Of a stretch of DNA of 64,000 nt, positions 1-64,000 are shown in pieces. Under the pieces are notes generated by a model. It had not been told where the DNA came from, did not search any database, and saw only the letters and a program-made list of their open reading frames with translations. Position numbers and translations under genes: made by a program. Each line of letters opens with the position of its first letter. Within the stretch, counting starts at the first letter, position 1. This stretch comes from Gammaproteobacteria bacterium (GTDB lineage: Bacteria > Pseudomonadota > Gammaproteobacteria > Burkholderiales > Gallionellaceae), in assembly GCA_018814405.1 (NCBI GenBank), contig JAHIZO010000007.1, positions 186,001 to 250,000 of the forward strand. Direction: 5' to 3'.

Positions 1-629
1 CCATGTAGGGCAGCAAGGCCATCGGCCCTTGCGCGGTGAACCGTTCAAAGGCGACACCGTTGTCCGGGCCATCGGTCGTGACGTGGGCGATGATGCCGCT
101 CTGGCCATAGTCTGTGATCTGTGGCGGGCGCTTGGCTTCCAAAAGTTGGCCGCCGTCTGCTACTACGGCGAGTTTCGCCGAGAGTGTGTGCTGAGCGCCG
201 TTGTGCTGATAGACGATGCTTGATTGTTCATTGTTGCTGGACAGGTCACTGACGGCGGCACCATACAGACAATCGACATCAGACTGATGCAGTGCCTGTT
301 GCAAGGCGGCATGTAATGCCGTGTAGGGCAGCACGTAACCCATGTCCGGCACGTTCAGATCGTCGGCGCGCAAAGTGGCATGACCGGCACTGTCCTTCTG
401 TGTGACTTCAATAACTTTTATGCCGCTGACGTTTTGCAGTGTCTGCCAAGCGCCCAGTCGTTGCAGCAACAGGCGCGAACCGTAGGACAGCGCCAGCGCG
501 CGTGGATCGGTGGTATTGATCTCTGATTCGCGCGCTTCCAGCAGTGCCACTTTCAGGTCGTTGTCGCGTAATGCCAATGCAAGGGCGATCCCGACCGGAC
601 CGCCGCCGATGATGGCGACGTCATATTGT

Positions 630-637
<8 letters not shown>
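1..637 (-). CDS. ubiH: UbiH/VisC-family FAD-dependent hydroxylase, N-terminal part (cut by window edge)
   Basis: I translated the minus strand from the ATG at 637. The protein opens MNEQYDVAIIGGGPVGIALA, a Rossmann FAD-binding fold with the GxGxxG dinucleotide signature. DPRALALSYGS follows at about residues 45-55, which is typical of ubiquinone-ring hydroxylases (UbiH/UbiF/VisC). About 212 residues are present and the C-terminus lies outside the window. These enzymes hydroxylate the polyprenyl-phenol ring of ubiquinone using O2 and NAD(P)H. The start overlaps the pepP stop by 8 bp, so it is probably translated from the amgK-murU-pepP transcript; a pepP-ubiH order is also known in other proteobacteria. 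Which ring position is hydroxylated cannot be told from this half. Confidence 0.85.
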
Positions 638-2628
<1,991 letters not shown>

Positions 2629-3615
2629 TCAGGCCTTTTCCATCTGGATATTGAGTTCAAGCAATATGACCAACAACGGTTTGAGGTCGATGTAGCGTTC
2701 ACAAGCCTTGTGCAGGTATTCCATCACCTGCGGCATGTCTTTCAGATAGCCGTCCTTGCCGTCGCGGTGATAGAGGCGCGCAAAGATGCCCAGCACCTTG
2801 ATGTGGCGTTGCACGCCCATCATCTCGTAGTCGCGGTAGAAATCGCCGAAGTCCTCATGCACCGGCAGGCCGGCTTTGCGTGCCTTTTCCCAATAAGAGA
2901 TCAGCCAATCTATTACATCGGCCTCCTCCCATTGGATGTAGGCGTCCTTGAACAGCGAAGCGAGGTCGTAGGTGATGGGTCCGTACACGGCGTCCTGGAA
3001 ATCGAGGATGCCGGGATTGTTGTCTTTCACGAACATCAGGTTGCGCGAGTGGTAGTCGCGGTGTACGTAGACGCGGGGCTGGGCGAGGTTGTTGGCGAGG
3101 ATGCGCTGGAACACTTCCCCCAGCTTGGCCTTTTGCTTGTCGTTGAGCGTCACACCTAGATGCTTGCCGATGTACCACTCGGGAAACAGGTCGAGCTCTC
3201 GGCGCAACAAGGCTTCGTCATAGGGTGGCAGTTCAGCAGGCTTGGAGGCGAGCTGGATCTTGATCAGGGCATCGGTCGCCGCAGCGTAAAGTTGTTTGGG
3301 GCTTTCAGTCTGTAAGGCTTGCAGATAGGTGGTGTTGCCGAGGTCGGACAACAGCAGGAAACCTAGTGTCAAATCTTGTGCATACACATGCGGGACATGT
3401 GTGCCGGCCTGCTCGAACAGCTTGCCGATATGCAGGAAAGGCTCACAGTTCTCGTGCTGCGGCGGGGCGTCCATCACCACTTTGGTCGATCCGTCGCCGA
3501 AGGTGGCGCGGAAGTAGCGGCGGAAGCTGGCGTCGGCGGAAGCGGGGGTAAGGGTGAACGGGTGGTCGGGGAAAAGGCTTGAAAGCCAGTCGGTAAGCTG
3601 TTGTTGACGCTGCAT
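2629..3615 (-). CDS. amgK: N-acetylmuramate/N-acetylglucosamine anomeric kinase AmgK
   Basis: 328-residue aminoglycoside phosphotransferase-fold kinase. The catalytic loop HRDYHSRNLM is at residues 185-194 (D187) and the Mg-binding DFQD at 205-208. The N-terminal motif ADASFRRYFR at about 27-36 is typical of AmgK. It phosphorylates the anomeric OH of MurNAc or GlcNAc during cell-wall recycling, feeding MurU directly downstream. It is divergent from lptD with only about 60 bp between starts, an arrangement I also recall for Pseudomonas amgK-murU and lptD. A homoserine-kinase-like or choline-kinase-like annotation would be less specific. Confidence 0.85.
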   Translation of the reverse strand: MQRQQQLTDWLSSLFPDHPFTLTPASADASFRRYFRATFGDGSTKVVMDAPPQHENCEPFLHIGKLFEQAGTHVPHVYAQDLTLGFLLLSDLGNTTYLQALQTESPKQLYAAATDALIKIQLASKPAELPPYDEALLRRELDLFPEWYIGKHLGVTLNDKQKAKLGEVFQRILANNLAQPRVYVHRDYHSRNLMFVKDNNPGILDFQDAVYGPITYDLASLFKDAYIQWEEADVIDWLISYWEKARKAGLPVHEDFGDFYRDYEMMGVQRHIKVLGIFARLYHRDGKDGYLKDMPQVMEYLHKACERYIDLKPLLVILLELNIQMEKA

Positions 3616-3674
3616 TTGATTGCCTTTGTAAGGGTTTTGTGCGATTTTAGCACCTTAATTTGACCGACCCGCCC

Positions 3675-5885
3675 ATGCTTTTCCGTTCGCGCCCGCTCGC
3701 ACTTTTCCTGTTGTTCACCCTGCCCTGTCTGGCAGTTGCCGAGACCTTGCCGCTCAAGTTGGATCGCACCTTTAAACGTCTGCCCCCGCAGTCTGAGCCG
3801 GGCGTGGCGTTCATCAGCGCTGATCGTCTGGAAGCGCGCCAGGGTGATCAGATGGAAGCCAGCGGAAATGTGGAACTGCGTCAGGAGGGCAGGGTGGTGA
3901 AAGCCGATCACTTGCTTTATGAGCAAGAGAAACAGGATGTGTTTGCTGACGGGAATGTGAGCATCGTGCAGGGAGAGACCGTGATGCGCGGCCCAAAACT
4001 GAAGATGAATCTGGACCTTGATGTCGGCGAGATGGCGCAGCCAGAGTTTATTATTGGTGAAAACAACGCGCGTGGCACAGCGGCCGTGATGAACATGGAG
4101 GGCCGTCAGCATCAGATTTTCCGCTCGGCGGTCTATACGACCTGCCCTGCCGGCAATGATGACTGGTTGATCCGCATGAGTACGCTGGAACTGGACCGTG
4201 ACAGGCAGGTCGGTGTCGCATACAACGCCAGAGTGGAGTTCAAGAGCGTGCCCTTCCTTTACACGCCATGGATGGATTTCGCACTGAATGATGATAAGCG
4301 ATCCGGTTTCCTGGGGCCGACATTCGGCAGTACCAACTCGGGTGGTAGCGAGATCACGCTGCCCTATTTCTGGAATATCGCGCCGAATTTTGATGCGACG
4401 ATCGCGCCGCGCTATATCAGCAAGCGCGGTACGCAGCTCAATAACGAGTTTCGCTATCTGCAACCACGCTACCGTGGCGAGATCCACGCCGATGTGCTCG
4501 CGCGCGACCGGGTGAGCGATCTTGATCGCTCACATTTTGGCATCACGCATCTGCACGATCTGGGCAGCGGTTTCGCAGCATCGGTGGATGCGAATGTGGT
4601 GTCCGACGATGCCTATTACCGCGATCTGGCGGGTGCGATCAGTGGTACGTCACAGGCTAACCTGTTGCGTGAAGGCGTCGTGACTTATGCCGGATACGGC
4701 TGGGATGCCGCGGCCAGAGTGCAGCGCTACCAGACCTTGCAGGATCCCTTGGCGCCAGTGGCGATACCGTATCGTCGCCAGCCGCAACTGACGTTGAATG
4801 CAAGCCGTCAGGTTGCGGATAGCACGCTGAATTTTACGAGCGAATATGTGGACTACCGCCATCCGACTTTGGTGAACGGCCAGCGTGTGGTGCTTAATCC
4901 CTCCATCAGCTACGCATTGCTGAACGAACCAGGCTACTTCCTGACACCCAAGCTGGGCCTGCACTACAGCAGCTATGTGCTGGATGCCAATAACACGACT
5001 AATGTGCCGAACACGCAGCGTACTGTGCCGATATTCAGTGTGGATAGCGGGCTGATCTTCGAGCGAAACGACTCTTTTTTGGGCAATGCATATATGCAGA
5101 CGCTGGAACCGCGTGCCTTCTATGTGCGCATCCCTTACCGCGACCAGTCTTTCTTGCCCAATTTCGATTCGGCACTGGCTCCGTTCAGTTTCAGCCAGAT
5201 ATTCACCGAGAACCGCTTCCTCGGCAGTGACCGAGTGGGCGATGCGGACATGGTGACCTTGGCGCTGACTTCGCGCGTGATCGACGAGGACGACGGAACC
5301 GAGCGGTTGCGCGTGGCAGTGGCAGAGCGCTTTACACTCAAGACGCCGCAAGTGAATCTTGGTGCCATTGCTGACAGTAACAGTCGCTCGGATATTCTGC
5401 TGATGCTGGGGGGGAGGATGACACGGGCTTGGTATTTGGATAGCCAGCTGCAATACAACCCCAACCAGAGCCATACGCAGACCTACAGCGCTGCGGCTCG
5501 CTACAACCCCGAGGCAGGAAAATTGCTGAACCTTGGCTATCGCTATACCCGTGATTCATTGCGCCAGATGGATCTTTCGGGTCAGTGGCCTTTGTTCGGG
5601 CGCTGGCATGGCGTTGGACGATTCAACTATTCATTGCACGACAACCGCGTTCTGGAGGCGCTGGGCGGGCTTGAGTATAATGCCGCGTGCTGGTCGGTGC
5701 GGTTTGTGGTGCAGAGTTTCGCGACCGCCACCAATGAGCGTACGACCGGGATATTCGCCCAGCTTGAGTTAAGTGATCTGGTTCGTATCGGCTCGGACCC
5801 GCTTGAGGCTTTAAAGATCAGCGTTCCCGGCTATATCAAGTTAAATGAATTACCATCCGACAAGCCGGAACAAGGCTTGCATTGA
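3675..5885 (+). CDS. lptD: LPS-assembly outer-membrane protein LptD
   Basis: 736-residue outer-membrane beta-barrel that receives LPS from the Lpt bridge and, with LptE, inserts it into the outer leaflet. A signal peptide is clear (MLFRSRPLALFLLFTLPCLA, probable cleavage at AVA|E about residue 22). The N-terminal OstA/beta-jellyroll segment includes SADRLEARQGDQMEASGNVE and YEQEKQDVFADGNV. The rest alternates like a 26-strand barrel, with LNDDKRSGFLGPTFG near residue 210. A TTG 15 bases upstream would add five residues (MTDPP), but the ATG at 3675 starts the signal peptide cleanly. It is followed by surA, which encodes the chaperone LptD folding depends on. Confidence 0.95.
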   Translation: MLFRSRPLALFLLFTLPCLAVAETLPLKLDRTFKRLPPQSEPGVAFISADRLEARQGDQMEASGNVELRQEGRVVKADHLLYEQEKQDVFADGNVSIVQGETVMRGPKLKMNLDLDVGEMAQPEFIIGENNARGTAAVMNMEGRQHQIFRSAVYTTCPAGNDDWLIRMSTLELDRDRQVGVAYNARVEFKSVPFLYTPWMDFALNDDKRSGFLGPTFGSTNSGGSEITLPYFWNIAPNFDATIAPRYISKRGTQLNNEFRYLQPRYRGEIHADVLARDRVSDLDRSHFGITHLHDLGSGFAASVDANVVSDDAYYRDLAGAISGTSQANLLREGVVTYAGYGWDAAARVQRYQTLQDPLAPVAIPYRRQPQLTLNASRQVADSTLNFTSEYVDYRHPTLVNGQRVVLNPSISYALLNEPGYFLTPKLGLHYSSYVLDANNTTNVPNTQRTVPIFSVDSGLIFERNDSFLGNAYMQTLEPRAFYVRIPYRDQSFLPNFDSALAPFSFSQIFTENRFLGSDRVGDADMVTLALTSRVIDEDDGTERLRVAVAERFTLKTPQVNLGAIADSNSRSDILLMLGGRMTRAWYLDSQLQYNPNQSHTQTYSAAARYNPEAGKLLNLGYRYTRDSLRQMDLSGQWPLFGRWHGVGRFNYSLHDNRVLEALGGLEYNAACWSVRFVVQSFATATNERTTGIFAQLELSDLVRIGSDPLEALKISVPGYIKLNELPSDKPEQGLH

Positions 5886-5907
5886 TCCCCCTTTACGAAA
5901 GAAGTAC

Positions 5908-7200
5908 ATGCTGAAAATTCGAATCATGCTCACGCTGTTGTTGCTTGCCAGTTCTGTTGCCACGGCGGAATCTGCCGAGAGCCCCAAACTCATCGATGAC
6001 ATTCGCGTGGTCGTGAATGAAGACGTCATCACCCGACTGGAACTCGATGAGCGTATGCGGGTAGTCATCAGCCAGTTACAACGTCAGGGAACGCGGCTGC
6101 CGGATCGAGCTATCCTCGAGAAGCAGGTGTTGGAGCGCATGATCATGGAAAAACTGCAGATGCAGTTTGCCAAAGAGACAGGCGTGCAAGTGGATGACAG
6201 TCAGCTCGAGGGTGCGTTGCAGCGTATCGCCCAGCAGAATAAATTTCCGTCATTGTCGGCCTTCCGCAGCAAACTGGAAAAGGAGGGGGTAGATTTTTCA
6301 AAGTTCCGTGAAGAGATACGCGGCGAGATGCTTACCGGTCGTCTGCGCGAGCGCGAGGTGGATAGCAAGCTGGTCATCAGTGAGGCGGATATCGAAGCGT
6401 TCTTGGCCACACAAGAGACGCAAGGCAAAAAAGGCGAAGAGCTGAATCTGGCGCACATATTGGTGGTGGTGCCGGAACAAGCTACGGCCGCCAGTATCCA
6501 TGCTTACCAGCGCAAGGCGGAAGATGCGCTGGCCAAATTGAAAGGTGGCGCGCCATTCTCGCAAGTTGCGGCGGGTTATTCGGATGCCAGAGATGCATTG
6601 CAAGGTGGTGAGCTGGGTTGGCGTCCGACCAATCAGTTGCCGGCATTGTTCAGCGAGCCTTTGGCGAGCATGAAGCCTGGCGAGTTCAGTCCCTTGTTAC
6701 GCAGTCCTTCCGGTTTTCACATCATCAAGCTGCTCGACCGTCGCAGCTCGGATACGCCGGTGTTCATCACTCAGACACATGCGCGACACATTCTGATCAA
6801 GACCAGCGAGATGGTGCCGGAGAGCGAGGCGAAGGCACGCTTGCAGGAGATCAAGCGCCGCATCGACAAGGGTGCGGATTTCGCTGAACAGGCCCGATTG
6901 CATTCCGAAGACGGCAGTGCAGCTCAGGGTGGAGATCTGAACTGGATCTCACCCAGTGAGACCGTGCCAGAATTCGAGACGGCGATGGATGTGCTCAAAG
7001 TCGGGCAAGTCAGTGGTCTGGTGCAATCGGGTTTCGGCTGGCACCTGATCCAGGTGTTGGCGCGCAGGAACACAGACATCAGCGCCGAGCAGAAGAAACA
7101 ACAGGCTCGCCAAGCCATCCGCACCTATAAATCAGATGATGCCTATCAGGATTGGCTGCGACAGTTGCGCGACCGCGCATTCATCGAATATCGCGAATAA
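5908..7200 (+). CDS. surA: Periplasmic chaperone and peptidyl-prolyl isomerase SurA
   Basis: 430-residue periplasmic chaperone that escorts unfolded outer-membrane proteins. The signal peptide is [20 protein letters not shown] with cleavage after ATA (residue 20). The SurA N-domain follows ([19 protein letters not shown]), then two parvulin domains: the first at about 170-275 ([12 protein letters not shown]), the second at about 285-385 ([12 protein letters not shown], ending [20 protein letters not shown]). The open frame extends back into lptD, but the ATG at 5908 starts the signal peptide and has AGAAG-like bases upstream. The order lptD-surA-pdxA-rsmA is conserved in many proteobacteria. 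Confidence 0.95.
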
Positions 7201-7201
7201 G

Positions 7202-8173
7202 GTGTCGGCACCGTTAATCATCACCAGCGGCGAACCGGCAGGTATCGGTCCTGACCTGTGTCTGCAACTGGTACGGGAAACGCAGCCGCTGGTAGTGATC
7301 GCAGACAAAACGCTGCTACAGCAGCGGGCTGCGCAGCTCGGTATTGAAGTCGAGTTCCACGCATATTCTCCCGCCGAACCGCTGGCGAGTGGCAAGCTGA
7401 GTGTGCTGCATGTGCCGCTTGCGCGTCCTGTTGTGGCGGGTCAGCTTGATAGCAAGAACGCTTCCTATGTGTTGCAGATGCTGAGCCGCGCGGCTCAGGG
7501 CTGTGTCTCCGGCGAGTTCTCAGGCATGGTCACTGCCCCGGTGCATAAAGGCGTCATCAACGATGCCGGCATCCCTTTCACTGGGCATACGGAATTCCTC
7601 GCTGAACAAACCAAAACGCCTTTAGTGGTGATGATGCTCGACGGAGGCGGTATGCGCGTGGCACTGACCACGACCCATCTGCCTTTGCGCGAAGTGGCGG
7701 ACGCGATCACGCCTAAATTACTGGAAGATATCCTGCGCATTCTTCACCGCGATCTGCAATGTAGATTCGGCATCGCGCGACCGCGCATCCTGGTGGCGGG
7801 CTTGAATCCGCATGCAGGCGAGTGCGGACATCTTGGGCGCGAAGAGATCGAGGTGATGATTCCCGTGCTGGATAAGTTGCGCGCGGAAGGGATGAATGTG
7901 AGCGAGCCTTTGCCTGCGGACACGCTGTTCGCAGCGCACCGTCTGCGTGAATGTGACGCGGTACTGGCGATGTATCACGACCAAGGACTGCCGGTGCTCA
8001 AGCATGCCAGCTTCGGTGAGGGCGTGAATATCACATTGGGCATGCCCATTATCCGCACCTCGGTCGACCACGGCACGGCGCTGGAACTGGCGGGAACAGG
8101 CAAGGCCAATGTCGGCAGCTTGCTGGAGGCGATCAAGGTCGCGACGGAGATGGTGCAATATGAGCGGGCATAA
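7202..8173 (+). CDS. pdxA: 4-hydroxythreonine-4-phosphate dehydrogenase PdxA
   Basis: NAD-dependent, metal-dependent oxidation and decarboxylation of 4-phosphohydroxy-L-threonine in pyridoxal phosphate synthesis. The protein begins [19 protein letters not shown] and keeps the family motifs [24 protein letters not shown] and [12 protein letters not shown], which carry the metal-binding histidines. I place the start at the GTG at 7202, immediately after the surA stop, because it gives 323 aa (E. coli 329) and a family-like N-terminus. ATGs at 7136/7139 inside surA are possible but would add an unrelated leader. No strong ribosome-binding site is visible, so coupling to surA is likely. Its end overlaps rsmA by 14 bp. 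Confidence 0.9.
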
Positions 8174-8948
8174 AGCTAAAAAACAGTTTGGACAGAATTT
8201 CTTGGTCGATCAGAACATCATCGCCGACATCGTGCGCGCCATCCGTCCGGCTGCCGATGACAACATGGTGGAGATCGGCCCAGGTTTGGGTGCGATGACG
8301 CGCCCGCTGATGCAGCACTTGAACAAATTGCATGTGGTGGAGATCGATCGCGACATCATCGCGCGCTTGAAAACTGATTATCCGCAAGACAAGATCGTCA
8401 TCCACGAAGGTGATGCACTGAAGTTCGATTTCGCGACGCTGGGAACACCGCTGCGCATCGTCGGTAATTTGCCTTACAACATCTCTTCGCCGCTACTTTT
8501 CCATTTCGCCAAATATGCCGAAGGCATCACAGATATGCACTTCATGCTGCAGAACGAGGTGGTGGAACGCATGGTGGCTGAGCCTTCCACGGCAGCCTTT
8601 GGGCGCTTGTCGGTGATGCTGCAGTACCGTTTCTATATGGAGAAACTGCTGGATGTGCCGCCGCAATCATTCCGCCCTGCGCCCAAGGTGGATTCGGCCA
8701 TCGTGCGCATGATCCCGTTGCCCGCAGCGCAGATCACGGTAAAGGACGAAGCTTTGTACGCCAAAGTAGTGGCCTCGGCTTTTGGCCAGCGCCGCAAGAC
8801 CTTGCGTAATACGTTGCGCGACTATCTTGCGGAAGATGATTTTGCACAGCTGGATATCAACCCGCAGTTGCGGGCCGAGAACTTGGGTGTGGCGGAATTC
8901 ACGCGCATCGCCAATTTCCTCAACGAACGCGCCGTTCCTTCCCCTTGA
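8160..8948 (+). CDS. rsmA: 16S rRNA (adenine1518-N6/adenine1519-N6)-dimethyltransferase RsmA
   Basis: 262-residue KsgA-family methyltransferase that dimethylates two adjacent adenines at the 3' end of 16S rRNA during small-subunit assembly. The opening [15 protein letters not shown] is diagnostic. SAM-binding motif I is [14 protein letters not shown] (about residues 38-51) and the catalytic [14 protein letters not shown] motif is near 105-118. [10 protein letters not shown] marks the C-terminal rRNA-binding domain. The ATG at 8160 overlaps pdxA by 14 bp; upstream codons in the same frame belong to pdxA sequence. Confidence 0.95.
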
Positions 8949-9014
8949 GCCGCTGAAAGGCTGGCTTTCGGGTAGAATCGCATCTCATTCATCACCTTCA
9001 GACGGCGCTTCTTC

Positions 9015-9851
9015 ATGTCCGACATTCCACCTATCGTATTGACCTTCGCTGCCAGCGACCCGAGCTCAGGCGCGGGGATGCAGGCCGATATCCTGACCAT
9101 CGCCAGCATGGGCTGCCATCCTTTGTCGGTGATAACCGGCATCACGGTGCAGGACACCAGCGGCGTAGAGGATATTCAGGCGGTAGATGCTGATCTGGTG
9201 ATCGATCAGGCACGCACGCTGTTGGAAGATATGCCGGTCGCGGCGTTCAAGATTGGCTTGCTGGGCAGCGTCGATAACATCGCAGCTATTGCTGAAATCG
9301 TTTCGGATTACCCGGATATTCCGCTGGTGCTCGATCCCGTGCTGGCTTCCGGTCGCGGCGATGAGTTGGCCAACGAGGACATGCTGGATGCACTGCGTGA
9401 GCTGCTGCTGCCGCAGTCGACCATTCTTACACCCAACAGTATGGAAGCGCGTCGTTTGGTGGTGGATGAAGATAACGAAGAAGACGATCCGTCCTTGTCC
9501 GAATGCGCCAAGCGCATCTTGGGGATGGGCTGCGAATATGTGCTGATCACCGGTACGCACGAACACACACCCAAGGTGGTGAATACCCTGTACGGCGAGC
9601 GCGGGCAGATACGCAGCGATGACTGGCCTCGCCTGCCGGGTATTTATCATGGTTCCGGTTGTACGCTGGCTTCCGCCATCGCCGCATTGCTCGCCAACGG
9701 TTTGAGCATGGAAGATGCCGTGCGCGAGGCGCAGGAATACACATGGGAAGCGCTAAAATACGGCTTCCGCCCCGGCATGGGACAGCACATCCCAGATCGT
9801 TTGTTCTGGGCGCGAGACGAGGATGACGCAGGTGAGGAGACCCGTCATTAA
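9015..9851 (+). CDS. thiD: Hydroxymethylpyrimidine/phosphomethylpyrimidine kinase ThiD
   Basis: 278-residue ribokinase-fold enzyme that phosphorylates HMP and HMP-P for thiamine synthesis. LTFAASDPSSGAGMQADI at the N-terminus is the substrate loop (Gly/Ser rich, Gln for the pyrimidine). The anion-hole motif GSGCTLASAIAA carries the catalytic Cys/Asp-loop position near residue 215. Upstream (8949-9014) a TAGAAT at about 8972 could be a -10 box, but I see no convincing -35 at the right distance. It overlaps thiE by 29 bp, so thiD-thiE-hemL-engB probably form one transcript. Confidence 0.93.
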   Translation: MSDIPPIVLTFAASDPSSGAGMQADILTIASMGCHPLSVITGITVQDTSGVEDIQAVDADLVIDQARTLLEDMPVAAFKIGLLGSVDNIAAIAEIVSDYPDIPLVLDPVLASGRGDELANEDMLDALRELLLPQSTILTPNSMEARRLVVDEDNEEDDPSLSECAKRILGMGCEYVLITGTHEHTPKVVNTLYGERGQIRSDDWPRLPGIYHGSGCTLASAIAALLANGLSMEDAVREAQEYTWEALKYGFRPGMGQHIPDRLFWARDEDDAGEETRH

Positions 9852-10470
9852 AGGTTTGTATGCCATCACGCCGGATGAACTAGATACGGCAAAGCTGTTG
9901 CAACAAGTGGAATGCGCTTTGCGTGGCGGCGCAGCGGTCCTGCAGTATCGAAACAAACTTGCCGATGCGGTGTTGCAGCAGAAACAGGCTTCAGCCTTGC
10001 GCGAGATGACGCGCAGATTCGGCACGACCTTCATCGTCAATGACGATGTGCAGTTGGCGCTTAAGGTATTTGCCGATGGCGTGCATCTGGGCGCGGACGA
10101 TGGCGATATCGCCGCAGCAAGGGCGGTTTTAGGGCGCGACAAGTTGATAGGTGCCTCTTGCTATAATCGTGCGCCGCTGGCGCGCGAAGCTGTGCGGCAA
10201 GGTGCAGACTATGTGGCGTTCGGTGCTTTTTTCTCATCAAGCGTGAAACCCGGCGCGGTGGCTGCCGAAGTTTCCATGTTAGAAAATGCGCGTCGCGAAC
10301 TGAAGGTGCACATCGTTGCGATCGGCGGCATCACGCTTGAAAACGGCAAACAGCTAGTCACGGCAGGCACAGATGCACTGGCCGTGATCTCGGCACTGTG
10401 GCAAGCACCAGACATAGAACAGGCAGCAAAAGAATTTTCACAATTATTTGAGCAAGGTAACCCAGCATGA
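9823..10470 (+). CDS. thiE: Thiamine-phosphate synthase ThiE
   Basis: 215-residue TIM-barrel enzyme joining HMP-PP and the thiazole phosphate to make thiamine phosphate. Family motifs are GLYAITPDE (residues 11-19), QYRNK (pyrophosphate and pyrimidine contacts), [19 protein letters not shown] and the phosphate-binding [10 protein letters not shown]. The ATG at 9823 gives a short leader before GLYAIT. A GTG three codons later is an alternative. The gene sits inside the thiD end and its stop overlaps the hemL start as ATGA. Confidence 0.93.
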
Positions 10471-11750
10471 CTTCGCATAATCAAGAGCTGTTCGACGAAT
10501 CCCAAAAGATCATTCCCGGCGGTGTGAACTCACCGGTACGCGCATTCAAATCAGTCGGCGGTACGCCGCTGTTCTTCAAACGCGGCAAGGGGGCTTATGT
10601 TTGGGATGCCGATGACAAACAGTACATCGATTATGTGAATTCCTGGGGGCCGATGATCGTTGGCCATTGCCATCCGAAAGTGGTGAAGGCGGTGCAGGAT
10701 GCGGCGGCTGAGGGCTTGGGTTTCGGTGCGCCGACCGCGAGCGAGTTGGAGATCGCCGAACTGCTGTGCAAGATCCTGCCGTCGTTGGAGATGGTGCGCT
10801 TGGTCAGCTCCGGAACTGAGGCGACCATGACTGCTATTCGTCTGGCGCGCGGCTTTACCGGCCGCAGCCGCATCATCAAGTTCGAAGGCTGCTACCACGG
10901 CCACTCCGATGGTTTGCTGGTTAAAGCCGGCTCCGGCGCGCTGACCTTTGGTCAGCCGAGTTCTTCAGGCGTTCCTGCCGAGATTGCTGCGCTGACGACG
11001 GTGCTGGATTACAACGATGCGGCCGGTCTGGAAAAAGCTTTCGCGGAATACGGCGATGAGATCGCGGCAGTGATCGTGGAGCCGGTAGCCGGCAATATGA
11101 ACCTGATCTTGCCCAAGCAAGAATTTCTCGATGCGATGCGCAGCCTGTGTACCAAGCATGGCACAGTGCTGATTCTGGATGAGGTGATGTCCGGTTTCCG
11201 CGTCGGCTTGCAAGGTGCGCACGGACACTTCGGCATCAAGCCGGACCTGATCACGCTGGGCAAGGTGATGGGTGGCGGCCTGCCGGCAGCAGCCTTCGGT
11301 GGTCGTCGCGACATCATGCAGTGCCTCGCTCCGCTGGGCGCGGTGTATCAGGCGGGCACACTGTCTGGCAACCCGGTTGCCGTCGCAGCCGGTCTGACTA
11401 CTTTGAAATTGGTGCAAGCCCCCGGCTTCTATGAACATCTGACCAAGATTGCCAAGGATATGACCGAAGGTATCGCGGCCAGTGCCAAGAAACATGGCAT
11501 TCCGTTCAGTGCGCAATCCATCGGCAGCATGTTCGGTCTGTATTTCAGTGAGCAAGCACCAACCAGCTATGCCGAGGTGATGGCGAGCGACAAGGAGGCA
11601 TTCAATCGCTTCTTCCACGCGATGCTGGCCGAGGGCGTATATCTCGCGCCCTCGGCGTTCGAAGCGGGCTTTGTGTCGGCAGCGCATAGCGATGCCGATA
11701 TCGCAGCGACTATCGCTGCTGCGGATAAAGTCTTCGCGGCCTGGAAATAA
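10467..11750 (+). CDS. hemL: Glutamate-1-semialdehyde 2,1-aminomutase HemL
   Basis: 427-residue fold-type I PLP enzyme that converts glutamate-1-semialdehyde to 5-aminolevulinate, the C5 route to haem. The opening [21 protein letters not shown] is typical. PLP-contacting residues are in [16 protein letters not shown] and in the Schiff-base lysine motif [18 protein letters not shown] near residue 260. Length matches the family (426 in E. coli). It overlaps thiE by 4 bp and engB by 1 bp. Together with hemB and hemE in this window it covers three steps of tetrapyrrole synthesis, consistent with an organism rich in cytochromes. Confidence 0.96.
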
Positions 11751-12343
11751 TGGGACTCTTTTCCCGGGCGGCGTTCTTCACCACCGTCAACCATATGAAA
11801 GATTTGCCGCTGCATGGCGGCAAGGAAGTCGCGTTCGTCGGACGTTCTAATGCGGGCAAATCCAGCGCGATCAATACGCTGGCGAACCATGTGCGTCTGG
11901 CCTATACCAGTAAGACGCCTGGCCGCACCCAGCATCTCAATTATTTCGACCTTGGCGACAACCGCTTTCTTGTCGACCTGCCCGGATACGGGTATGCCAA
12001 AGTGCCATCGGATATTCAGGCGCATTGGGAGCACTTGCTGGGTCAGTACTTGCAAACGCGTGAAGAACTGGCCGGGCTGGTAGTGATAATGGATTGTAGG
12101 CACCCGCTGACTGATAGAGATCAAGGGATGCTGGGCTGGTTCTCACCGACCGGGAAGCCGATTCATATCTTACTGACCAAGTCCGATAAACTAAGCCGCC
12201 AGCAGGCGACCAAGACGCTGCGGGAGGTGAAGGATTTTCTGGCTGAGCACTTTCCGCAATGCTCGGCGCAGCTGTTCTCCAGTTTGAAAAAGACCGGTAC
12301 CGACGAAGCAGAAAGTGTGATTGCGGGATGGCTGCAAGCCTGA
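11750..12343 (+). CDS. engB: Ribosome-biogenesis GTPase EngB/YsxC
   Basis: 197-residue TRAFAC GTPase needed for 50S subunit assembly. G1 is GRSNAGKSS (about residues 32-40), G2 the T of KTPGRTQ, G3 DLPGYG, G4 TKSDK, and G5 the SSLK segment near 180. The start is the ATG fused to the hemL stop (TAATG), so it is translationally coupled. A start at MKDLPLHGG is possible, but the longer form agrees with family lengths of 195-210 aa. Confidence 0.94.
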
Positions 12344-14106
<1,763 letters not shown>

Positions 14107-14107
<1 letters not shown>

Positions 14108-16428
14108 CAGAATAGTTGGTCGGAGCCGGATTCAGTTGGTTTGAATATGTCCAGCAGGCTGGAGCTTCGCTCGGCCGGGACGTTCTCTTCATAGAAATAT
14201 TCGACATGCTGCCCGTCAGGATCTCGCAGGCCTTCATCATTGATGCGTGCGATCACCATGTGAGGTGGCACGGTATACTCGATCTCGGGTGTGTCCTTCA
14301 GCATCTCCCCCATGTAGTCCATCCAGATCGGCAACGCCGCGCCGCCACCTGTTTCCCTTTCACCGAGACTATGAGGATTGTCATAACCCAGCCAAGTCAC
14401 GGCAACCAGCGTCGGGTGGAATCCGCAGAACCAAGCATCCATGGATTCGCTGGTAGTACCAGTCTTACCGGCTAGATCTTGCCGTCCAAGCTGCATGGCG
14501 CGTCTTGCCGTACCATGTTTGACGACATCCTGCATCATGTTGACCATGGTAAAGGTGTTGCGGATATCAAGAATCTGCTCAGCATCTTTGCCGGCCTCAA
14601 CCGGAACAGTTTGGCTGATGATATTGCCTTGTCCATCTTCGATGCGCTGAATCAAGTAGGGCGTGACACGATAGCCGCCATTGGCAAATACCGAGTATCC
14701 GCCCAACATCTGCCAAGGTGTTGCAGAAACGGCTCCCAGAGCCATGGTCAGATAGGGCCCGACCTTCTCGCGGTCAAAACCGAATTTTGTGACGTAATCC
14801 TGCGCATATTCGAGGCCGATGGATTGCAGCACGCGAATCGACACAAGGTTTTTGGATTTGATCAGTCCTTGACGCAAGCGCATCGGACCTTCGAAGCTAC
14901 CTTCATAATTCTTTGGCTCCCATAATTCACCACCGGTATCGGACAAATTAACTACGAGCGGCGCGTCATTAACGATTGAGGCGGGGGTGAACCCTTTTTC
15001 AAGCGCAGCCGAATATATGAAAGGTTTAAAGCTGGAACCGGGCTGGCGCCAAGCTTGGGTGACATGGTTGAACTGCTTGCGGTTAAAGTCGAAGCCTCCA
15101 ACCAGTGCGTTGATCGCACCAGTGCGAGGGTCTGCAGATACAAATGCGGCTTCTGCCTCAGGAAGTTGAGTGATATCCCAAGTGTCAGAGGGTGTCTTGA
15201 GAATGCGTATCAAAGCACCTTTCTTGATACGTGGGTGCAGCGCCCAGCGGTTCTCAATCAGATGCTGTGCGAAGCGCAGGCCCTCTTTGGTAATTTCAAC
15301 TGATTGTCCGCCTTTGGCTCGAGCAATAATGCCTTTTCTGCTAACGGACAAGACAACAGCGGGGATGAGTTCGTCGCTGCTTGATACATCTTGCAAAGCT
15401 TTATCAAGCAGCTCATCCGTATCATTTTTTACTAGGTCTACAAAACCTTCAGGACCGCGGTAGTCGTGTCTATGATCGTAATCCATCACACCTTTTCTTA
15501 GAGATGCGTAGGCGATACCTTGGTCTTTTACTCGAATTGTGGTGAAGACATTGTAGCCTTGGGTGTAAACATCTTCCTGAAAGCGATCGTACATTTCTTG
15601 CCGAACCAGTTCGGAAACGAAACTCGCATTTACAGAAAAATCCTGATGATAGGTGGACTGTTTGGTTTGAATCGGTTCGGAAAGAGCGGTGCTATATTCA
15701 TCCTCTGTGATGTAGCCAAGATCACGCATGCGGCGAAGGATGTATTCTTGCCGGACTTTTGCCCGGGAAGGATTGACGACGGGATTGTAGGCGCCAGGTG
15801 CTTTAGGCAAACCTGCGAGCATAGCCATTTCAGCAGTGTTCAGCTGACTTATGGGCTTGGAATAGTAAGCCTGTGCAGCAGCGCCGAAACCGTAAGCACG
15901 CTGACCAAGGTATATATGGTTTATATAAAGCTCGAGAATCTCGCCTTTAGTAAGGTTGTGTTCAATTTTAAATGCGAGCAGCATTTCGTTAAATTTTCGG
16001 GATAATGTTTTTTCCTTTGAGAGAAAAAAATTGCGTGCTACTTGCATGGTGATCGTACTGGCACCTTGTCTGACGCCGCCCGATGCAAAATTGGAATACG
16101 CTGCGCGCAAGACACCGATGTAATCGACACCGCCGTGCTCATAGAATCGGTCATCTTCAGCAGCAAGTATGGCAAGCTTCATGCGTTCCGGGACTTCATC
16201 TATCTTGACCAGCTCGCGCCTCTCCTCGCCAAATTCCCCAATAAGCGCTCCCTCAGTACTGTAGATGCGCAAAGGCATCTTTGGGCGGTAGTCGGTAAGC
16301 GCCTCAAGTGAGGGGAGGGTTGGATAGGTCAGAATCGCTGCAAAAAGAAGCAGCAGGAAAGGCAAGAGCGGAAGCATCAAAATGCCTAGCGCAGGATAAA
16401 ACCACCAGCGTGAAGTCATGACTGTCAA
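14107..16428 (-). CDS. mrcA: Penicillin-binding protein 1A (bifunctional transglycosylase/transpeptidase)
   Basis: 773-residue class A PBP anchored by one N-terminal membrane helix (WWFYPALGILMLPLLPFLLL). The glycosyltransferase GT51 domain at about 55-230 carries the catalytic Glu in EDDRFYEHGGVDY. The transpeptidase has the active serine in PGSSFKPF, SKN in the second motif (IKSKNLVSIRV) and KTG in AGKTGTTSE. It polymerises and cross-links peptidoglycan at the inner-membrane face. Start could be the first Met or MTSRWWFY three codons on. It is divergent from pilMNOPQ, the order known in Pseudomonas and many betaproteobacteria. Confidence 0.95.
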
Positions 16429-16450
16429 TTCTTGTTAAGTTCAGAACCTA

Positions 16451-16456
16451 ATTATA
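16451..16456 (-). promoter_or_regulatory. Candidate -10 box for mrcA
   Basis: The minus strand reads TATAAT here, 23-28 bases before the mrcA start region. I see no good -35 at 16-18 bp (a T-rich stretch lies there), so this is a partial promoter call. Confidence 0.4.
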
Positions 16457-16483
16457 TCGCCCAAGGGGGGCAATAGAAAAAAC

Positions 16484-16512
16484 TTTACACTCGCGGGAGT
16501 TATTGCTAGGAT
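16484..16512 (+). promoter_or_regulatory. Candidate sigma-70 promoter for pilMNOPQ
   Basis: TTTACA at 16484-16489 and TAGGAT at 16507-16512 are separated by exactly 17 bp, and TGC directly precedes the -10 (extended -10). The start codon of pilM lies 37 bases downstream of the -10 box. The divergent mrcA -10 candidate is about 30 bp away, so the two transcripts share a compact regulatory region. Confidence 0.55.
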
Positions 16513-16548
16513 TTAAACCAGTTTATACGGAAGTGCGCTAACTATCCT

Positions 16549-17649
16549 ATGATTAAAGGAAATTTTGACATCCCGTTAGATTTTCTGCAGACCTCCACGC
16601 CGCCAATGATTGGTGTGGATATCAGTTCATCTTCCGTCAAGATGCTTGAGCTGAGCGAGGCGCCGAAAAAAAACGGGTTCGTAGTGGAAAGATATGCAAT
16701 TGAACCGCTGCCGTCTGATGCCGTAAGCGATGGCAATATCAATAATCTGGAGGCGGTGTCAGAGGCGCTGCAACGTGCGTGGAAGCGCATGGGGACGCGT
16801 ATCAGAAATGTCAGTCTGGCGTTGCCAGCTGCGGCGGTCATCAGCAAGAAAATCATGTTGCCTGCTGGTTTGCGCGAGGACGATCTTGAATATCAGGTTG
16901 AGTCCGAGGCGAACCAATATATTCCGTTTGCGCTGGACGAAGTGAATCTGGATTTTCAGGTTATCGGCCCCTCACCAAACAATCCTGAAGAAATCGAAGT
17001 GCTACTAGCTGCTTCGCGCAAAGCGAATGTCGAGGATAGAGTGGCTGCAGCCCAAACCGCAGGATTAAAGGCAGTGGTTGTAGATGTTGAGCCCTACGCT
17101 GCTGAAGCCGCTTTCAATCAAATTAGCTCTCAGCTACCTGGTGGCGCTGAGGACCAGTGTATTGCTGTAGTGGATATTGGCGCCAGCGTCATGAACGTAA
17201 ATGTACTGCGAAATGGGCAGTCTGTTTACACACGTGACCAGCAGGTGGGCGGCAGCCAGCTTACGCAGCAGATACAAGCGGCATTTGGCCTGACAGCAGA
17301 AGAGGCGGAGGCTGCTAAAAGGAATGGCGGCTTGCCGGAGAATTATGAAAGCGATGTGCTTGCTCCATTCCGGGAAAACGTGGCAATGGAAGTGGCACGT
17401 GCGCTGCAATTTTTCTTTACCTCAACACAATATAACGAGGTGAGCTATGTGGTGTTGTCGGGCGGATGTGCGGCACTACTGGGTTTGGATGAGGCCGTCG
17501 CTACGCGCACTCAGGTCAGCACGCTAGTGGCAAATCCTTTTGAGTTGATGACCCTGTCATCACGAATCAAGCCGCGACAATTGCAGACAGACGCACCGGC
17601 ATTGATGATTGCCTGCGGATTGGCGATGCGGAGGTTTGACCCATCATGA
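16549..17649 (+). CDS. pilM: Type IV pilus inner-membrane assembly protein PilM
   Basis: 366-residue actin-like cytoplasmic ATP-binding protein. It has the phosphate-1 motif GVDISSSSVKMLEL at residues 22-35, a second phosphate motif AVVDIGASVMNVNV near 205 and the adenosine motif VVLSGGCAALLGL near 302. PilM binds the N-terminus of PilN and links the PilNOP inner-membrane ring to the cytoplasmic motor. It starts the canonical pilMNOPQ operon; pilN begins inside its last codons (ATGA). Confidence 0.95.
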   Translation: MIKGNFDIPLDFLQTSTPPMIGVDISSSSVKMLELSEAPKKNGFVVERYAIEPLPSDAVSDGNINNLEAVSEALQRAWKRMGTRIRNVSLALPAAAVISKKIMLPAGLREDDLEYQVESEANQYIPFALDEVNLDFQVIGPSPNNPEEIEVLLAASRKANVEDRVAAAQTAGLKAVVVDVEPYAAEAAFNQISSQLPGGAEDQCIAVVDIGASVMNVNVLRNGQSVYTRDQQVGGSQLTQQIQAAFGLTAEEAEAAKRNGGLPENYESDVLAPFRENVAMEVARALQFFFTSTQYNEVSYVVLSGGCAALLGLDEAVATRTQVSTLVANPFELMTLSSRIKPRQLQTDAPALMIACGLAMRRFDPS

Positions 17650-18215
17650 TAAGAATAAACCTATTACCGCACCGCGCAGAGAAACGTCGCGCTAAGCAGC
17701 TGCAATTCATTGTACTTAGCGTGGTGTCCATCATGCTTGGTGCAATCCTGGTTGGACTTGTTCATGTGGCGATTGGCACCCAGATCTCCTATCAGGAGAG
17801 AAGGAATGAATACTTGAAGCAGGAAACTGCGGTACTGGATAGGCAGATTGCGGAAATCAAAAAGCTTAGACAGCAGACGCAATCGTTATTAGCCAGAAAA
17901 AATGTGGTCGAGAACTTGCAATCCACCCGCTCGGATGTGGTGCATCTGTTGGATCAAATGCTGCGCATCTTGCCTGAAGGTGTGCACTTGAAATCACTAA
18001 AGCAATCAGGACAGAGAATTAGTCTTGTAGGCTATGCGCAGTCAAATGCTCGCGTCTCCACACTGATGCGCGCCATTGACGACTCTCCATGGCTGAATTC
18101 TCCTGCTTTGGTAGAGATACATGCGGCAAATGTCGGCGGCTCGCGTCTAAACGAATTCTCCTTGAACTTTAATCTGACCAAATTGGCGGATTCTGATTCA
18201 GGTAAAAGCAGGTAG
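17646..18215 (+). CDS. pilN: Type IV pilus assembly protein PilN
   Basis: 189-residue bitopic inner-membrane protein. The conserved cytoplasmic PilM-binding segment MIRINLLPHRAEKRR is followed by one helix (about 23-45, FIVLSVVSIMLGAILVGLVH), a coiled coil (about 50-95, YLKQETAVLDRQIAEIKKLR) and a periplasmic ferredoxin-like domain. It forms the alignment subcomplex with PilO and PilP. Four-base overlap with pilM. Confidence 0.94.
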   Translation: MIRINLLPHRAEKRRAKQLQFIVLSVVSIMLGAILVGLVHVAIGTQISYQERRNEYLKQETAVLDRQIAEIKKLRQQTQSLLARKNVVENLQSTRSDVVHLLDQMLRILPEGVHLKSLKQSGQRISLVGYAQSNARVSTLMRAIDDSPWLNSPALVEIHAANVGGSRLNEFSLNFNLTKLADSDSGKSR

Positions 18216-18223
18216 AGGTGGCC

Positions 18224-18856
18224 ATGAACTTTTTAGATGAACTTAAGAATATTGACCCCCAGAAACCTGGGAACTGGCCATGGCTGATAAAACTGGCAGC
18301 TTTCTTGTCCATGTTCTTGTTGGTAGTGGCTGCAGGAGGCTTCTTCGATTGGCAAGATCAGTATGAGAATTTGAAGCGTATCAAGAACGAAGAATCAAGT
18401 CTTAAAGAGGCTTTTCTTGCAAAGAAACGTGAAGCCATTAATCTGGATATCATTAAGAAGCAACTGATAGATACCCAACAGTCCTTCGGCGCCTTGCTAA
18501 AACAGTTGCCAAGCAAATCTGAGATGGATGCCTTGCTGACCGATATTAATCAGGCAGGTCTGGGCCGGGGGTTACAGTTTGAGCTCTTCCGGCCGGGCGG
18601 AGAGGTGGCGACGGGAGTATTTACCGAGCAACCGATTGCACTAAAAGTGACTGGGAGTTACGACGACCTAGGGAATTTTGCTAGTGACATCTCGCAATTG
18701 CCGCGGATTGTTACGCTGAACGACATAAGGATTTCTCCTATTGCTGGTGGGATGTTGAGTATGGAGTCGACAGCAAAAACCTATCGCTACTTAGACGAAG
18801 CTGAGTTGGCGGCGCAGAAAAAAGCAGCGCAGGCAGCCAAGAGGAAGAGAAGATGA
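18224..18856 (+). CDS. pilO: Type IV pilus assembly protein PilO
   Basis: 210-residue bitopic protein with a short cytoplasmic N-terminus (MNFLDELKNIDPQKPGNWPW), one helix (IKLAAFLSMFLLVVAAGGFF), a coiled coil (KRIKNEESSLKEAFLAKKRE) and a periplasmic domain that pairs with PilN. I choose the ATG at 18224, which has AGAGG five bases upstream, over the GTG at 18218 two codons earlier. The C-terminus is Ala/Lys/Arg rich. Its stop overlaps pilP by 4 bp. Confidence 0.92.
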   Translation: MNFLDELKNIDPQKPGNWPWLIKLAAFLSMFLLVVAAGGFFDWQDQYENLKRIKNEESSLKEAFLAKKREAINLDIIKKQLIDTQQSFGALLKQLPSKSEMDALLTDINQAGLGRGLQFELFRPGGEVATGVFTEQPIALKVTGSYDDLGNFASDISQLPRIVTLNDIRISPIAGGMLSMESTAKTYRYLDEAELAAQKKAAQAAKRKRR

Positions 18857-19365
18857 GGGCGCGATTATTTGTTGTGCTAGTAGCCGTTCTGCTCACAGGA
18901 TGCGGCGGAGAAGAGTTTCAAGATCTGAGAGATTTTGTTAACAACGCTGGCGCGGATATGCGGGGTAAAGTCGATCCACCTCCGGACATCAAGCCATATG
19001 AGCCATTTGCATACGACAATGCGACCTCATTGCCAGATCCTTTCAAGCCACGCAAGACTAAATCGGGCGGGTCAGGGCGCGGCGGTATCAATCAGCCCGA
19101 TTTCGATCGCCCCAAAGAAGAGCTGGAAGATTATCCGCTCGAGAGTTTAACGATGGTTGGATTCTTGTCCCAAAAAGGAGTGGGTCATGCAGTACTCCGC
19201 TCGTCGGAAGGGAAAATTCATCAGGTAAAAACTGGAAATTATGTTGGTCTGAATTTCGGTCAGATCACGTTGATCTCTGAGACCGAAGTCAGGGTCAAAG
19301 AAATGGTTCAGGATAGTGCTGGCGACTGGACGGAGCGCGAAAGTAGCCTGCAATTGATCGAATGA
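18853..19365 (+). CDS. pilP: Type IV pilus assembly lipoprotein PilP
   Basis: 170-residue inner-membrane lipoprotein. The signal is MRARLFVVLVAVLLTGC with lipobox LLTGC and the acylated Cys at 17. A disordered, Pro-rich stretch (PPPDIKPYEPFAYDN) leads to the C-terminal HR domain (LESLTMVGFLSQKGVGHAVL...GKIHQVKTGNYVGLNFG), which docks on the N0/N1 domains of the PilQ secretin. It completes the bridge from the PilNO dimer to the outer-membrane channel. Confidence 0.93.
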   Translation: MRARLFVVLVAVLLTGCGGEEFQDLRDFVNNAGADMRGKVDPPPDIKPYEPFAYDNATSLPDPFKPRKTKSGGSGRGGINQPDFDRPKEELEDYPLESLTMVGFLSQKGVGHAVLRSSEGKIHQVKTGNYVGLNFGQITLISETEVRVKEMVQDSAGDWTERESSLQLIE

Positions 19366-19378
19366 TTAGGAGTGTAAA

Positions 19379-21436
19379 ATGAAACTGCTTGATATGACGG
19401 CAAACAAAATATCCCGAGCAATGGCGATTGCGGTTGCTCTGTGCTCCTTCAGTGTACTTGCTCAGGATAACATCGAGTTAGCGAATAGCATTGAGTCTAT
19501 CAGCGCTACTAGTGAGAGTGGCAAACTTGTCGTGAAGGTGGGGTTGAAGTCGCCACCTCAAGGCCAGCCTGCTGCCTTCACGATCAATACTCCACCGCGC
19601 ATAGCCTTTGACTTTCCAAATACAGAAAATGGATTGGGAACTTCAATGCAAACCTTTGGCGAAGGGGAGTTACGCAGCGCTAACATCGTTCAGGCGGGAA
19701 ACCGAACACGCTTAGTAATTAACCTTTCTCAAATGGTTGGCTACGATACAAGAGTAGATGGAAACGACGTTTTGATTACGCTACAGCCAAGAGGTGTGGG
19801 TGGCGGAGCGGAGCCGGTTCCTGCGGCGCATTTCGCGGATGTTTCATCGAATTCTCAGTTGCATAGCTTGCGTGACATTGATTTCCGTCGGGGTAAGAAC
19901 GGAGAAAGCAGAATCCAGATTGATTTGTCTGATGCGGATATCGGCATTGATATCAAGCAGCAAGGACGCGCATTGATAGTTGATTTCCAGCACGCAATAC
20001 TTCCACGCAATCTCCAGCGAAAGTTGGACGTATCTGATTTCGCAACGCCGGTTCAAATGATCGATGCATTCGTTCAAGGTGGGAATGCGCGTCTCTCAAT
20101 TGAACCTAAAGGGCTGTGGGAATATTCGGCTTACCAAACCGACAATAAGTTCATCATAGAAGTAAAGGCTGTAGCCGAGGATCCGAATAGACTGGTAAAA
20201 GGCAATACGCCAGGGTATTCCGGTGAGAAGCTAACGTTGAATTTCCAAAATATATCCACGCGCGAGGCGCTAAGTGTGATCGCTGATTTTACCGGACTGA
20301 ATATGGTCATCAGTGATTCAGTCTCAGGTAGCCTGACGCTACGTTTGAAGGATGTACCTTGGGATCAAGCCTTCGAAATCATCCTGCAAAGCAGAGGGTT
20401 GGATATGCGCAAGAATGGCAATGTCATTCAGGTCGCTCCACGAGAAGAGATTGCTGCCAAAGAAAAGATTGAATTTTCATCAAGGCAGGAAATTACTGAG
20501 CTTGAGCCACTACGCACAGAAAATTTCGAACTGGCTTACGCGAAAGCGGCAGATGTAGTTAAATTGATTTCAAATGATAAGCAAAAGATTCTGTCGAATC
20601 GCGGTAGCGCCAACTTTGATTTGCGTACGAATCTGTTGTTTGTTAAAGATGTTCCTTCAAGCTTGGATGAAGTGCGCAAGTTGATCAAGCTAGTCGATGT
20701 GCCTGTCCGCCAAGTGCTGATTGAAGCGCGATTCGTTGAGGCGGGTGAATCCTTCAATCACACTTTAGGAGGGCGCTTGGGATATACAGGTCCTACGCAA
20801 GCTGCTGGAGGCGTAGCAGCGGGCAATGCCAGAGCAGCAATCTCCGGCGGAAGCTTGAACCTGCCTGGTGCCGCAAGTGGATTGGGCGGGCTAACAATGA
20901 CATTGTTCAACGCTGCTGCTACGCATACATTGACGCTGGAGTTGAATGCTTCGGCGATTGACGGCACAACAAAGAACATAGCAAGCCCGAGGGTGGTGAC
21001 AGGAGATAAGACGCCTGCGACGATTGAATCTGGCGTCGAAGTGCCATATTTGCAAGCCAGTAGTAGCGGAGCAACAAATGTGGCCTTTAAAAAAGCAGTG
21101 CTGGGTTTGACCGTAACGCCGCAGATTACCCCTGATGATAGCGTGACCATGAAAATCAGCGTAAGCCAAGATTCCGTGGGTAACATCTACTCCGGTGTGC
21201 CGAGCATCAACACGAAAAAGGTTGACACACAGGTGTTGGTTGATAACGGTGGAACAGTAGTTATCGGCGGAGTGTATACACAAGACGATTCCGACTCTAC
21301 CTCCGCAGTGCCTGGATTAGCGGACATTCCAGTTCTTGGTTGGTTGTTTAAAACCAATACTGTTGTAAAGAGCAAGAAAGAGCTCTTGGTATTCATTACA
21401 CCCAAAATTTTAAAAGATACGCTAGGCACAAACTAA
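19379..21436 (+). CDS. pilQ: Type IV pilus secretin PilQ
   Basis: 685-residue outer-membrane secretin through which the pilus exits. The signal peptide ends near residue 30 (CSFSVLA|QDN). Two AMIN peptidoglycan-binding domains (about 35-130 and 160-265) are followed by an STN/N0 domain (FQNISTREALSVIADFTGL), an N1 domain (LAYAKAADVVKLISND) and the secretin core with VPVRQVLIEARFVEAGE, VPYLQASSSGATNVAFKKA and the terminal PVLGWLFKTNTVVKSKKEL. The start has an AGGAGTG ribosome-binding site (TTAGGAGTGTAAAATG). A strong terminator follows. Confidence 0.95.
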   Translation: MKLLDMTANKISRAMAIAVALCSFSVLAQDNIELANSIESISATSESGKLVVKVGLKSPPQGQPAAFTINTPPRIAFDFPNTENGLGTSMQTFGEGELRSANIVQAGNRTRLVINLSQMVGYDTRVDGNDVLITLQPRGVGGGAEPVPAAHFADVSSNSQLHSLRDIDFRRGKNGESRIQIDLSDADIGIDIKQQGRALIVDFQHAILPRNLQRKLDVSDFATPVQMIDAFVQGGNARLSIEPKGLWEYSAYQTDNKFIIEVKAVAEDPNRLVKGNTPGYSGEKLTLNFQNISTREALSVIADFTGLNMVISDSVSGSLTLRLKDVPWDQAFEIILQSRGLDMRKNGNVIQVAPREEIAAKEKIEFSSRQEITELEPLRTENFELAYAKAADVVKLISNDKQKILSNRGSANFDLRTNLLFVKDVPSSLDEVRKLIKLVDVPVRQVLIEARFVEAGESFNHTLGGRLGYTGPTQAAGGVAAGNARAAISGGSLNLPGAASGLGGLTMTLFNAAATHTLTLELNASAIDGTTKNIASPRVVTGDKTPATIESGVEVPYLQASSSGATNVAFKKAVLGLTVTPQITPDDSVTMKISVSQDSVGNIYSGVPSINTKKVDTQVLVDNGGTVVIGGVYTQDDSDSTSAVPGLADIPVLGWLFKTNTVVKSKKELLVFITPKILKDTLGTN

Positions 21437-21447
21437 TAAAGCGTCCT

Positions 21448-21494
21448 CCTTTTAAAACAAAAGCCCGGCCTTGCCGGGCTTTTGTTTTAAAAGG
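21448..21494. terminator. Perfect 22-bp hairpin terminator after pilQ, overlapping the aroK ribosome-binding site
   Basis: Positions 21448-21469 are the exact reverse complement of 21473-21494, with a 3-base loop (one further T-A pair extends it to 21447/21495). The core GCCCGGC/GCCGGGC is followed by TTTTGTTTT on the plus strand and mirrored on the minus strand, so it can terminate in both directions. The right arm contains AAGG of the AAGGA that serves as the Shine-Dalgarno of aroK (ATG at 21503). Confidence 0.9.
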
Positions 21495-21502
21495 ATAAGA
21501 AC

Positions 21503-22102
21503 ATGAATTCCGCTACAATCCAAAATATGGAATCAAATGAAGCCTACAAACTGAGCTCAGGAAACATCATTTTGATTGGACTGATGGGCTCAGGAAAGAC
21601 CACGGTTGGAAAGCTACTAGCCAAGCAGCTTCACAAGTCCTTTGTGGATTGCGATGAAGAAATACAACGCCGCACTGGAGTGACCATTCCCCACATCTTT
21701 GATGTCGAAGGGGAAGAAGGGTTCAGGCAGCGTGAAACTGCAGCTTTGGAAGAACTTGTGCAAAGACACGATATCATTCTTGCAACTGGTGGCGGGGCGC
21801 CATTAAGCCCAATAAACCGGGATTTGCTGAAGCGAAGTGGAGTTGTTGTGTATCTGAAAAGCAGCGTGCATGATTTGTGGCATCGGACAAGGCATGACCA
21901 AAATCGCCCATTGCTGCAAACTGCAGATCCTCGCGCAACACTACAGGCTTTATATGAAATGCGCGATCCTCTGTACAACAGCATAGCTGACATCGTCATT
22001 CACACAGGCAAACAAAATGTGCAGATACTCCTGTCTAAGTTGCAGGAGAGGCTTGCAGAGTATCGTGCCACAGACAAACCAGCACCAGAGAGTATCCAGT
22101 AA
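21503..22102 (+). CDS. aroK: Shikimate kinase AroK
   Basis: 199-residue P-loop kinase of the shikimate pathway (shikimate to shikimate-3-phosphate). The Walker A is [12 protein letters not shown] at about 31-42, the shikimate-binding Asp is in [11 protein letters not shown], then ATGGGAPL and the lid Arg in RHDQNRPLL. The first ATG has AAGGA seven bases upstream; a second Met at codon 9 would also fit the usual 170-190 aa. aroB follows with a 1-bp overlap, the standard aroKB pair after pilQ in many proteobacteria. Confidence 0.95.
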
Positions 22103-23184
22103 TGCAAACCTTGAACGTTGGCCTCGCCGAGAGAAGTTACCCGATATATATAGGCAGTGGGTTGCTGCCGGATTGTGGATTGCTCATACCCTATCTGACA
22201 GCCGGGCGTGCAGTGATCATTAGCAACACGACGGTTGCGCCTTTGTATTTGGAGAAGCTCCGCTCAAGCCTTGAGAGCGCAGGCGTGCGTTGCAATAGCG
22301 TCATTCTGCCGGATGGAGAGGAATACAAGAATTCATCCTCCATGGATGCCATCTATGACGCTTTGTTGAGATCGCATTGTGAGCGGAGCACCACGCTTAT
22401 CGCTTTGGGTGGTGGGGTGATCGGCGATATGGTGGGCTTCGCGGCAGCGACATATTTGCGTGGCGTACCATTTATTCAGATTCCCACAACGTTACTGTCA
22501 CAAGTGGATTCATCCGTGGGTGGCAAGACTGGCATCAATCATCCCTTGGGAAAAAACATGATCGGGGCGTTTTATCAGCCGAAAGTGGTGCTGGCGGATA
22601 CGCGCACGCTGGATACGCTTCCGGATCGTGAATTGAGTGCAGGAATCTCGGAAGTGATTAAGTATGGATTGATACGTGATATGCCCTTTTTCGAATGGCT
22701 TGAAGTAAACATCGAAAAATTGCTGGCGAGAGATACCGAAGCGTTGCAGTACGCAATAGCCAGAAGCTGTCAGAACAAAGCGGAAGTGGTTGGGAACGAT
22801 GAGCGCGAAAGTGGCGAGCGCGCACTGTTAAATTTGGGACATACGTTCGGACACGCTATCGAGAATGGTATGGGATACGGCGTCTGGTTACACGGTGAAG
22901 CAGTAGCGGCAGGCACGATGATGGCTGCTGATCTTTCGCGCAGAATGGGTTGGTTGACTGAGGCAGACGTTGGACGGATACGAGATCTGTTCCAGCGAGC
23001 AAAGTTGCCGGTAATCGGGCCTCGAATGTCCGTTGAAAAATACCAGGAATTGATGGGGCTGGATAAGAAGGTGGTCTCGGGAAAAATTAGATTTGTTCTG
23101 CTAGAAGCATTGGGCCGTTCCGTTATGACGGGCGATGTATCTGTGGGGCTATTGAAGGAAACGCTAGAGGCATGTTGTGACTGA
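22102..23184 (+). CDS. aroB: 3-dehydroquinate synthase AroB
   Basis: 360-residue NAD- and Zn-dependent enzyme converting DAHP to 3-dehydroquinate. The NAD site is in [20 protein letters not shown], the active-site region in [20 protein letters not shown], and zinc ligands in the Glu of SEVIKYGL and the histidines of [12 protein letters not shown] and [10 protein letters not shown]. Length equals E. coli AroB (362). Overlaps of 1 bp with aroK and 8 bp with dgt indicate coupled translation. Confidence 0.96.
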
Positions 23185-24301
23185 TCGGCTATTGGCGCCC
23201 TATGCCGTGATCGAGAGTTCAGGCGGCAGGCAGATCGAGGAGCCCAGTCCGCCAGGCAGAAGCGAATTCCAGCGAGATCGGGACCGCATCATCCACTCTA
23301 GTGCTTTCCGCAGGCTGGAATATAAAACGCAGGTATTCGTCAATCACGAAGGTGATTTATTCAGAACGCGTCTTACGCATAGTATAGAAGTGGCGCAAAT
23401 CGGGCGTTCTATCGCACGCCGTCTAGGCTTGAATGAGGATCTCGTTGAGGCGATCTCTCTAGCCCATGATTTGGGGCACACCCCGTTCGGACATGCCGGC
23501 CAAGATGAGCTCAACGAATGCATGGCTGAATACGGCGGATTTGAGCACAACCTGCAATCTCTCCGTGTTGTGGATGTATTGGAAGAGAAATATGCCGCAT
23601 TTGATGGACTGAACCTTTGCTTTGAAACGCGCGAGGGAATCCTCAAGCACTGTTCGCGCGAAAATGCAGAGCAGATGGGGGATGTGGGTCAGCGGTTCTT
23701 ATTGGGTCGCCGGCCTAGCCTTGAAGCTCAGGTAGCCAATCTGGCCGATGAGATCGCCTACAACAATCACGATGTCGATGATGGATTGCGGTCGGGACTA
23801 TTGTCACTGGAGCAGCTGGCGGAAGTAGAGCTATTCTCAAGCCATCTAAAGGAAGTGCGGCAAGCATGGCCGCACTTGGCGGAGCGTCGCCTAGTTCACG
23901 AAACAGTACGTCGCATGATCAATACGTTGGTCACTGACATGATTGCCCAGACGCTCGGCAATATCACAGAATGTGCCCCCCAATCGCTTGAGGCGGTGCG
24001 TAGCGCACCAGCACTGGCCGCATTCAGCCCCCGGATGCGCGAATTGAACAAGGAACTAAAAAACTTTCTGCGGACCGAGTTGTATCGCCATTATCGAGTC
24101 ATGCGCATGAGTGCAAAGGCGCGCCGCGTGATTCGAGAGCTGTTTAAAGCATTCATGGAAGACCCTCGCTTGCTGCCACCGCAATCGAGCAATCAGAGAG
24201 CAGAGCAACTGCCGCGCACCGTGGCAGACTACATCGCAGGCATGACCGACCGGTATGCTATCCGCGAACATAGGCGAATTTTCGCCATAGAAGAGATTTA
24301 A
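23177..24301 (+). CDS. dgt: dGTPase-like HD-domain triphosphohydrolase
   Basis: 374-residue HD-superfamily protein of the dGTPase type-2 subfamily. The metal ligands are visible: H in [14 protein letters not shown] in [19 protein letters not shown], and a distal D in [15 protein letters not shown]. Known members hydrolyse dNTPs to the nucleoside and triphosphate and control dNTP pools. The start is a GTG inside the aroB end ([11 protein letters not shown]). This aroB-dgt-gltB order is, from memory, common in betaproteobacteria. Confidence 0.9.
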
Positions 24302-24419
24302 CCGGTTCTCGGTTGCCCACCACCTACGGTTTAAGGTAGCATTCCCGCCCTTTTGGATAAATTTCCCGGAAAAGCGGCGTTTGTCGCTGTGTTGTCGGAT
24401 GAATGAGGTGAGGAACAAG

Positions 24420-29077
<4,658 letters not shown>

Positions 29078-29078
<1 letters not shown>

Positions 29079-30541
29079 TGGGCAAGCCAACCGGATTCAA
29101 AGAATTTGAGCGCGTCAGTGAAGGTTATGCGCCGGTCGAGCAACGCCTGAAGCACTATCAGGAGTTCGTCGCACATCTGTCCGATAGCGAAGCGACCCAG
29201 CAGGGCGCACGTTGCATGGATTGCGGTATCCCGTTCTGCAACAACGGCTGCCCAGTTAACAACATCATTCCGGACTGGAATGACTTGGTCTATCGCGGCA
29301 ACTGGAAGCAGGCGATCGAAGTGCTGCATTCCACCAACAACTTTCCGGAAGTGACAGGGCGTATCTGCCCTGCACCGTGCGAAGCGGCTTGCACGCTCAA
29401 CATCAACAACGACGCGGTCGGCATTAAATCCATCGAGCATGCCATCATCGACAAGGCAGGCGAGAACGGTTGGGTCGTACCGCAACGTGCCAAGAAGAAG
29501 ACCGGCAAGAAAATTGCCGTGGTCGGTTCCGGTCCTGCCGGAATGGCCGCGGCACAGCAGCTGGCACGCGCCGGTCATGCCGTGACTGTATTCGAAAAGA
29601 ACAGCCGCATCGGTGGCTTGATGCGTTACGGCATCCCTGACTTCAAGCTGGACAAGCGTCTGATCGACTGGCGTATGGCGCAACTCACTGCCGAAGGCGT
29701 GAAGTTCCAGACCAATACTTTCATCGGCAAGGAATTGCCGGGCAAAGGCATCGTCAATGACGCGAAGAAAGTCATCAGCCCTGCCGCTTTGAAGAAGGAT
29801 TTCGACGCAGTGATCCTGGCTGGTGGTTCCGAGCAGCCACGCGATCTGCCGGTACCGGGACGCGAGCTGGCCGGTGTGCACTACGCGTTGGAATTCCTGA
29901 TCCCGCAGAACAAGGAAGTGGCGGGCGATGCGAAGAACCCGATCAATGTTGCAGGCAAGCACGTTGTGGTCATCGGCGGCGGTGATACCGGTTCCGATTG
30001 CGTGGGTACTTCCAACCGCCACGGTGCTGCTTCGATCACACAGATCGAAGTGATGCCGCGCGCACCGGAGCAAGAGAACAAGCCAATGACTTGGCCGAAC
30101 TGGCCGCTCAAGCTGCGCACTTCCAGTTCGCACGACGAAGGTTGTGTGCGTGACTGGGCTATCGCCACCAAAGAGTTCGTGGGCGAGAACGGCGTTTTGA
30201 AAGCATTGAAGTGCGTGCGCGTCGAATTCAAGGAAGGCAAGATGGTCGAAGTCGCTGATAGCGAGTTCGAGCTGAAGGCCGACTACGTGTTCCTTGCCAT
30301 GGGCTTCACCAATCCGCTGGCGCAGGTGCTGGATGCTTTCGGCGTGCAGAAGGATGGTCGCGGCAATGTGCTGGCCACTACCGAGGGCGACAAGTGTTAC
30401 CAGACCAGTGTGAAGAAAGTATTCGCCGCGGGCGACATGCGCCGTGGTCAGTCGCTGGTGGTATGGGCGATCCGCGAAGGCCGTCAGGCTGCACGCGCGG
30501 TCGATGAGTTCCTGATGGGCAGCAGTCAGCTGCCACGATAA
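29078..30541 (+). CDS. gltD: Glutamate synthase (NADPH) small subunit GltD
   Basis: 487-residue flavoprotein delivering NADPH electrons to GltB. The N-terminal cysteine clusters [17 protein letters not shown] and [12 protein letters not shown] bind two [4Fe-4S] centres. The FAD fold is [19 protein letters not shown] (about 148-166) and the NADPH fold is [16 protein letters not shown] near 300, ending with the FAD contact [18 protein letters not shown]. Twelve bases separate it from hemE. Confidence 0.96.
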
Positions 30542-30553
30542 GAAAAGAGCAAA

Positions 30554-31618
30554 ATGAACTTCAAAGTAAAGAACGACACCTTCCTGCGCGCCTTGCTGCG
30601 CCAGCCTACCGAATACACACCGCTGTGGATGATGCGTCAGGCTGGTCGTTACCTGCCTGAATATCGCGCCACACGTCGCACGGCGGGCAGCTTCTTAGGG
30701 TTGTGCAAGAACCCGGACTTTGCCACTGAAGTGACCTTGCAGCCGCTGGAGCGTTTTCCGCTGGATGCCGCCATTCTGTTCTCCGATATTCTGACCGTGC
30801 CGGATGCGATGGGTCTGGGGCTGTATTTCTCGGAAGGCGAAGGCCCGAAGTTCGAGCGTCCGCTGGAAACCGAGGCAGATATCATGGCGCTGCAAGTGCC
30901 GGATATCGGCAAGGACCTGAAGTATGTGACGGACGCTGTATCGCAGATCCGTAAATCGCTGGATGGCAGCGTGCCGCTGATCGGTTTCTCCGGTAGCCCG
31001 TGGACGCTGGGCTGCTACATGGTAGAAGGCGGTAGCAGCAGTGATTACGCCAAGGTGAAGACCTTGATGTACAAAGAACCCAAGCTGATGCATCACATCC
31101 TGAATGTGACCGCACAGGCAGTGACCGCTTACCTCAATGCGCAGATCGAGGCCGGCGCGCAGGCCGTGATGATCTTCGACTCCTGGGGCGGCGCTTTGTC
31201 GCACTCCGCCTTCCACGAATTCTCGCTGGCTTACACGCAGCGCATCGTGGATGGCCTGATCAAGGAAAAAGACGGTGTACGTATCCCGTCCATCGTGTTC
31301 ACCAAGGGTGGCGGTCTGTGGATCGAGAGCATCGCCGACATCGGCTGCGATGCAGTGGGTCTGGACTGGACCATGGATATTGGCGTGGCACGCCAGAAGG
31401 TCGGCCACAAGGTCGCCCTGCAAGGCAACCTCGATCCGACCGTGCTGTTCGCTACGCCGGAAGTGATCCAGGCAGAGGTTGAGAAGGTGTTGTCCAGCTT
31501 CGGTTTCGGCAGCGGCCACGTGTTCAATCTGGGCCACGGTATCTCGCAACATACCGATCCGGAGAACGCTGCAGCGCTGGTGCAGGCCGTGCACGAACTC
31601 AGTAAAAAATATCACTGA
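30554..31618 (+). CDS. hemE: Uroporphyrinogen decarboxylase HemE
   Basis: 354-residue TIM-barrel enzyme removing the four acetate carboxyls of uroporphyrinogen III to give coproporphyrinogen III. The diagnostic opening [19 protein letters not shown] carries the substrate-binding arginines. [12 protein letters not shown] contains the catalytic Asp, and [17 protein letters not shown] and FNLGHGI are conserved further on. It is the last gene before a terminator at 31663, so gltB-gltD-hemE may be one unit. Confidence 0.96.
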
Positions 31619-31662
31619 AACATCTTGACAGGCGCTGTTTTATGAACAGGCGTCCAAAACAG

Positions 31663-31695
31663 AAAGGCCATGGGTGGCAGCATCCGTGGCCTTTT
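31663..31695 (+). terminator. Rho-independent terminator after hemE
   Basis: AAAGGCCATGG (31663-31673) pairs with CCGTGGCCTTT (31684-31694) with one G-U pair, followed by a short T run. It sits 45 bases after the hemE stop and can act on both strands in principle. Confidence 0.7.
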
Positions 31696-31911
31696 GCATT
31701 GGCGACATAAGTTATTGAAAGTTAAGGTGGTAATAAACTGCTTCGAAAATGTGCGAAGAAAAAAAACTGTATACACTGTTTGCAGTTAGCGCACTTAAAG
31801 GGCGGTTGTTAACATTGTTATCCACAGGAATTGTGGACAACAAAAAAACTCTATATCGCTCAATGGGATTCGCTAAACTTCAAACAAAATACCGGAAAGA
31901 ATCTGCTTAAA
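31696..31911. promoter_or_regulatory. priA upstream region with two inverted DnaA-box-like sites
   Basis: This AT-rich spacer holds TTATCCACA (31818-31826), the consensus DnaA box, and five bases later TGTGGACAA (31832-31840), which read from the other strand is TTGTCCACA, a one-mismatch box. The two arms form a near-perfect dyad about 70 bases before the priA ATG. A smaller hairpin CTTCG/CGAAG lies at 31741-31758, and A/T-rich runs flank both. I see no clear -35/-10 pair. DnaA control of priA is the simplest reading; a dimeric repressor site is the alternative. Confidence 0.5.
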
Positions 31912-34086
31912 ATGTCCATCATCCGCGTCGCGCTCGACGTGCCCTTGTCAACACTTTTCGACTACTTCGTAAGCGAAGCAATGCAGATCGAGATCGGCCA
32001 GCGCGTTCTCGTACCTTTCGGTCGCAAACAGGTGTTGGGCATCGCGATGGAATGGGCAGAAAGTTCCGATCTTGCTGCCGGACGCATCAAGCCGTTGGCG
32101 CAAGTGCTGGATGATGTGCCGCCCCTGCCGCAGGACATGCTGACCCTGTTGCGCTTCTGCAGCGACTACTACCACTTCCCCTTGGGCATGACCGCGTTGT
32201 CAGCCTTGCCGGCACGCCTGCGCGCGCTGGAACCGGTCAAGTTCAAGCAGGCTTTGGACTACGCACTGAGCGCAGCAGGTAAGGCACTGGATGTGGCGAC
32301 CCTACCCAAGCGCCGCGTGGTGCAGCTGCGCATCCTGCAAGCCCTGCGCGAAGCGCCATTAAGCGGTGCGCAGTTGCGTAGTCTGTCGCCTAGCGCCCCG
32401 GCAGCATTGAAGGGATTGATGGAGGCGGGCTGGGTGGAAGCTTGCGCCCCTGTGCCTCGCATCACGCACACCTTCAACGATGCGCATGCGCTCACTGCCG
32501 AGCAGCGACGAGCGGTTGACGCTGTCACAGCGCAAAATGGATATGGCTGCTTTCTGCTGCACGGCATCACAGGCAGCGGCAAGACCGAGGTCTATGTGCA
32601 TCTCATGCACGAAATGTTGCAGCGCCAGGGCCAAGTATTACTGCTGGTGCCCGAGATCAATCTCACCCCGCAACTGGAGAACTACTTCCGCAGCCGCTTC
32701 CCTGATGTCGATCTGGTCAGCTTGCATAGTGGTCTGGCGGATGGTGAGCGCGCGCAGAACTGGCTCAAGGCGCAATCCGGCGAAGCGCGCATCGTGCTGG
32801 GCACGCGCTTGTCAGTATTCACTCCGTTGCCGAAGTTGGGCCTGATCTTGGTGGACGAGGAGCACGATCCTTCATTCAAACAACAGGACGGCTTGCGTTA
32901 CTCGGCGCGCGATGTTGCCATCTTCCGCGCCAACCAGCGCGGTGTGTCCATCGTGCTTGGCTCGGCCACACCCTCACTGGAAAGCTGGCACAACGCACAA
33001 AGTGGACGTTATTGTTTGCTCAAGCTTACGCAACGTGCCGTGCAACCCGCCACCTTGCCCGTCGTGCGTTGTATGGATGTTACCAAGCTGCCGCTGCAAG
33101 AAGGCTTGAGTGAGCCATTGCTGACTGCGATAGAGGCCAGATTGCAGCGCAAGGAACAAAGTCTGATCTTCATCAACCGGCGCGGCTACTCGCCGGTGCT
33201 GATGTGCAGCGCCTGCGGCTGGTTATCCGAGTGCAAGCACTGCGCAGGCAAGCTGGTGCTGCACATGAAAGACCGCAGCCTGCGCTGTCATCACTGCGGG
33301 CATCAGCAGCGCGTACCGCCAGCCTGCCCCACCTGCGGCGATGTCGACCTCAAACCGGTCGGTATCGGCACGCAGCGTTTGGAAGAGACATTGCAGAGCC
33401 GCTTCCCAGAGGCACGCATCTTGCGCGTGGACAGGGACAGCACGCGCAACAAAGGCACGTGGAATGCCATGCGCAAGCAGATACACGACGGCGAGGCGGA
33501 CATTTTGATCGGCACCCAGATGCTGGCAAAAGGTCACGATTTTCCCAACCTCACGCTGGTCGGCGTGATCAGCCCAGATGGCGCGCTGTACAGCTCGGAC
33601 TTTCGCGCCTCGGAAAAACTGTTCGCCCAACTGACGCAGGTCGGCGGCCGGGCCGGCCGCGCGGACAAAGCGGGCGAAGTCATCGTGCAATCCGCCTTTC
33701 CCAACCATCCGCTGTTCCAAGCATTGCGCGCCCATGATTACGAAAGCTGGGCCAAGACATTGTTGGCAGAACGCACCCTTGCAGGTCTACCACCATTCGC
33801 GTTCCAGGCATTGTTGAGTGCAGAGAGCAAGGACGAACAACTGGTGCTGAAGTTCCTGCATCAGGCGCGGCATTGCGCCGAGCAGGTCGGTTCCGAAGTG
33901 GAGATATACGGCGTGGTGCCGGCAGCCATGCCTAAACGCGCCAATCATCACCGTGCCCAGTTGCTAGTACAAAGCGATGCGCGTAAAACACTGCAGTTGT
34001 TTTTAAGAATTTGGAAACCCGAGTTGGATACCCTGTCATCGCAAAAGATCAGGTGGTCTTTGGACATCGATCCGATGGAATATTGA
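31912..34086 (+). CDS. priA: Primosomal helicase PriA
   Basis: 724-residue superfamily 2 3'-to-5' helicase that restarts stalled replication forks. The N-terminal 3'-DNA-binding domain starts SIIRVALDVPLSTLFDY. Walker A is HGITGSGKTEVYV, motif II LILVDEEHDPSFKQQDG and motif III GSATPSLESW. Two zinc sites follow in CSACGWLSECKHCAGK and CHHCGHQQRVPPACPTCG, then ATP motifs GTQMLAKGHDFPNLTLV and QVGGRAGR. The frame is open 27 codons upstream, across the DnaA-box region, but the ATG at 31912 matches family N-termini. Confidence 0.96.
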   Translation: MSIIRVALDVPLSTLFDYFVSEAMQIEIGQRVLVPFGRKQVLGIAMEWAESSDLAAGRIKPLAQVLDDVPPLPQDMLTLLRFCSDYYHFPLGMTALSALPARLRALEPVKFKQALDYALSAAGKALDVATLPKRRVVQLRILQALREAPLSGAQLRSLSPSAPAALKGLMEAGWVEACAPVPRITHTFNDAHALTAEQRRAVDAVTAQNGYGCFLLHGITGSGKTEVYVHLMHEMLQRQGQVLLLVPEINLTPQLENYFRSRFPDVDLVSLHSGLADGERAQNWLKAQSGEARIVLGTRLSVFTPLPKLGLILVDEEHDPSFKQQDGLRYSARDVAIFRANQRGVSIVLGSATPSLESWHNAQSGRYCLLKLTQRAVQPATLPVVRCMDVTKLPLQEGLSEPLLTAIEARLQRKEQSLIFINRRGYSPVLMCSACGWLSECKHCAGKLVLHMKDRSLRCHHCGHQQRVPPACPTCGDVDLKPVGIGTQRLEETLQSRFPEARILRVDRDSTRNKGTWNAMRKQIHDGEADILIGTQMLAKGHDFPNLTLVGVISPDGALYSSDFRASEKLFAQLTQVGGRAGRADKAGEVIVQSAFPNHPLFQALRAHDYESWAKTLLAERTLAGLPPFAFQALLSAESKDEQLVLKFLHQARHCAEQVGSEVEIYGVVPAAMPKRANHHRAQLLVQSDARKTLQLFLRIWKPELDTLSSQKIRWSLDIDPMEY

Positions 34087-34130
34087 AAATGACCCGACAG
34101 GGCTATATAAGCCCCTACTAAAATAGGAGT

Positions 34131-34136
34131 TATAAT
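34131..34136 (+). promoter_or_regulatory. Candidate -10 box for the haem protein operon
   Basis: A perfect TATAAT lies 29 bases before the ATG at 34165, just after a G/C hairpin (GGGCT...AGCCC, about 34100-34115) that could end priA transcription. No clear -35 is seen at 17 bp. The gene has GGAG about six bases before its ATG. Confidence 0.4.
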
Positions 34137-34164
34137 GCGCGGGATCAATTGAATGGAGTAAAAA

Positions 34165-34923
34165 ATGGAAATCCAGCGCTTTACCCTCTCCAACGCAGCA
34201 CTTCCCCTCAAGACTTTGTTCAGCGGCTACCTCCTGGTGGTCGGTCTGGGCCTGCTGTTCGCCGGCGGGCAGATCATGCTGACGCACGGCATGGCGGACG
34301 GCAAGGTCGGCCTGTCGGTCGATGACATCGTCTACAGCTACTACGGCAACCGCGCAGAGGGTTCCAAGCTGGTGTCCAAACTCAACGGTTCGATGAAGGA
34401 CAATGCGCCGCCGGAAGTGCGCATGGCGATGATCAAATGGGCGGAGACCGGCGCCACACCGGAAGAGTGGGATCTCCGTATATCCATGGACATCGACCAG
34501 TATTGCCAGCCCTGCCATGCCAACATCTCCGGCCTGCCCGATCTCAGCAAAAAGGAAACGATGAACAAGCTGTTGGCCGTCGATGAAGGACAGCCGATGG
34601 CCACGCTGACGCGCGTGTCGCACATCCACCTGTTCGGTATCTCGTTTATCTTCTTTTTTGTGGGCTGGATATTCACCTACTCGACCGGCATCTCGCCGAT
34701 GCACAAGGCCATCCTGATCTCGGTGCCGTTCGGCTTCCTGATCGTGGACGTGCTGGCCTGGTGGCTGACCAAGTGGCACCCAGGTTTCGCTTGGTTCGTC
34801 ATCATCGGCGGCTTCGGCTACAGCATGGCGGCAGCCACCATGATCTTCACTTCGCTGTATCAGATGTGGATCCTGCCGCTGCGCAAGAATCATCCGGTGT
34901 ATCCACCCTCTGACGCAACGTGA
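34165..34923 (+). CDS. Four-helix membrane protein with one c-type haem motif
   Basis: 252 aa. I do not know a gene name. Helices lie at about 20-40, 152-172, 183-201 and 208-231. The loop between helices 1 and 2 (about 41-150) should be periplasmic and carries a single covalent haem site, CQPCH at 114-118. Two histidines start helix 2 (SHIHLF, 153-155) and could be haem or quinone ligands. The loop opens DDIVYSYYGNRAEGSKL. The stop overlaps the next gene as GTGA, so the two are translated together. Inference: it is the membrane electron acceptor of the soluble FAD dehydrogenase that follows. Confidence 0.75.
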   Translation: MEIQRFTLSNAALPLKTLFSGYLLVVGLGLLFAGGQIMLTHGMADGKVGLSVDDIVYSYYGNRAEGSKLVSKLNGSMKDNAPPEVRMAMIKWAETGATPEEWDLRISMDIDQYCQPCHANISGLPDLSKKETMNKLLAVDEGQPMATLTRVSHIHLFGISFIFFFVGWIFTYSTGISPMHKAILISVPFGFLIVDVLAWWLTKWHPGFAWFVIIGGFGYSMAAATMIFTSLYQMWILPLRKNHPVYPPSDAT

Positions 34924-36329
34924 GTTCTGAACGAACACTGGTCGAGCGCATCGCCGCCATCACAGGCGGCGATGCCGTTTTGACGGGTGACGCAAAGGCT
35001 AATCACTGTCAAGACTGGCGCGGCCGCTATCAGGGCGAAGCCATCGCAGTCGTATTTCCGGCCGATACGCAGCAAGTAGCTGACGTGGTGAAATTGTGTG
35101 CAGCGGAACGCATCGCTATGGTGCCGCAAGGGGGTAACACCAGCCTGTGCGGCGCATCGGTACCGCTGGCAGATGGCACAGCGCAGATCATCATCAATCT
35201 GTCGCGCATGAACAGCATCCGCGAAGTGGATGCCACCAACTACACCATGACGGCGGAAGCAGGTTGCAAGCTGGCATCACTTTATGAGGCAGCTGAGCAA
35301 GCCGACAGATTGTTCCCGCTCGGGCTCACCGCCATCGCGCCGCACTGTGAGATCGGCGGCAACCTCTCCACCAACGCGGGAGGTATCGGTGTGCTGCGCT
35401 ACGGCAGCGCGCGCGATCTGGTGCTGGGGCTGGAGGTGGTGCTGCCGGACGGCAACATCTGGCACGGCCTGCGCCGATTGCGCAAAGACAACACCGGCTA
35501 TGACCTCAAGCATTTGTTCATCGGCGCGGAAGGCACGCTGGGCATCATCACCGCCGCCGTGCTCAAGCTCTATCCTCGCCCGCGTTCCACCGCCACAGCC
35601 TGCATCGCCGTGCGCGAACCGGCAGCGGGCGTCGCGCTGCTCGCGCATCTGCGTGCCAGCTGTGGCGACACCATCAGTGGCTTCGAACTCATCTCGCGTT
35701 CCTGCCTTGATCTGGTGTTCAAGCACATCGACGATACCCACGAGCCCTTCGCCGTGCCGCACGAATGGCTGATCATCACCAAACTGAGCAATGTGCTCCC
35801 CGCGCCGCTGGATGAAGCGTTGCGTAGCGCATTGCAGGATTTCGACGGCGTCATCGCTTTCGACATCACCAGCGACGAAGCGCATGCCGAACGTTGGTGG
35901 AAGCTGCGCAAGAACATCGCCGAAGCGCAAAAGGCCGAAGGTATCAGCATTAAACACGACGTGTCCGTACCGGTCAGTCGCGTGGCCGAATTCATCGCCG
36001 ATGCCAGCGCCGCCCTGCGCGCCGCGTATGAGGGCATCCGCATCGTCGCCTTCGGCCACATGGGCGACGGCAACATCCACTACAACATCTCCATGCTCGA
36101 TGCCGCGCAGAATGATGCCTTCATCAAGCTGCACGAACACGACGTCAATCGCATCGTGTATCAAGTCGTCGCTGGACTGGATGGCAGCATCAGCGCCGAA
36201 CACGGCCTTGGCCAACTCAAGCGCGAAGAAGTCACTCACTACAAGAGTGCGCTGGAGCTGGAACTGATGCGCCAGATCAAGCACACGCTAGACCCGCACG
36301 GTCTGATGAATCCCGGCAAGGTGGTGTAA
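34920..36329 (+). CDS. FAD-linked D-2-hydroxyacid dehydrogenase (GlcD / D-2-hydroxyglutarate dehydrogenase family)
   Basis: 469-residue vanillyl-alcohol-oxidase-type flavoprotein. The FAD_binding_4 domain includes VVFPADTQQVADVVKLC and VPQGGNTSLCGASVPL (FAD pyrophosphate). GGNLSTNAGGIGVLRYGSAR follows, and the C-terminal FAD-oxidase_C domain has AFGHMGDGNIHYNI and SAEHGLGQLKRE, which carry the metal/substrate histidines. Relatives oxidise glycolate, D-lactate or D-2-hydroxyglutarate. There is no signal peptide or Fe-S motif. The GTG start overlaps the haem protein by 4 bp, suggesting electrons go to that membrane cytochrome. The substrate cannot be fixed from sequence. Confidence 0.85.
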   Translation: MSSERTLVERIAAITGGDAVLTGDAKANHCQDWRGRYQGEAIAVVFPADTQQVADVVKLCAAERIAMVPQGGNTSLCGASVPLADGTAQIIINLSRMNSIREVDATNYTMTAEAGCKLASLYEAAEQADRLFPLGLTAIAPHCEIGGNLSTNAGGIGVLRYGSARDLVLGLEVVLPDGNIWHGLRRLRKDNTGYDLKHLFIGAEGTLGIITAAVLKLYPRPRSTATACIAVREPAAGVALLAHLRASCGDTISGFELISRSCLDLVFKHIDDTHEPFAVPHEWLIITKLSNVLPAPLDEALRSALQDFDGVIAFDITSDEAHAERWWKLRKNIAEAQKAEGISIKHDVSVPVSRVAEFIADASAALRAAYEGIRIVAFGHMGDGNIHYNISMLDAAQNDAFIKLHEHDVNRIVYQVVAGLDGSISAEHGLGQLKREEVTHYKSALELELMRQIKHTLDPHGLMNPGKVV

Positions 36330-36362
36330 GCTTTCGCCATCGAACCGCTTAAGGAGGTAGTG

Positions 36363-37187
36363 ATGGCAAACCAACCCGAGATCACCAACATGGCCCTGTT
36401 CTGCGATTTTGAGAACGTGGCGCTGGGCGTGCGCGATGCCAAGTACGCGCAGTTCGATATCAAGAAAGTGCTTGAACGTCTGCTGCTCAAAGGCAGCATC
36501 GTGGTCAAGAAAGCCTATTGCGACTGGGAGCGCTACAAAGAATTCAAAGCCCCCATGCACGAAGCCTCCTTCGAGCTGATCGAGATTCCCCACGTGCGAC
36601 AGAGCGGCAAGAACTCCGCCGACATCCGCTTGGTCGTCGACGCGCTAGACCTCTGCTACACCAAATCCCACGTCGACACCTTCGTCATCATCAGTGGCGA
36701 CTCGGACTTCTCGCCGCTGGTGTCCAAGCTGCGCGAGAACAACAAATACGTCATCGGCATCGGCGTGAAAGATTCCACCTCCGACTTGCTCAGCGCCAAC
36801 TGCGACGAATTCATCTTCTACGACGACCTCGTGCGCGTGCAGGAAGCCAAGAAGAAGCAGGCCGCCAAGAAAGCGCCCGCCAAGGCCAAGGCAGAAGCCG
36901 CCAAGCCCAAGGAAGCGAAGGTGGAAGATGCCAAGAAACAAGAAGCCATGGACTTCCTCGTCGAAACCGTCGAGGGCCTCATCTCCGAACGCGGCTCCGA
37001 TGAAAAACTCTGGGGTTCCATGGTCAAACCCACCATGCAACGCCGCAAACCCGGCTTCACCGAAACCTATTATGGCTACCGCTCATTCAAGGAACTGATC
37101 GAGGATGCGCAGAAGCACAAACTGGTGGTGTTGGTGAGGGATGAGAAGTCGGGGCAGTATATGATTCGGTTGCCGGCGGGGGAGTGA
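36363..37187 (+). CDS. NYN-domain (PIN-like) putative RNase with C-terminal OST-HTH/LOTUS domain
   Basis: 274 aa. The NYN/LabA domain (about 1-150) keeps the acidic residues of PIN-like nucleases: D in ALFCDFENV, D in NSADIRLVVDALD and SGDSDFSPLV. A Lys/Ala-rich linker (about 160-195, repeating AKKA/PAKAKA) connects to a C-terminal OST-HTH/LOTUS-like domain (DFLVETVEGLISERG...GYRSFKELIEDAQKHKLV), an RNA-binding module. The start is the ATG after a perfect AAGGAGG (36352-36358); a GTG lies one codon earlier. It probably cuts or binds RNA, target unknown. It is the last core gene before the AT-rich island. Confidence 0.85.
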   Translation: MANQPEITNMALFCDFENVALGVRDAKYAQFDIKKVLERLLLKGSIVVKKAYCDWERYKEFKAPMHEASFELIEIPHVRQSGKNSADIRLVVDALDLCYTKSHVDTFVIISGDSDFSPLVSKLRENNKYVIGIGVKDSTSDLLSANCDEFIFYDDLVRVQEAKKKQAAKKAPAKAKAEAAKPKEAKVEDAKKQEAMDFLVETVEGLISERGSDEKLWGSMVKPTMQRRKPGFTETYYGYRSFKELIEDAQKHKLVVLVRDEKSGQYMIRLPAGE

Positions 37188-37523
37188 GTGGGCGGCTATC
37201 GGCCACTTTGAGACACTCAGTTACATTCCCGCTAGCAGTCATTCAACAAATATATAGGCCAAATGGCATATTGACCCCGCCGCAATGGCGGGATAAGTTC
37301 CGGCCATGTCCCTCCAATACTTTAATTCGATGCCGCCCCCTTTGGCACCCTCACCGCACCAATCTTTTGCCTATTGTTCAGCTTGGCTTCTATTGGTAGT
37401 GTTCACTCAATTATCTCTGCGGATATTAGCAACCAGCAAGGAAATCTCATTAAAGCGAATATTCCTACACGAGTAGGGATGTAAATATTAATCTGATGTT
37501 GTATCAATGCCTAAGGAATAGTA
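37188..37523. other. AT-rich intergenic stretch before the ATPase-PIN cassette
   Basis: 336 bases without a supported gene. Base composition shifts visibly from GC-rich core to AT-rich at about 37230. There is a weak dyad just after the upstream stop (AGTGG...CCACT, 37189-37208) and a short CCGCC...GGCGGG hairpin near 37277-37292. No integrase, tRNA end or direct repeat is recognised. The ATPase gene has AAGGA seven bases before its ATG. Confidence 0.5.
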
Positions 37524-38822
37524 ATGCGATTAATACTTGAAAATGTACGTGGCTTTGGTGCTCGTACAGAGGTTCCGATTAAGCCTCTTACTGTACTTAT
37601 TGGTGAAAATAGTACGGGAAAATCAACTGTACTCTCTATGCTCAATGCTGCGCTTCAGCCCAATTTTCCCTTTGGGGAAAACCCATTTAACAGCGCTCCG
37701 TTTGATATGGGTACTTTTGACACTATCGCAACCTACAAGGGAGGGAAGTTTGGTCGAGCCTCTACATTTACATTAGGAATAATGTCTACTGTGGGCGGAG
37801 AAGAAAGTGGCATTGAAACCACTTACACTAATGATTATGGAACGCCAGCAATTCTTGCTTCTGAGTGGACCTCACAGAACGCAACGCTAAAACTGGAGCG
37901 AAAGGAAGCATCTGGAAATTACACTCTTCATATTTCTACAAAAGCTAAAGATGGAAAAAGAAAAGAGTTCGATTTTGAGGTGGATCTACGAAATATTCGG
38001 CGAGATCGAAATAAGGATTTACGCACAGCATTGCTCACTGAAATCTTTTCACAAGGAAAGAGTAAAACTAGCACCCCTGAGGACTTTGAAGCCTTATTTG
38101 ATACGCTTTTTGAAGCGTCGTCGATTATTATGCGCCAGTCAGCCAGCGTTGTTGCCTTGGCACCATTAAGAACAAAACCAAGAAGAACCTATGATGAAAC
38201 AAAAGACGACTTTAAGCCTGAGGGCGATCATATTCCGCTACTGCTTTCTAGATTGTCGAGCGGCGGAAAATTAGACAATGAAAAAGTTGCCGCTTCATTA
38301 AATAGCTTCGGTATCACGTCACACTTATTCGACTCAATAAAAATCAAACGACTCGGAAAACGACCTAGTGACCCATTTCAAGTTCGAATTAAAGCGTCAG
38401 GCCCAGACGTCAATTTAACTGATGTTGGGTATGGTGTAAGTCAAGCTTTGCCTATTATCGTCGACTCAATCATGGCAAAAAAAGGACAAACTTTGCTGAT
38501 TCAGCAGCCTGAGGTGCATTTGCATCCTCGTGCGCAAGCTTCACTTGGAACGTTTTTTTCTACACTTGTAGCAGTTGAACACAAGAAGTTCGTGATCGAA
38601 ACACACAGCGATTATTTAGTAGATCGAATTAGGCAAGAGATTGCAAAAAAAACAATAAAGCACAGCGACGTAAGCCTGCTGTATTTTGAGCGCAAGGGAA
38701 CCGATTTGCACCTATCCCCCATTACCCTCGATTCAACCGGAAACATTCTGAATCCACCAGATGGATATAGAGACTTTTTCCTAGAGGAAGAAATGAACCA
38801 TTTGCTAAGAGGGGCCGATTAA
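37524..38822 (+). CDS. OLD/RloA-type AAA (ABC-like) ATPase, first gene of a two-gene cassette
   Basis: 432 aa, SMC/OLD-like fold (AAA_15/AAA_21 or DUF3696 type) with no TOPRIM domain. It opens MRLILENVRGFGARTEVPIK. Walker A is GENSTGKST at 27-35, the ABC-signature-like DVGYGVSQALP is at 300-310, Walker B LLIQQPEVHLHPRA is at 324-337 and the H-loop is ETHSDYLVDR at 359-368. The Walker B has Gln-Gln where relatives carry Glu-Glu or Glu-Gln. The stop is directly followed by the ATG of the PIN gene (TAAATG). Codon use is AT-richer than in neighbouring genes, pointing to transfer. Such ATPases pair with nucleases in anti-phage systems (RloAB/AbiL, Septu, PARIS); that role is inferred here. Confidence 0.85.
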   Translation: MRLILENVRGFGARTEVPIKPLTVLIGENSTGKSTVLSMLNAALQPNFPFGENPFNSAPFDMGTFDTIATYKGGKFGRASTFTLGIMSTVGGEESGIETTYTNDYGTPAILASEWTSQNATLKLERKEASGNYTLHISTKAKDGKRKEFDFEVDLRNIRRDRNKDLRTALLTEIFSQGKSKTSTPEDFEALFDTLFEASSIIMRQSASVVALAPLRTKPRRTYDETKDDFKPEGDHIPLLLSRLSSGGKLDNEKVAASLNSFGITSHLFDSIKIKRLGKRPSDPFQVRIKASGPDVNLTDVGYGVSQALPIIVDSIMAKKGQTLLIQQPEVHLHPRAQASLGTFFSTLVAVEHKKFVIETHSDYLVDRIRQEIAKKTIKHSDVSLLYFERKGTDLHLSPITLDSTGNILNPPDGYRDFFLEEEMNHLLRGAD

Positions 38823-39257
38823 ATGCCGACTATTGTTGATGCAAATTGCTGTTCAAAAACCTTTTCATCACCTCCTAATCCAGAGTTCATGCCAATTGTA
38901 AAAGCAATTTTTAGCGGTAAAGTAACGCTAGCTTGTGGCGGAAGGTTGCAGCGCGAATATGCGCTGATCAAAGATGCACGCAGTGCACTTGTTAAGCTTG
39001 AGCAAGCAGGTCGCCTAATATTGCTTAACAAAGATAAGGTTGATTTTCTTGAGAAGGAACTGATTGCCAAAAATGCCTGTGTTTCGGACGACCAGCATGT
39101 AATTGCTATAGCTCAACTATCGGGAGCTAGGCTCCTGTGTAGCCACGATCATGCGTTGCACACTGATTTTCAGAACAAGTCGTTAGTTGATCAACCGCGC
39201 GGGAAAATCTATCAGCATGCAGGCCATGCAAGCCTAATTAAAGCATTGGGCCTATAG
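38823..39257 (+). CDS. PIN-domain-like nuclease, partner of the ATPase
   Basis: 144 aa. The acidic residues are spaced as in VapC-type PIN nucleases: D6 (TIVDANCC), E45 (LQREYALI), D89/D90 (VSDDQHVIAIA) and D109 (LLCSHDHALHTDF), with D115 also available. The C-terminal IYQHAGHASLIKAL is not part of the classical VapC pattern. It starts with no gap after the ATPase stop, so the two are almost certainly co-translated, and no VapB-like antitoxin is adjacent. Inference: the ATPase senses a trigger or restrains the nuclease, and the PIN protein cuts RNA. Family membership is read from motifs only. Confidence 0.7.
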   Translation: MPTIVDANCCSKTFSSPPNPEFMPIVKAIFSGKVTLACGGRLQREYALIKDARSALVKLEQAGRLILLNKDKVDFLEKELIAKNACVSDDQHVIAIAQLSGARLLCSHDHALHTDFQNKSLVDQPRGKIYQHAGHASLIKALGL

Positions 39258-39478
39258 CATCATTCTGATGGCGCTTCTCAATGTTCATATCTGTTTTGAG
39301 AAACAAGCAGGCCAATACTCACGCATGGCAACACGCCTTATAACGTGCTGGAATTGAGGAGTAGCTAAAGGGGTCAGCATCGCAATTGTTTTCAGCAACG
39401 ACCGCTATGGGTTAGAAGCAGCCCTTGAGACTCACCGCCAATCGCTTGAGAAATCGCTGTTCGCTTTAAGTCAAAACC
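39258..39478. other. Intergenic remnant between PIN gene and first structured repeat
   Basis: About 220 bases with no supported gene. A hairpin TTCTCAA (39276-39282) / TTGAGAA (39297-39303) lies 20 bases after the PIN stop and may be a weak terminator. Later bases (GACCGCTATGGG, about 39402) look like fragments commonly left by decayed elements, but I cannot assign them. Confidence 0.35.
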
Positions 39479-39690
39479 GTCGGGGGTTGCCCGACAGCAA
39501 GTTACTTTCTTTTGCTTCGCCAAAAGAAAGTAACCAAAGAAAAGGCGACCCTGGTTTGCCGCCCACTACGTGGGTTCCCTGCGTTGCTCGGCAAGTCAGG
39601 CGTCTGCGGAACTCGCGCTACGCGCTCAGACAGTCCTCGCCGACATCCCCTGACTTACCTGCGCTACTCGGCGGCGCTCAAGGGAAATTA
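39479..39690 (+). repeat. Structured dispersed repeat, copy A
   Basis: About 210 bases. In order: hairpin GTCGGG/CCCGAC (39479-39495); a perfect 14-bp hairpin (39501-39514 with 39521-39534) with loop CTTCGC; CCCAC-TAC-GTGGG (39562-39574); and a long-range stem AAGTCAGG (39593-39600) / CCTGACTT (39649-39656) enclosing GCGC-TAC-GCGC (39615-39625). It ends with GCGCTACTCGGCGGCGC. Copies B (minus, next to it) and C (54732-54936) share the order. An open frame through it (about 112 codons) is not maintained in copy B, so I do not call a protein. Confidence 0.8.
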
Positions 39691-39719
39691 AAATCAACAG
39701 CGGTTTTGTGTGCGCTTTG

Positions 39720-39795
39720 CGCAGGCTTCTTTTTTGGTTTGGTGAGGCGGGCAATGCCCGCCTCGCTGGTTTGGGTTTTAGGTTTTTTGGTTTTG
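39720..39795. repeat. Central hairpin between the convergent repeat copies A and B
   Basis: GAGGCGGGC (39743-39751) pairs with GCCCGCCTC (39755-39763) over a 3-base loop, flanked by T/G-rich tracts on both sides (TTCTTTTTTGG; GGTTTTTTGGTTTTG). A weaker version of the same hairpin follows copy C (about 54992-55013). It could terminate transcription from either side. Confidence 0.6.
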
Positions 39796-39799
39796 ACTT

Positions 39800-40025
39800 T
39801 TCCTCCCCTGTGCGCCGCCGAGTAGCGCAGGACGGACGGGGGAAGTCCGACGAATATGTTTGAGCACGTGGCCGCGTAGCGGATCGTGCGAGTTTATGAG
39901 GAGGCCCGTCCGTTCGAGCAACGCAGGGTACCCCGAAGGGGCGGGAAGCTGGGGGCGCCTTCTTTTTGGTTACTTTTTCTTGGCGAAGCAAGAAAAAGTG
40001 ACTAGCTGTCGGGCTACCCCCGACG
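39800..40025 (-). repeat. Structured dispersed repeat, copy B (inverted relative to copy A)
   Basis: Reading the minus strand from 40025: hairpin GTCGGG/CCCGAC (40008-40024), the long hairpin (39969-39982 with 39989-40002, loop again CTTCGC in the sense orientation), CCCC-TTC-GGGG, and the enclosing stem ACGGACGGG/CCCGTCCGT (39832-39840 with 39905-39913) around CCGC-TAC-GCGG. It ends GCGCTACTCGGCGGCGC like copies A and C. The stem sequences differ from copy A but pairing is kept. Confidence 0.75.
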
Positions 40026-40218
40026 GTGTTGATTTTGAATTTGATTTCAAAACCAGCGGGCTTCGCCCATCTCCTTCGACCTTGCTCAGGACAGGCTTCG
40101 ATACGGCTGCGCCTAATCAGGACGAACGGCCTTAGTTCCTCTAGGTGCATAAGTTCACTAACAACCAGCCCGTCCCCCCAATGCTATAATCCGCGCCTCT
40201 TTTGAAGGCGTCCCCGCA
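40026..40218. other. Intergenic tail before argS with REP-like motif and -10 box
   Basis: Contains CTTGCTCAGGACAGGCTTCG and ATCAGGACGAACGG (about 40070-40131), which resemble the CTCAGG...GACGAACGG palindrome family found scattered in betaproteobacterial genomes. Next comes a TATAAT at 40185-40190, about 29 bases before the argS ATG, with no clear -35. No gene is supported. Confidence 0.45.
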
Positions 40219-41895
40219 ATGTCCGTAGTCCTGAATTTCAGATCCCATCTTTCCGAATTGTTCGCGCAGGCTTTGCGCGAGGTGTCGCCGGAGTCGGCAG
40301 ACATGTCTATTCTCATCGAGCGTCCCAAGCAGTCGGCGCATGGCGATTACGCCTGCAATCTGGCGATGCAACTGGCCAAGCCTTTGCGCAAGTCGCCGCG
40401 CGACATCGCCAATGCGCTGATCGCGGCATTGCCGAAGACCGACTTCATCGACAAGGTGGAGATCGCCGGTGCGGGTTTCATCAATGTGTTCCTGACTACG
40501 ACGGCCAAGCAGGCGGTGGTGAACAGCGTGCTGACGGCGGGTGCGGGCTATGGTCATGTGCATGTCGGGCAGGGGCGCAAGGTAGGGGTGGAGTTCGTGT
40601 CGGCCAATCCGACCGGGCCGCTGCACGTGGGTCATGGCCGCGGTGCGGCGGTGGGCGATTGCCTGTGCAATGTGCTGCACGCGGCGGGCTGGGATGTGAC
40701 GCGCGAGTTCTATTACAACGATGCGGGCGCGCAGATCGATAATTTGAAGTTGTCGGTGCAACTGCGTTGCAAGGGCATCACGCCGGAAGACCCGTCATGG
40801 CCCGAGTCGGGCTATCGCGGTGACTACATCCAGGATGTGGCGGATGCCTATATGGCGAAAGAGACCGTCGAGGCGGACGATCAGCACATCACCGGCAAGG
40901 GCGATGCGGACGATGCGGAAGCCATCCGTCACTTTGCAGTGGCCTATCTGCGCCGTGAACAGGACTTGGACTTGCGCGCGTTCAAGGTGGAGTTCGATGT
41001 GTTCTCGCTGGAGTCCGCGCTGTATACCGAGGGCAAGGTGGATGCTGCGGTGCAGAAGCTGATCGCCAGCGGCCATACTTACGAACAGGACGATGCGCTG
41101 TGGTTGCGCACCACCGAATTCGGCGACGACAAAGACCGCGTGATGCGCAAGAGCGACGGCGGCTATACCTATTTCGTGCCGGATGTGGCCTACCATCTGG
41201 AAAAATGGGAACGCGGTTTCGTGCGCGTCATCAACGAGCAGGGTTCTGATCACCATTCCACGATCACGAGGGTGCGAGCCGGCTTGCAGGCGCTGGGCGC
41301 GGGTATCCCGCAGGGCTGGCCGGACTATGTGCTGCACCAGATGGTGACCGTGCTGAAGAACGGCGAAGAGGTGAAGATCTCCAAGCGTGCGGGAAGTTAT
41401 GTGACCCTGCGCGACCTGATCGACGAAGTGGGTTGTGATGCGACGCGTTATTTCCTTGCGGCACGCTCACCCGATTCGCAGCTGGTGTTCGATATCGATC
41501 TGGCAAAATCGCAGAGCAACGATAATCCGGTGTATTACATCCAATACGCCCATGCCCGCATCAGTACGGTGCTGGCGCAGTGGGGCGGCGACAGACAATC
41601 TCTGCACACGGTCGATCTGACTGTGTTGGACAGCGACTACGAGCAGGTGCTGTTGCAGAAGATGATCGATTTCCCCACGGTGATCGAGACGGCAGCTAAC
41701 GATCTCGCACCACACCAGATCGCTGTCTACCTGAAGGACTTTGCGGCTGATTTTCACAGCTATTACAATGCGTCGCGCTTCCTGGTCGACGACGAACAGG
41801 TCAAGCTGGCGCGGCTGGCATTAATCGCAGCGATCGCACAGGTGATCCGGAACGGATTGTCGCTACTCGGTGTAACAGCGCCCGAGCAAATGTAA
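40219..41895 (+). CDS. argS: Arginyl-tRNA synthetase
   Basis: 558-residue class I aminoacyl-tRNA synthetase. It has the N-terminal Add1 tRNA-binding domain (about 1-110), the HIGH-type motif in [26 protein letters not shown] as the KMSKS-like loop, and the DALR anticodon-binding domain at the C-terminus ([20 protein letters not shown]). It charges tRNA-Arg. Its own -10 box precedes it; the next gene starts 18 bases after its stop. Confidence 0.96.
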
Positions 41896-41913
41896 TCTCA
41901 ATAAAGGAACAAC

Positions 41914-42474
41914 ATGGCCTCAGCAGGCGGATCACAAAAATCCAAGGCGCTCGCATCGCTGATCATCGGTATGGTGATCGGTGTTTCCATCGCGGGTATC
42001 GTCGCTTGGTACTTGGTCAAAAAGAATCCGACCACCTTCAATCAGCCGTCGGTAGCGCGCGAAATGCCGAAGCCGGTGCCACAGATCGTGGTCCCGCAAC
42101 CGCCATCAAGCGAGCCAGCCACGCCGGCACAACCACAGTTCGAGTTCTACAAGGTATTGCCGGACAAGTCCGAAGGGGCGTCTGCCTCAACAAAACCGGC
42201 AGCGGTTGCCAAGCCGCAGCCCAAGCCGCCGGTGGATAGCACGCCCTATCTGGTGCAGGCTGGTTCTTTCCAGAACGTGGATGATGCGGAGAAGCTCAAG
42301 GCGCGTCTGGCGCTGGGCGGGTTCGAGGCCAGCATCGTCAGCGTCAATCTCCCTGAAAAGGGTTTGTGGCATCGCGTTCGGCTCGGACCTTTTGCGGGCC
42401 TGGCTGCAGCGAACACCGCCATCGCCAGTTTGAAAACCAGCGGCATCACTGCGACCGCGGTGCGTGCCCAATAA
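41914..42474 (+). CDS. SPOR-domain membrane protein (FtsN/DedD-like)
   Basis: 186 aa. A short cytoplasmic tail is followed by one membrane helix (about 13-35, LASLIIGMVIGVSIAGIVAWYL), a Pro-rich periplasmic linker (about 45-105) and a C-terminal SPOR domain (YLVQAGSFQNVDDAEKLKAR...WHRVRLGPFAG). SPOR domains bind denuded septal peptidoglycan, so a role in cell division is likely. There is no evidence for an enzymatic domain. AAAGGAAC precedes the ATG. Confidence 0.85.
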   Translation: MASAGGSQKSKALASLIIGMVIGVSIAGIVAWYLVKKNPTTFNQPSVAREMPKPVPQIVVPQPPSSEPATPAQPQFEFYKVLPDKSEGASASTKPAAVAKPQPKPPVDSTPYLVQAGSFQNVDDAEKLKARLALGGFEASIVSVNLPEKGLWHRVRLGPFAGLAAANTAIASLKTSGITATAVRAQ

Positions 42475-42489
42475 CCACAGGAGTAGCAG

Positions 42490-43116
42490 ATGACTCTCAT
42501 GCGTAAACTGATCGTTGTTCTATTTATGTTGTGTGCGATGCAAGTCCAGGCCGAGGTGATGGCCGGCCGCGACTACAAGGAGCTGAAACCGGCACAGCCG
42601 ATCAGCAGCGGCAGCAAAGTGGAAGTGCTGGAATTCTTCTTCTACGGTTGTTCGCATTGTTTCCATCTGCATGGCCCGCTCAGCAACTGGGAAAAGACCA
42701 TGCCCAAGGATGTCGACCTGCAGTATGTGCCGGTCATCTTCCGCGATTCCTGGGAGCCGATGGCGCGCACTTTCTATGCGTTGGAAGCCATGGGCGAGCG
42801 TGAGCACCTGCATAACGATCTGTTCGAAGCATGGAACGTATTCGGTACCGACTTGAGCGATCAGGCAAAGATATCGGAATTCGTCGCCAAGCGCGGTGTG
42901 GATCGCAGCAAGTTCGATGCGGCCTATAACTCGTTCACCCTCGCCGGCAAAGTCGCGCGCAGCAACCAGCTGGTGCGCAGCTACGGTGTGCGCGGTACGC
43001 CCACCATCGCCGTGGACGGCAAATACATCATCACCGGGCTTGAGCCGGCAGAAACCATCCGCGTATTGAACGAAGTCATCAAGATCGCCCGCAAGGAACG
43101 CAGCAAACAAAGATGA
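42490..43116 (+). CDS. dsbA: Periplasmic thiol:disulfide interchange protein DsbA
   Basis: 208-residue thioredoxin-fold oxidase. The signal peptide ends near residue 21 (AMQVQA|EVM). The active site is CSHC at 54-57 (EFFFYGCSHCFHL) rather than the usual CPHC, and the cis-Pro loop is RGTPTIAV. It introduces disulfides into exported proteins; cytochrome c maturation also depends on such systems. A second ATG lies three codons in. It overlaps the SDR gene by 4 bp. Confidence 0.9.
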   Translation: MTLMRKLIVVLFMLCAMQVQAEVMAGRDYKELKPAQPISSGSKVEVLEFFFYGCSHCFHLHGPLSNWEKTMPKDVDLQYVPVIFRDSWEPMARTFYALEAMGEREHLHNDLFEAWNVFGTDLSDQAKISEFVAKRGVDRSKFDAAYNSFTLAGKVARSNQLVRSYGVRGTPTIAVDGKYIITGLEPAETIRVLNEVIKIARKERSKQR

Positions 43117-43871
43117 AGGTCGTCATTTCTGGCGCGTCGAGCGGCATCGGTCTTGCCCTCGCGCGCCATTATCTTGAGCGCGGCGCGACCGTCGCCGCCT
43201 TCGCCCGTCGCGGCGAGCTGTTGCAGCAACTCTCCTCGCAATTCCCCGATAAGGTCTTTCCCTACACGCTGGATGTGCGCGAAGCCGCCGCCATCAGCGC
43301 GGCAGCACACGATTTCATGGCGCGCATCGGCGTGCCGGACATTGTCATCGCCAATGCGGGCGTGAGCATCGGCACGCTGACCCGCCACGCCGAGGACAGC
43401 GATGTGTTCCGTGATGTGATGGAGATCAACGTGCTGGGCGCAATGCAGACCTTCCAGCCCTTCATCGACAAGATGCGTGAAGCCGGCAGTGGCAGGCTGG
43501 TCGGCATCGCAAGCGTGGCAGGTTTTCGCGGCTTGCCCGGTGCGGGTGCCTATTCCGCTTCCAAGGCCGCATTGATCTCCTACATGGAAAGCCTGCGGCT
43601 GGAGATGCGTGGCAGCGGCGTCAAAGTAGTGACTATCTGCCCCGGCTACATCCGTACGCCGATGACCGACGTCAACACATACCCCATGCCGTTCATGCTG
43701 GAAGTGGGCGATGCTGCAAGCCGCTTCGCGCGAGTGATAGAACGCGGCTGCTCGTTCAAGGTGGTGCCCTGGCAGATGGGTTTGGTCGGGCGCGTTATGA
43801 AGCTGTTGCCGAACTGGCTATATGACCTGTTGTTCGCCAAAGCGCCGCACAAATCGCGCGCCAAGAGTTGA
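43113..43871 (+). CDS. Short-chain dehydrogenase/reductase
   Basis: 252-residue classical SDR. The cofactor motif is SGASSGIGLALARHYLERG, then NAG in IVIANAGVSIG and the catalytic Ser-Tyr-Lys in SVAGFRGLPGAGAYSASKAAL. The Arg-containing tail of the nucleotide fold (FARRGEL) suggests NADPH. The substrate is unknown. Its stop shares one base with the following methyltransferase gene (TGATG), and dsbA overlaps its start. Confidence 0.85.
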   Translation: MKVVISGASSGIGLALARHYLERGATVAAFARRGELLQQLSSQFPDKVFPYTLDVREAAAISAAAHDFMARIGVPDIVIANAGVSIGTLTRHAEDSDVFRDVMEINVLGAMQTFQPFIDKMREAGSGRLVGIASVAGFRGLPGAGAYSASKAALISYMESLRLEMRGSGVKVVTICPGYIRTPMTDVNTYPMPFMLEVGDAASRFARVIERGCSFKVVPWQMGLVGRVMKLLPNWLYDLLFAKAPHKSRAKS

Positions 43872-44596
43872 TGGCGATCTACAAACGATTCATCAAAGGT
43901 GGCGTCCCCGAATACTTGGCTCATCATTATTGGTGGGCCTATCTGTGGGACAAGAGCATCTGGTTCTTCGACCATCAGCCCATCATCAACGCCATCCTGT
44001 TCGGCCAATACGACAAGCTGTTGCACAAGACCTTGCGCCAAGTCGATGCGCGCTCGGGTGCGCGCCTGCTGCAACTGACCTGTGTATACGGCAAGCTCAC
44101 GCCCTCACTGTTCCGCAACGCCGATAACGAAGTGCATCTGTGCGACGTGGCGACCGGACAACTCGAACTGGCGCGCGGCAAGACGCAGGACATCGCACAC
44201 CGCATCCATCTGTCGCGCATGAACGCGGAGACGCTCGCTTATGCCAACGACGCCTTCGATCAACTGATCCTGTTCTTCCTGTTCCATGAGTTGCCGACTG
44301 AGGCGCGGCAGAACGTGTATGACGAGATGGCGCGCGTGCTGAAACCGGGCGGTTCGGTGCTGGTGACGGAATATGCGGCGACGCCGCATCATCATCCGCT
44401 GTATCGTTTTCCGCTGACGCGCTGGATATTGGGAACACTGGAGCCGTTCCTGCCGGGATTCTGGCAGGAAGACGTGACGGCGAAACTGGAAGAGGCGCTG
44501 CGCAAGCAGGGCAAGCACCTTGCAGGAGAGCCGCACGTGGAATATTGCTTTGGCGGCTTTTACCGGGTGATGCGTTACAACGTGGCGGCCGATTAG
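43871..44596 (+). CDS. rquA: Probable rhodoquinone biosynthesis protein RquA
   Basis: 241-residue class I methyltransferase-fold protein. It begins [25 protein letters not shown], followed by [14 protein letters not shown] in place of a normal SAM glycine motif, and [19 protein letters not shown], the features I associate with RquA. RquA replaces a methoxy group of ubiquinone with an amino group from SAM, making rhodoquinone for fumarate respiration or reverse electron flow. A generic UbiE-type annotation is the alternative. A TTG one codon upstream is also possible. It ends convergent with gatB, overlapping by 4 bp. Confidence 0.7.
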
Positions 44597-46044
44597 CCTG
44601 CCAGCTTCGCTTTCAGTATCTCGTTGAGTTGCGCCGGGTTGGCCTGGCCCTTGCTGGCTTTCATGGCCTGACCGACGAAGAAGCCGAACAGCTTGTCCTT
44701 GCCGCTGCGGTATTCGGTCACCTTGTCGGCATTCGCCGCCATGATCTCGTCCACGATCTTCTCAATCGCGCCCGCATCAGACACTTGCTTCAGACCTTTC
44801 GCTTCGATGATGGCATCCACTTCGCCACCGTCCGCCCACATGGTGCGGAACACTTCCTTGGCGCCAGAGTTGGAGATCGTACCGTCCACGATGCGAGCCA
44901 GCATGCTGCCCAGCTGCTGTGCGCTGATCGGGCACTGCGTCATGTCGAGTCCGTCGCGGTTCAGTTGCGCGTTCAGTTCGCCCATGATCCAGTTGGCGCA
45001 GATCTTGGCATCCTTGGGCACGGCAGCCAGCACGGTTTCGAAGAAGTCGGCCATCTCGCGTGATGCGGTGAGGATGCTGGCATCGTAGGCTGAAAGGCCG
45101 AGCTCGTTCACATAGCGCGCTTGTTTGGTCTGCGGCAATTCCGGCAGCGTGGCGCGCATCTGTTCGATCCACTCGGGTGATATCTCCAGCGGCAACAGAT
45201 CGGGGTCGGGGAAGTAGCGATAGTCGTGCGCGTCTTCCTTGCTGCGCATGGCGCGTGTTTCGCCGGTGTCCGGATTGAACAGGATGGTGGCTTGTTGCAC
45301 TTTGCCGCCGTTCTCGATGGTGTCGACCTGCCACTGCACTTCGTAGTCGATGGCTTGTTGCATGAACTTGAATGAGTTCAGGTTCTTGATCTCGCGGCGT
45401 GTGCCCAGTGGTTCGCCGGGTTTGCGCACCGACACGTTCACGTCGCAGCGGAACGAACCTTCTTGCATGTTGCCGTCACAGATACCGATCCAGCGCACCA
45501 GTGTGTGCAGTGCCTTGGCATAGGCCACCGCCTCGGCGGCGGAACACATGTCCGGCTCCGACACGATCTCCAGCAGTGGCGTACCGGCGCGGTTCAGGTC
45601 GATGCCCGTCATGCCGTGGAAGTCGCCGTGTAGCGACTTGCCCGCGTCTTCTTCAAGGTGGGCGCGCGTGATGCGCACGGTCTTCTCGTAAGGCTTGGCA
45701 TTGCCGGACAGCGGCGCGACCTGGATGGTCAGCGCGCCTTGGCCGACTACCGGCAGCTCGAATTGGCTGATCTGGTAGCCCTTGGGCAGGTCGGGGTAGA
45801 AGTAGTTCTTGCGCGCGAATACCGAGCGCGGCGCGATGTGCGAACCGGTGGCGAGACCGAACTTGATGGCGCGTTCCACTGCGCCTTTGTTCAGCACCGG
45901 GAGTACACCCGGCAAGGCCAAGCTCACGGCGTCGGCCTGTGTGTTCGGCTCGGCGCCGAACTCGGTCGACGCGCCGCAGAAGATCTTTGAGTTGGTGGAA
46001 AGTTGCGCATGCACTTCCAGACCGATGACGATTTCCCAGCTCAT
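44593..46044 (-). CDS. gatB: Asp-tRNA(Asn)/Glu-tRNA(Gln) amidotransferase subunit B
   Basis: 483-residue GatB. It phosphorylates and amidates Glu-tRNA(Gln) and/or Asp-tRNA(Asn) with ammonia channelled from GatA. The opening [21 protein letters not shown] is diagnostic, as is [22 protein letters not shown]. The cradle and YqeY tRNA-binding C-terminal domains follow ([25 protein letters not shown]). It lies two bases after gatA and is last in gatCAB. Confidence 0.96.
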
Positions 46045-46046
46045 GT

Positions 46047-47501
<1,455 letters not shown>

Positions 47502-47507
47502 GCTGGA

Positions 47508-47795
47508 TTACTCGATGACTTTGGGAACGAGGAACAGGCCCTGCTCCACTTGCGGGGCGACGGCCTGGAAGGCTTCGCGCTGGTTGGATTCGGTGACTTT
47601 GTCCTCGCGCAGGCGCTGCGCCAGATCCTGGCTGTGCGACATGGGTTCCACGCCGTCGGTATCCACGGCCTGCATCTCGGCGATCAGGCCGAAGATGCCG
47701 TTCAGTTGGTTGCGTGAGGTTTCGATCTCGGACGGGCTCATCGCGAGGCGCGCCAGACGGGCGACTTTTTCTACATCCTGAGTGCTTAAAGACAT
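47508..47795 (-). CDS. gatC: Asp-tRNA(Asn)/Glu-tRNA(Gln) amidotransferase subunit C
   Basis: 95-residue structural subunit wrapping GatA and GatB. The opening SLSTQDVEKVARLARLAMS, the middle LNGIFGLIAEMQAVDTDGVEP and the end REAFQAVAPQVEQGLFLVPKVIE are typical. The frame stays open 127 codons further upstream through mreB, but only this part is conserved. The ATG at 47795 lies 81 bases from the divergent mreB start. Confidence 0.95.
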   Translation of the reverse strand: MSLSTQDVEKVARLARLAMSPSEIETSRNQLNGIFGLIAEMQAVDTDGVEPMSHSQDLAQRLREDKVTESNQREAFQAVAPQVEQGLFLVPKVIE

Positions 47796-47861
47796 GGCAA
47801 AGACTATATTCAAACTGGGCTGATAGGGTATCATACGCCGCCATTCGCGACACCTCTTTAG

Positions 47862-48920
<1,059 letters not shown>

Positions 48921-48925
48921 TCTAA

Positions 48926-49849
48926 GTGGCGCTGGAAGACACCCGCACCCTGCGCTTCTTCAATCGCGGCCCGAGTGCGGTCGCGCGGCTGGTGTTCTTC
49001 TCGGTGCTGTCTTTGCTGTTGCTGTTCGTGGATGCGCGTTTCCAGTATCTGGAATCCACACGCCAAGTCATCTCCATCATCATCTACCCCTTCCAGCGTC
49101 TGACCGCTTTGCCCGGCGAGATGTGGGACGGGGCCAATGCCTTCATCTCATTGCAGAGCCATCTGGTCGCCGAGAACGCGCAACTGCATCTGCAGCATGA
49201 TGCGGATTCCGCACAGCTCAAGCAGATGGAGACGGTGCTGGGCGAGAACGCGCAATTGCGTGCCTTGCTTGAGGTCAAACAGCGTGCCGAGTACAGCGTG
49301 CAGGCTGCGCAGATCGTCTATCTGGAACGCGACATATTCAAACGCAAGCTGTTCGTCGATGCGGGTGAGCAGAACGGCGTGCAGGCGGGGCGCGCGGTGG
49401 TGGACAACAACGGTGTGGTCGGCCAGGTCACGCGCACCTATCCCTACCTGTCCGAGGTCACGCTGGTGACCGACAAGGATAATGTGGTGCCGGTGCAGGT
49501 GGTGCGCACCGGTTTGCGCGCGGCGGTATTCGGTTCCGGCAATATCAGCGAATTGGACTTGCGCTATCAGCCGGTGGATGTGGATATCCAAGTCGGTGAT
49601 GAACTGGTGACATCGGGTATGGACGGCACCTATCCGTCGGCCCTGCCGGTCGCCAAAGTAATCCGGGTCGAGCGCGATCCGGCGTATCCCTTCGCGCGCA
49701 TCGCCTGCGTTCCGCTGGCCGGAGTGGACAGGCATCGCACGCTGCTGATCGTATCCAGCGTGCCTGATTTGCCGCCGCGTCCGGCAGCAGAAGATGCCGG
49801 GGGCGTTCCATCACGATTTAAGAAGACACCTCGTCGAGGCACGCCATGA
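48926..49849 (+). CDS. mreC: Rod-shape-determining protein MreC
   Basis: 307-residue bitopic protein. It has a cytoplasmic tail, a helix at about 18-36 (VFFSVLSLLLLFVDARF), a coiled coil (about 70-110, ENAQLHLQHDADSAQLKQME) and two periplasmic beta domains (VVDNNGVVGQVTRTYPYLSE, GDELVTSGMDGTYPSALPVA). It activates PBP2-RodA. The start is a GTG (MALEDTRTLRFF) five bases after mreB. The C-terminus is Pro/Arg rich and overlaps mreD by 4 bp. Confidence 0.94.
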   Translation: MALEDTRTLRFFNRGPSAVARLVFFSVLSLLLLFVDARFQYLESTRQVISIIIYPFQRLTALPGEMWDGANAFISLQSHLVAENAQLHLQHDADSAQLKQMETVLGENAQLRALLEVKQRAEYSVQAAQIVYLERDIFKRKLFVDAGEQNGVQAGRAVVDNNGVVGQVTRTYPYLSEVTLVTDKDNVVPVQVVRTGLRAAVFGSGNISELDLRYQPVDVDIQVGDELVTSGMDGTYPSALPVAKVIRVERDPAYPFARIACVPLAGVDRHRTLLIVSSVPDLPPRPAAEDAGGVPSRFKKTPRRGTP

Positions 49850-50364
49850 GATATGAAATGAGCATGGATCGTGAATTCCTGTTGCCGGCCACCAGACGCT
49901 TCATCCTGGCCAGCTTCATCGCGGCCGTATTGCTGGAGTGGCTGCCCTGGCACGGTATGGCGCTGGTGTTGCGTCCCGACTTCGTCGGTCTGATGTTGCT
50001 CTACTGGTGCACGCACAAACCGCACCGTGTAGGCATCGGCATCGGCTGGATGCTGGGTATCTTCGTAGACGTGGCGGATGCCAGCCTGTTCGGCCAGCAT
50101 GCGCTGGCCTATACGGTGCTGGCGTTCGGCGGTCTGGCGCTCAATCGCCGCGTGCAGATGTTCAGCCTGAAGGAACAGTCCGTGCACGTGTTCGTGCTAC
50201 TGCTCGCCAGCTATGCGGTGTATGCATTGGTGCACTGGCAGGTGCGGGGTTATGTCGAGTGGAACTACTTCCTCGGCAGCCTGACCTCCGCCCTGCTGTG
50301 GGCACCGCTGACTTTGCTCATACAAACGCTGCGTCGTCCGCGCCGCAATCCGAACGAACTATGA
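49846..50364 (+). CDS. mreD: Rod-shape-determining protein MreD
   Basis: 172-residue integral membrane protein with about five helices (FILASFIAAVLLEWLP, LRPDFVGLMLLYWC, IGIGWMLGIFVDVADA, YTVLAFGGLAL, VFVLLLASYAVYALV). LRPDFVGLMLLYW and GxxxDV are MreD signatures. It partners MreC in the elongasome. A second ATG lies six codons on (MDREFLLPATRR). Its stop overlaps the mrdA ATG. Confidence 0.93.
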   Translation: MRYEMSMDREFLLPATRRFILASFIAAVLLEWLPWHGMALVLRPDFVGLMLLYWCTHKPHRVGIGIGWMLGIFVDVADASLFGQHALAYTVLAFGGLALNRRVQMFSLKEQSVHVFVLLLASYAVYALVHWQVRGYVEWNYFLGSLTSALLWAPLTLLIQTLRRPRRNPNEL

Positions 50365-52256
50365 CGCCACATGTCGAGCTGAAGAACCATCAGCGCGAGC
50401 GGTACTTGTTCAGCCTGCGCCTGATCTTCTGTCTCGGCTTCGTCACTGTGCTGCTGGCGATCCTGGTGGCGCGCACTTTCTATCTGCAGGTGTGGAAGCA
50501 CGAATACTTCGACACCATGGCGGAGAGCAACCGCATTTTCGTGGTGCCCATCGTGCCGAATCGCGGCGTGATCACCGACCGCAACGGCGAGGTGCTGGCG
50601 CGTAACTATGCCGGCTACACACTGGAGCTGACACCGGAGAAGATCCCCGATCTGAATGCCACCATCGCAGAGATCGGCAAACTGGTCGAGATCAAACCCA
50701 AGGATTTGCGCCGCTTCAAAAAACTGATGTCCGAGCGGCGTTCGCTGCAGACGTTGCCGGTGAAGACGCGTTTGACCGACGAGGAATTGGCGCGCTTCGC
50801 CGCTCAGCGCTATCGCTTCCCCGGCGTGGAGATCAAGGCGCGCCTGTTCCGCGAATATCCGCTTTCTGAGACCACCTCCCACCTGCTCGGCTACATCGGC
50901 CGTATCAACCAGCAGGAGCTGGATGATCTGGATAAGAAAGGCCTCGCGGGCAACTATATGGGCTCCGATTACATCGGCAAGACCGGCATCGAAGAGCGCT
51001 ACGAGAAAGAGATGCACGGTGTGACCGGTTTCGAGCAGATCGAGGTGGACGCAGGCGGACGCGCCGTGCGCATGCTGTCACGCACGGCGCCGCAATCGGG
51101 CAAGGATCTGCAACTGACCTTGGATGCAGGCCTGCAGCAGGTGGCAGAGGAGGCGTTCGGCGACTATCGCGGTGCGCTGGTGGCGATCGATCCGGCCAAC
51201 GGCGAGATACTTTCTTTCGTCAGCAAGCCCGGTTACGACCCGAACCTGTTCATCGACGGCATCGATACCGAAAGCTGGGACGCGCTGAACAATTCCCCCG
51301 ATGTGCCGCTGAACAACCGCGCGTTGCGCGGCCAGTATCCGCCCGGTTCCACCATCAAGCCGTTCATGGCGCTGACCGGATTGCATTTCGATATCCGCTC
51401 GCCAAGTTTCAGCATCAGCGATCCCGGTTACTTCACGCTGCAAGGCAGTTCGCACCAGTACCGCGACTGGAAGACCGGCGGGCACGGCAAGGTCGATCTG
51501 TTCAAGTCCATCGTTGTGTCGTGCGACACCTATTACTACGGCTTGGCGACCGAGTTGGGCATAGACCGCATGCACGAGTATCTGGAGCAGTTCGGTTTCG
51601 GCAAGCACACCGGCATCGATCTGAAAGGCGAGACATCGGGACTGTTGCCTTCAACGGAATGGAAGAAGAAACGATACCAGCAGATTTGGTATCCGGGAGA
51701 CACCGTATCGGCCGGTATCGGGCAGGGCTACAACCTGGTCACCCCGCTGCAGCTCGCCTTCGCCACCGCCACGCTGGCCAACGACGGTGTCGCATACCGG
51801 CCGCATCTGGTCAAGGATATCCAACATGCGCCGGATGAAAAGCCCGCGGCACCCGAACCGTTGTACGATCTGCAAATCCCTGCCGAACATCTGGCGCTGG
51901 TGAAAAGTGCCATGCAGGCGGTGGTCAAGCCGGGCGGTACGGCGGTCGGAGCGTTCTGGGGTGTGCCCTACCCGGTGGCGGGTAAGACCGGCACCGCGCA
52001 GGTGATCGGCGTCAAACAGGGTGAGAAGTACGACGAGGACAAGGTCTCCGAATACAATCGCGACCACGCCTGGTTCATCGCCTTTGCGCCCGCCGACAAG
52101 CCGCGTATCGCGCTGGCCGTGCTGGCCGAGAACGGCGGCCACGGCGGTTCGACTGCCGCGCCCATCGCGCGCAAGGTGCTGGACTATTATCTGCTCGGCA
52201 AGAAACCCAAGCCGCTGCAGAAGGTGATCGAACAAGCGGGAGCGGAGGACGATTGA
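50361..52256 (+). CDS. mrdA: Penicillin-binding protein 2 (elongasome transpeptidase)
   Basis: 631-residue class B PBP. One N-terminal helix (LRLIFCLGFVTVLLAILVART), then the pedestal domain with NRGVITDRNGEVLARN and LLGYIGRIN. The transpeptidase has active serine PPGSTIKPFM, SCD as the second motif (VSCDTYYYGLA) and KTG in AGKTGTAQVIG. It cross-links lateral-wall peptidoglycan with RodA. An in-frame extension back to 49938 runs through mreD and is not used; the ATG at 50361 overlaps the mreD stop. Confidence 0.96.
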   Translation: MTPHVELKNHQRERYLFSLRLIFCLGFVTVLLAILVARTFYLQVWKHEYFDTMAESNRIFVVPIVPNRGVITDRNGEVLARNYAGYTLELTPEKIPDLNATIAEIGKLVEIKPKDLRRFKKLMSERRSLQTLPVKTRLTDEELARFAAQRYRFPGVEIKARLFREYPLSETTSHLLGYIGRINQQELDDLDKKGLAGNYMGSDYIGKTGIEERYEKEMHGVTGFEQIEVDAGGRAVRMLSRTAPQSGKDLQLTLDAGLQQVAEEAFGDYRGALVAIDPANGEILSFVSKPGYDPNLFIDGIDTESWDALNNSPDVPLNNRALRGQYPPGSTIKPFMALTGLHFDIRSPSFSISDPGYFTLQGSSHQYRDWKTGGHGKVDLFKSIVVSCDTYYYGLATELGIDRMHEYLEQFGFGKHTGIDLKGETSGLLPSTEWKKKRYQQIWYPGDTVSAGIGQGYNLVTPLQLAFATATLANDGVAYRPHLVKDIQHAPDEKPAAPEPLYDLQIPAEHLALVKSAMQAVVKPGGTAVGAFWGVPYPVAGKTGTAQVIGVKQGEKYDEDKVSEYNRDHAWFIAFAPADKPRIALAVLAENGGHGGSTAAPIARKVLDYYLLGKKPKPLQKVIEQAGAEDD

Positions 52257-53353
52257 TGAATCTGCGACTTATCAAACAGCGTTTCATGCTGCATCTGGAC
52301 CCCATACTTCTGTCGGGTCTGGGGGCGTTGCTGCTGGTCAGCTTGCTCACGCTATACAGCGCCAGCGGCGGCAACGAAATGCGCGTGTTCGGTCAGCTGG
52401 GCAATATCGCCATCGGCTTCGTCGCGCTGTGGATCGTCGCCAACATGCCTTTGCACTGGCTGATGCGTATCGCGGTGCCGGTCTATGTGCTGGGCATGTT
52501 GATGCTGGTCGGCGTCGCCCTGTTCGGCGAGATCAGCCACGGCGCACGGCGCTGGCTCAATCTCGGCTTCATGAACTTCCAGCCGTCCGAGCTGATGAAA
52601 GTCGCTGTGCCGCTGATGATGGCCTGGTATTTCGAGAAGCACGAAGCCACGCTGACCATGAAGAACTACGTGATCGCCACCCTGCTGTTGCTGTTGCCGG
52701 TGACGCTGATCCTGCGCCAGCCCGATCTGGGCACTTCCATCCTGATCGCCGCCAGCGGTTTCTACGTGTTGTTCCTTGCCGGCTTGTCCTGGCGTGTCAT
52801 CATCGGCCTGCTGGTAACGGCCGCGGCCAGCGCACCCTTCCTGTGGAACATGCTGCATGAATATCAGCGCCACCGCATCATGATGTTGTTCGATCCTTCG
52901 CAGGATGCTTTGGGCAAGGGTTACCACACCATCCAGGGCATGATCGCGGTCGGCTCGGGCGGTTTGCTGGGCAAGGGCTACATGCAGGGCACGCAGACCC
53001 ATCTGGAATTCTTGCCCGAGCGCACCACCGATTTCATCTTCGCCGTGTATTCGGAAGAGTTCGGCTTTGTCGGCAACTTGTTCCTGCTGGGCTTGTTCGC
53101 CTTCGTCATCGGGCGCGGCTTCATGATCACGGCTGGCGCTTCCACTTACTTCACACGCCTGATGGCGGGCAGCATCACGCTCACCTTCTTTACCTATGCA
53201 TTCGTCAACATGGGCATGGTCAGCGGTATCTTGCCGGTAGTCGGCGTACCGCTGCCACTGGTAAGCTATGGCGGCACTTCCATGCTCACGCTGTTGCTCG
53301 GCTTCGGCGTATTGATGAGCATCCACACCCACCAACGTCTGGTCAAAACCTGA
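52256..53353 (+). CDS. rodA: Rod-shape peptidoglycan polymerase RodA
   Basis: 365-residue SEDS-family glycosyltransferase with about ten helices. Conserved segments are GARRWLNLGFMNFQPSELMK, LRQPDLGTSILIAASG (catalytic-loop Asp), GKGYMQGTQTHLEFLPERTTDFIFAVYSEE split across a loop, and the C-terminal LPLVSYGGTSMLTLLLGFG. It polymerises lipid II with PBP2. The ATG shares one base with the mrdA stop. Confidence 0.96.
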   Translation: MNLRLIKQRFMLHLDPILLSGLGALLLVSLLTLYSASGGNEMRVFGQLGNIAIGFVALWIVANMPLHWLMRIAVPVYVLGMLMLVGVALFGEISHGARRWLNLGFMNFQPSELMKVAVPLMMAWYFEKHEATLTMKNYVIATLLLLLPVTLILRQPDLGTSILIAASGFYVLFLAGLSWRVIIGLLVTAAASAPFLWNMLHEYQRHRIMMLFDPSQDALGKGYHTIQGMIAVGSGGLLGKGYMQGTQTHLEFLPERTTDFIFAVYSEEFGFVGNLFLLGLFAFVIGRGFMITAGASTYFTRLMAGSITLTFFTYAFVNMGMVSGILPVVGVPLPLVSYGGTSMLTLLLGFGVLMSIHTHQRLVKT

Positions 53354-53363
53354 GGGAGTCACC

Positions 53364-54281
53364 ATGAACAGAAACCTGATCATCATCCTTGCCAGCCTCG
53401 CACTGCTGAGCGCCTGTTCCAACATACCGCGCCGCTCGACCACCGATCAGGCAGCGACACCGGATAAACCGACTGCCGCTGCACCCGCTGTAACCGGCGG
53501 GAAATATCTGGCAGGCGACGGGCCGGGCGCAGATGTGCCCAGCAATCTGGACAGTCTCCCGGATGCCGTACCGAAAGCCGAGCCGTTGCATCGTTATGCC
53601 AATCGTCCGTATTCCGCGCTGGGCAAGACTTACACCCCGCTGCAGGACGTCGGCAGTTACAAAGAGCGCGGCACTGCTTCCTGGTATGGCAAGAAGTTCC
53701 ACGGCCAGCGTACCTCCATTGGTGACACCTACGACATGTACGGCATGACCGCCGCCCATCCCACCCTGCCAGTGCCCAGCTACGCGCGCGTGACCAATCT
53801 GGCCAATGGAAAAACCGTCGTCGTACGCGTGAACGACCGCGGCCCCTTCCTGCATGACCGCATCATCGACCTGTCCTACGCAGCGGCCTACAAGCTGGGC
53901 TATGTCAACAACGGCAGCGCCGAAGTGGAAGTGGAGAGCATCGCCGTCAACGGCAATACGCCGGTCGTAGCGGCCGTAACGACGCCCGTCGTGAAGGCAG
54001 AATCCGTGGCAGCCGAAACTGTCATGCCAGTAATGCCGCCCGATGTTGCAGGAAGGGTCTACTTGCAACTGGGTGCCTTCAAGGAGAAGCAGGGGGCGGA
54101 GAGTTTTCTGTCCAAGATGCGTTCCGAATTGGGCGATACCGGCAAGGACATCATTCTGCTGCGCAAGAACGGACTTAATCGTATCCAGCTCGGGCCTTAT
54201 GCCAATTCCGAAGAAGCGCGCCGCGCCGCCAACACATTGGCAGGACGCCTAGGCTTCAAGCCCTTCGTGAGCCAACACTGA
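53364..54281 (+). CDS. rlpA: Septal-ring lytic transglycosylase RlpA with SPOR domain
   Basis: 305-residue outer-membrane lipoprotein. The signal is MNRNLIIILASLALLSAC with the acylated Cys at 18. The double-psi beta-barrel domain (about 95-190) contains GTASWYGKKFHGQRTSIGD, MTAAHPTLPVPSYARVTNL and RVNDRGPF (catalytic Asp). The C-terminal SPOR domain (about 225-303, VYLQLGAFKEKQGAESFL) targets denuded glycans. AGGGAG precedes the ATG. Its placement after rodA is a conserved arrangement. Confidence 0.94.
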   Translation: MNRNLIIILASLALLSACSNIPRRSTTDQAATPDKPTAAAPAVTGGKYLAGDGPGADVPSNLDSLPDAVPKAEPLHRYANRPYSALGKTYTPLQDVGSYKERGTASWYGKKFHGQRTSIGDTYDMYGMTAAHPTLPVPSYARVTNLANGKTVVVRVNDRGPFLHDRIIDLSYAAAYKLGYVNNGSAEVEVESIAVNGNTPVVAAVTTPVVKAESVAAETVMPVMPPDVAGRVYLQLGAFKEKQGAESFLSKMRSELGDTGKDIILLRKNGLNRIQLGPYANSEEARRAANTLAGRLGFKPFVSQH

Positions 54282-54631
54282 TGCACGTCGCCGCCAACAT
54301 CGTTGTCGGCTTCGTCGCACTGATCCACATCTACATCCTTGTATTGGAGATGCTCCTGTGGGAAAAACCTGCCGGTCTGAAAGCATTCGGCTTGAGCAAG
54401 GAGTTTGCCGCTCAAACCCGGGTGCTGGCCGCAAATCAGGGTTTGTATAACGGCTTTCTGGCGGCGGGTTTGATCTGGGGTTTGTTGTCTGCGCGGGTCG
54501 ATGTGCAGATGTTCTTCCTTGTGTGTGTGCTGGTGGCGGGTGTGTATGGCGCGTTGACGGCCAATGTGAAGATACTTTGGATTCAAGGAATGCCGGCGCT
54601 TGTTGGGTTGGTGTTGGCGGGGTTGGCGTAA
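54281..54631 (+). CDS. DUF1304 family membrane protein
   Basis: 116 aa with about four helices. The opening VAANIVVGFVALIHIYILVLEMLLW and LAANQGLYNGFLAAGLIWGL are typical of DUF1304. Function is unknown. It starts inside the rlpA stop (TGATG), so it is the last gene of the mre cluster transcript. Confidence 0.85.
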   Translation: MHVAANIVVGFVALIHIYILVLEMLLWEKPAGLKAFGLSKEFAAQTRVLAANQGLYNGFLAAGLIWGLLSARVDVQMFFLVCVLVAGVYGALTANVKILWIQGMPALVGLVLAGLA

Positions 54632-54731
54632 CGCACGCTGTTGCGATTCACCGTCAGTTCCCTCTCCCGCCGGGGGAGGGCTAGGGTGGGGGAATACGCC
54701 TAGATATTCCGCAGACTTCAAAGTCAAAACC
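54632..54731. repeat. REP-like palindrome in the gap after the DUF1304 gene
   Basis: CCCTCTCCC-GCC-GGGGGAGGG (about 54660-54680) followed by CTAGGGTGGGGG is a short palindrome of a type I recognise as scattered through many proteobacterial genomes. It may also act as a transcription end, though there is no T run. Confidence 0.6.
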
Positions 54732-54936
54732 ATCGGGGGTTGCCCGACAGCAAGCTACTTTCTTTTGCTTCGCCAAAAGAAAGTAGCCAAAGAAAAGGCG
54801 ACCCAGCTTCCCGCCCCTTCGGGGTTCCCTGCGTTGCTCGACTGGTCAGGCGGCTGCGGAACTCGCGCTACGCGCTCAGACAGTCCTCGCCGAAATCCCC
54901 TGACCAGCCTGCGCTACTCGGCGGCGCACAGGGGAA
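54732..54936 (+). repeat. Structured dispersed repeat, copy C
   Basis: Same order of elements as copies A and B. TCGGG/CCCGA opens it. A perfect 14-bp hairpin (54754-54767 with 54774-54787) follows, loop CTTCGC, then CCCC-TTC-GGGG (54814-54824). The enclosing stem CTGGTCAGG (54842-54850) / CCTGACCAG (54899-54907) surrounds GCGC-TAC-GCGC, and the end is GCGCTACTCGGCGGCGC. Relative to copy A the long hairpin has T-A changed to C-G at its second pair, and the outer stem AA/TT changed to TG/CA, both keeping pairing. Confidence 0.8.
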
Positions 54937-55030
54937 AGAAGTTCAACAGCAGTATTGTGTGCGCTTTGCGCACGACTCTTTTTTGGTAGTGCGAGGCAGG
55001 TATTGACCGTCTCGTAGGCAACTGCTTATC
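54937..55030. other. Tail of repeat copy C
   Basis: Contains the TGTGCGC-TTT-GCGCACG hairpin (about 54957-54974), matching TGCGC-TTT-GCGCA after copy A, then a decayed GAGGC...CTC hairpin. No gene is supported here. Confidence 0.5.
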
Positions 55031-55058
55031 TTGTCAGAAAATTATAATATGCTAATAT
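55031..55058 (+). promoter_or_regulatory. Candidate sigma-70 promoter for the rhodanese pair
   Basis: TTGTCA (55031-55036), 16-bp spacer, TAATAT (55053-55058). An AGGAGG ribosome-binding site follows at about 55076-55082, before the ATG at 55089. Confidence 0.5.
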
Positions 55059-55088
55059 TCTCACCACTTGTTATTCAGGAGGCAGAGC

Positions 55089-55424
55089 ATGTTTGGAATG
55101 AACGTTAAAGAGATCGACGCGAACCAGTTCGCGCAGTGGGTGGGAGAAGACGGCCACAAGATGCGTGTGATCGATGTGCGTCAGATGGAAGAGATCGCGC
55201 AGGGCACGGTGCCCAAGGCCGAGGCATTGCCGCTGCATACTTTGCCGATGAAGGCGAACGAGCTCGACAAGTCCGAGAAGCTGATCATGGTGTGCCGCAG
55301 CGGTGCGCGTTCGGCGCAGGCTTGCATGTTCCTGCAGCAGCAGGGCTTTTCCAATGTCTTCAACCTGCGTGGCGGGATGATGGCTTGGGTGCAGAGCGGT
55401 TTTCCTGCATATCGTTTGGGTTGA
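55089..55424 (+). CDS. Cytoplasmic rhodanese-domain sulfurtransferase
   Basis: 111-residue single rhodanese domain (NVKEIDANQFAQWVGEDG...IDVRQMEEIAQG) with the active-site loop CRSGARSAQA carrying the persulfide cysteine. No signal peptide. It probably moves sulfane sulfur; donor and acceptor are unknown. The ATG at 55089 follows AGGAGGCAG. A second rhodanese gene starts seven bases after its stop. Confidence 0.85.
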   Translation: MFGMNVKEIDANQFAQWVGEDGHKMRVIDVRQMEEIAQGTVPKAEALPLHTLPMKANELDKSEKLIMVCRSGARSAQACMFLQQQGFSNVFNLRGGMMAWVQSGFPAYRLG

Positions 55425-55431
55425 GTTGATT

Positions 55432-55821
55432 ATGAAGAACAAGATAATGTGGGTCATCACCGCTGTGCTGGGGCTGATGCTGGTGATGCAACAGTTGCAG
55501 GCCAGCCAGGGCGTGGATGTGAGGACGGCACAAAGCATGAGCCAACAGGGTGCGTTGTTGCTGGATGTGCGTGAGCCGAGCGAATACGCGGCGGTGCATG
55601 CGGTAGATGCCAAACTGATGCCGCTGGGTCAGGTGGGCATGCGTCTGAAGGAGCTGGAAGCCTACAAGGACAAACCGGTTGCGGTGATCTGCCGTTCAGG
55701 TCGACGTTCTGCGCAAGCAGTCTCGATTCTGCAGGAGGCGGGTTTTAGCAAAGTGGTCAACGTGCAGGGCGGAACCAACGCTTGGGTTGAAGCTGGCCTG
55801 GAAGTCGTCGCACCGAACTGA
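55432..55821 (+). CDS. Exported or membrane-anchored rhodanese-domain protein
   Basis: 129 aa. An N-terminal hydrophobic segment (about 5-22, IMWVITAVLGLMLVMQQL) acts as signal or anchor. The rhodanese domain follows (LLLDVREPSEYAAVHAVDAK) with active-site loop CRSGRRSAQA and the end VQGGTNAWVEAGL. It should face the periplasm, complementing the cytoplasmic rhodanese encoded just upstream. The start is the ATG at 55432; a TTG two codons earlier also opens the frame. Confidence 0.85.
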   Translation: MKNKIMWVITAVLGLMLVMQQLQASQGVDVRTAQSMSQQGALLLDVREPSEYAAVHAVDAKLMPLGQVGMRLKELEAYKDKPVAVICRSGRRSAQAVSILQEAGFSKVVNVQGGTNAWVEAGLEVVAPN

Positions 55822-55851
55822 TCTTTCTCGCGGGCGTTCTGCCCGCTCATC

Positions 55852-56748
55852 TCAACTTTTCTTCTTGGCGCGTGGATGCGCACCGTCGTAGATCTTGGCC
55901 AGATACTGGAAATCCAGATGGGTGTAGACCTGCGTGGTGGAGATGCTGGCATGACCAAGCATCTCCTGCACCGCACGCAGGTCGCCGGATGATTGCAGTA
56001 CATGGGTGGCAAATGAATGGCGCAGCATGTGCGGATGCACCTTGCTATTGAGTCCCTGTTTGACTGCCCACTTCTGTAGCTGTAATTCGACCGTACGCGG
56101 CGAGATGCGCGCGCCGCGCGTGCCGACGAACAAGGCGAGTTCGTCCGCATTGGCGACTTGATCGCGTACCTGAATCCATTCTTTGATGGCGGAAATCGCT
56201 GCTTGCCCCACTGGCACCACTCGGGTCTTGCTGCCTTTGCCGGTGACGCGCACTTCGTTCGAGCGCAGGGTGTCTTGCATGGATGAAAGATCAAGGCTGA
56301 TCAGTTCGGCCAGTCGCAAGCCGGAAGAGTAGAGTAACTCGAACATGGCTTTGTCACGCGCATCCAGCGGCGTTTCCACTTTCATCTCCACCAACTTCAC
56401 AGCTTCGTCGGGGGAAAGTGCATGCGGCAAGGTCTTGGGGGATTTGGGCGCGCGCAGCCCGACGCAGGGGTTGCCGGGACAGCCGTGGTCGCGCATCAGG
56501 TAGTTGTAGAAGCCGCGCCAGGAGGAAAGCACGCGCGCCAGCGAGCGACCGGACAGGCCGCTGCCGTGAAGCTGCGCGATGTAGCGGCGGATGTGGTGAC
56601 TCTTCAGTTCGGCCAGTGCTGTATTGCCGGCCAGCTCGAACAGGCGACGGATGTCGCGTGCGTAGTTGTCTGAAGTATGGGGTGAATAGTTGCGTTCGTG
56701 CTGCAGGTAGGCCAGATAGCCGGTCAGCGTGAGCGGCTGATCAGACAT
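55852..56748 (-). CDS. xerC: Tyrosine recombinase XerC
   Basis: 298-residue site-specific recombinase resolving chromosome dimers at dif with XerD. The N-terminal SAM-like domain (LTLTGYLAYLQHERNYSPHT) precedes the catalytic domain with R in SSGLRLAELISL, K in VTGKGSKTR, HxxR in LRHSFATHVL, H in LGHASISTTQVYTH and the Tyr nucleophile in that same motif. The frame extends upstream into the DUF484 gene; the ATG at 56748 gives an 8-bp overlap and the usual length. Confidence 0.95.
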   Translation of the reverse strand: MSDQPLTLTGYLAYLQHERNYSPHTSDNYARDIRRLFELAGNTALAELKSHHIRRYIAQLHGSGLSGRSLARVLSSWRGFYNYLMRDHGCPGNPCVGLRAPKSPKTLPHALSPDEAVKLVEMKVETPLDARDKAMFELLYSSGLRLAELISLDLSSMQDTLRSNEVRVTGKGSKTRVVPVGQAAISAIKEWIQVRDQVANADELALFVGTRGARISPRTVELQLQKWAVKQGLNSKVHPHMLRHSFATHVLQSSGDLRAVQEMLGHASISTTQVYTHLDFQYLAKIYDGAHPRAKKKS

Positions 56749-57361
56749 GCAATCGGAACGCACTACCCAGTGTCTCGGCGATGCGCTGCAGGAACACGGT
56801 CCCCATCTCGGGATAGAAGCGCTCCTTATCTTCGCTGCCGAGCACCAGTAGACCGATGGTTTGGCCGTTGGCGCGCAGCGAGAGATAGGCAAAGGAGCGC
56901 AGGTGACTGCCGGTTTCCCCGAACCAGCTTTGTGTGTCGGCGACCGCGTGATGTGCGCACACCGGCAAGGCGTGTTCGTCAGCGAAGGCCAGCACTTCTG
57001 CACTGGGCGGCTCATCCTTCCACAGATGCAGGGCCACGTGCGGCACGGCGAAGATATCGTTCAGATTGTGCGCGACCAGACTCTGCAGCGTGGCGCGGTC
57101 GTGCGGGCCGAACAGCGCGCAATTGAACTGGTGCACCTTGAGCTGCAGCGCGTCGTTCTCCTTGGCGAACTCGATCAGTTCGCGCAGTTTCTTCTCCAGT
57201 GATTTGACCTTGTCGCGCAGCGTGAGCATCTGCCGCTCGGAAAGCGAGATGGTGCGACCGCCGTGCGGATGCGGCAGGTTGATCTCGGCCAGCATCTCGG
57301 CATTCTGTTCGAAGAACTCGGGGTGGTCTTGCAGATAGCGTACGACGTCATCGGATTTCAT
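56741..57361 (-). CDS. DUF484 family protein
   Basis: 206 aa. The opening KSDDVVRYLQDHPEFFEQNA and LPHPHGGRTISLSERQMLTLR are the DUF484 signature; a coiled coil (about 45-70) and a GAF-like domain follow. Function is unknown, but the gene sits between dapF and xerC in many proteobacteria, as yigA does in E. coli. It lies nine bases after dapF. Confidence 0.9.
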   Translation of the reverse strand: MKSDDVVRYLQDHPEFFEQNAEMLAEINLPHPHGGRTISLSERQMLTLRDKVKSLEKKLRELIEFAKENDALQLKVHQFNCALFGPHDRATLQSLVAHNLNDIFAVPHVALHLWKDEPPSAEVLAFADEHALPVCAHHAVADTQSWFGETGSHLRSFAYLSLRANGQTIGLLVLGSEDKERFYPEMGTVFLQRIAETLGSAFRLHV

Positions 57362-57370
57362 GTGATTCCT

Positions 57371-58201
57371 TTACAAGTTGATTTCGCCTTCGAACACCGT
57401 GATGGCCGGGCCGGTCATTAGGACAGGGTTCGTGTTACCTAACCAGGTGATGGTCAATGCGCCGCCGCGTGTGGCGACGTGAACGGAGTCGTCTAGCAGG
57501 CCGCGCCGGATACCGGTGACGACGGCTGCGCAGGCACCTGTGCCGCAAGACAGAGTCTCACCCGCGCCACGTTCGTAGACGCGCAGTTTGATGTGCGTGC
57601 GATCCAGCACCTGCATGAAGCCGGCATTCACGCGCTTGGGGAAGCGTGCGTGATTCTCGATCGACGGACCTTGCTGCAATACGGGGGCTGTGTCTACGTC
57701 TGCCACGACTTGCACCGCATGCGGGTTGCCCAAGGAGACAGCCGAAATCAGTATGCCCAAGCCATCAATATCCAGCGTTTGGGTGATGTCGTCGTTATCG
57801 CTGACGAATGGGATGCGCGCAGATTCGAATATGGGCGCGCCCATGTTCACCGTGACACGGCCATCATCCTCCAGTTTGGGTGAGATCAGACCGCTCTTGG
57901 TCTCGACCACGATCTTCTTCTTGCTGGTGAGTTGCTTGTCGTGAACAAAACGCACGAAGCAGCGCGCGCCGTTGCCGCACTGCTCGACCTCGCCGCCGTC
58001 GGCATTGAAGATGCGATAGCGGAAATCAGCGTCGTGGCGCTGTGATTTTTCCACCAGCAAAATCTGGTCGCAGCCGATGCCGAAATGGCGGTCGGCGATG
58101 AAGCGCAGCTTCTCCGGCGTCAAGGCGAGCGATTGGCGGATGCCGTCGATGACCACGAAATCGTTGCCTGCGCCGTGCATCTTGGTGAATTTTAGGGTCA
58201 T
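57371..58201 (-). CDS. dapF: Diaminopimelate epimerase DapF
   Basis: 276-residue cofactor-independent epimerase converting LL- to meso-diaminopimelate for lysine and peptidoglycan. The two catalytic cysteines are in [13 protein letters not shown] and [12 protein letters not shown], one per half of the pseudo-symmetric fold. The opening [17 protein letters not shown] is typical. The ATG at 58201 is chosen over an in-frame start 14 codons upstream. Confidence 0.96.
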
Positions 58202-58229
58202 GATCGACTGTCGGATAGCGATACGCGGA

Positions 58230-58652
58230 TTATACGTCGGCACACAACTGGCTGTGGTCGCGGAACATGCAGCGGTCCATCACCACCGTGATGCCGGCCT
58301 GCTGCGCGCGCAAAGCGGCTTCTTCATGCACCACACCATCTTGCAGCCAAAGCTTTTTGATGCCGAGCTTGATACAGCTGTCGACGATGGCGGGCACATG
58401 TTCCGGCGCGCGGAACACATCCACGATGTCGACCGCAAAGGGGAGGCTCTCCAGATCGGCGAAAGCCTTTTCCCCCAACACTTCTTCTACCAAGGGGCGT
58501 ACCGGGACGATGCGGTGGCCGAAACCTTGCAGCGCCTTGGCGACATTGAAGCTGGGGCGGGCGCTATTGGGCGACAGGCCGACCACGGCTACCGTATGTG
58601 ATTCGCGCAGCAGGCGGCAGATGTCTGCAGGGCTGGGGTTATTGAAGGTCAT
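58230..58652 (-). CDS. CoA-binding domain protein (YccU family)
   Basis: 140-residue Rossmann protein. [20 protein letters not shown] is the CoA-binding motif, and [20 protein letters not shown] carries the conserved histidine region. Its relatives (YccU) bind CoA; their role is unknown. The frame opens upstream to 58739, overlapping the divergent gene; the ATG at 58652 fits the family. Confidence 0.88.
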
Positions 58653-58678
58653 GTCAGTTTCCAGAAAGAAGCTGTGTC

Positions 58679-58684
58679 TATAAT
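58679..58684 (+). promoter_or_regulatory. Candidate -10 box between divergent CoA-binding and DUF294 genes
   Basis: TATAAT lies 33 bases before the TTG start at 58718. The sequence TATAATA also reads as a TATTAT box on the minus strand. No strong -35 is visible on either side. Confidence 0.35.
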
Positions 58685-58717
58685 AAACCATCGGTCCATT
58701 CACGACGGGAGCTAAGT

Positions 58718-60622
58718 TTGAGCGCAATCCATTCATCACAATTGACCTTCTTCGCCGCCCACGCCCCGTTCGACCGCTTCGAAGGCGCGCATCAGGTCTG
58801 GCTGTTGGAGCGCCTGAAACTCGCCTACTACGCCAAGGGCGAAGTGATCGCTTCGCCTGCGCAGGGCAAGTCGCAACGTTTCTTCATCATCAAGCAGGGG
58901 CTGGTGCGTGGTGCGCGACAGTCTGATGGCAGTAGTGATGCAGTGATCGAACTGCACGAAGGTGAAAGCTTCCCGGTGGGCGCGTTGCTGGCCGGACGTG
59001 CGGTGACGTCCACCTTTCGCGCGGCCGAGGATGTGTTCTGCTTCGAGTTGGATGCGGCCGATTTCCATGCGCTGCTCGAACTCTCTCCTGTGTTCAAGGA
59101 TTTTTGCACGCGCCGTATCACCGCCCTGTTCGAACAATCGCATCAGGCCATGCGCGCGCAGTTCGCGCAGGCAGCGACCGAGCAGCAATCGCTGTCCAGT
59201 CCGTTGTCCGAGATCGTGCGCCGCGAGCCGGTGAGCTGCGCGCCCGATACCGCCCTGCTGGAAGTGTTGCGCACCATGCGCGAACTGCGCGTCGGTTCCA
59301 TGGTGGTGGTGGATGCGCAGCACAAGCCGCTGGGTATCTTCACCTTGAACGATCTGCTCGGGCGCGTGGTGCTGCCCGGCTTGTCGACCGATGTGCCGAT
59401 CTCGCAGGTGATGAGTCCGGACCCCATGTCTCTGCCGCCGACCGCTGCAGCCTACGAGGCGGCCATGGCGATGGCACGCGCCGGTTTCCGCCACGTACTG
59501 GTGACCGAAGCGGACGGCACGCTGCGTGGCATCCTGTCCGAGCGCGATCTGTTCTCCTTGCAGCGCGTGGGACTGCGCCAGATCAGCGGCGCGCTGCGTC
59601 AGGCTGCGGATGTGGAAACGCTGGTCGGACTGAGTCGCGACATCCGCGCTTTGGCGCGCAACATGATGGCGCAAGGCGTGGCCGCCGAGCAGCTCACCTT
59701 GTTCATCTCCACGCTGAACGATCTGTTGGCGGCACGTCTGATCGAACTGGAATGTGACGCATCGGCACTGACCGGTACGCCGCTGCATGAGAACCTGTGC
59801 TGGCTGGTGATGGGCTCCGGCGGGCGCTATGAACAGACACTGAACACCGATCAGGACAACGCTTTGATCTTTACCCTGCCGGACGGCATGAGCGCGGATG
59901 AGGCGCGTGCGATCCTGTTGCCTGTGGCGCTGCGCATCAATCAGGCCATGGCTCGCTGCGGCTTCCCGCTGTGCAAAGGCAACATCATGGCGTCCAATCC
60001 CAAGTGGTGTCTGTCGCTGGAGGAGTGGCAGGAGGTGTTCATCAAGTGGGTAGACAGAGGCTCGCCCGAGGCCTTGCTGCATGCCTCCATCTTCTTCGAT
60101 TTTCGCGCGCTCAGCGGGCAGCGCAAACTGGCTGATACCTTGCGCAACTGGCTGGCAAAGTTGGCGCGCGACAACAGCCGCTTCCTGCACCAGATGGCAG
60201 CCAATGCGTTGCGCAACCGGCCGCCGCTGGGCGTGGTGCGCGATTTCGTTTTGAACGATGCCAAGCGTCTCGACCTGAAGTTCAACGGGCTGGCACCGTT
60301 CGTCGATGCGGCGCGCATCTTCAGTCTTGCAGCCGGCATCACGCCGACCAGTACCATCCAGCGCTTGCGCCAAAGTGCAGCAGCGTTGCATGTGCCTGCA
60401 ACCGAGGTGGAGGCGTGGATCGATGCCTTCCTGTTCATCCAGATGCTGCGTTTGCGCCACCACTATGAAGCCAGTGCGAACCTGAGCGAGGCCGAGATCG
60501 CGCAACTGGACAATCTGATCGATCCCGCTGCGTTGAACGAACTGGACAGGCGCATCCTGAAAGAATCGTTCCGTCAGGCGCGCAAGGTGCAGGCCAAGCT
60601 GGCGCTGGATTACCAGCTGTGA
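58718..60622 (+). CDS. cNMP-binding/CBS/DUF294 nucleotidyltransferase-like regulator
   Basis: 634 aa. Domains in order: cyclic-nucleotide-binding-like (about 20-125, RFFIIKQGLVRGARQ), two CBS repeats (about 160-275, MRELRVGSMVVVDAQHKPLG and ARAGFRHVLVTEADGTLRG), DUF294 nucleotidyltransferase-like (about 330-450, MGSGGRYEQTLNTDQDNALI) and DUF294_C. It starts with TTG after GGGAG. It overlaps the exonuclease by 4 bp, and both precede a Na+/solute symporter, a cluster known for acetate-type transporters. The role is probably nutrient-sensing regulation. Confidence 0.87.
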   Translation: MSAIHSSQLTFFAAHAPFDRFEGAHQVWLLERLKLAYYAKGEVIASPAQGKSQRFFIIKQGLVRGARQSDGSSDAVIELHEGESFPVGALLAGRAVTSTFRAAEDVFCFELDAADFHALLELSPVFKDFCTRRITALFEQSHQAMRAQFAQAATEQQSLSSPLSEIVRREPVSCAPDTALLEVLRTMRELRVGSMVVVDAQHKPLGIFTLNDLLGRVVLPGLSTDVPISQVMSPDPMSLPPTAAAYEAAMAMARAGFRHVLVTEADGTLRGILSERDLFSLQRVGLRQISGALRQAADVETLVGLSRDIRALARNMMAQGVAAEQLTLFISTLNDLLAARLIELECDASALTGTPLHENLCWLVMGSGGRYEQTLNTDQDNALIFTLPDGMSADEARAILLPVALRINQAMARCGFPLCKGNIMASNPKWCLSLEEWQEVFIKWVDRGSPEALLHASIFFDFRALSGQRKLADTLRNWLAKLARDNSRFLHQMAANALRNRPPLGVVRDFVLNDAKRLDLKFNGLAPFVDAARIFSLAAGITPTSTIQRLRQSAAALHVPATEVEAWIDAFLFIQMLRLRHHYEASANLSEAEIAQLDNLIDPAALNELDRRILKESFRQARKVQAKLALDYQL

Positions 60623-61326
60623 AGAAGCTGTTGCAGCGCTGGTTCGCGCCACGCGCCAAGCTGGATGCGCCACAGGTGGCGCGTCTGGCAGCTTGGGATA
60701 AGCTGCCCGAGCCGAACACCAGGTTGCCATTCGATCAGGCGCGCTATGTGGTGGTCGATGTGGAGACCACCGGCCTCAATCTGATGACGGACACGCTGAT
60801 CTCCATCGGCGCGGTGGCGGTGGTGAACGGGCGCGTGGAGATAGGCGACAGTTTTTCCGCGGTGTTGCAACAGCAGCAGAGCAGCCGCAAGGAGAACATT
60901 CTGATCCACGGTATTTCTGGCACGGTGCAGCGCGAGGGGGTGCCGCCTGCCGAGGCTTTGTTGAATTTCATGGATTACCTCGGTGATTCACCGCTGGTGG
61001 CATTTCATGTCGCCTTCGACGAGACCATGATCCGACGCGCCATGCGCCAGTACCTGAATCACAACTTCAAACATCCTTGGCTGGATCTGGCCTATGTGAT
61101 GCCCGCCCTCAACCGCGAACTCATGCGCAGCCATCGCGTATTGGATGACTGGATAGCGCGCTTCGGTATCCGCATCGAGGCGCGCCATAACGCGCAGGCC
61201 GATGCACTGGCGACTGCGCAGTTGTTACTGATCGCCCAAGCCCAGGCGCAGCGTAAGGACATCTCGGACTACATCGGACTGCGCGATCTGGAGCGTGCGC
61301 AGCGCTGGGCCAGCAACGTAAGATGA
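60619..61326 (+). CDS. DEDDh 3'-5' exonuclease (DNA polymerase III epsilon-like)
   Basis: 235 aa. The DnaQ-fold motifs are ExoI VVVDVETTGLN, ExoII VAFHVAFDETMI and ExoIII HNAQADALATAQ (DEDDh type). The N-terminal 40 residues (KKLLQRWFAPRAKLDAPQVA) are specific to this subfamily. It lacks the C-terminal polymerase-binding tail of DnaQ, so it is not expected to be the replicative proofreader. The GTG start overlaps the DUF294 gene, implying coupled expression. Confidence 0.85.
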   Translation: MKKLLQRWFAPRAKLDAPQVARLAAWDKLPEPNTRLPFDQARYVVVDVETTGLNLMTDTLISIGAVAVVNGRVEIGDSFSAVLQQQQSSRKENILIHGISGTVQREGVPPAEALLNFMDYLGDSPLVAFHVAFDETMIRRAMRQYLNHNFKHPWLDLAYVMPALNRELMRSHRVLDDWIARFGIRIEARHNAQADALATAQLLLIAQAQAQRKDISDYIGLRDLERAQRWASNVR

Positions 61327-61423
61327 TTGTAAGGTTGCTCCCGTAACCTGCCGCGAGCAGTGTCGGGCAGGCTAGCTTTATGGCGGGTGCGGCGCTTCGA
61401 TCAAATCAATAAGGGAGACAAGC

Positions 61424-61678
61424 ATGGATAAGCAAGGCGAAGCCTATTGGAAGGCAACGTTGGGCCTGCTGACCAAAATTTTGGCAGTCTGGTTCTTAGT
61501 CTCGTTCGGCGCGGGCATCCTGTTCGCAGACATGCTGAACGGCATACATCTCGGGGGGTACCCGCTGGGCTTTTGGTTCGCTCAGCAAGGATCTATCTAT
61601 GTTTTCGTGGCACTGATCTTTGTCTATGCCAAGAAGATGGGTGAGATCGATCGTAAGTTCGACGTTCACGAAGAATAA
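61424..61678 (+). CDS. DUF4212 small subunit of Na+/solute symporter
   Basis: 84-residue protein with two helices (about 14-35, LLTKILAVWFLVSFGAGILFAD, and 46-66, LGFWFAQQGSIYVFVALIFVYA). It begins DKQGEAYWKATLG and ends AKKMGEIDRKFDVHEE, the DUF4212 pattern. It always accompanies the large symporter subunit, here nine bases downstream. AGGGAG precedes the ATG. The 97-base gap before it holds a CCTGCC/GGGCAGG dyad. Confidence 0.9.
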   Translation: MDKQGEAYWKATLGLLTKILAVWFLVSFGAGILFADMLNGIHLGGYPLGFWFAQQGSIYVFVALIFVYAKKMGEIDRKFDVHEE

Positions 61679-61687
61679 GGGGATACC

Positions 61688-63493
61688 ATGGATCTGCAAA
61701 CAACGATTTATCTGGTGGTGGGGCTGAGCTTCGCCCTGTACATCGGTATCGCCATCTGGGCGCGTGCCGGTTCCACTTCCGAGTTCTACGTCGCCGGTGG
61801 CGGCGTTGGTCCGCGTATCAACGGTATGGCGACTGCTGCCGACTGGATGTCCGCGGCTTCCTTCATCTCTATGGCCGGTCTGATCGGTTACATGGGTTAC
61901 GGTGGTGGTCTGTTCCTGATGGGCTGGACCGGTGGTTATGTGTTGCTGGCTTTGCTGTTGGCACCTTACCTGCGCAAGTTCGGCAAGTTCACCGTGCCTC
62001 AGTTCATCGGTGACCGCTACTACTCACAGACAGCTTCCACTGTTGCGGTGTTGTGTCTGTTGGTGGCTTCGCTGACCTACATCATCGGTCAGATGACTGG
62101 TGTGGGCGTTGCCTTCTCGCGCTTCCTTGGCGTGAGCAACGAGACCGGCATCTATGTGGGTATGGCCATCGTGTTCACCTATGCGGTGTTCGGCGGCATG
62201 AAGGGCATCACCTACACTCAGGTGGCTCAATATGTGGTGCTGATCTTCGCGTACACCGTACCGGCGATCTTCATCTCCATGCACCTGACTGGCAACCCTA
62301 TCCCGCAACTGGGGCTGGGTTCCGATATGGTCGGCACTGATGTGTCCTTGCTGCAAAAGCTGGACAGCATCGTGGTCGATCTGGGCTTCGGTCAGTACAC
62401 CACCACCACTGCAGGCAGCACACTGAATATGTTCGTGTACACACTGTCGCTGATGATCGGTACCGCCGGTCTGCCACACGTGATCATGCGCTTCTTCACA
62501 GTGCCTAGCGTTGCAGCTGCACGTTTGTCCGCAGGTTGGGCTTTGGTGTTCATCGCTATCCTGTACACGACCGCACCTGCTGTTGCTGCCATGGCTCGCA
62601 TGAACTTGCATGCCACAGTTAACTCGGCAGTGAACTCCGGTGGCGATATGTTCGCAGCTGAATCCAGCCTGAAGGTCGAAGACCGTCCTGAATGGATGAA
62701 GCGCTGGGAAGTGACCGGCCTGTTGAAGTTCGAAGACAAGAACGGCGACGGTCGAATCCAGTACTACAACGACAAGACAACGGATCAGGCAGTGTTGGAC
62801 AAAGCTGCTGCTGCCGGTTGGAAAGGTAGCGAACTGACAGTTAACCGCGACATCATCGTGTTGGCTAATCCAGAGATCGCACTGTTGCCTAACTGGGTGA
62901 TCGCATTGGTGGCCGCCGGTGGTTTGGCTGCTGCGCTGTCTACTGCTGCCGGTCTGTTGCTGGCTATCTCTTCTGCGATCTCGCATGACTTGGTGAAGGG
63001 CGTGTTCAACCCCAACATCAGCGAGAAGGGCGAGTTGATGGCAGGTAAGGTCGCTATGGCATGTTCCATCGTGCTGGCCGGTTACCTCGGTCTGAATCCT
63101 CCGGGCTTCGCGGCGGGTACTGTGGCTTTGGCCTTCGGTATCGCGGCTTCGTCGCTGTTCCCGGCAATCATGATGGGTATCTTCTCCAAGAAGATGAACA
63201 AGGAAGGTGCTATCGCCGGTATGTTGGCTGGCCTGACCATCACCCTGTTCTATGTGTTCGCACATAAAGGCTTGTTCTTCATCAAGGGTACCGACTACCT
63301 GCCTCTGATCGGCGGCAAGAACAGCTTCTTCGGCATCACGCCGGAAGCCTTCGGTGCCATCGGTGCACTGGTCAACTTCACAGTGGCCTTCGTGGTGGAC
63401 AAGTTCACCAAAGCGCCGCCGGAGCATATCCAGGCGTTGGTTGAGAGCGTGCGTACCCCGCGCGGTGCGAAAGCGGTCGACGGTCGTCATTAA
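61688..63493 (+). CDS. Sodium:solute symporter (ActP-like, VC_2705 type)
   Basis: 601-residue SSS-family transporter with about 13-14 helices. Family signatures are YVAGGGVGPRINGMATAADWMSAASF split by a loop and VFGGMKGITYTQVAQYVVL. A hydrophilic insert (about 315-400) carries an EF-hand-like loop DKNGDGRIQYYN near residue 350, then the core resumes with GGLAAALSTAAGLLLAISSAISHDLVKG. Substrates of relatives are acetate and other short carboxylates. With the DUF4212 subunit and the DUF294 gene it forms a recognised cluster. A terminator follows. Confidence 0.9.
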   Translation: MDLQTTIYLVVGLSFALYIGIAIWARAGSTSEFYVAGGGVGPRINGMATAADWMSAASFISMAGLIGYMGYGGGLFLMGWTGGYVLLALLLAPYLRKFGKFTVPQFIGDRYYSQTASTVAVLCLLVASLTYIIGQMTGVGVAFSRFLGVSNETGIYVGMAIVFTYAVFGGMKGITYTQVAQYVVLIFAYTVPAIFISMHLTGNPIPQLGLGSDMVGTDVSLLQKLDSIVVDLGFGQYTTTTAGSTLNMFVYTLSLMIGTAGLPHVIMRFFTVPSVAAARLSAGWALVFIAILYTTAPAVAAMARMNLHATVNSAVNSGGDMFAAESSLKVEDRPEWMKRWEVTGLLKFEDKNGDGRIQYYNDKTTDQAVLDKAAAAGWKGSELTVNRDIIVLANPEIALLPNWVIALVAAGGLAAALSTAAGLLLAISSAISHDLVKGVFNPNISEKGELMAGKVAMACSIVLAGYLGLNPPGFAAGTVALAFGIAASSLFPAIMMGIFSKKMNKEGAIAGMLAGLTITLFYVFAHKGLFFIKGTDYLPLIGGKNSFFGITPEAFGAIGALVNFTVAFVVDKFTKAPPEHIQALVESVRTPRGAKAVDGRH

Positions 63494-63520
63494 GACCAGT
63501 CGTTCTGCATGTAACATAGA

Positions 63521-63547
63521 CCCCGCCGTATCCCGGCGGGGTTTTTT
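63521..63547 (+). terminator. Rho-independent terminator after the symporter
   Basis: CCCCGCCG (63521-63528) pairs with CGGCGGGG (63534-63541), loop of five bases, followed by T6. It ends 54 bases after the symporter stop, so the next gene needs its own promoter or read-through. Confidence 0.9.
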
Positions 63548-63559
63548 CTTGGAGTGAAT

Positions 63560-63916
63560 ATGGTCTTTGATGTGAGTGTTGCTATCACCTGGTTGTTGTT
63601 CATAGCCTTGTTCCCGATCGCGTTCGTCTGGCTGCGCCGTGTCTGGCGCATCGCCATTCGCCGTGACTTTTCTGAAGTGGCTTTGAAGCGTGGCGAATCG
63701 CCGCCGCAACCGGAGCGCTATGCGCCCTATGCTGCTGCCATTAATCTGTTGGGTGGGGTCGTGGTGGTGTACGTGATCATCGGTGTGTTGACGGCGAGCA
63801 TGGATTACGAGACTTGGAGTTCGACTGCCGGTGTCACCATCTGGCTGAAGATCATTGCCGATTTTATCCTCAGTCGTCAGGCACACCCGATGGTGCTCAA
63901 AAGCAAAGTTGAGTAA
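63560..63916 (+). CDS. Small membrane protein of unknown function
   Basis: 118 aa with about two helices: one at about 5-25 (VSVAITWLLFIALFPIAFVWLRR) and one at about 60-80 (AAINLLGGVVVVYVIIGVLTA), and a hydrophilic loop with RRDFSEVALKRGESPPQPERYAPY between them. I do not recognise the family. GGAG lies five bases before the ATG at 63560; a GTG two codons earlier is possible. It lies between the symporter and the convergent histidine kinase and may belong with that transport system. Confidence 0.65.
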   Translation: MVFDVSVAITWLLFIALFPIAFVWLRRVWRIAIRRDFSEVALKRGESPPQPERYAPYAAAINLLGGVVVVYVIIGVLTASMDYETWSSTAGVTIWLKIIADFILSRQAHPMVLKSKVE

Positions 63917-63926
63917 TCGTGCAGTT

Positions 63927-64000
63927 TTACGTCAGCAGTTGAAAGCGCACACAGAAACGCGTGCCGATTCCGTCCGTACCTTCGGATAGCGTCAGTTCCG
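63927..64000 (-). CDS. C-terminal fragment of a probable sensor histidine kinase (cut by window edge)
   Basis: The minus strand reads ELTLSEGTDGIGTRFCVRFQLLT and then stop. GIGTRF followed by an alternating hydrophobic end is typical of the G2 box and last strand of HATPase_c domains. Only 24 codons are present, so the family call is tentative. Its position beside the DUF4212/symporter genes fits known sensor kinases linked to acetate transporters. Confidence 0.5.
   Translation of the reverse strand, partial: ELTLSEGTDGIGTRFCVRFQLLT

Follow-up and report, generated by a model that had tools for sequence, protein, structure and literature searches.

Folded, inverted repeat arms that pair around interchangeable genes in Gallionellaceae and may form the ends of a small non-autonomous mobile element

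Several described systems share part of their design with the repeats analyzed here. Integron cassettes (attC), as they are generally understood, carry mostly single, diverse, and often uncharacterized or toxin-antitoxin-like genes, conserve structure over sequence, and reuse sites, as do the units reported here. In contrast to integron cassettes, the arms are inverted at both ends, the sites are scattered, and units also occur in genomes that have no integron integrase over the cut-off. REP/BIME pairs, which go with Y1 transposases, likewise consist of palindromic repeats in inverted pairs, whereas the present units are much larger and hold genes, and none of the 6 Y1 loci examined had an arm nearby. 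Elements of the MITE type and mobile insertion cassettes with a passenger gene (compare PMC5444012 and PMC10969869) are non-autonomous, with inverted ends and an optional passenger. Our units share these traits, including the terminal inverted repeats typical of MITEs, but each end is a long folded arm that differs from its partner, and some empty sites keep a hairpin. A parent transposase was not found among the two enzyme families tried.

The nearest precedent for a third strand combined with variable loci is the E. coli BoxC/PIT/TM motif. The portion of PMC4666352 used here describes it as a G/C-rich, free-standing, intergenic sequence of ~36 nt with tandem inverted pairs at some sites, variable loci, and the strand order pyrimidine, purine, second purine, i.e., a class II intrastrand triplex; according to the same portion, it was not found associated with mobile elements. 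Our arms have this class II order (pyrimidine, purine, mirrored third purine strand), so far as a putative triplex can be read from sequence, and the arm fold resembles, but is not, E. coli BoxC/PIT. Unlike in BoxC/PIT/TM, the triplex part is A/T-rich and lies inside an arm of ~210 nt that includes a pseudoknot, and a gene is enclosed by many of the pairs. The TM consensus CCCTCNCCC-N3-6-GGGNGAGGG-N3-GGGNGAGGG was absent from the arms of the window, i.e., the whole stretch of 64,000 nucleotides of contig JAHIZO010000007.1 that was analyzed (first loops of 3 and 4 only, up to 2 mismatches). The sole match to the TM pattern in the window, with one mismatch and seen in 0 of 100 shuffles, lies outside the arms at 54660–54692, ~36 bp before the outer end of arm C. 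We found no description of this repeat family in the literature searched.

The window holds three copies of the repeat (Table 1), which the first-pass annotation had described as a dispersed repeat with covarying stems. Its coordinates and strands for copies A, B, and C were confirmed in the sequence, and the outer stems it quoted are present (for A, see Table 1; ACGGACGGG/CCCGTCCGT in B and CTGGTCAGG/CCTGACCAG in C), as are the small hairpin (CCCAC/GTGGG in A and CCCC/GGGG in B and C) and the inner hairpin variants GCGC/GCGC and CCGC/GCGG. The quoted stems of the long hairpin were also found, but the annotation had omitted copy B, which starts with GTCAC and ends with GTAAC and has a C.A mismatch. 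The repeat family is real; it is not free-standing, however, since the repeat is the end of a paired element able to hold genes. Copies A and B make up one unit as a facing pair, whereas C is a lone arm followed by an A-like spacer. Arms A and C are similar over 39473–39738. The spacer of short pairs such as A/B takes the position that cargo has in long pairs, and HP1 is the part left behind at some empty sites of sister species.

Table 1. Features of the repeat arms, in positions of the window
Feature	Position	Strand	Remark
Left arm A (type I)	39477–39697	+	Reads inward from outer end
HP1 of arm A, outermost hairpin GTCGGG-GGTTG-CCCGAC	39479–39495	+	
HP2 of arm A, long pyrimidine/purine hairpin GTTACTTTCTTTTG-CTTCGC-CAAAAGAAAGTAAC	39501–39534	+	
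Third purine strand AAAGAAAA, mirroring the purine strand of HP2; putative triplex strand	39536–39543	+	
Pseudoknot of arm A, loop TCGCC (39517–39521) with GGCGA (39544–39548)	39517–39548	+	Covariation
HP3 of arm A, small hairpin CCCAC-TAC-GTGGG	39562–39574	+	
Middle module of arm A	39593–39656	+	Variable outer stem AAGTCAGG (39593–39600) / CCTGACTT (39649–39656)
Closing segment GCGCTACTCGGCGGCGC..AAGGG, inner end of arm A	39661–39684	+	
A/B short-pair spacer, without gene, two hairpins TGCGCTTTGCGCA and GAGGCGGGCAATGCCCGCCTC	39698–39799	.	
Right arm B (type II), inverted relative to A	39804–40030	-	
HP1 of arm B, inverted relative to HP1 of A	40008–40024	-	
Arm C (type I), single, no right arm after	54730–54942	+	

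Selection for a folded nucleic acid, proposed earlier from the three copies, is strongly supported by covariation across many relatives, and the additional copies keep compensating changes. In the 5′ half, 94.7% of the cells were paired among 115 distinct relatives, both-side changes were found in 230 cells against 53.9 on average after shuffling, and the covariation score was 0.257 compared with at most 0.052 when partners were slid, with the relatedness of the sequences inflating these and all other covariation and shuffle scores. The middle stem covaries likewise. One column pair of HP2 was unpaired in 55 of the 115 rows, mostly as C.A. For HP2, 237 model matches yielded 138 distinct hairpins past the filter, and the 128 that were readable with a third strand represent 53 distinct combinations. 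Across these combinations, the mirror identity of the third strand with the HP2 purine strand was 0.806, versus 0.656 (SD, 0.017) when shuffled, and agreement was 0.722 when the third strand was read as a direct repeat. The G positions of the two strands were identical in 28 of 53, the remainder including misread registers. The bases that follow the third strand pair with the HP2 loop, with a longest helix of 4.32 on average (versus 3.47; SD, 0.08) and one of at least 4 bp in 68 of 90, and the HP1 loop covaries with a downstream base, the two being complementary in 154 of the 157 pattern-fitting rows (of 237) with four pair types, or in 15 of 18 when counted by distinct sequence. Covariation supports the hairpin, the pseudoknot, and a third purine strand that mirrors the hairpin, i.e., a potential intrastrand triplex. 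Single-sequence folding beat shuffles only moderately (z, −2.8, −2.1, and −2.5), and in the energy model, the HP1 region instead takes the bases following the third strand as its partner.

A coding function was rejected: the three ORFs that cross A/B had no match to a Pfam or NCBIfam model (E up to 1), a finding that goes against a conserved translated protein. Single-base steps within the long hairpin and an insertion of 15 bases separate the variants, so that no single reading frame is kept. A search of the whole window against Rfam gave no match over the arms at the gathering score, and over A/B with E up to 10, it gave only six weak matches, all far below gathering. Elsewhere in the window, 12349–12438 on the minus strand matches the Rfam anti-hemB RNA above the gathering score.

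The family recurs in the sampled relatives. In the genome of the window, there were nine hits, namely, A/B, one pair on contig C2, one on contig C4 (the latter followed by a further arm split into two pieces), and C. Together with 40 relatives, hits were found in 26 of 41 genomes, with 24 of 25 in the genus (Sideroxydans-like, Gallionellaceae) and 2 of 16 outside. In a phylum sample scanned with filters that lose weak hits, at least 47 of 398 genomes had hits (at least 43 of 338 good ones and at least 35 of 212 genera), several of them as facing pairs. Named hosts among the matches listed include Gallionellaceae, Methylotenera and other Methylophilaceae, Glaciimonas, and others. A plasmid or phage origin was rejected, as a search with arm C found nothing in the phage and E. 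coli collections and only three partial 42-bp matches on Pasteurella plasmids.

Using a covariance model of the first 102 positions, we obtained 73 rows from six genomes, of which 4 weak ones (E above 0.001; one a lone HP1) were dropped. Of the remaining 69 arms, 58 stand in 29 facing inverted pairs, and 11 are single. Sixteen pairs are short (398 to 668 bp) and hold no gene, as in A/B, and 13 are long (994 to 1778 bp). This six-genome count is the fair one, because many of the searched loci were chosen for holding pairs; among neighboring arms in the latter, with some places counted twice, the orientation was +/− in 86 of 93, −/− in 5, +/+ in 1, and −/+ in 1. Three loci (L013 at 672–2293, L050, and L060) show a pair with one or more extra arms in the same direction, resembling short arrays, and L013 has HigBA-like genes between its arms. 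A 3.2-kb unit in genome G367, of another family (L157, 1021–4226), encloses several ORFs, one of which may encode a PAAR protein, judged by its motif.

Each of the 13 long pairs encloses one or two ORFs that are plausible genes (at least 60 aa) and differ from pair to pair. When 27 cargo ORFs were queried against all loci collected, only a 236-aa gene, a HigBA antidote gene, one gene pair, and a DUF3800 gene had relatives in another unit. The 236-aa gene was shared by two species at the same site, the antidote gene was found in the same region of G000 and G021 with a further hit in G016, and the gene pair was 53% identical at two different sites (L046 and L134). The DUF3800 gene belongs to a unit of G024 at the copy-C site, and its 91% identical homologue in G018 stands at another site, beside a pair and not inside it. 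Thirty cargo proteins, with one of the two ORFs of L051 and of L141, were tested against Pfam: 11 reached the cut-off, 3 had weak matches, and 16 had no match. The domains matched were RES, BRCT, DUF2441, DUF4238, HEPN_RiboL-PSP, Gp49 with its antidote partner, CoiA_N, HEPN_AbiU2, DUF3800, and HEPN. PADLOC, run on 10 of the 30, gave one match, to part of a model. The inner ends share motifs, often a hairpin GGGCAACAAGTTGCCC and, after it, TAGTCAAAACAATTCGACTCCGGTACATTGG close to the ORF on its 5′ side. A second hairpin, GTGGGCACTTCGTGCCCAC, is found elsewhere and stands on both sides in several units. The polarity is only a tendency, as the first hairpin, identified by pattern, is on the 3′ side in L048 and L059.

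What a given chromosomal site holds varies among sister species: the cargo differs, or the site has only one arm, a pair without cargo, or no element at all. L047 and L052 share both flanks and differ in cargo, with a 150-aa gene in one and a 239-aa gene in the other. The site between ubiX and mutY, named, like other flanks, from our reading of the sequence, holds four cargo genes in five species (the same gene in G013 and G024, and others in G004, G022, and G045), with G022 and G024 matched by one flank only. At this site, G003 has a pair, and G007, G014, and G011 each have one arm or part of one; G043, G041, and G020 showed neither an arm nor HP1, and G015 has a stretch that by eye resembles the middle module, like a remnant. 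At the copy-C site, we found the single arm in G000, a shortened pair in G045, and, matched by one flank, the DUF3800 unit in G024; G022, G007, G014, and G005 showed neither an arm nor HP1. A third site is occupied in G007 and by a pair in G018 (left arm with an insertion), while G006, with the same flanks (86 to 90% identical), has only ...CAACACC-GTCGGGGGTTGCCCGAC-GGTGTTGAATT..., i.e., the outermost hairpin left as ACC-GTCGGGN5CCCGAC-GGT. Comparing G018 with G006, we saw no duplicated host sequence beyond the letters of the HP1 stem. Six further lone HP1 stand at sites occupied elsewhere, in G016 and G006 at the copy-C site, in G005 and G001 at ubiX/mutY (followed by other DNA in G001), and in G005 and G000 at the third site, where the flanks of these last two are farther apart (277 and 1752 bases). 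With one mismatch allowed, 7 of 16 genomes had lone HP1 palindromes, at 13 places in all, of which two are probably chance matches. HP1 as an abundant, independent target palindrome was rejected on this count, and because such palindromes are rare, we read HP1 as an empty socket or a scar.

The outer flanks of a pair resemble each other's reverse complement (0.608 versus 0.504 shuffled; SD, 0.021; 58 pairs), part of which is due to lineage, because genomes were pooled and a few other families were among the pairs. For 112 arms, the closest relative was at the same site of another genome in 7 cases, at another or unlabeled site of another genome in 81, in the same genome in 15, and the partner arm in 9, many sites being unlabeled in this count. 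The best cross-species identity of arms had a median of 95.2% (108 arms), compared with 88.3% for the argS region (24 genomes), a figure that is only suggestive, being a maximum over many arms.

Our preferred reading, with a probability of about 0.5, is that the copies form the folded ends of a small mobile element that is non-autonomous and that gene cassettes move as units at HP1. The anatomy of the element is well supported. A unit runs in the order HP1, arm, optional cargo of one or two ORFs, inverted arm, and HP1, and such units occupy a limited set of intergenic sites, the cargo of each varying among species. A unit would insert and leave as one piece at HP1, the empty site being ACC-HP1-GGT. 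A circular unit with one HP1 would join the hairpin of the site at the shared CCCGAC or GTCGGG, and a single crossover at HP1 would give exactly the occupied structure observed, with one arm kept per end. The mover may be an enzyme or recombination; an enzyme in trans would recognize the folded arms (pseudoknot and third strand), probably as single-stranded DNA. The direction of change at each site is likewise something that we infer. That arms are not closest to arms of the same site, together with the empty sites and the turnover of cargo, favors units that move whole. On the other hand, no recombinase was found (integron integrase and Y1 transposase families were tried), no fresh insertion with a clean pre-insertion site was found, the flanks near arms have often diverged, and the HP1 copies of a pair lie in inverted orientation, unlike a direct target duplication. 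The results suggest a gene-swapping system.

If this is true, single accessory genes would have a further carrier besides integrons, transposons, and phages, several of these genes being HEPN or toxin-antitoxin-like and many uncharacterized, and a genome-wide list of cargo could be read from the arms alone. In addition, the third strand of a bacterial repeat gains support from covariation and not from pattern matching alone, which offers a testable explanation for the co-occurrence of triplex repeats with variable gene content. More tentatively, there may be a dispersed gene-cassette system in which the pseudoknot and third-strand fold, as single-stranded DNA or RNA, would be the recognized end and the chromosomal hairpin a socket, with interchangeable genes plugged in and removed by a hypothetical recombination enzyme. 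The E. coli BoxC pairs could then be small functional relatives.

The arms could instead be passive instability repeats, as proposed for the E. coli triplex motifs, a possibility to which we give limited weight. They would stall replication or break, and genes between or beside them would turn over by homologous recombination of arms and by slippage, with no dedicated enzyme. The E. coli TM/BoxC motifs also form tandem inverted pairs at some sites and have variable loci, in the part of PMC4666352 used, and the BoxC-like motif before arm C agrees with this explanation. The HP1 remnants fit it as well, as they may be deletion scars from slippage between 6-bp repeats rather than products of recombination. 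Passive repeats, however, need no conserved structure, whereas these long, multi-part arms keep theirs as the sequence changes, and the cassette ends beside the arms often share hairpins and a tail of their own. A role as RNA is somewhat more doubtful. Arms read outward would give a pseudoknot, a U-rich third strand in the major groove, and then HP1 with GGUUUU as a terminator, which would stabilize or end the transcripts of the cassette. This strand would form a pyrimidine-type triplex, the type that, according to the introduction of PMC4666352, forms in RNA while the purine type does not. The mismatches in HP1 and HP2 as written (145 A.C versus 24 G.T) correspond to G.U pairs on that opposite strand, but many of the A.C cells stem from one column pair and from shared ancestry, and the pseudoknot helix leans the other way (53 G.T versus 25 A.C). 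With different helices favoring opposite strands, assigning the strand by wobble pairs was given up as conflicting, and a purely RNA role leaves the coming and going of whole units unexplained.

Passenger-carrying relatives of IS200/IS605 or of REP-transposase (Y1/HUH) elements, moved single-stranded by a Y1 transposase in trans, appear unlikely. Subterminal hairpins, precise restoration of empty sites, and the lack of a target duplication would fit that mechanism, and PF01797 was present in 18 of 31 genus genomes, but G000 and G004 (one contig), both carriers of units, had no PF01797 match. The integron integrase model TIGR02249 was over the cut-off in 13 of the 31 and not in the unit carriers G000, G004, and G024. 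Among ten transposase or integrase loci examined, no arm was within ~3 kb of any of 6 Y1 loci (best matches only) or in any of 4 integron integrase loci. Both enzymes were rejected as the mover on their genome distribution and on these loci.

Two observations concern the surroundings of the units. By eye, a second dispersed repeat of the CTTCGA..CTCAGGACGAACGG type stands beside the outer ends of several units, including at 40115–40129 of the window, where its short core is not above chance. Upstream of argS, the stretch 37524–39257, between an NYN gene and the A/B pair, holds an AAA_15-type ATPase gene followed by a 144-aa ORF; in G018, an NYN-like gene directly precedes argS, so this stretch differs among species.
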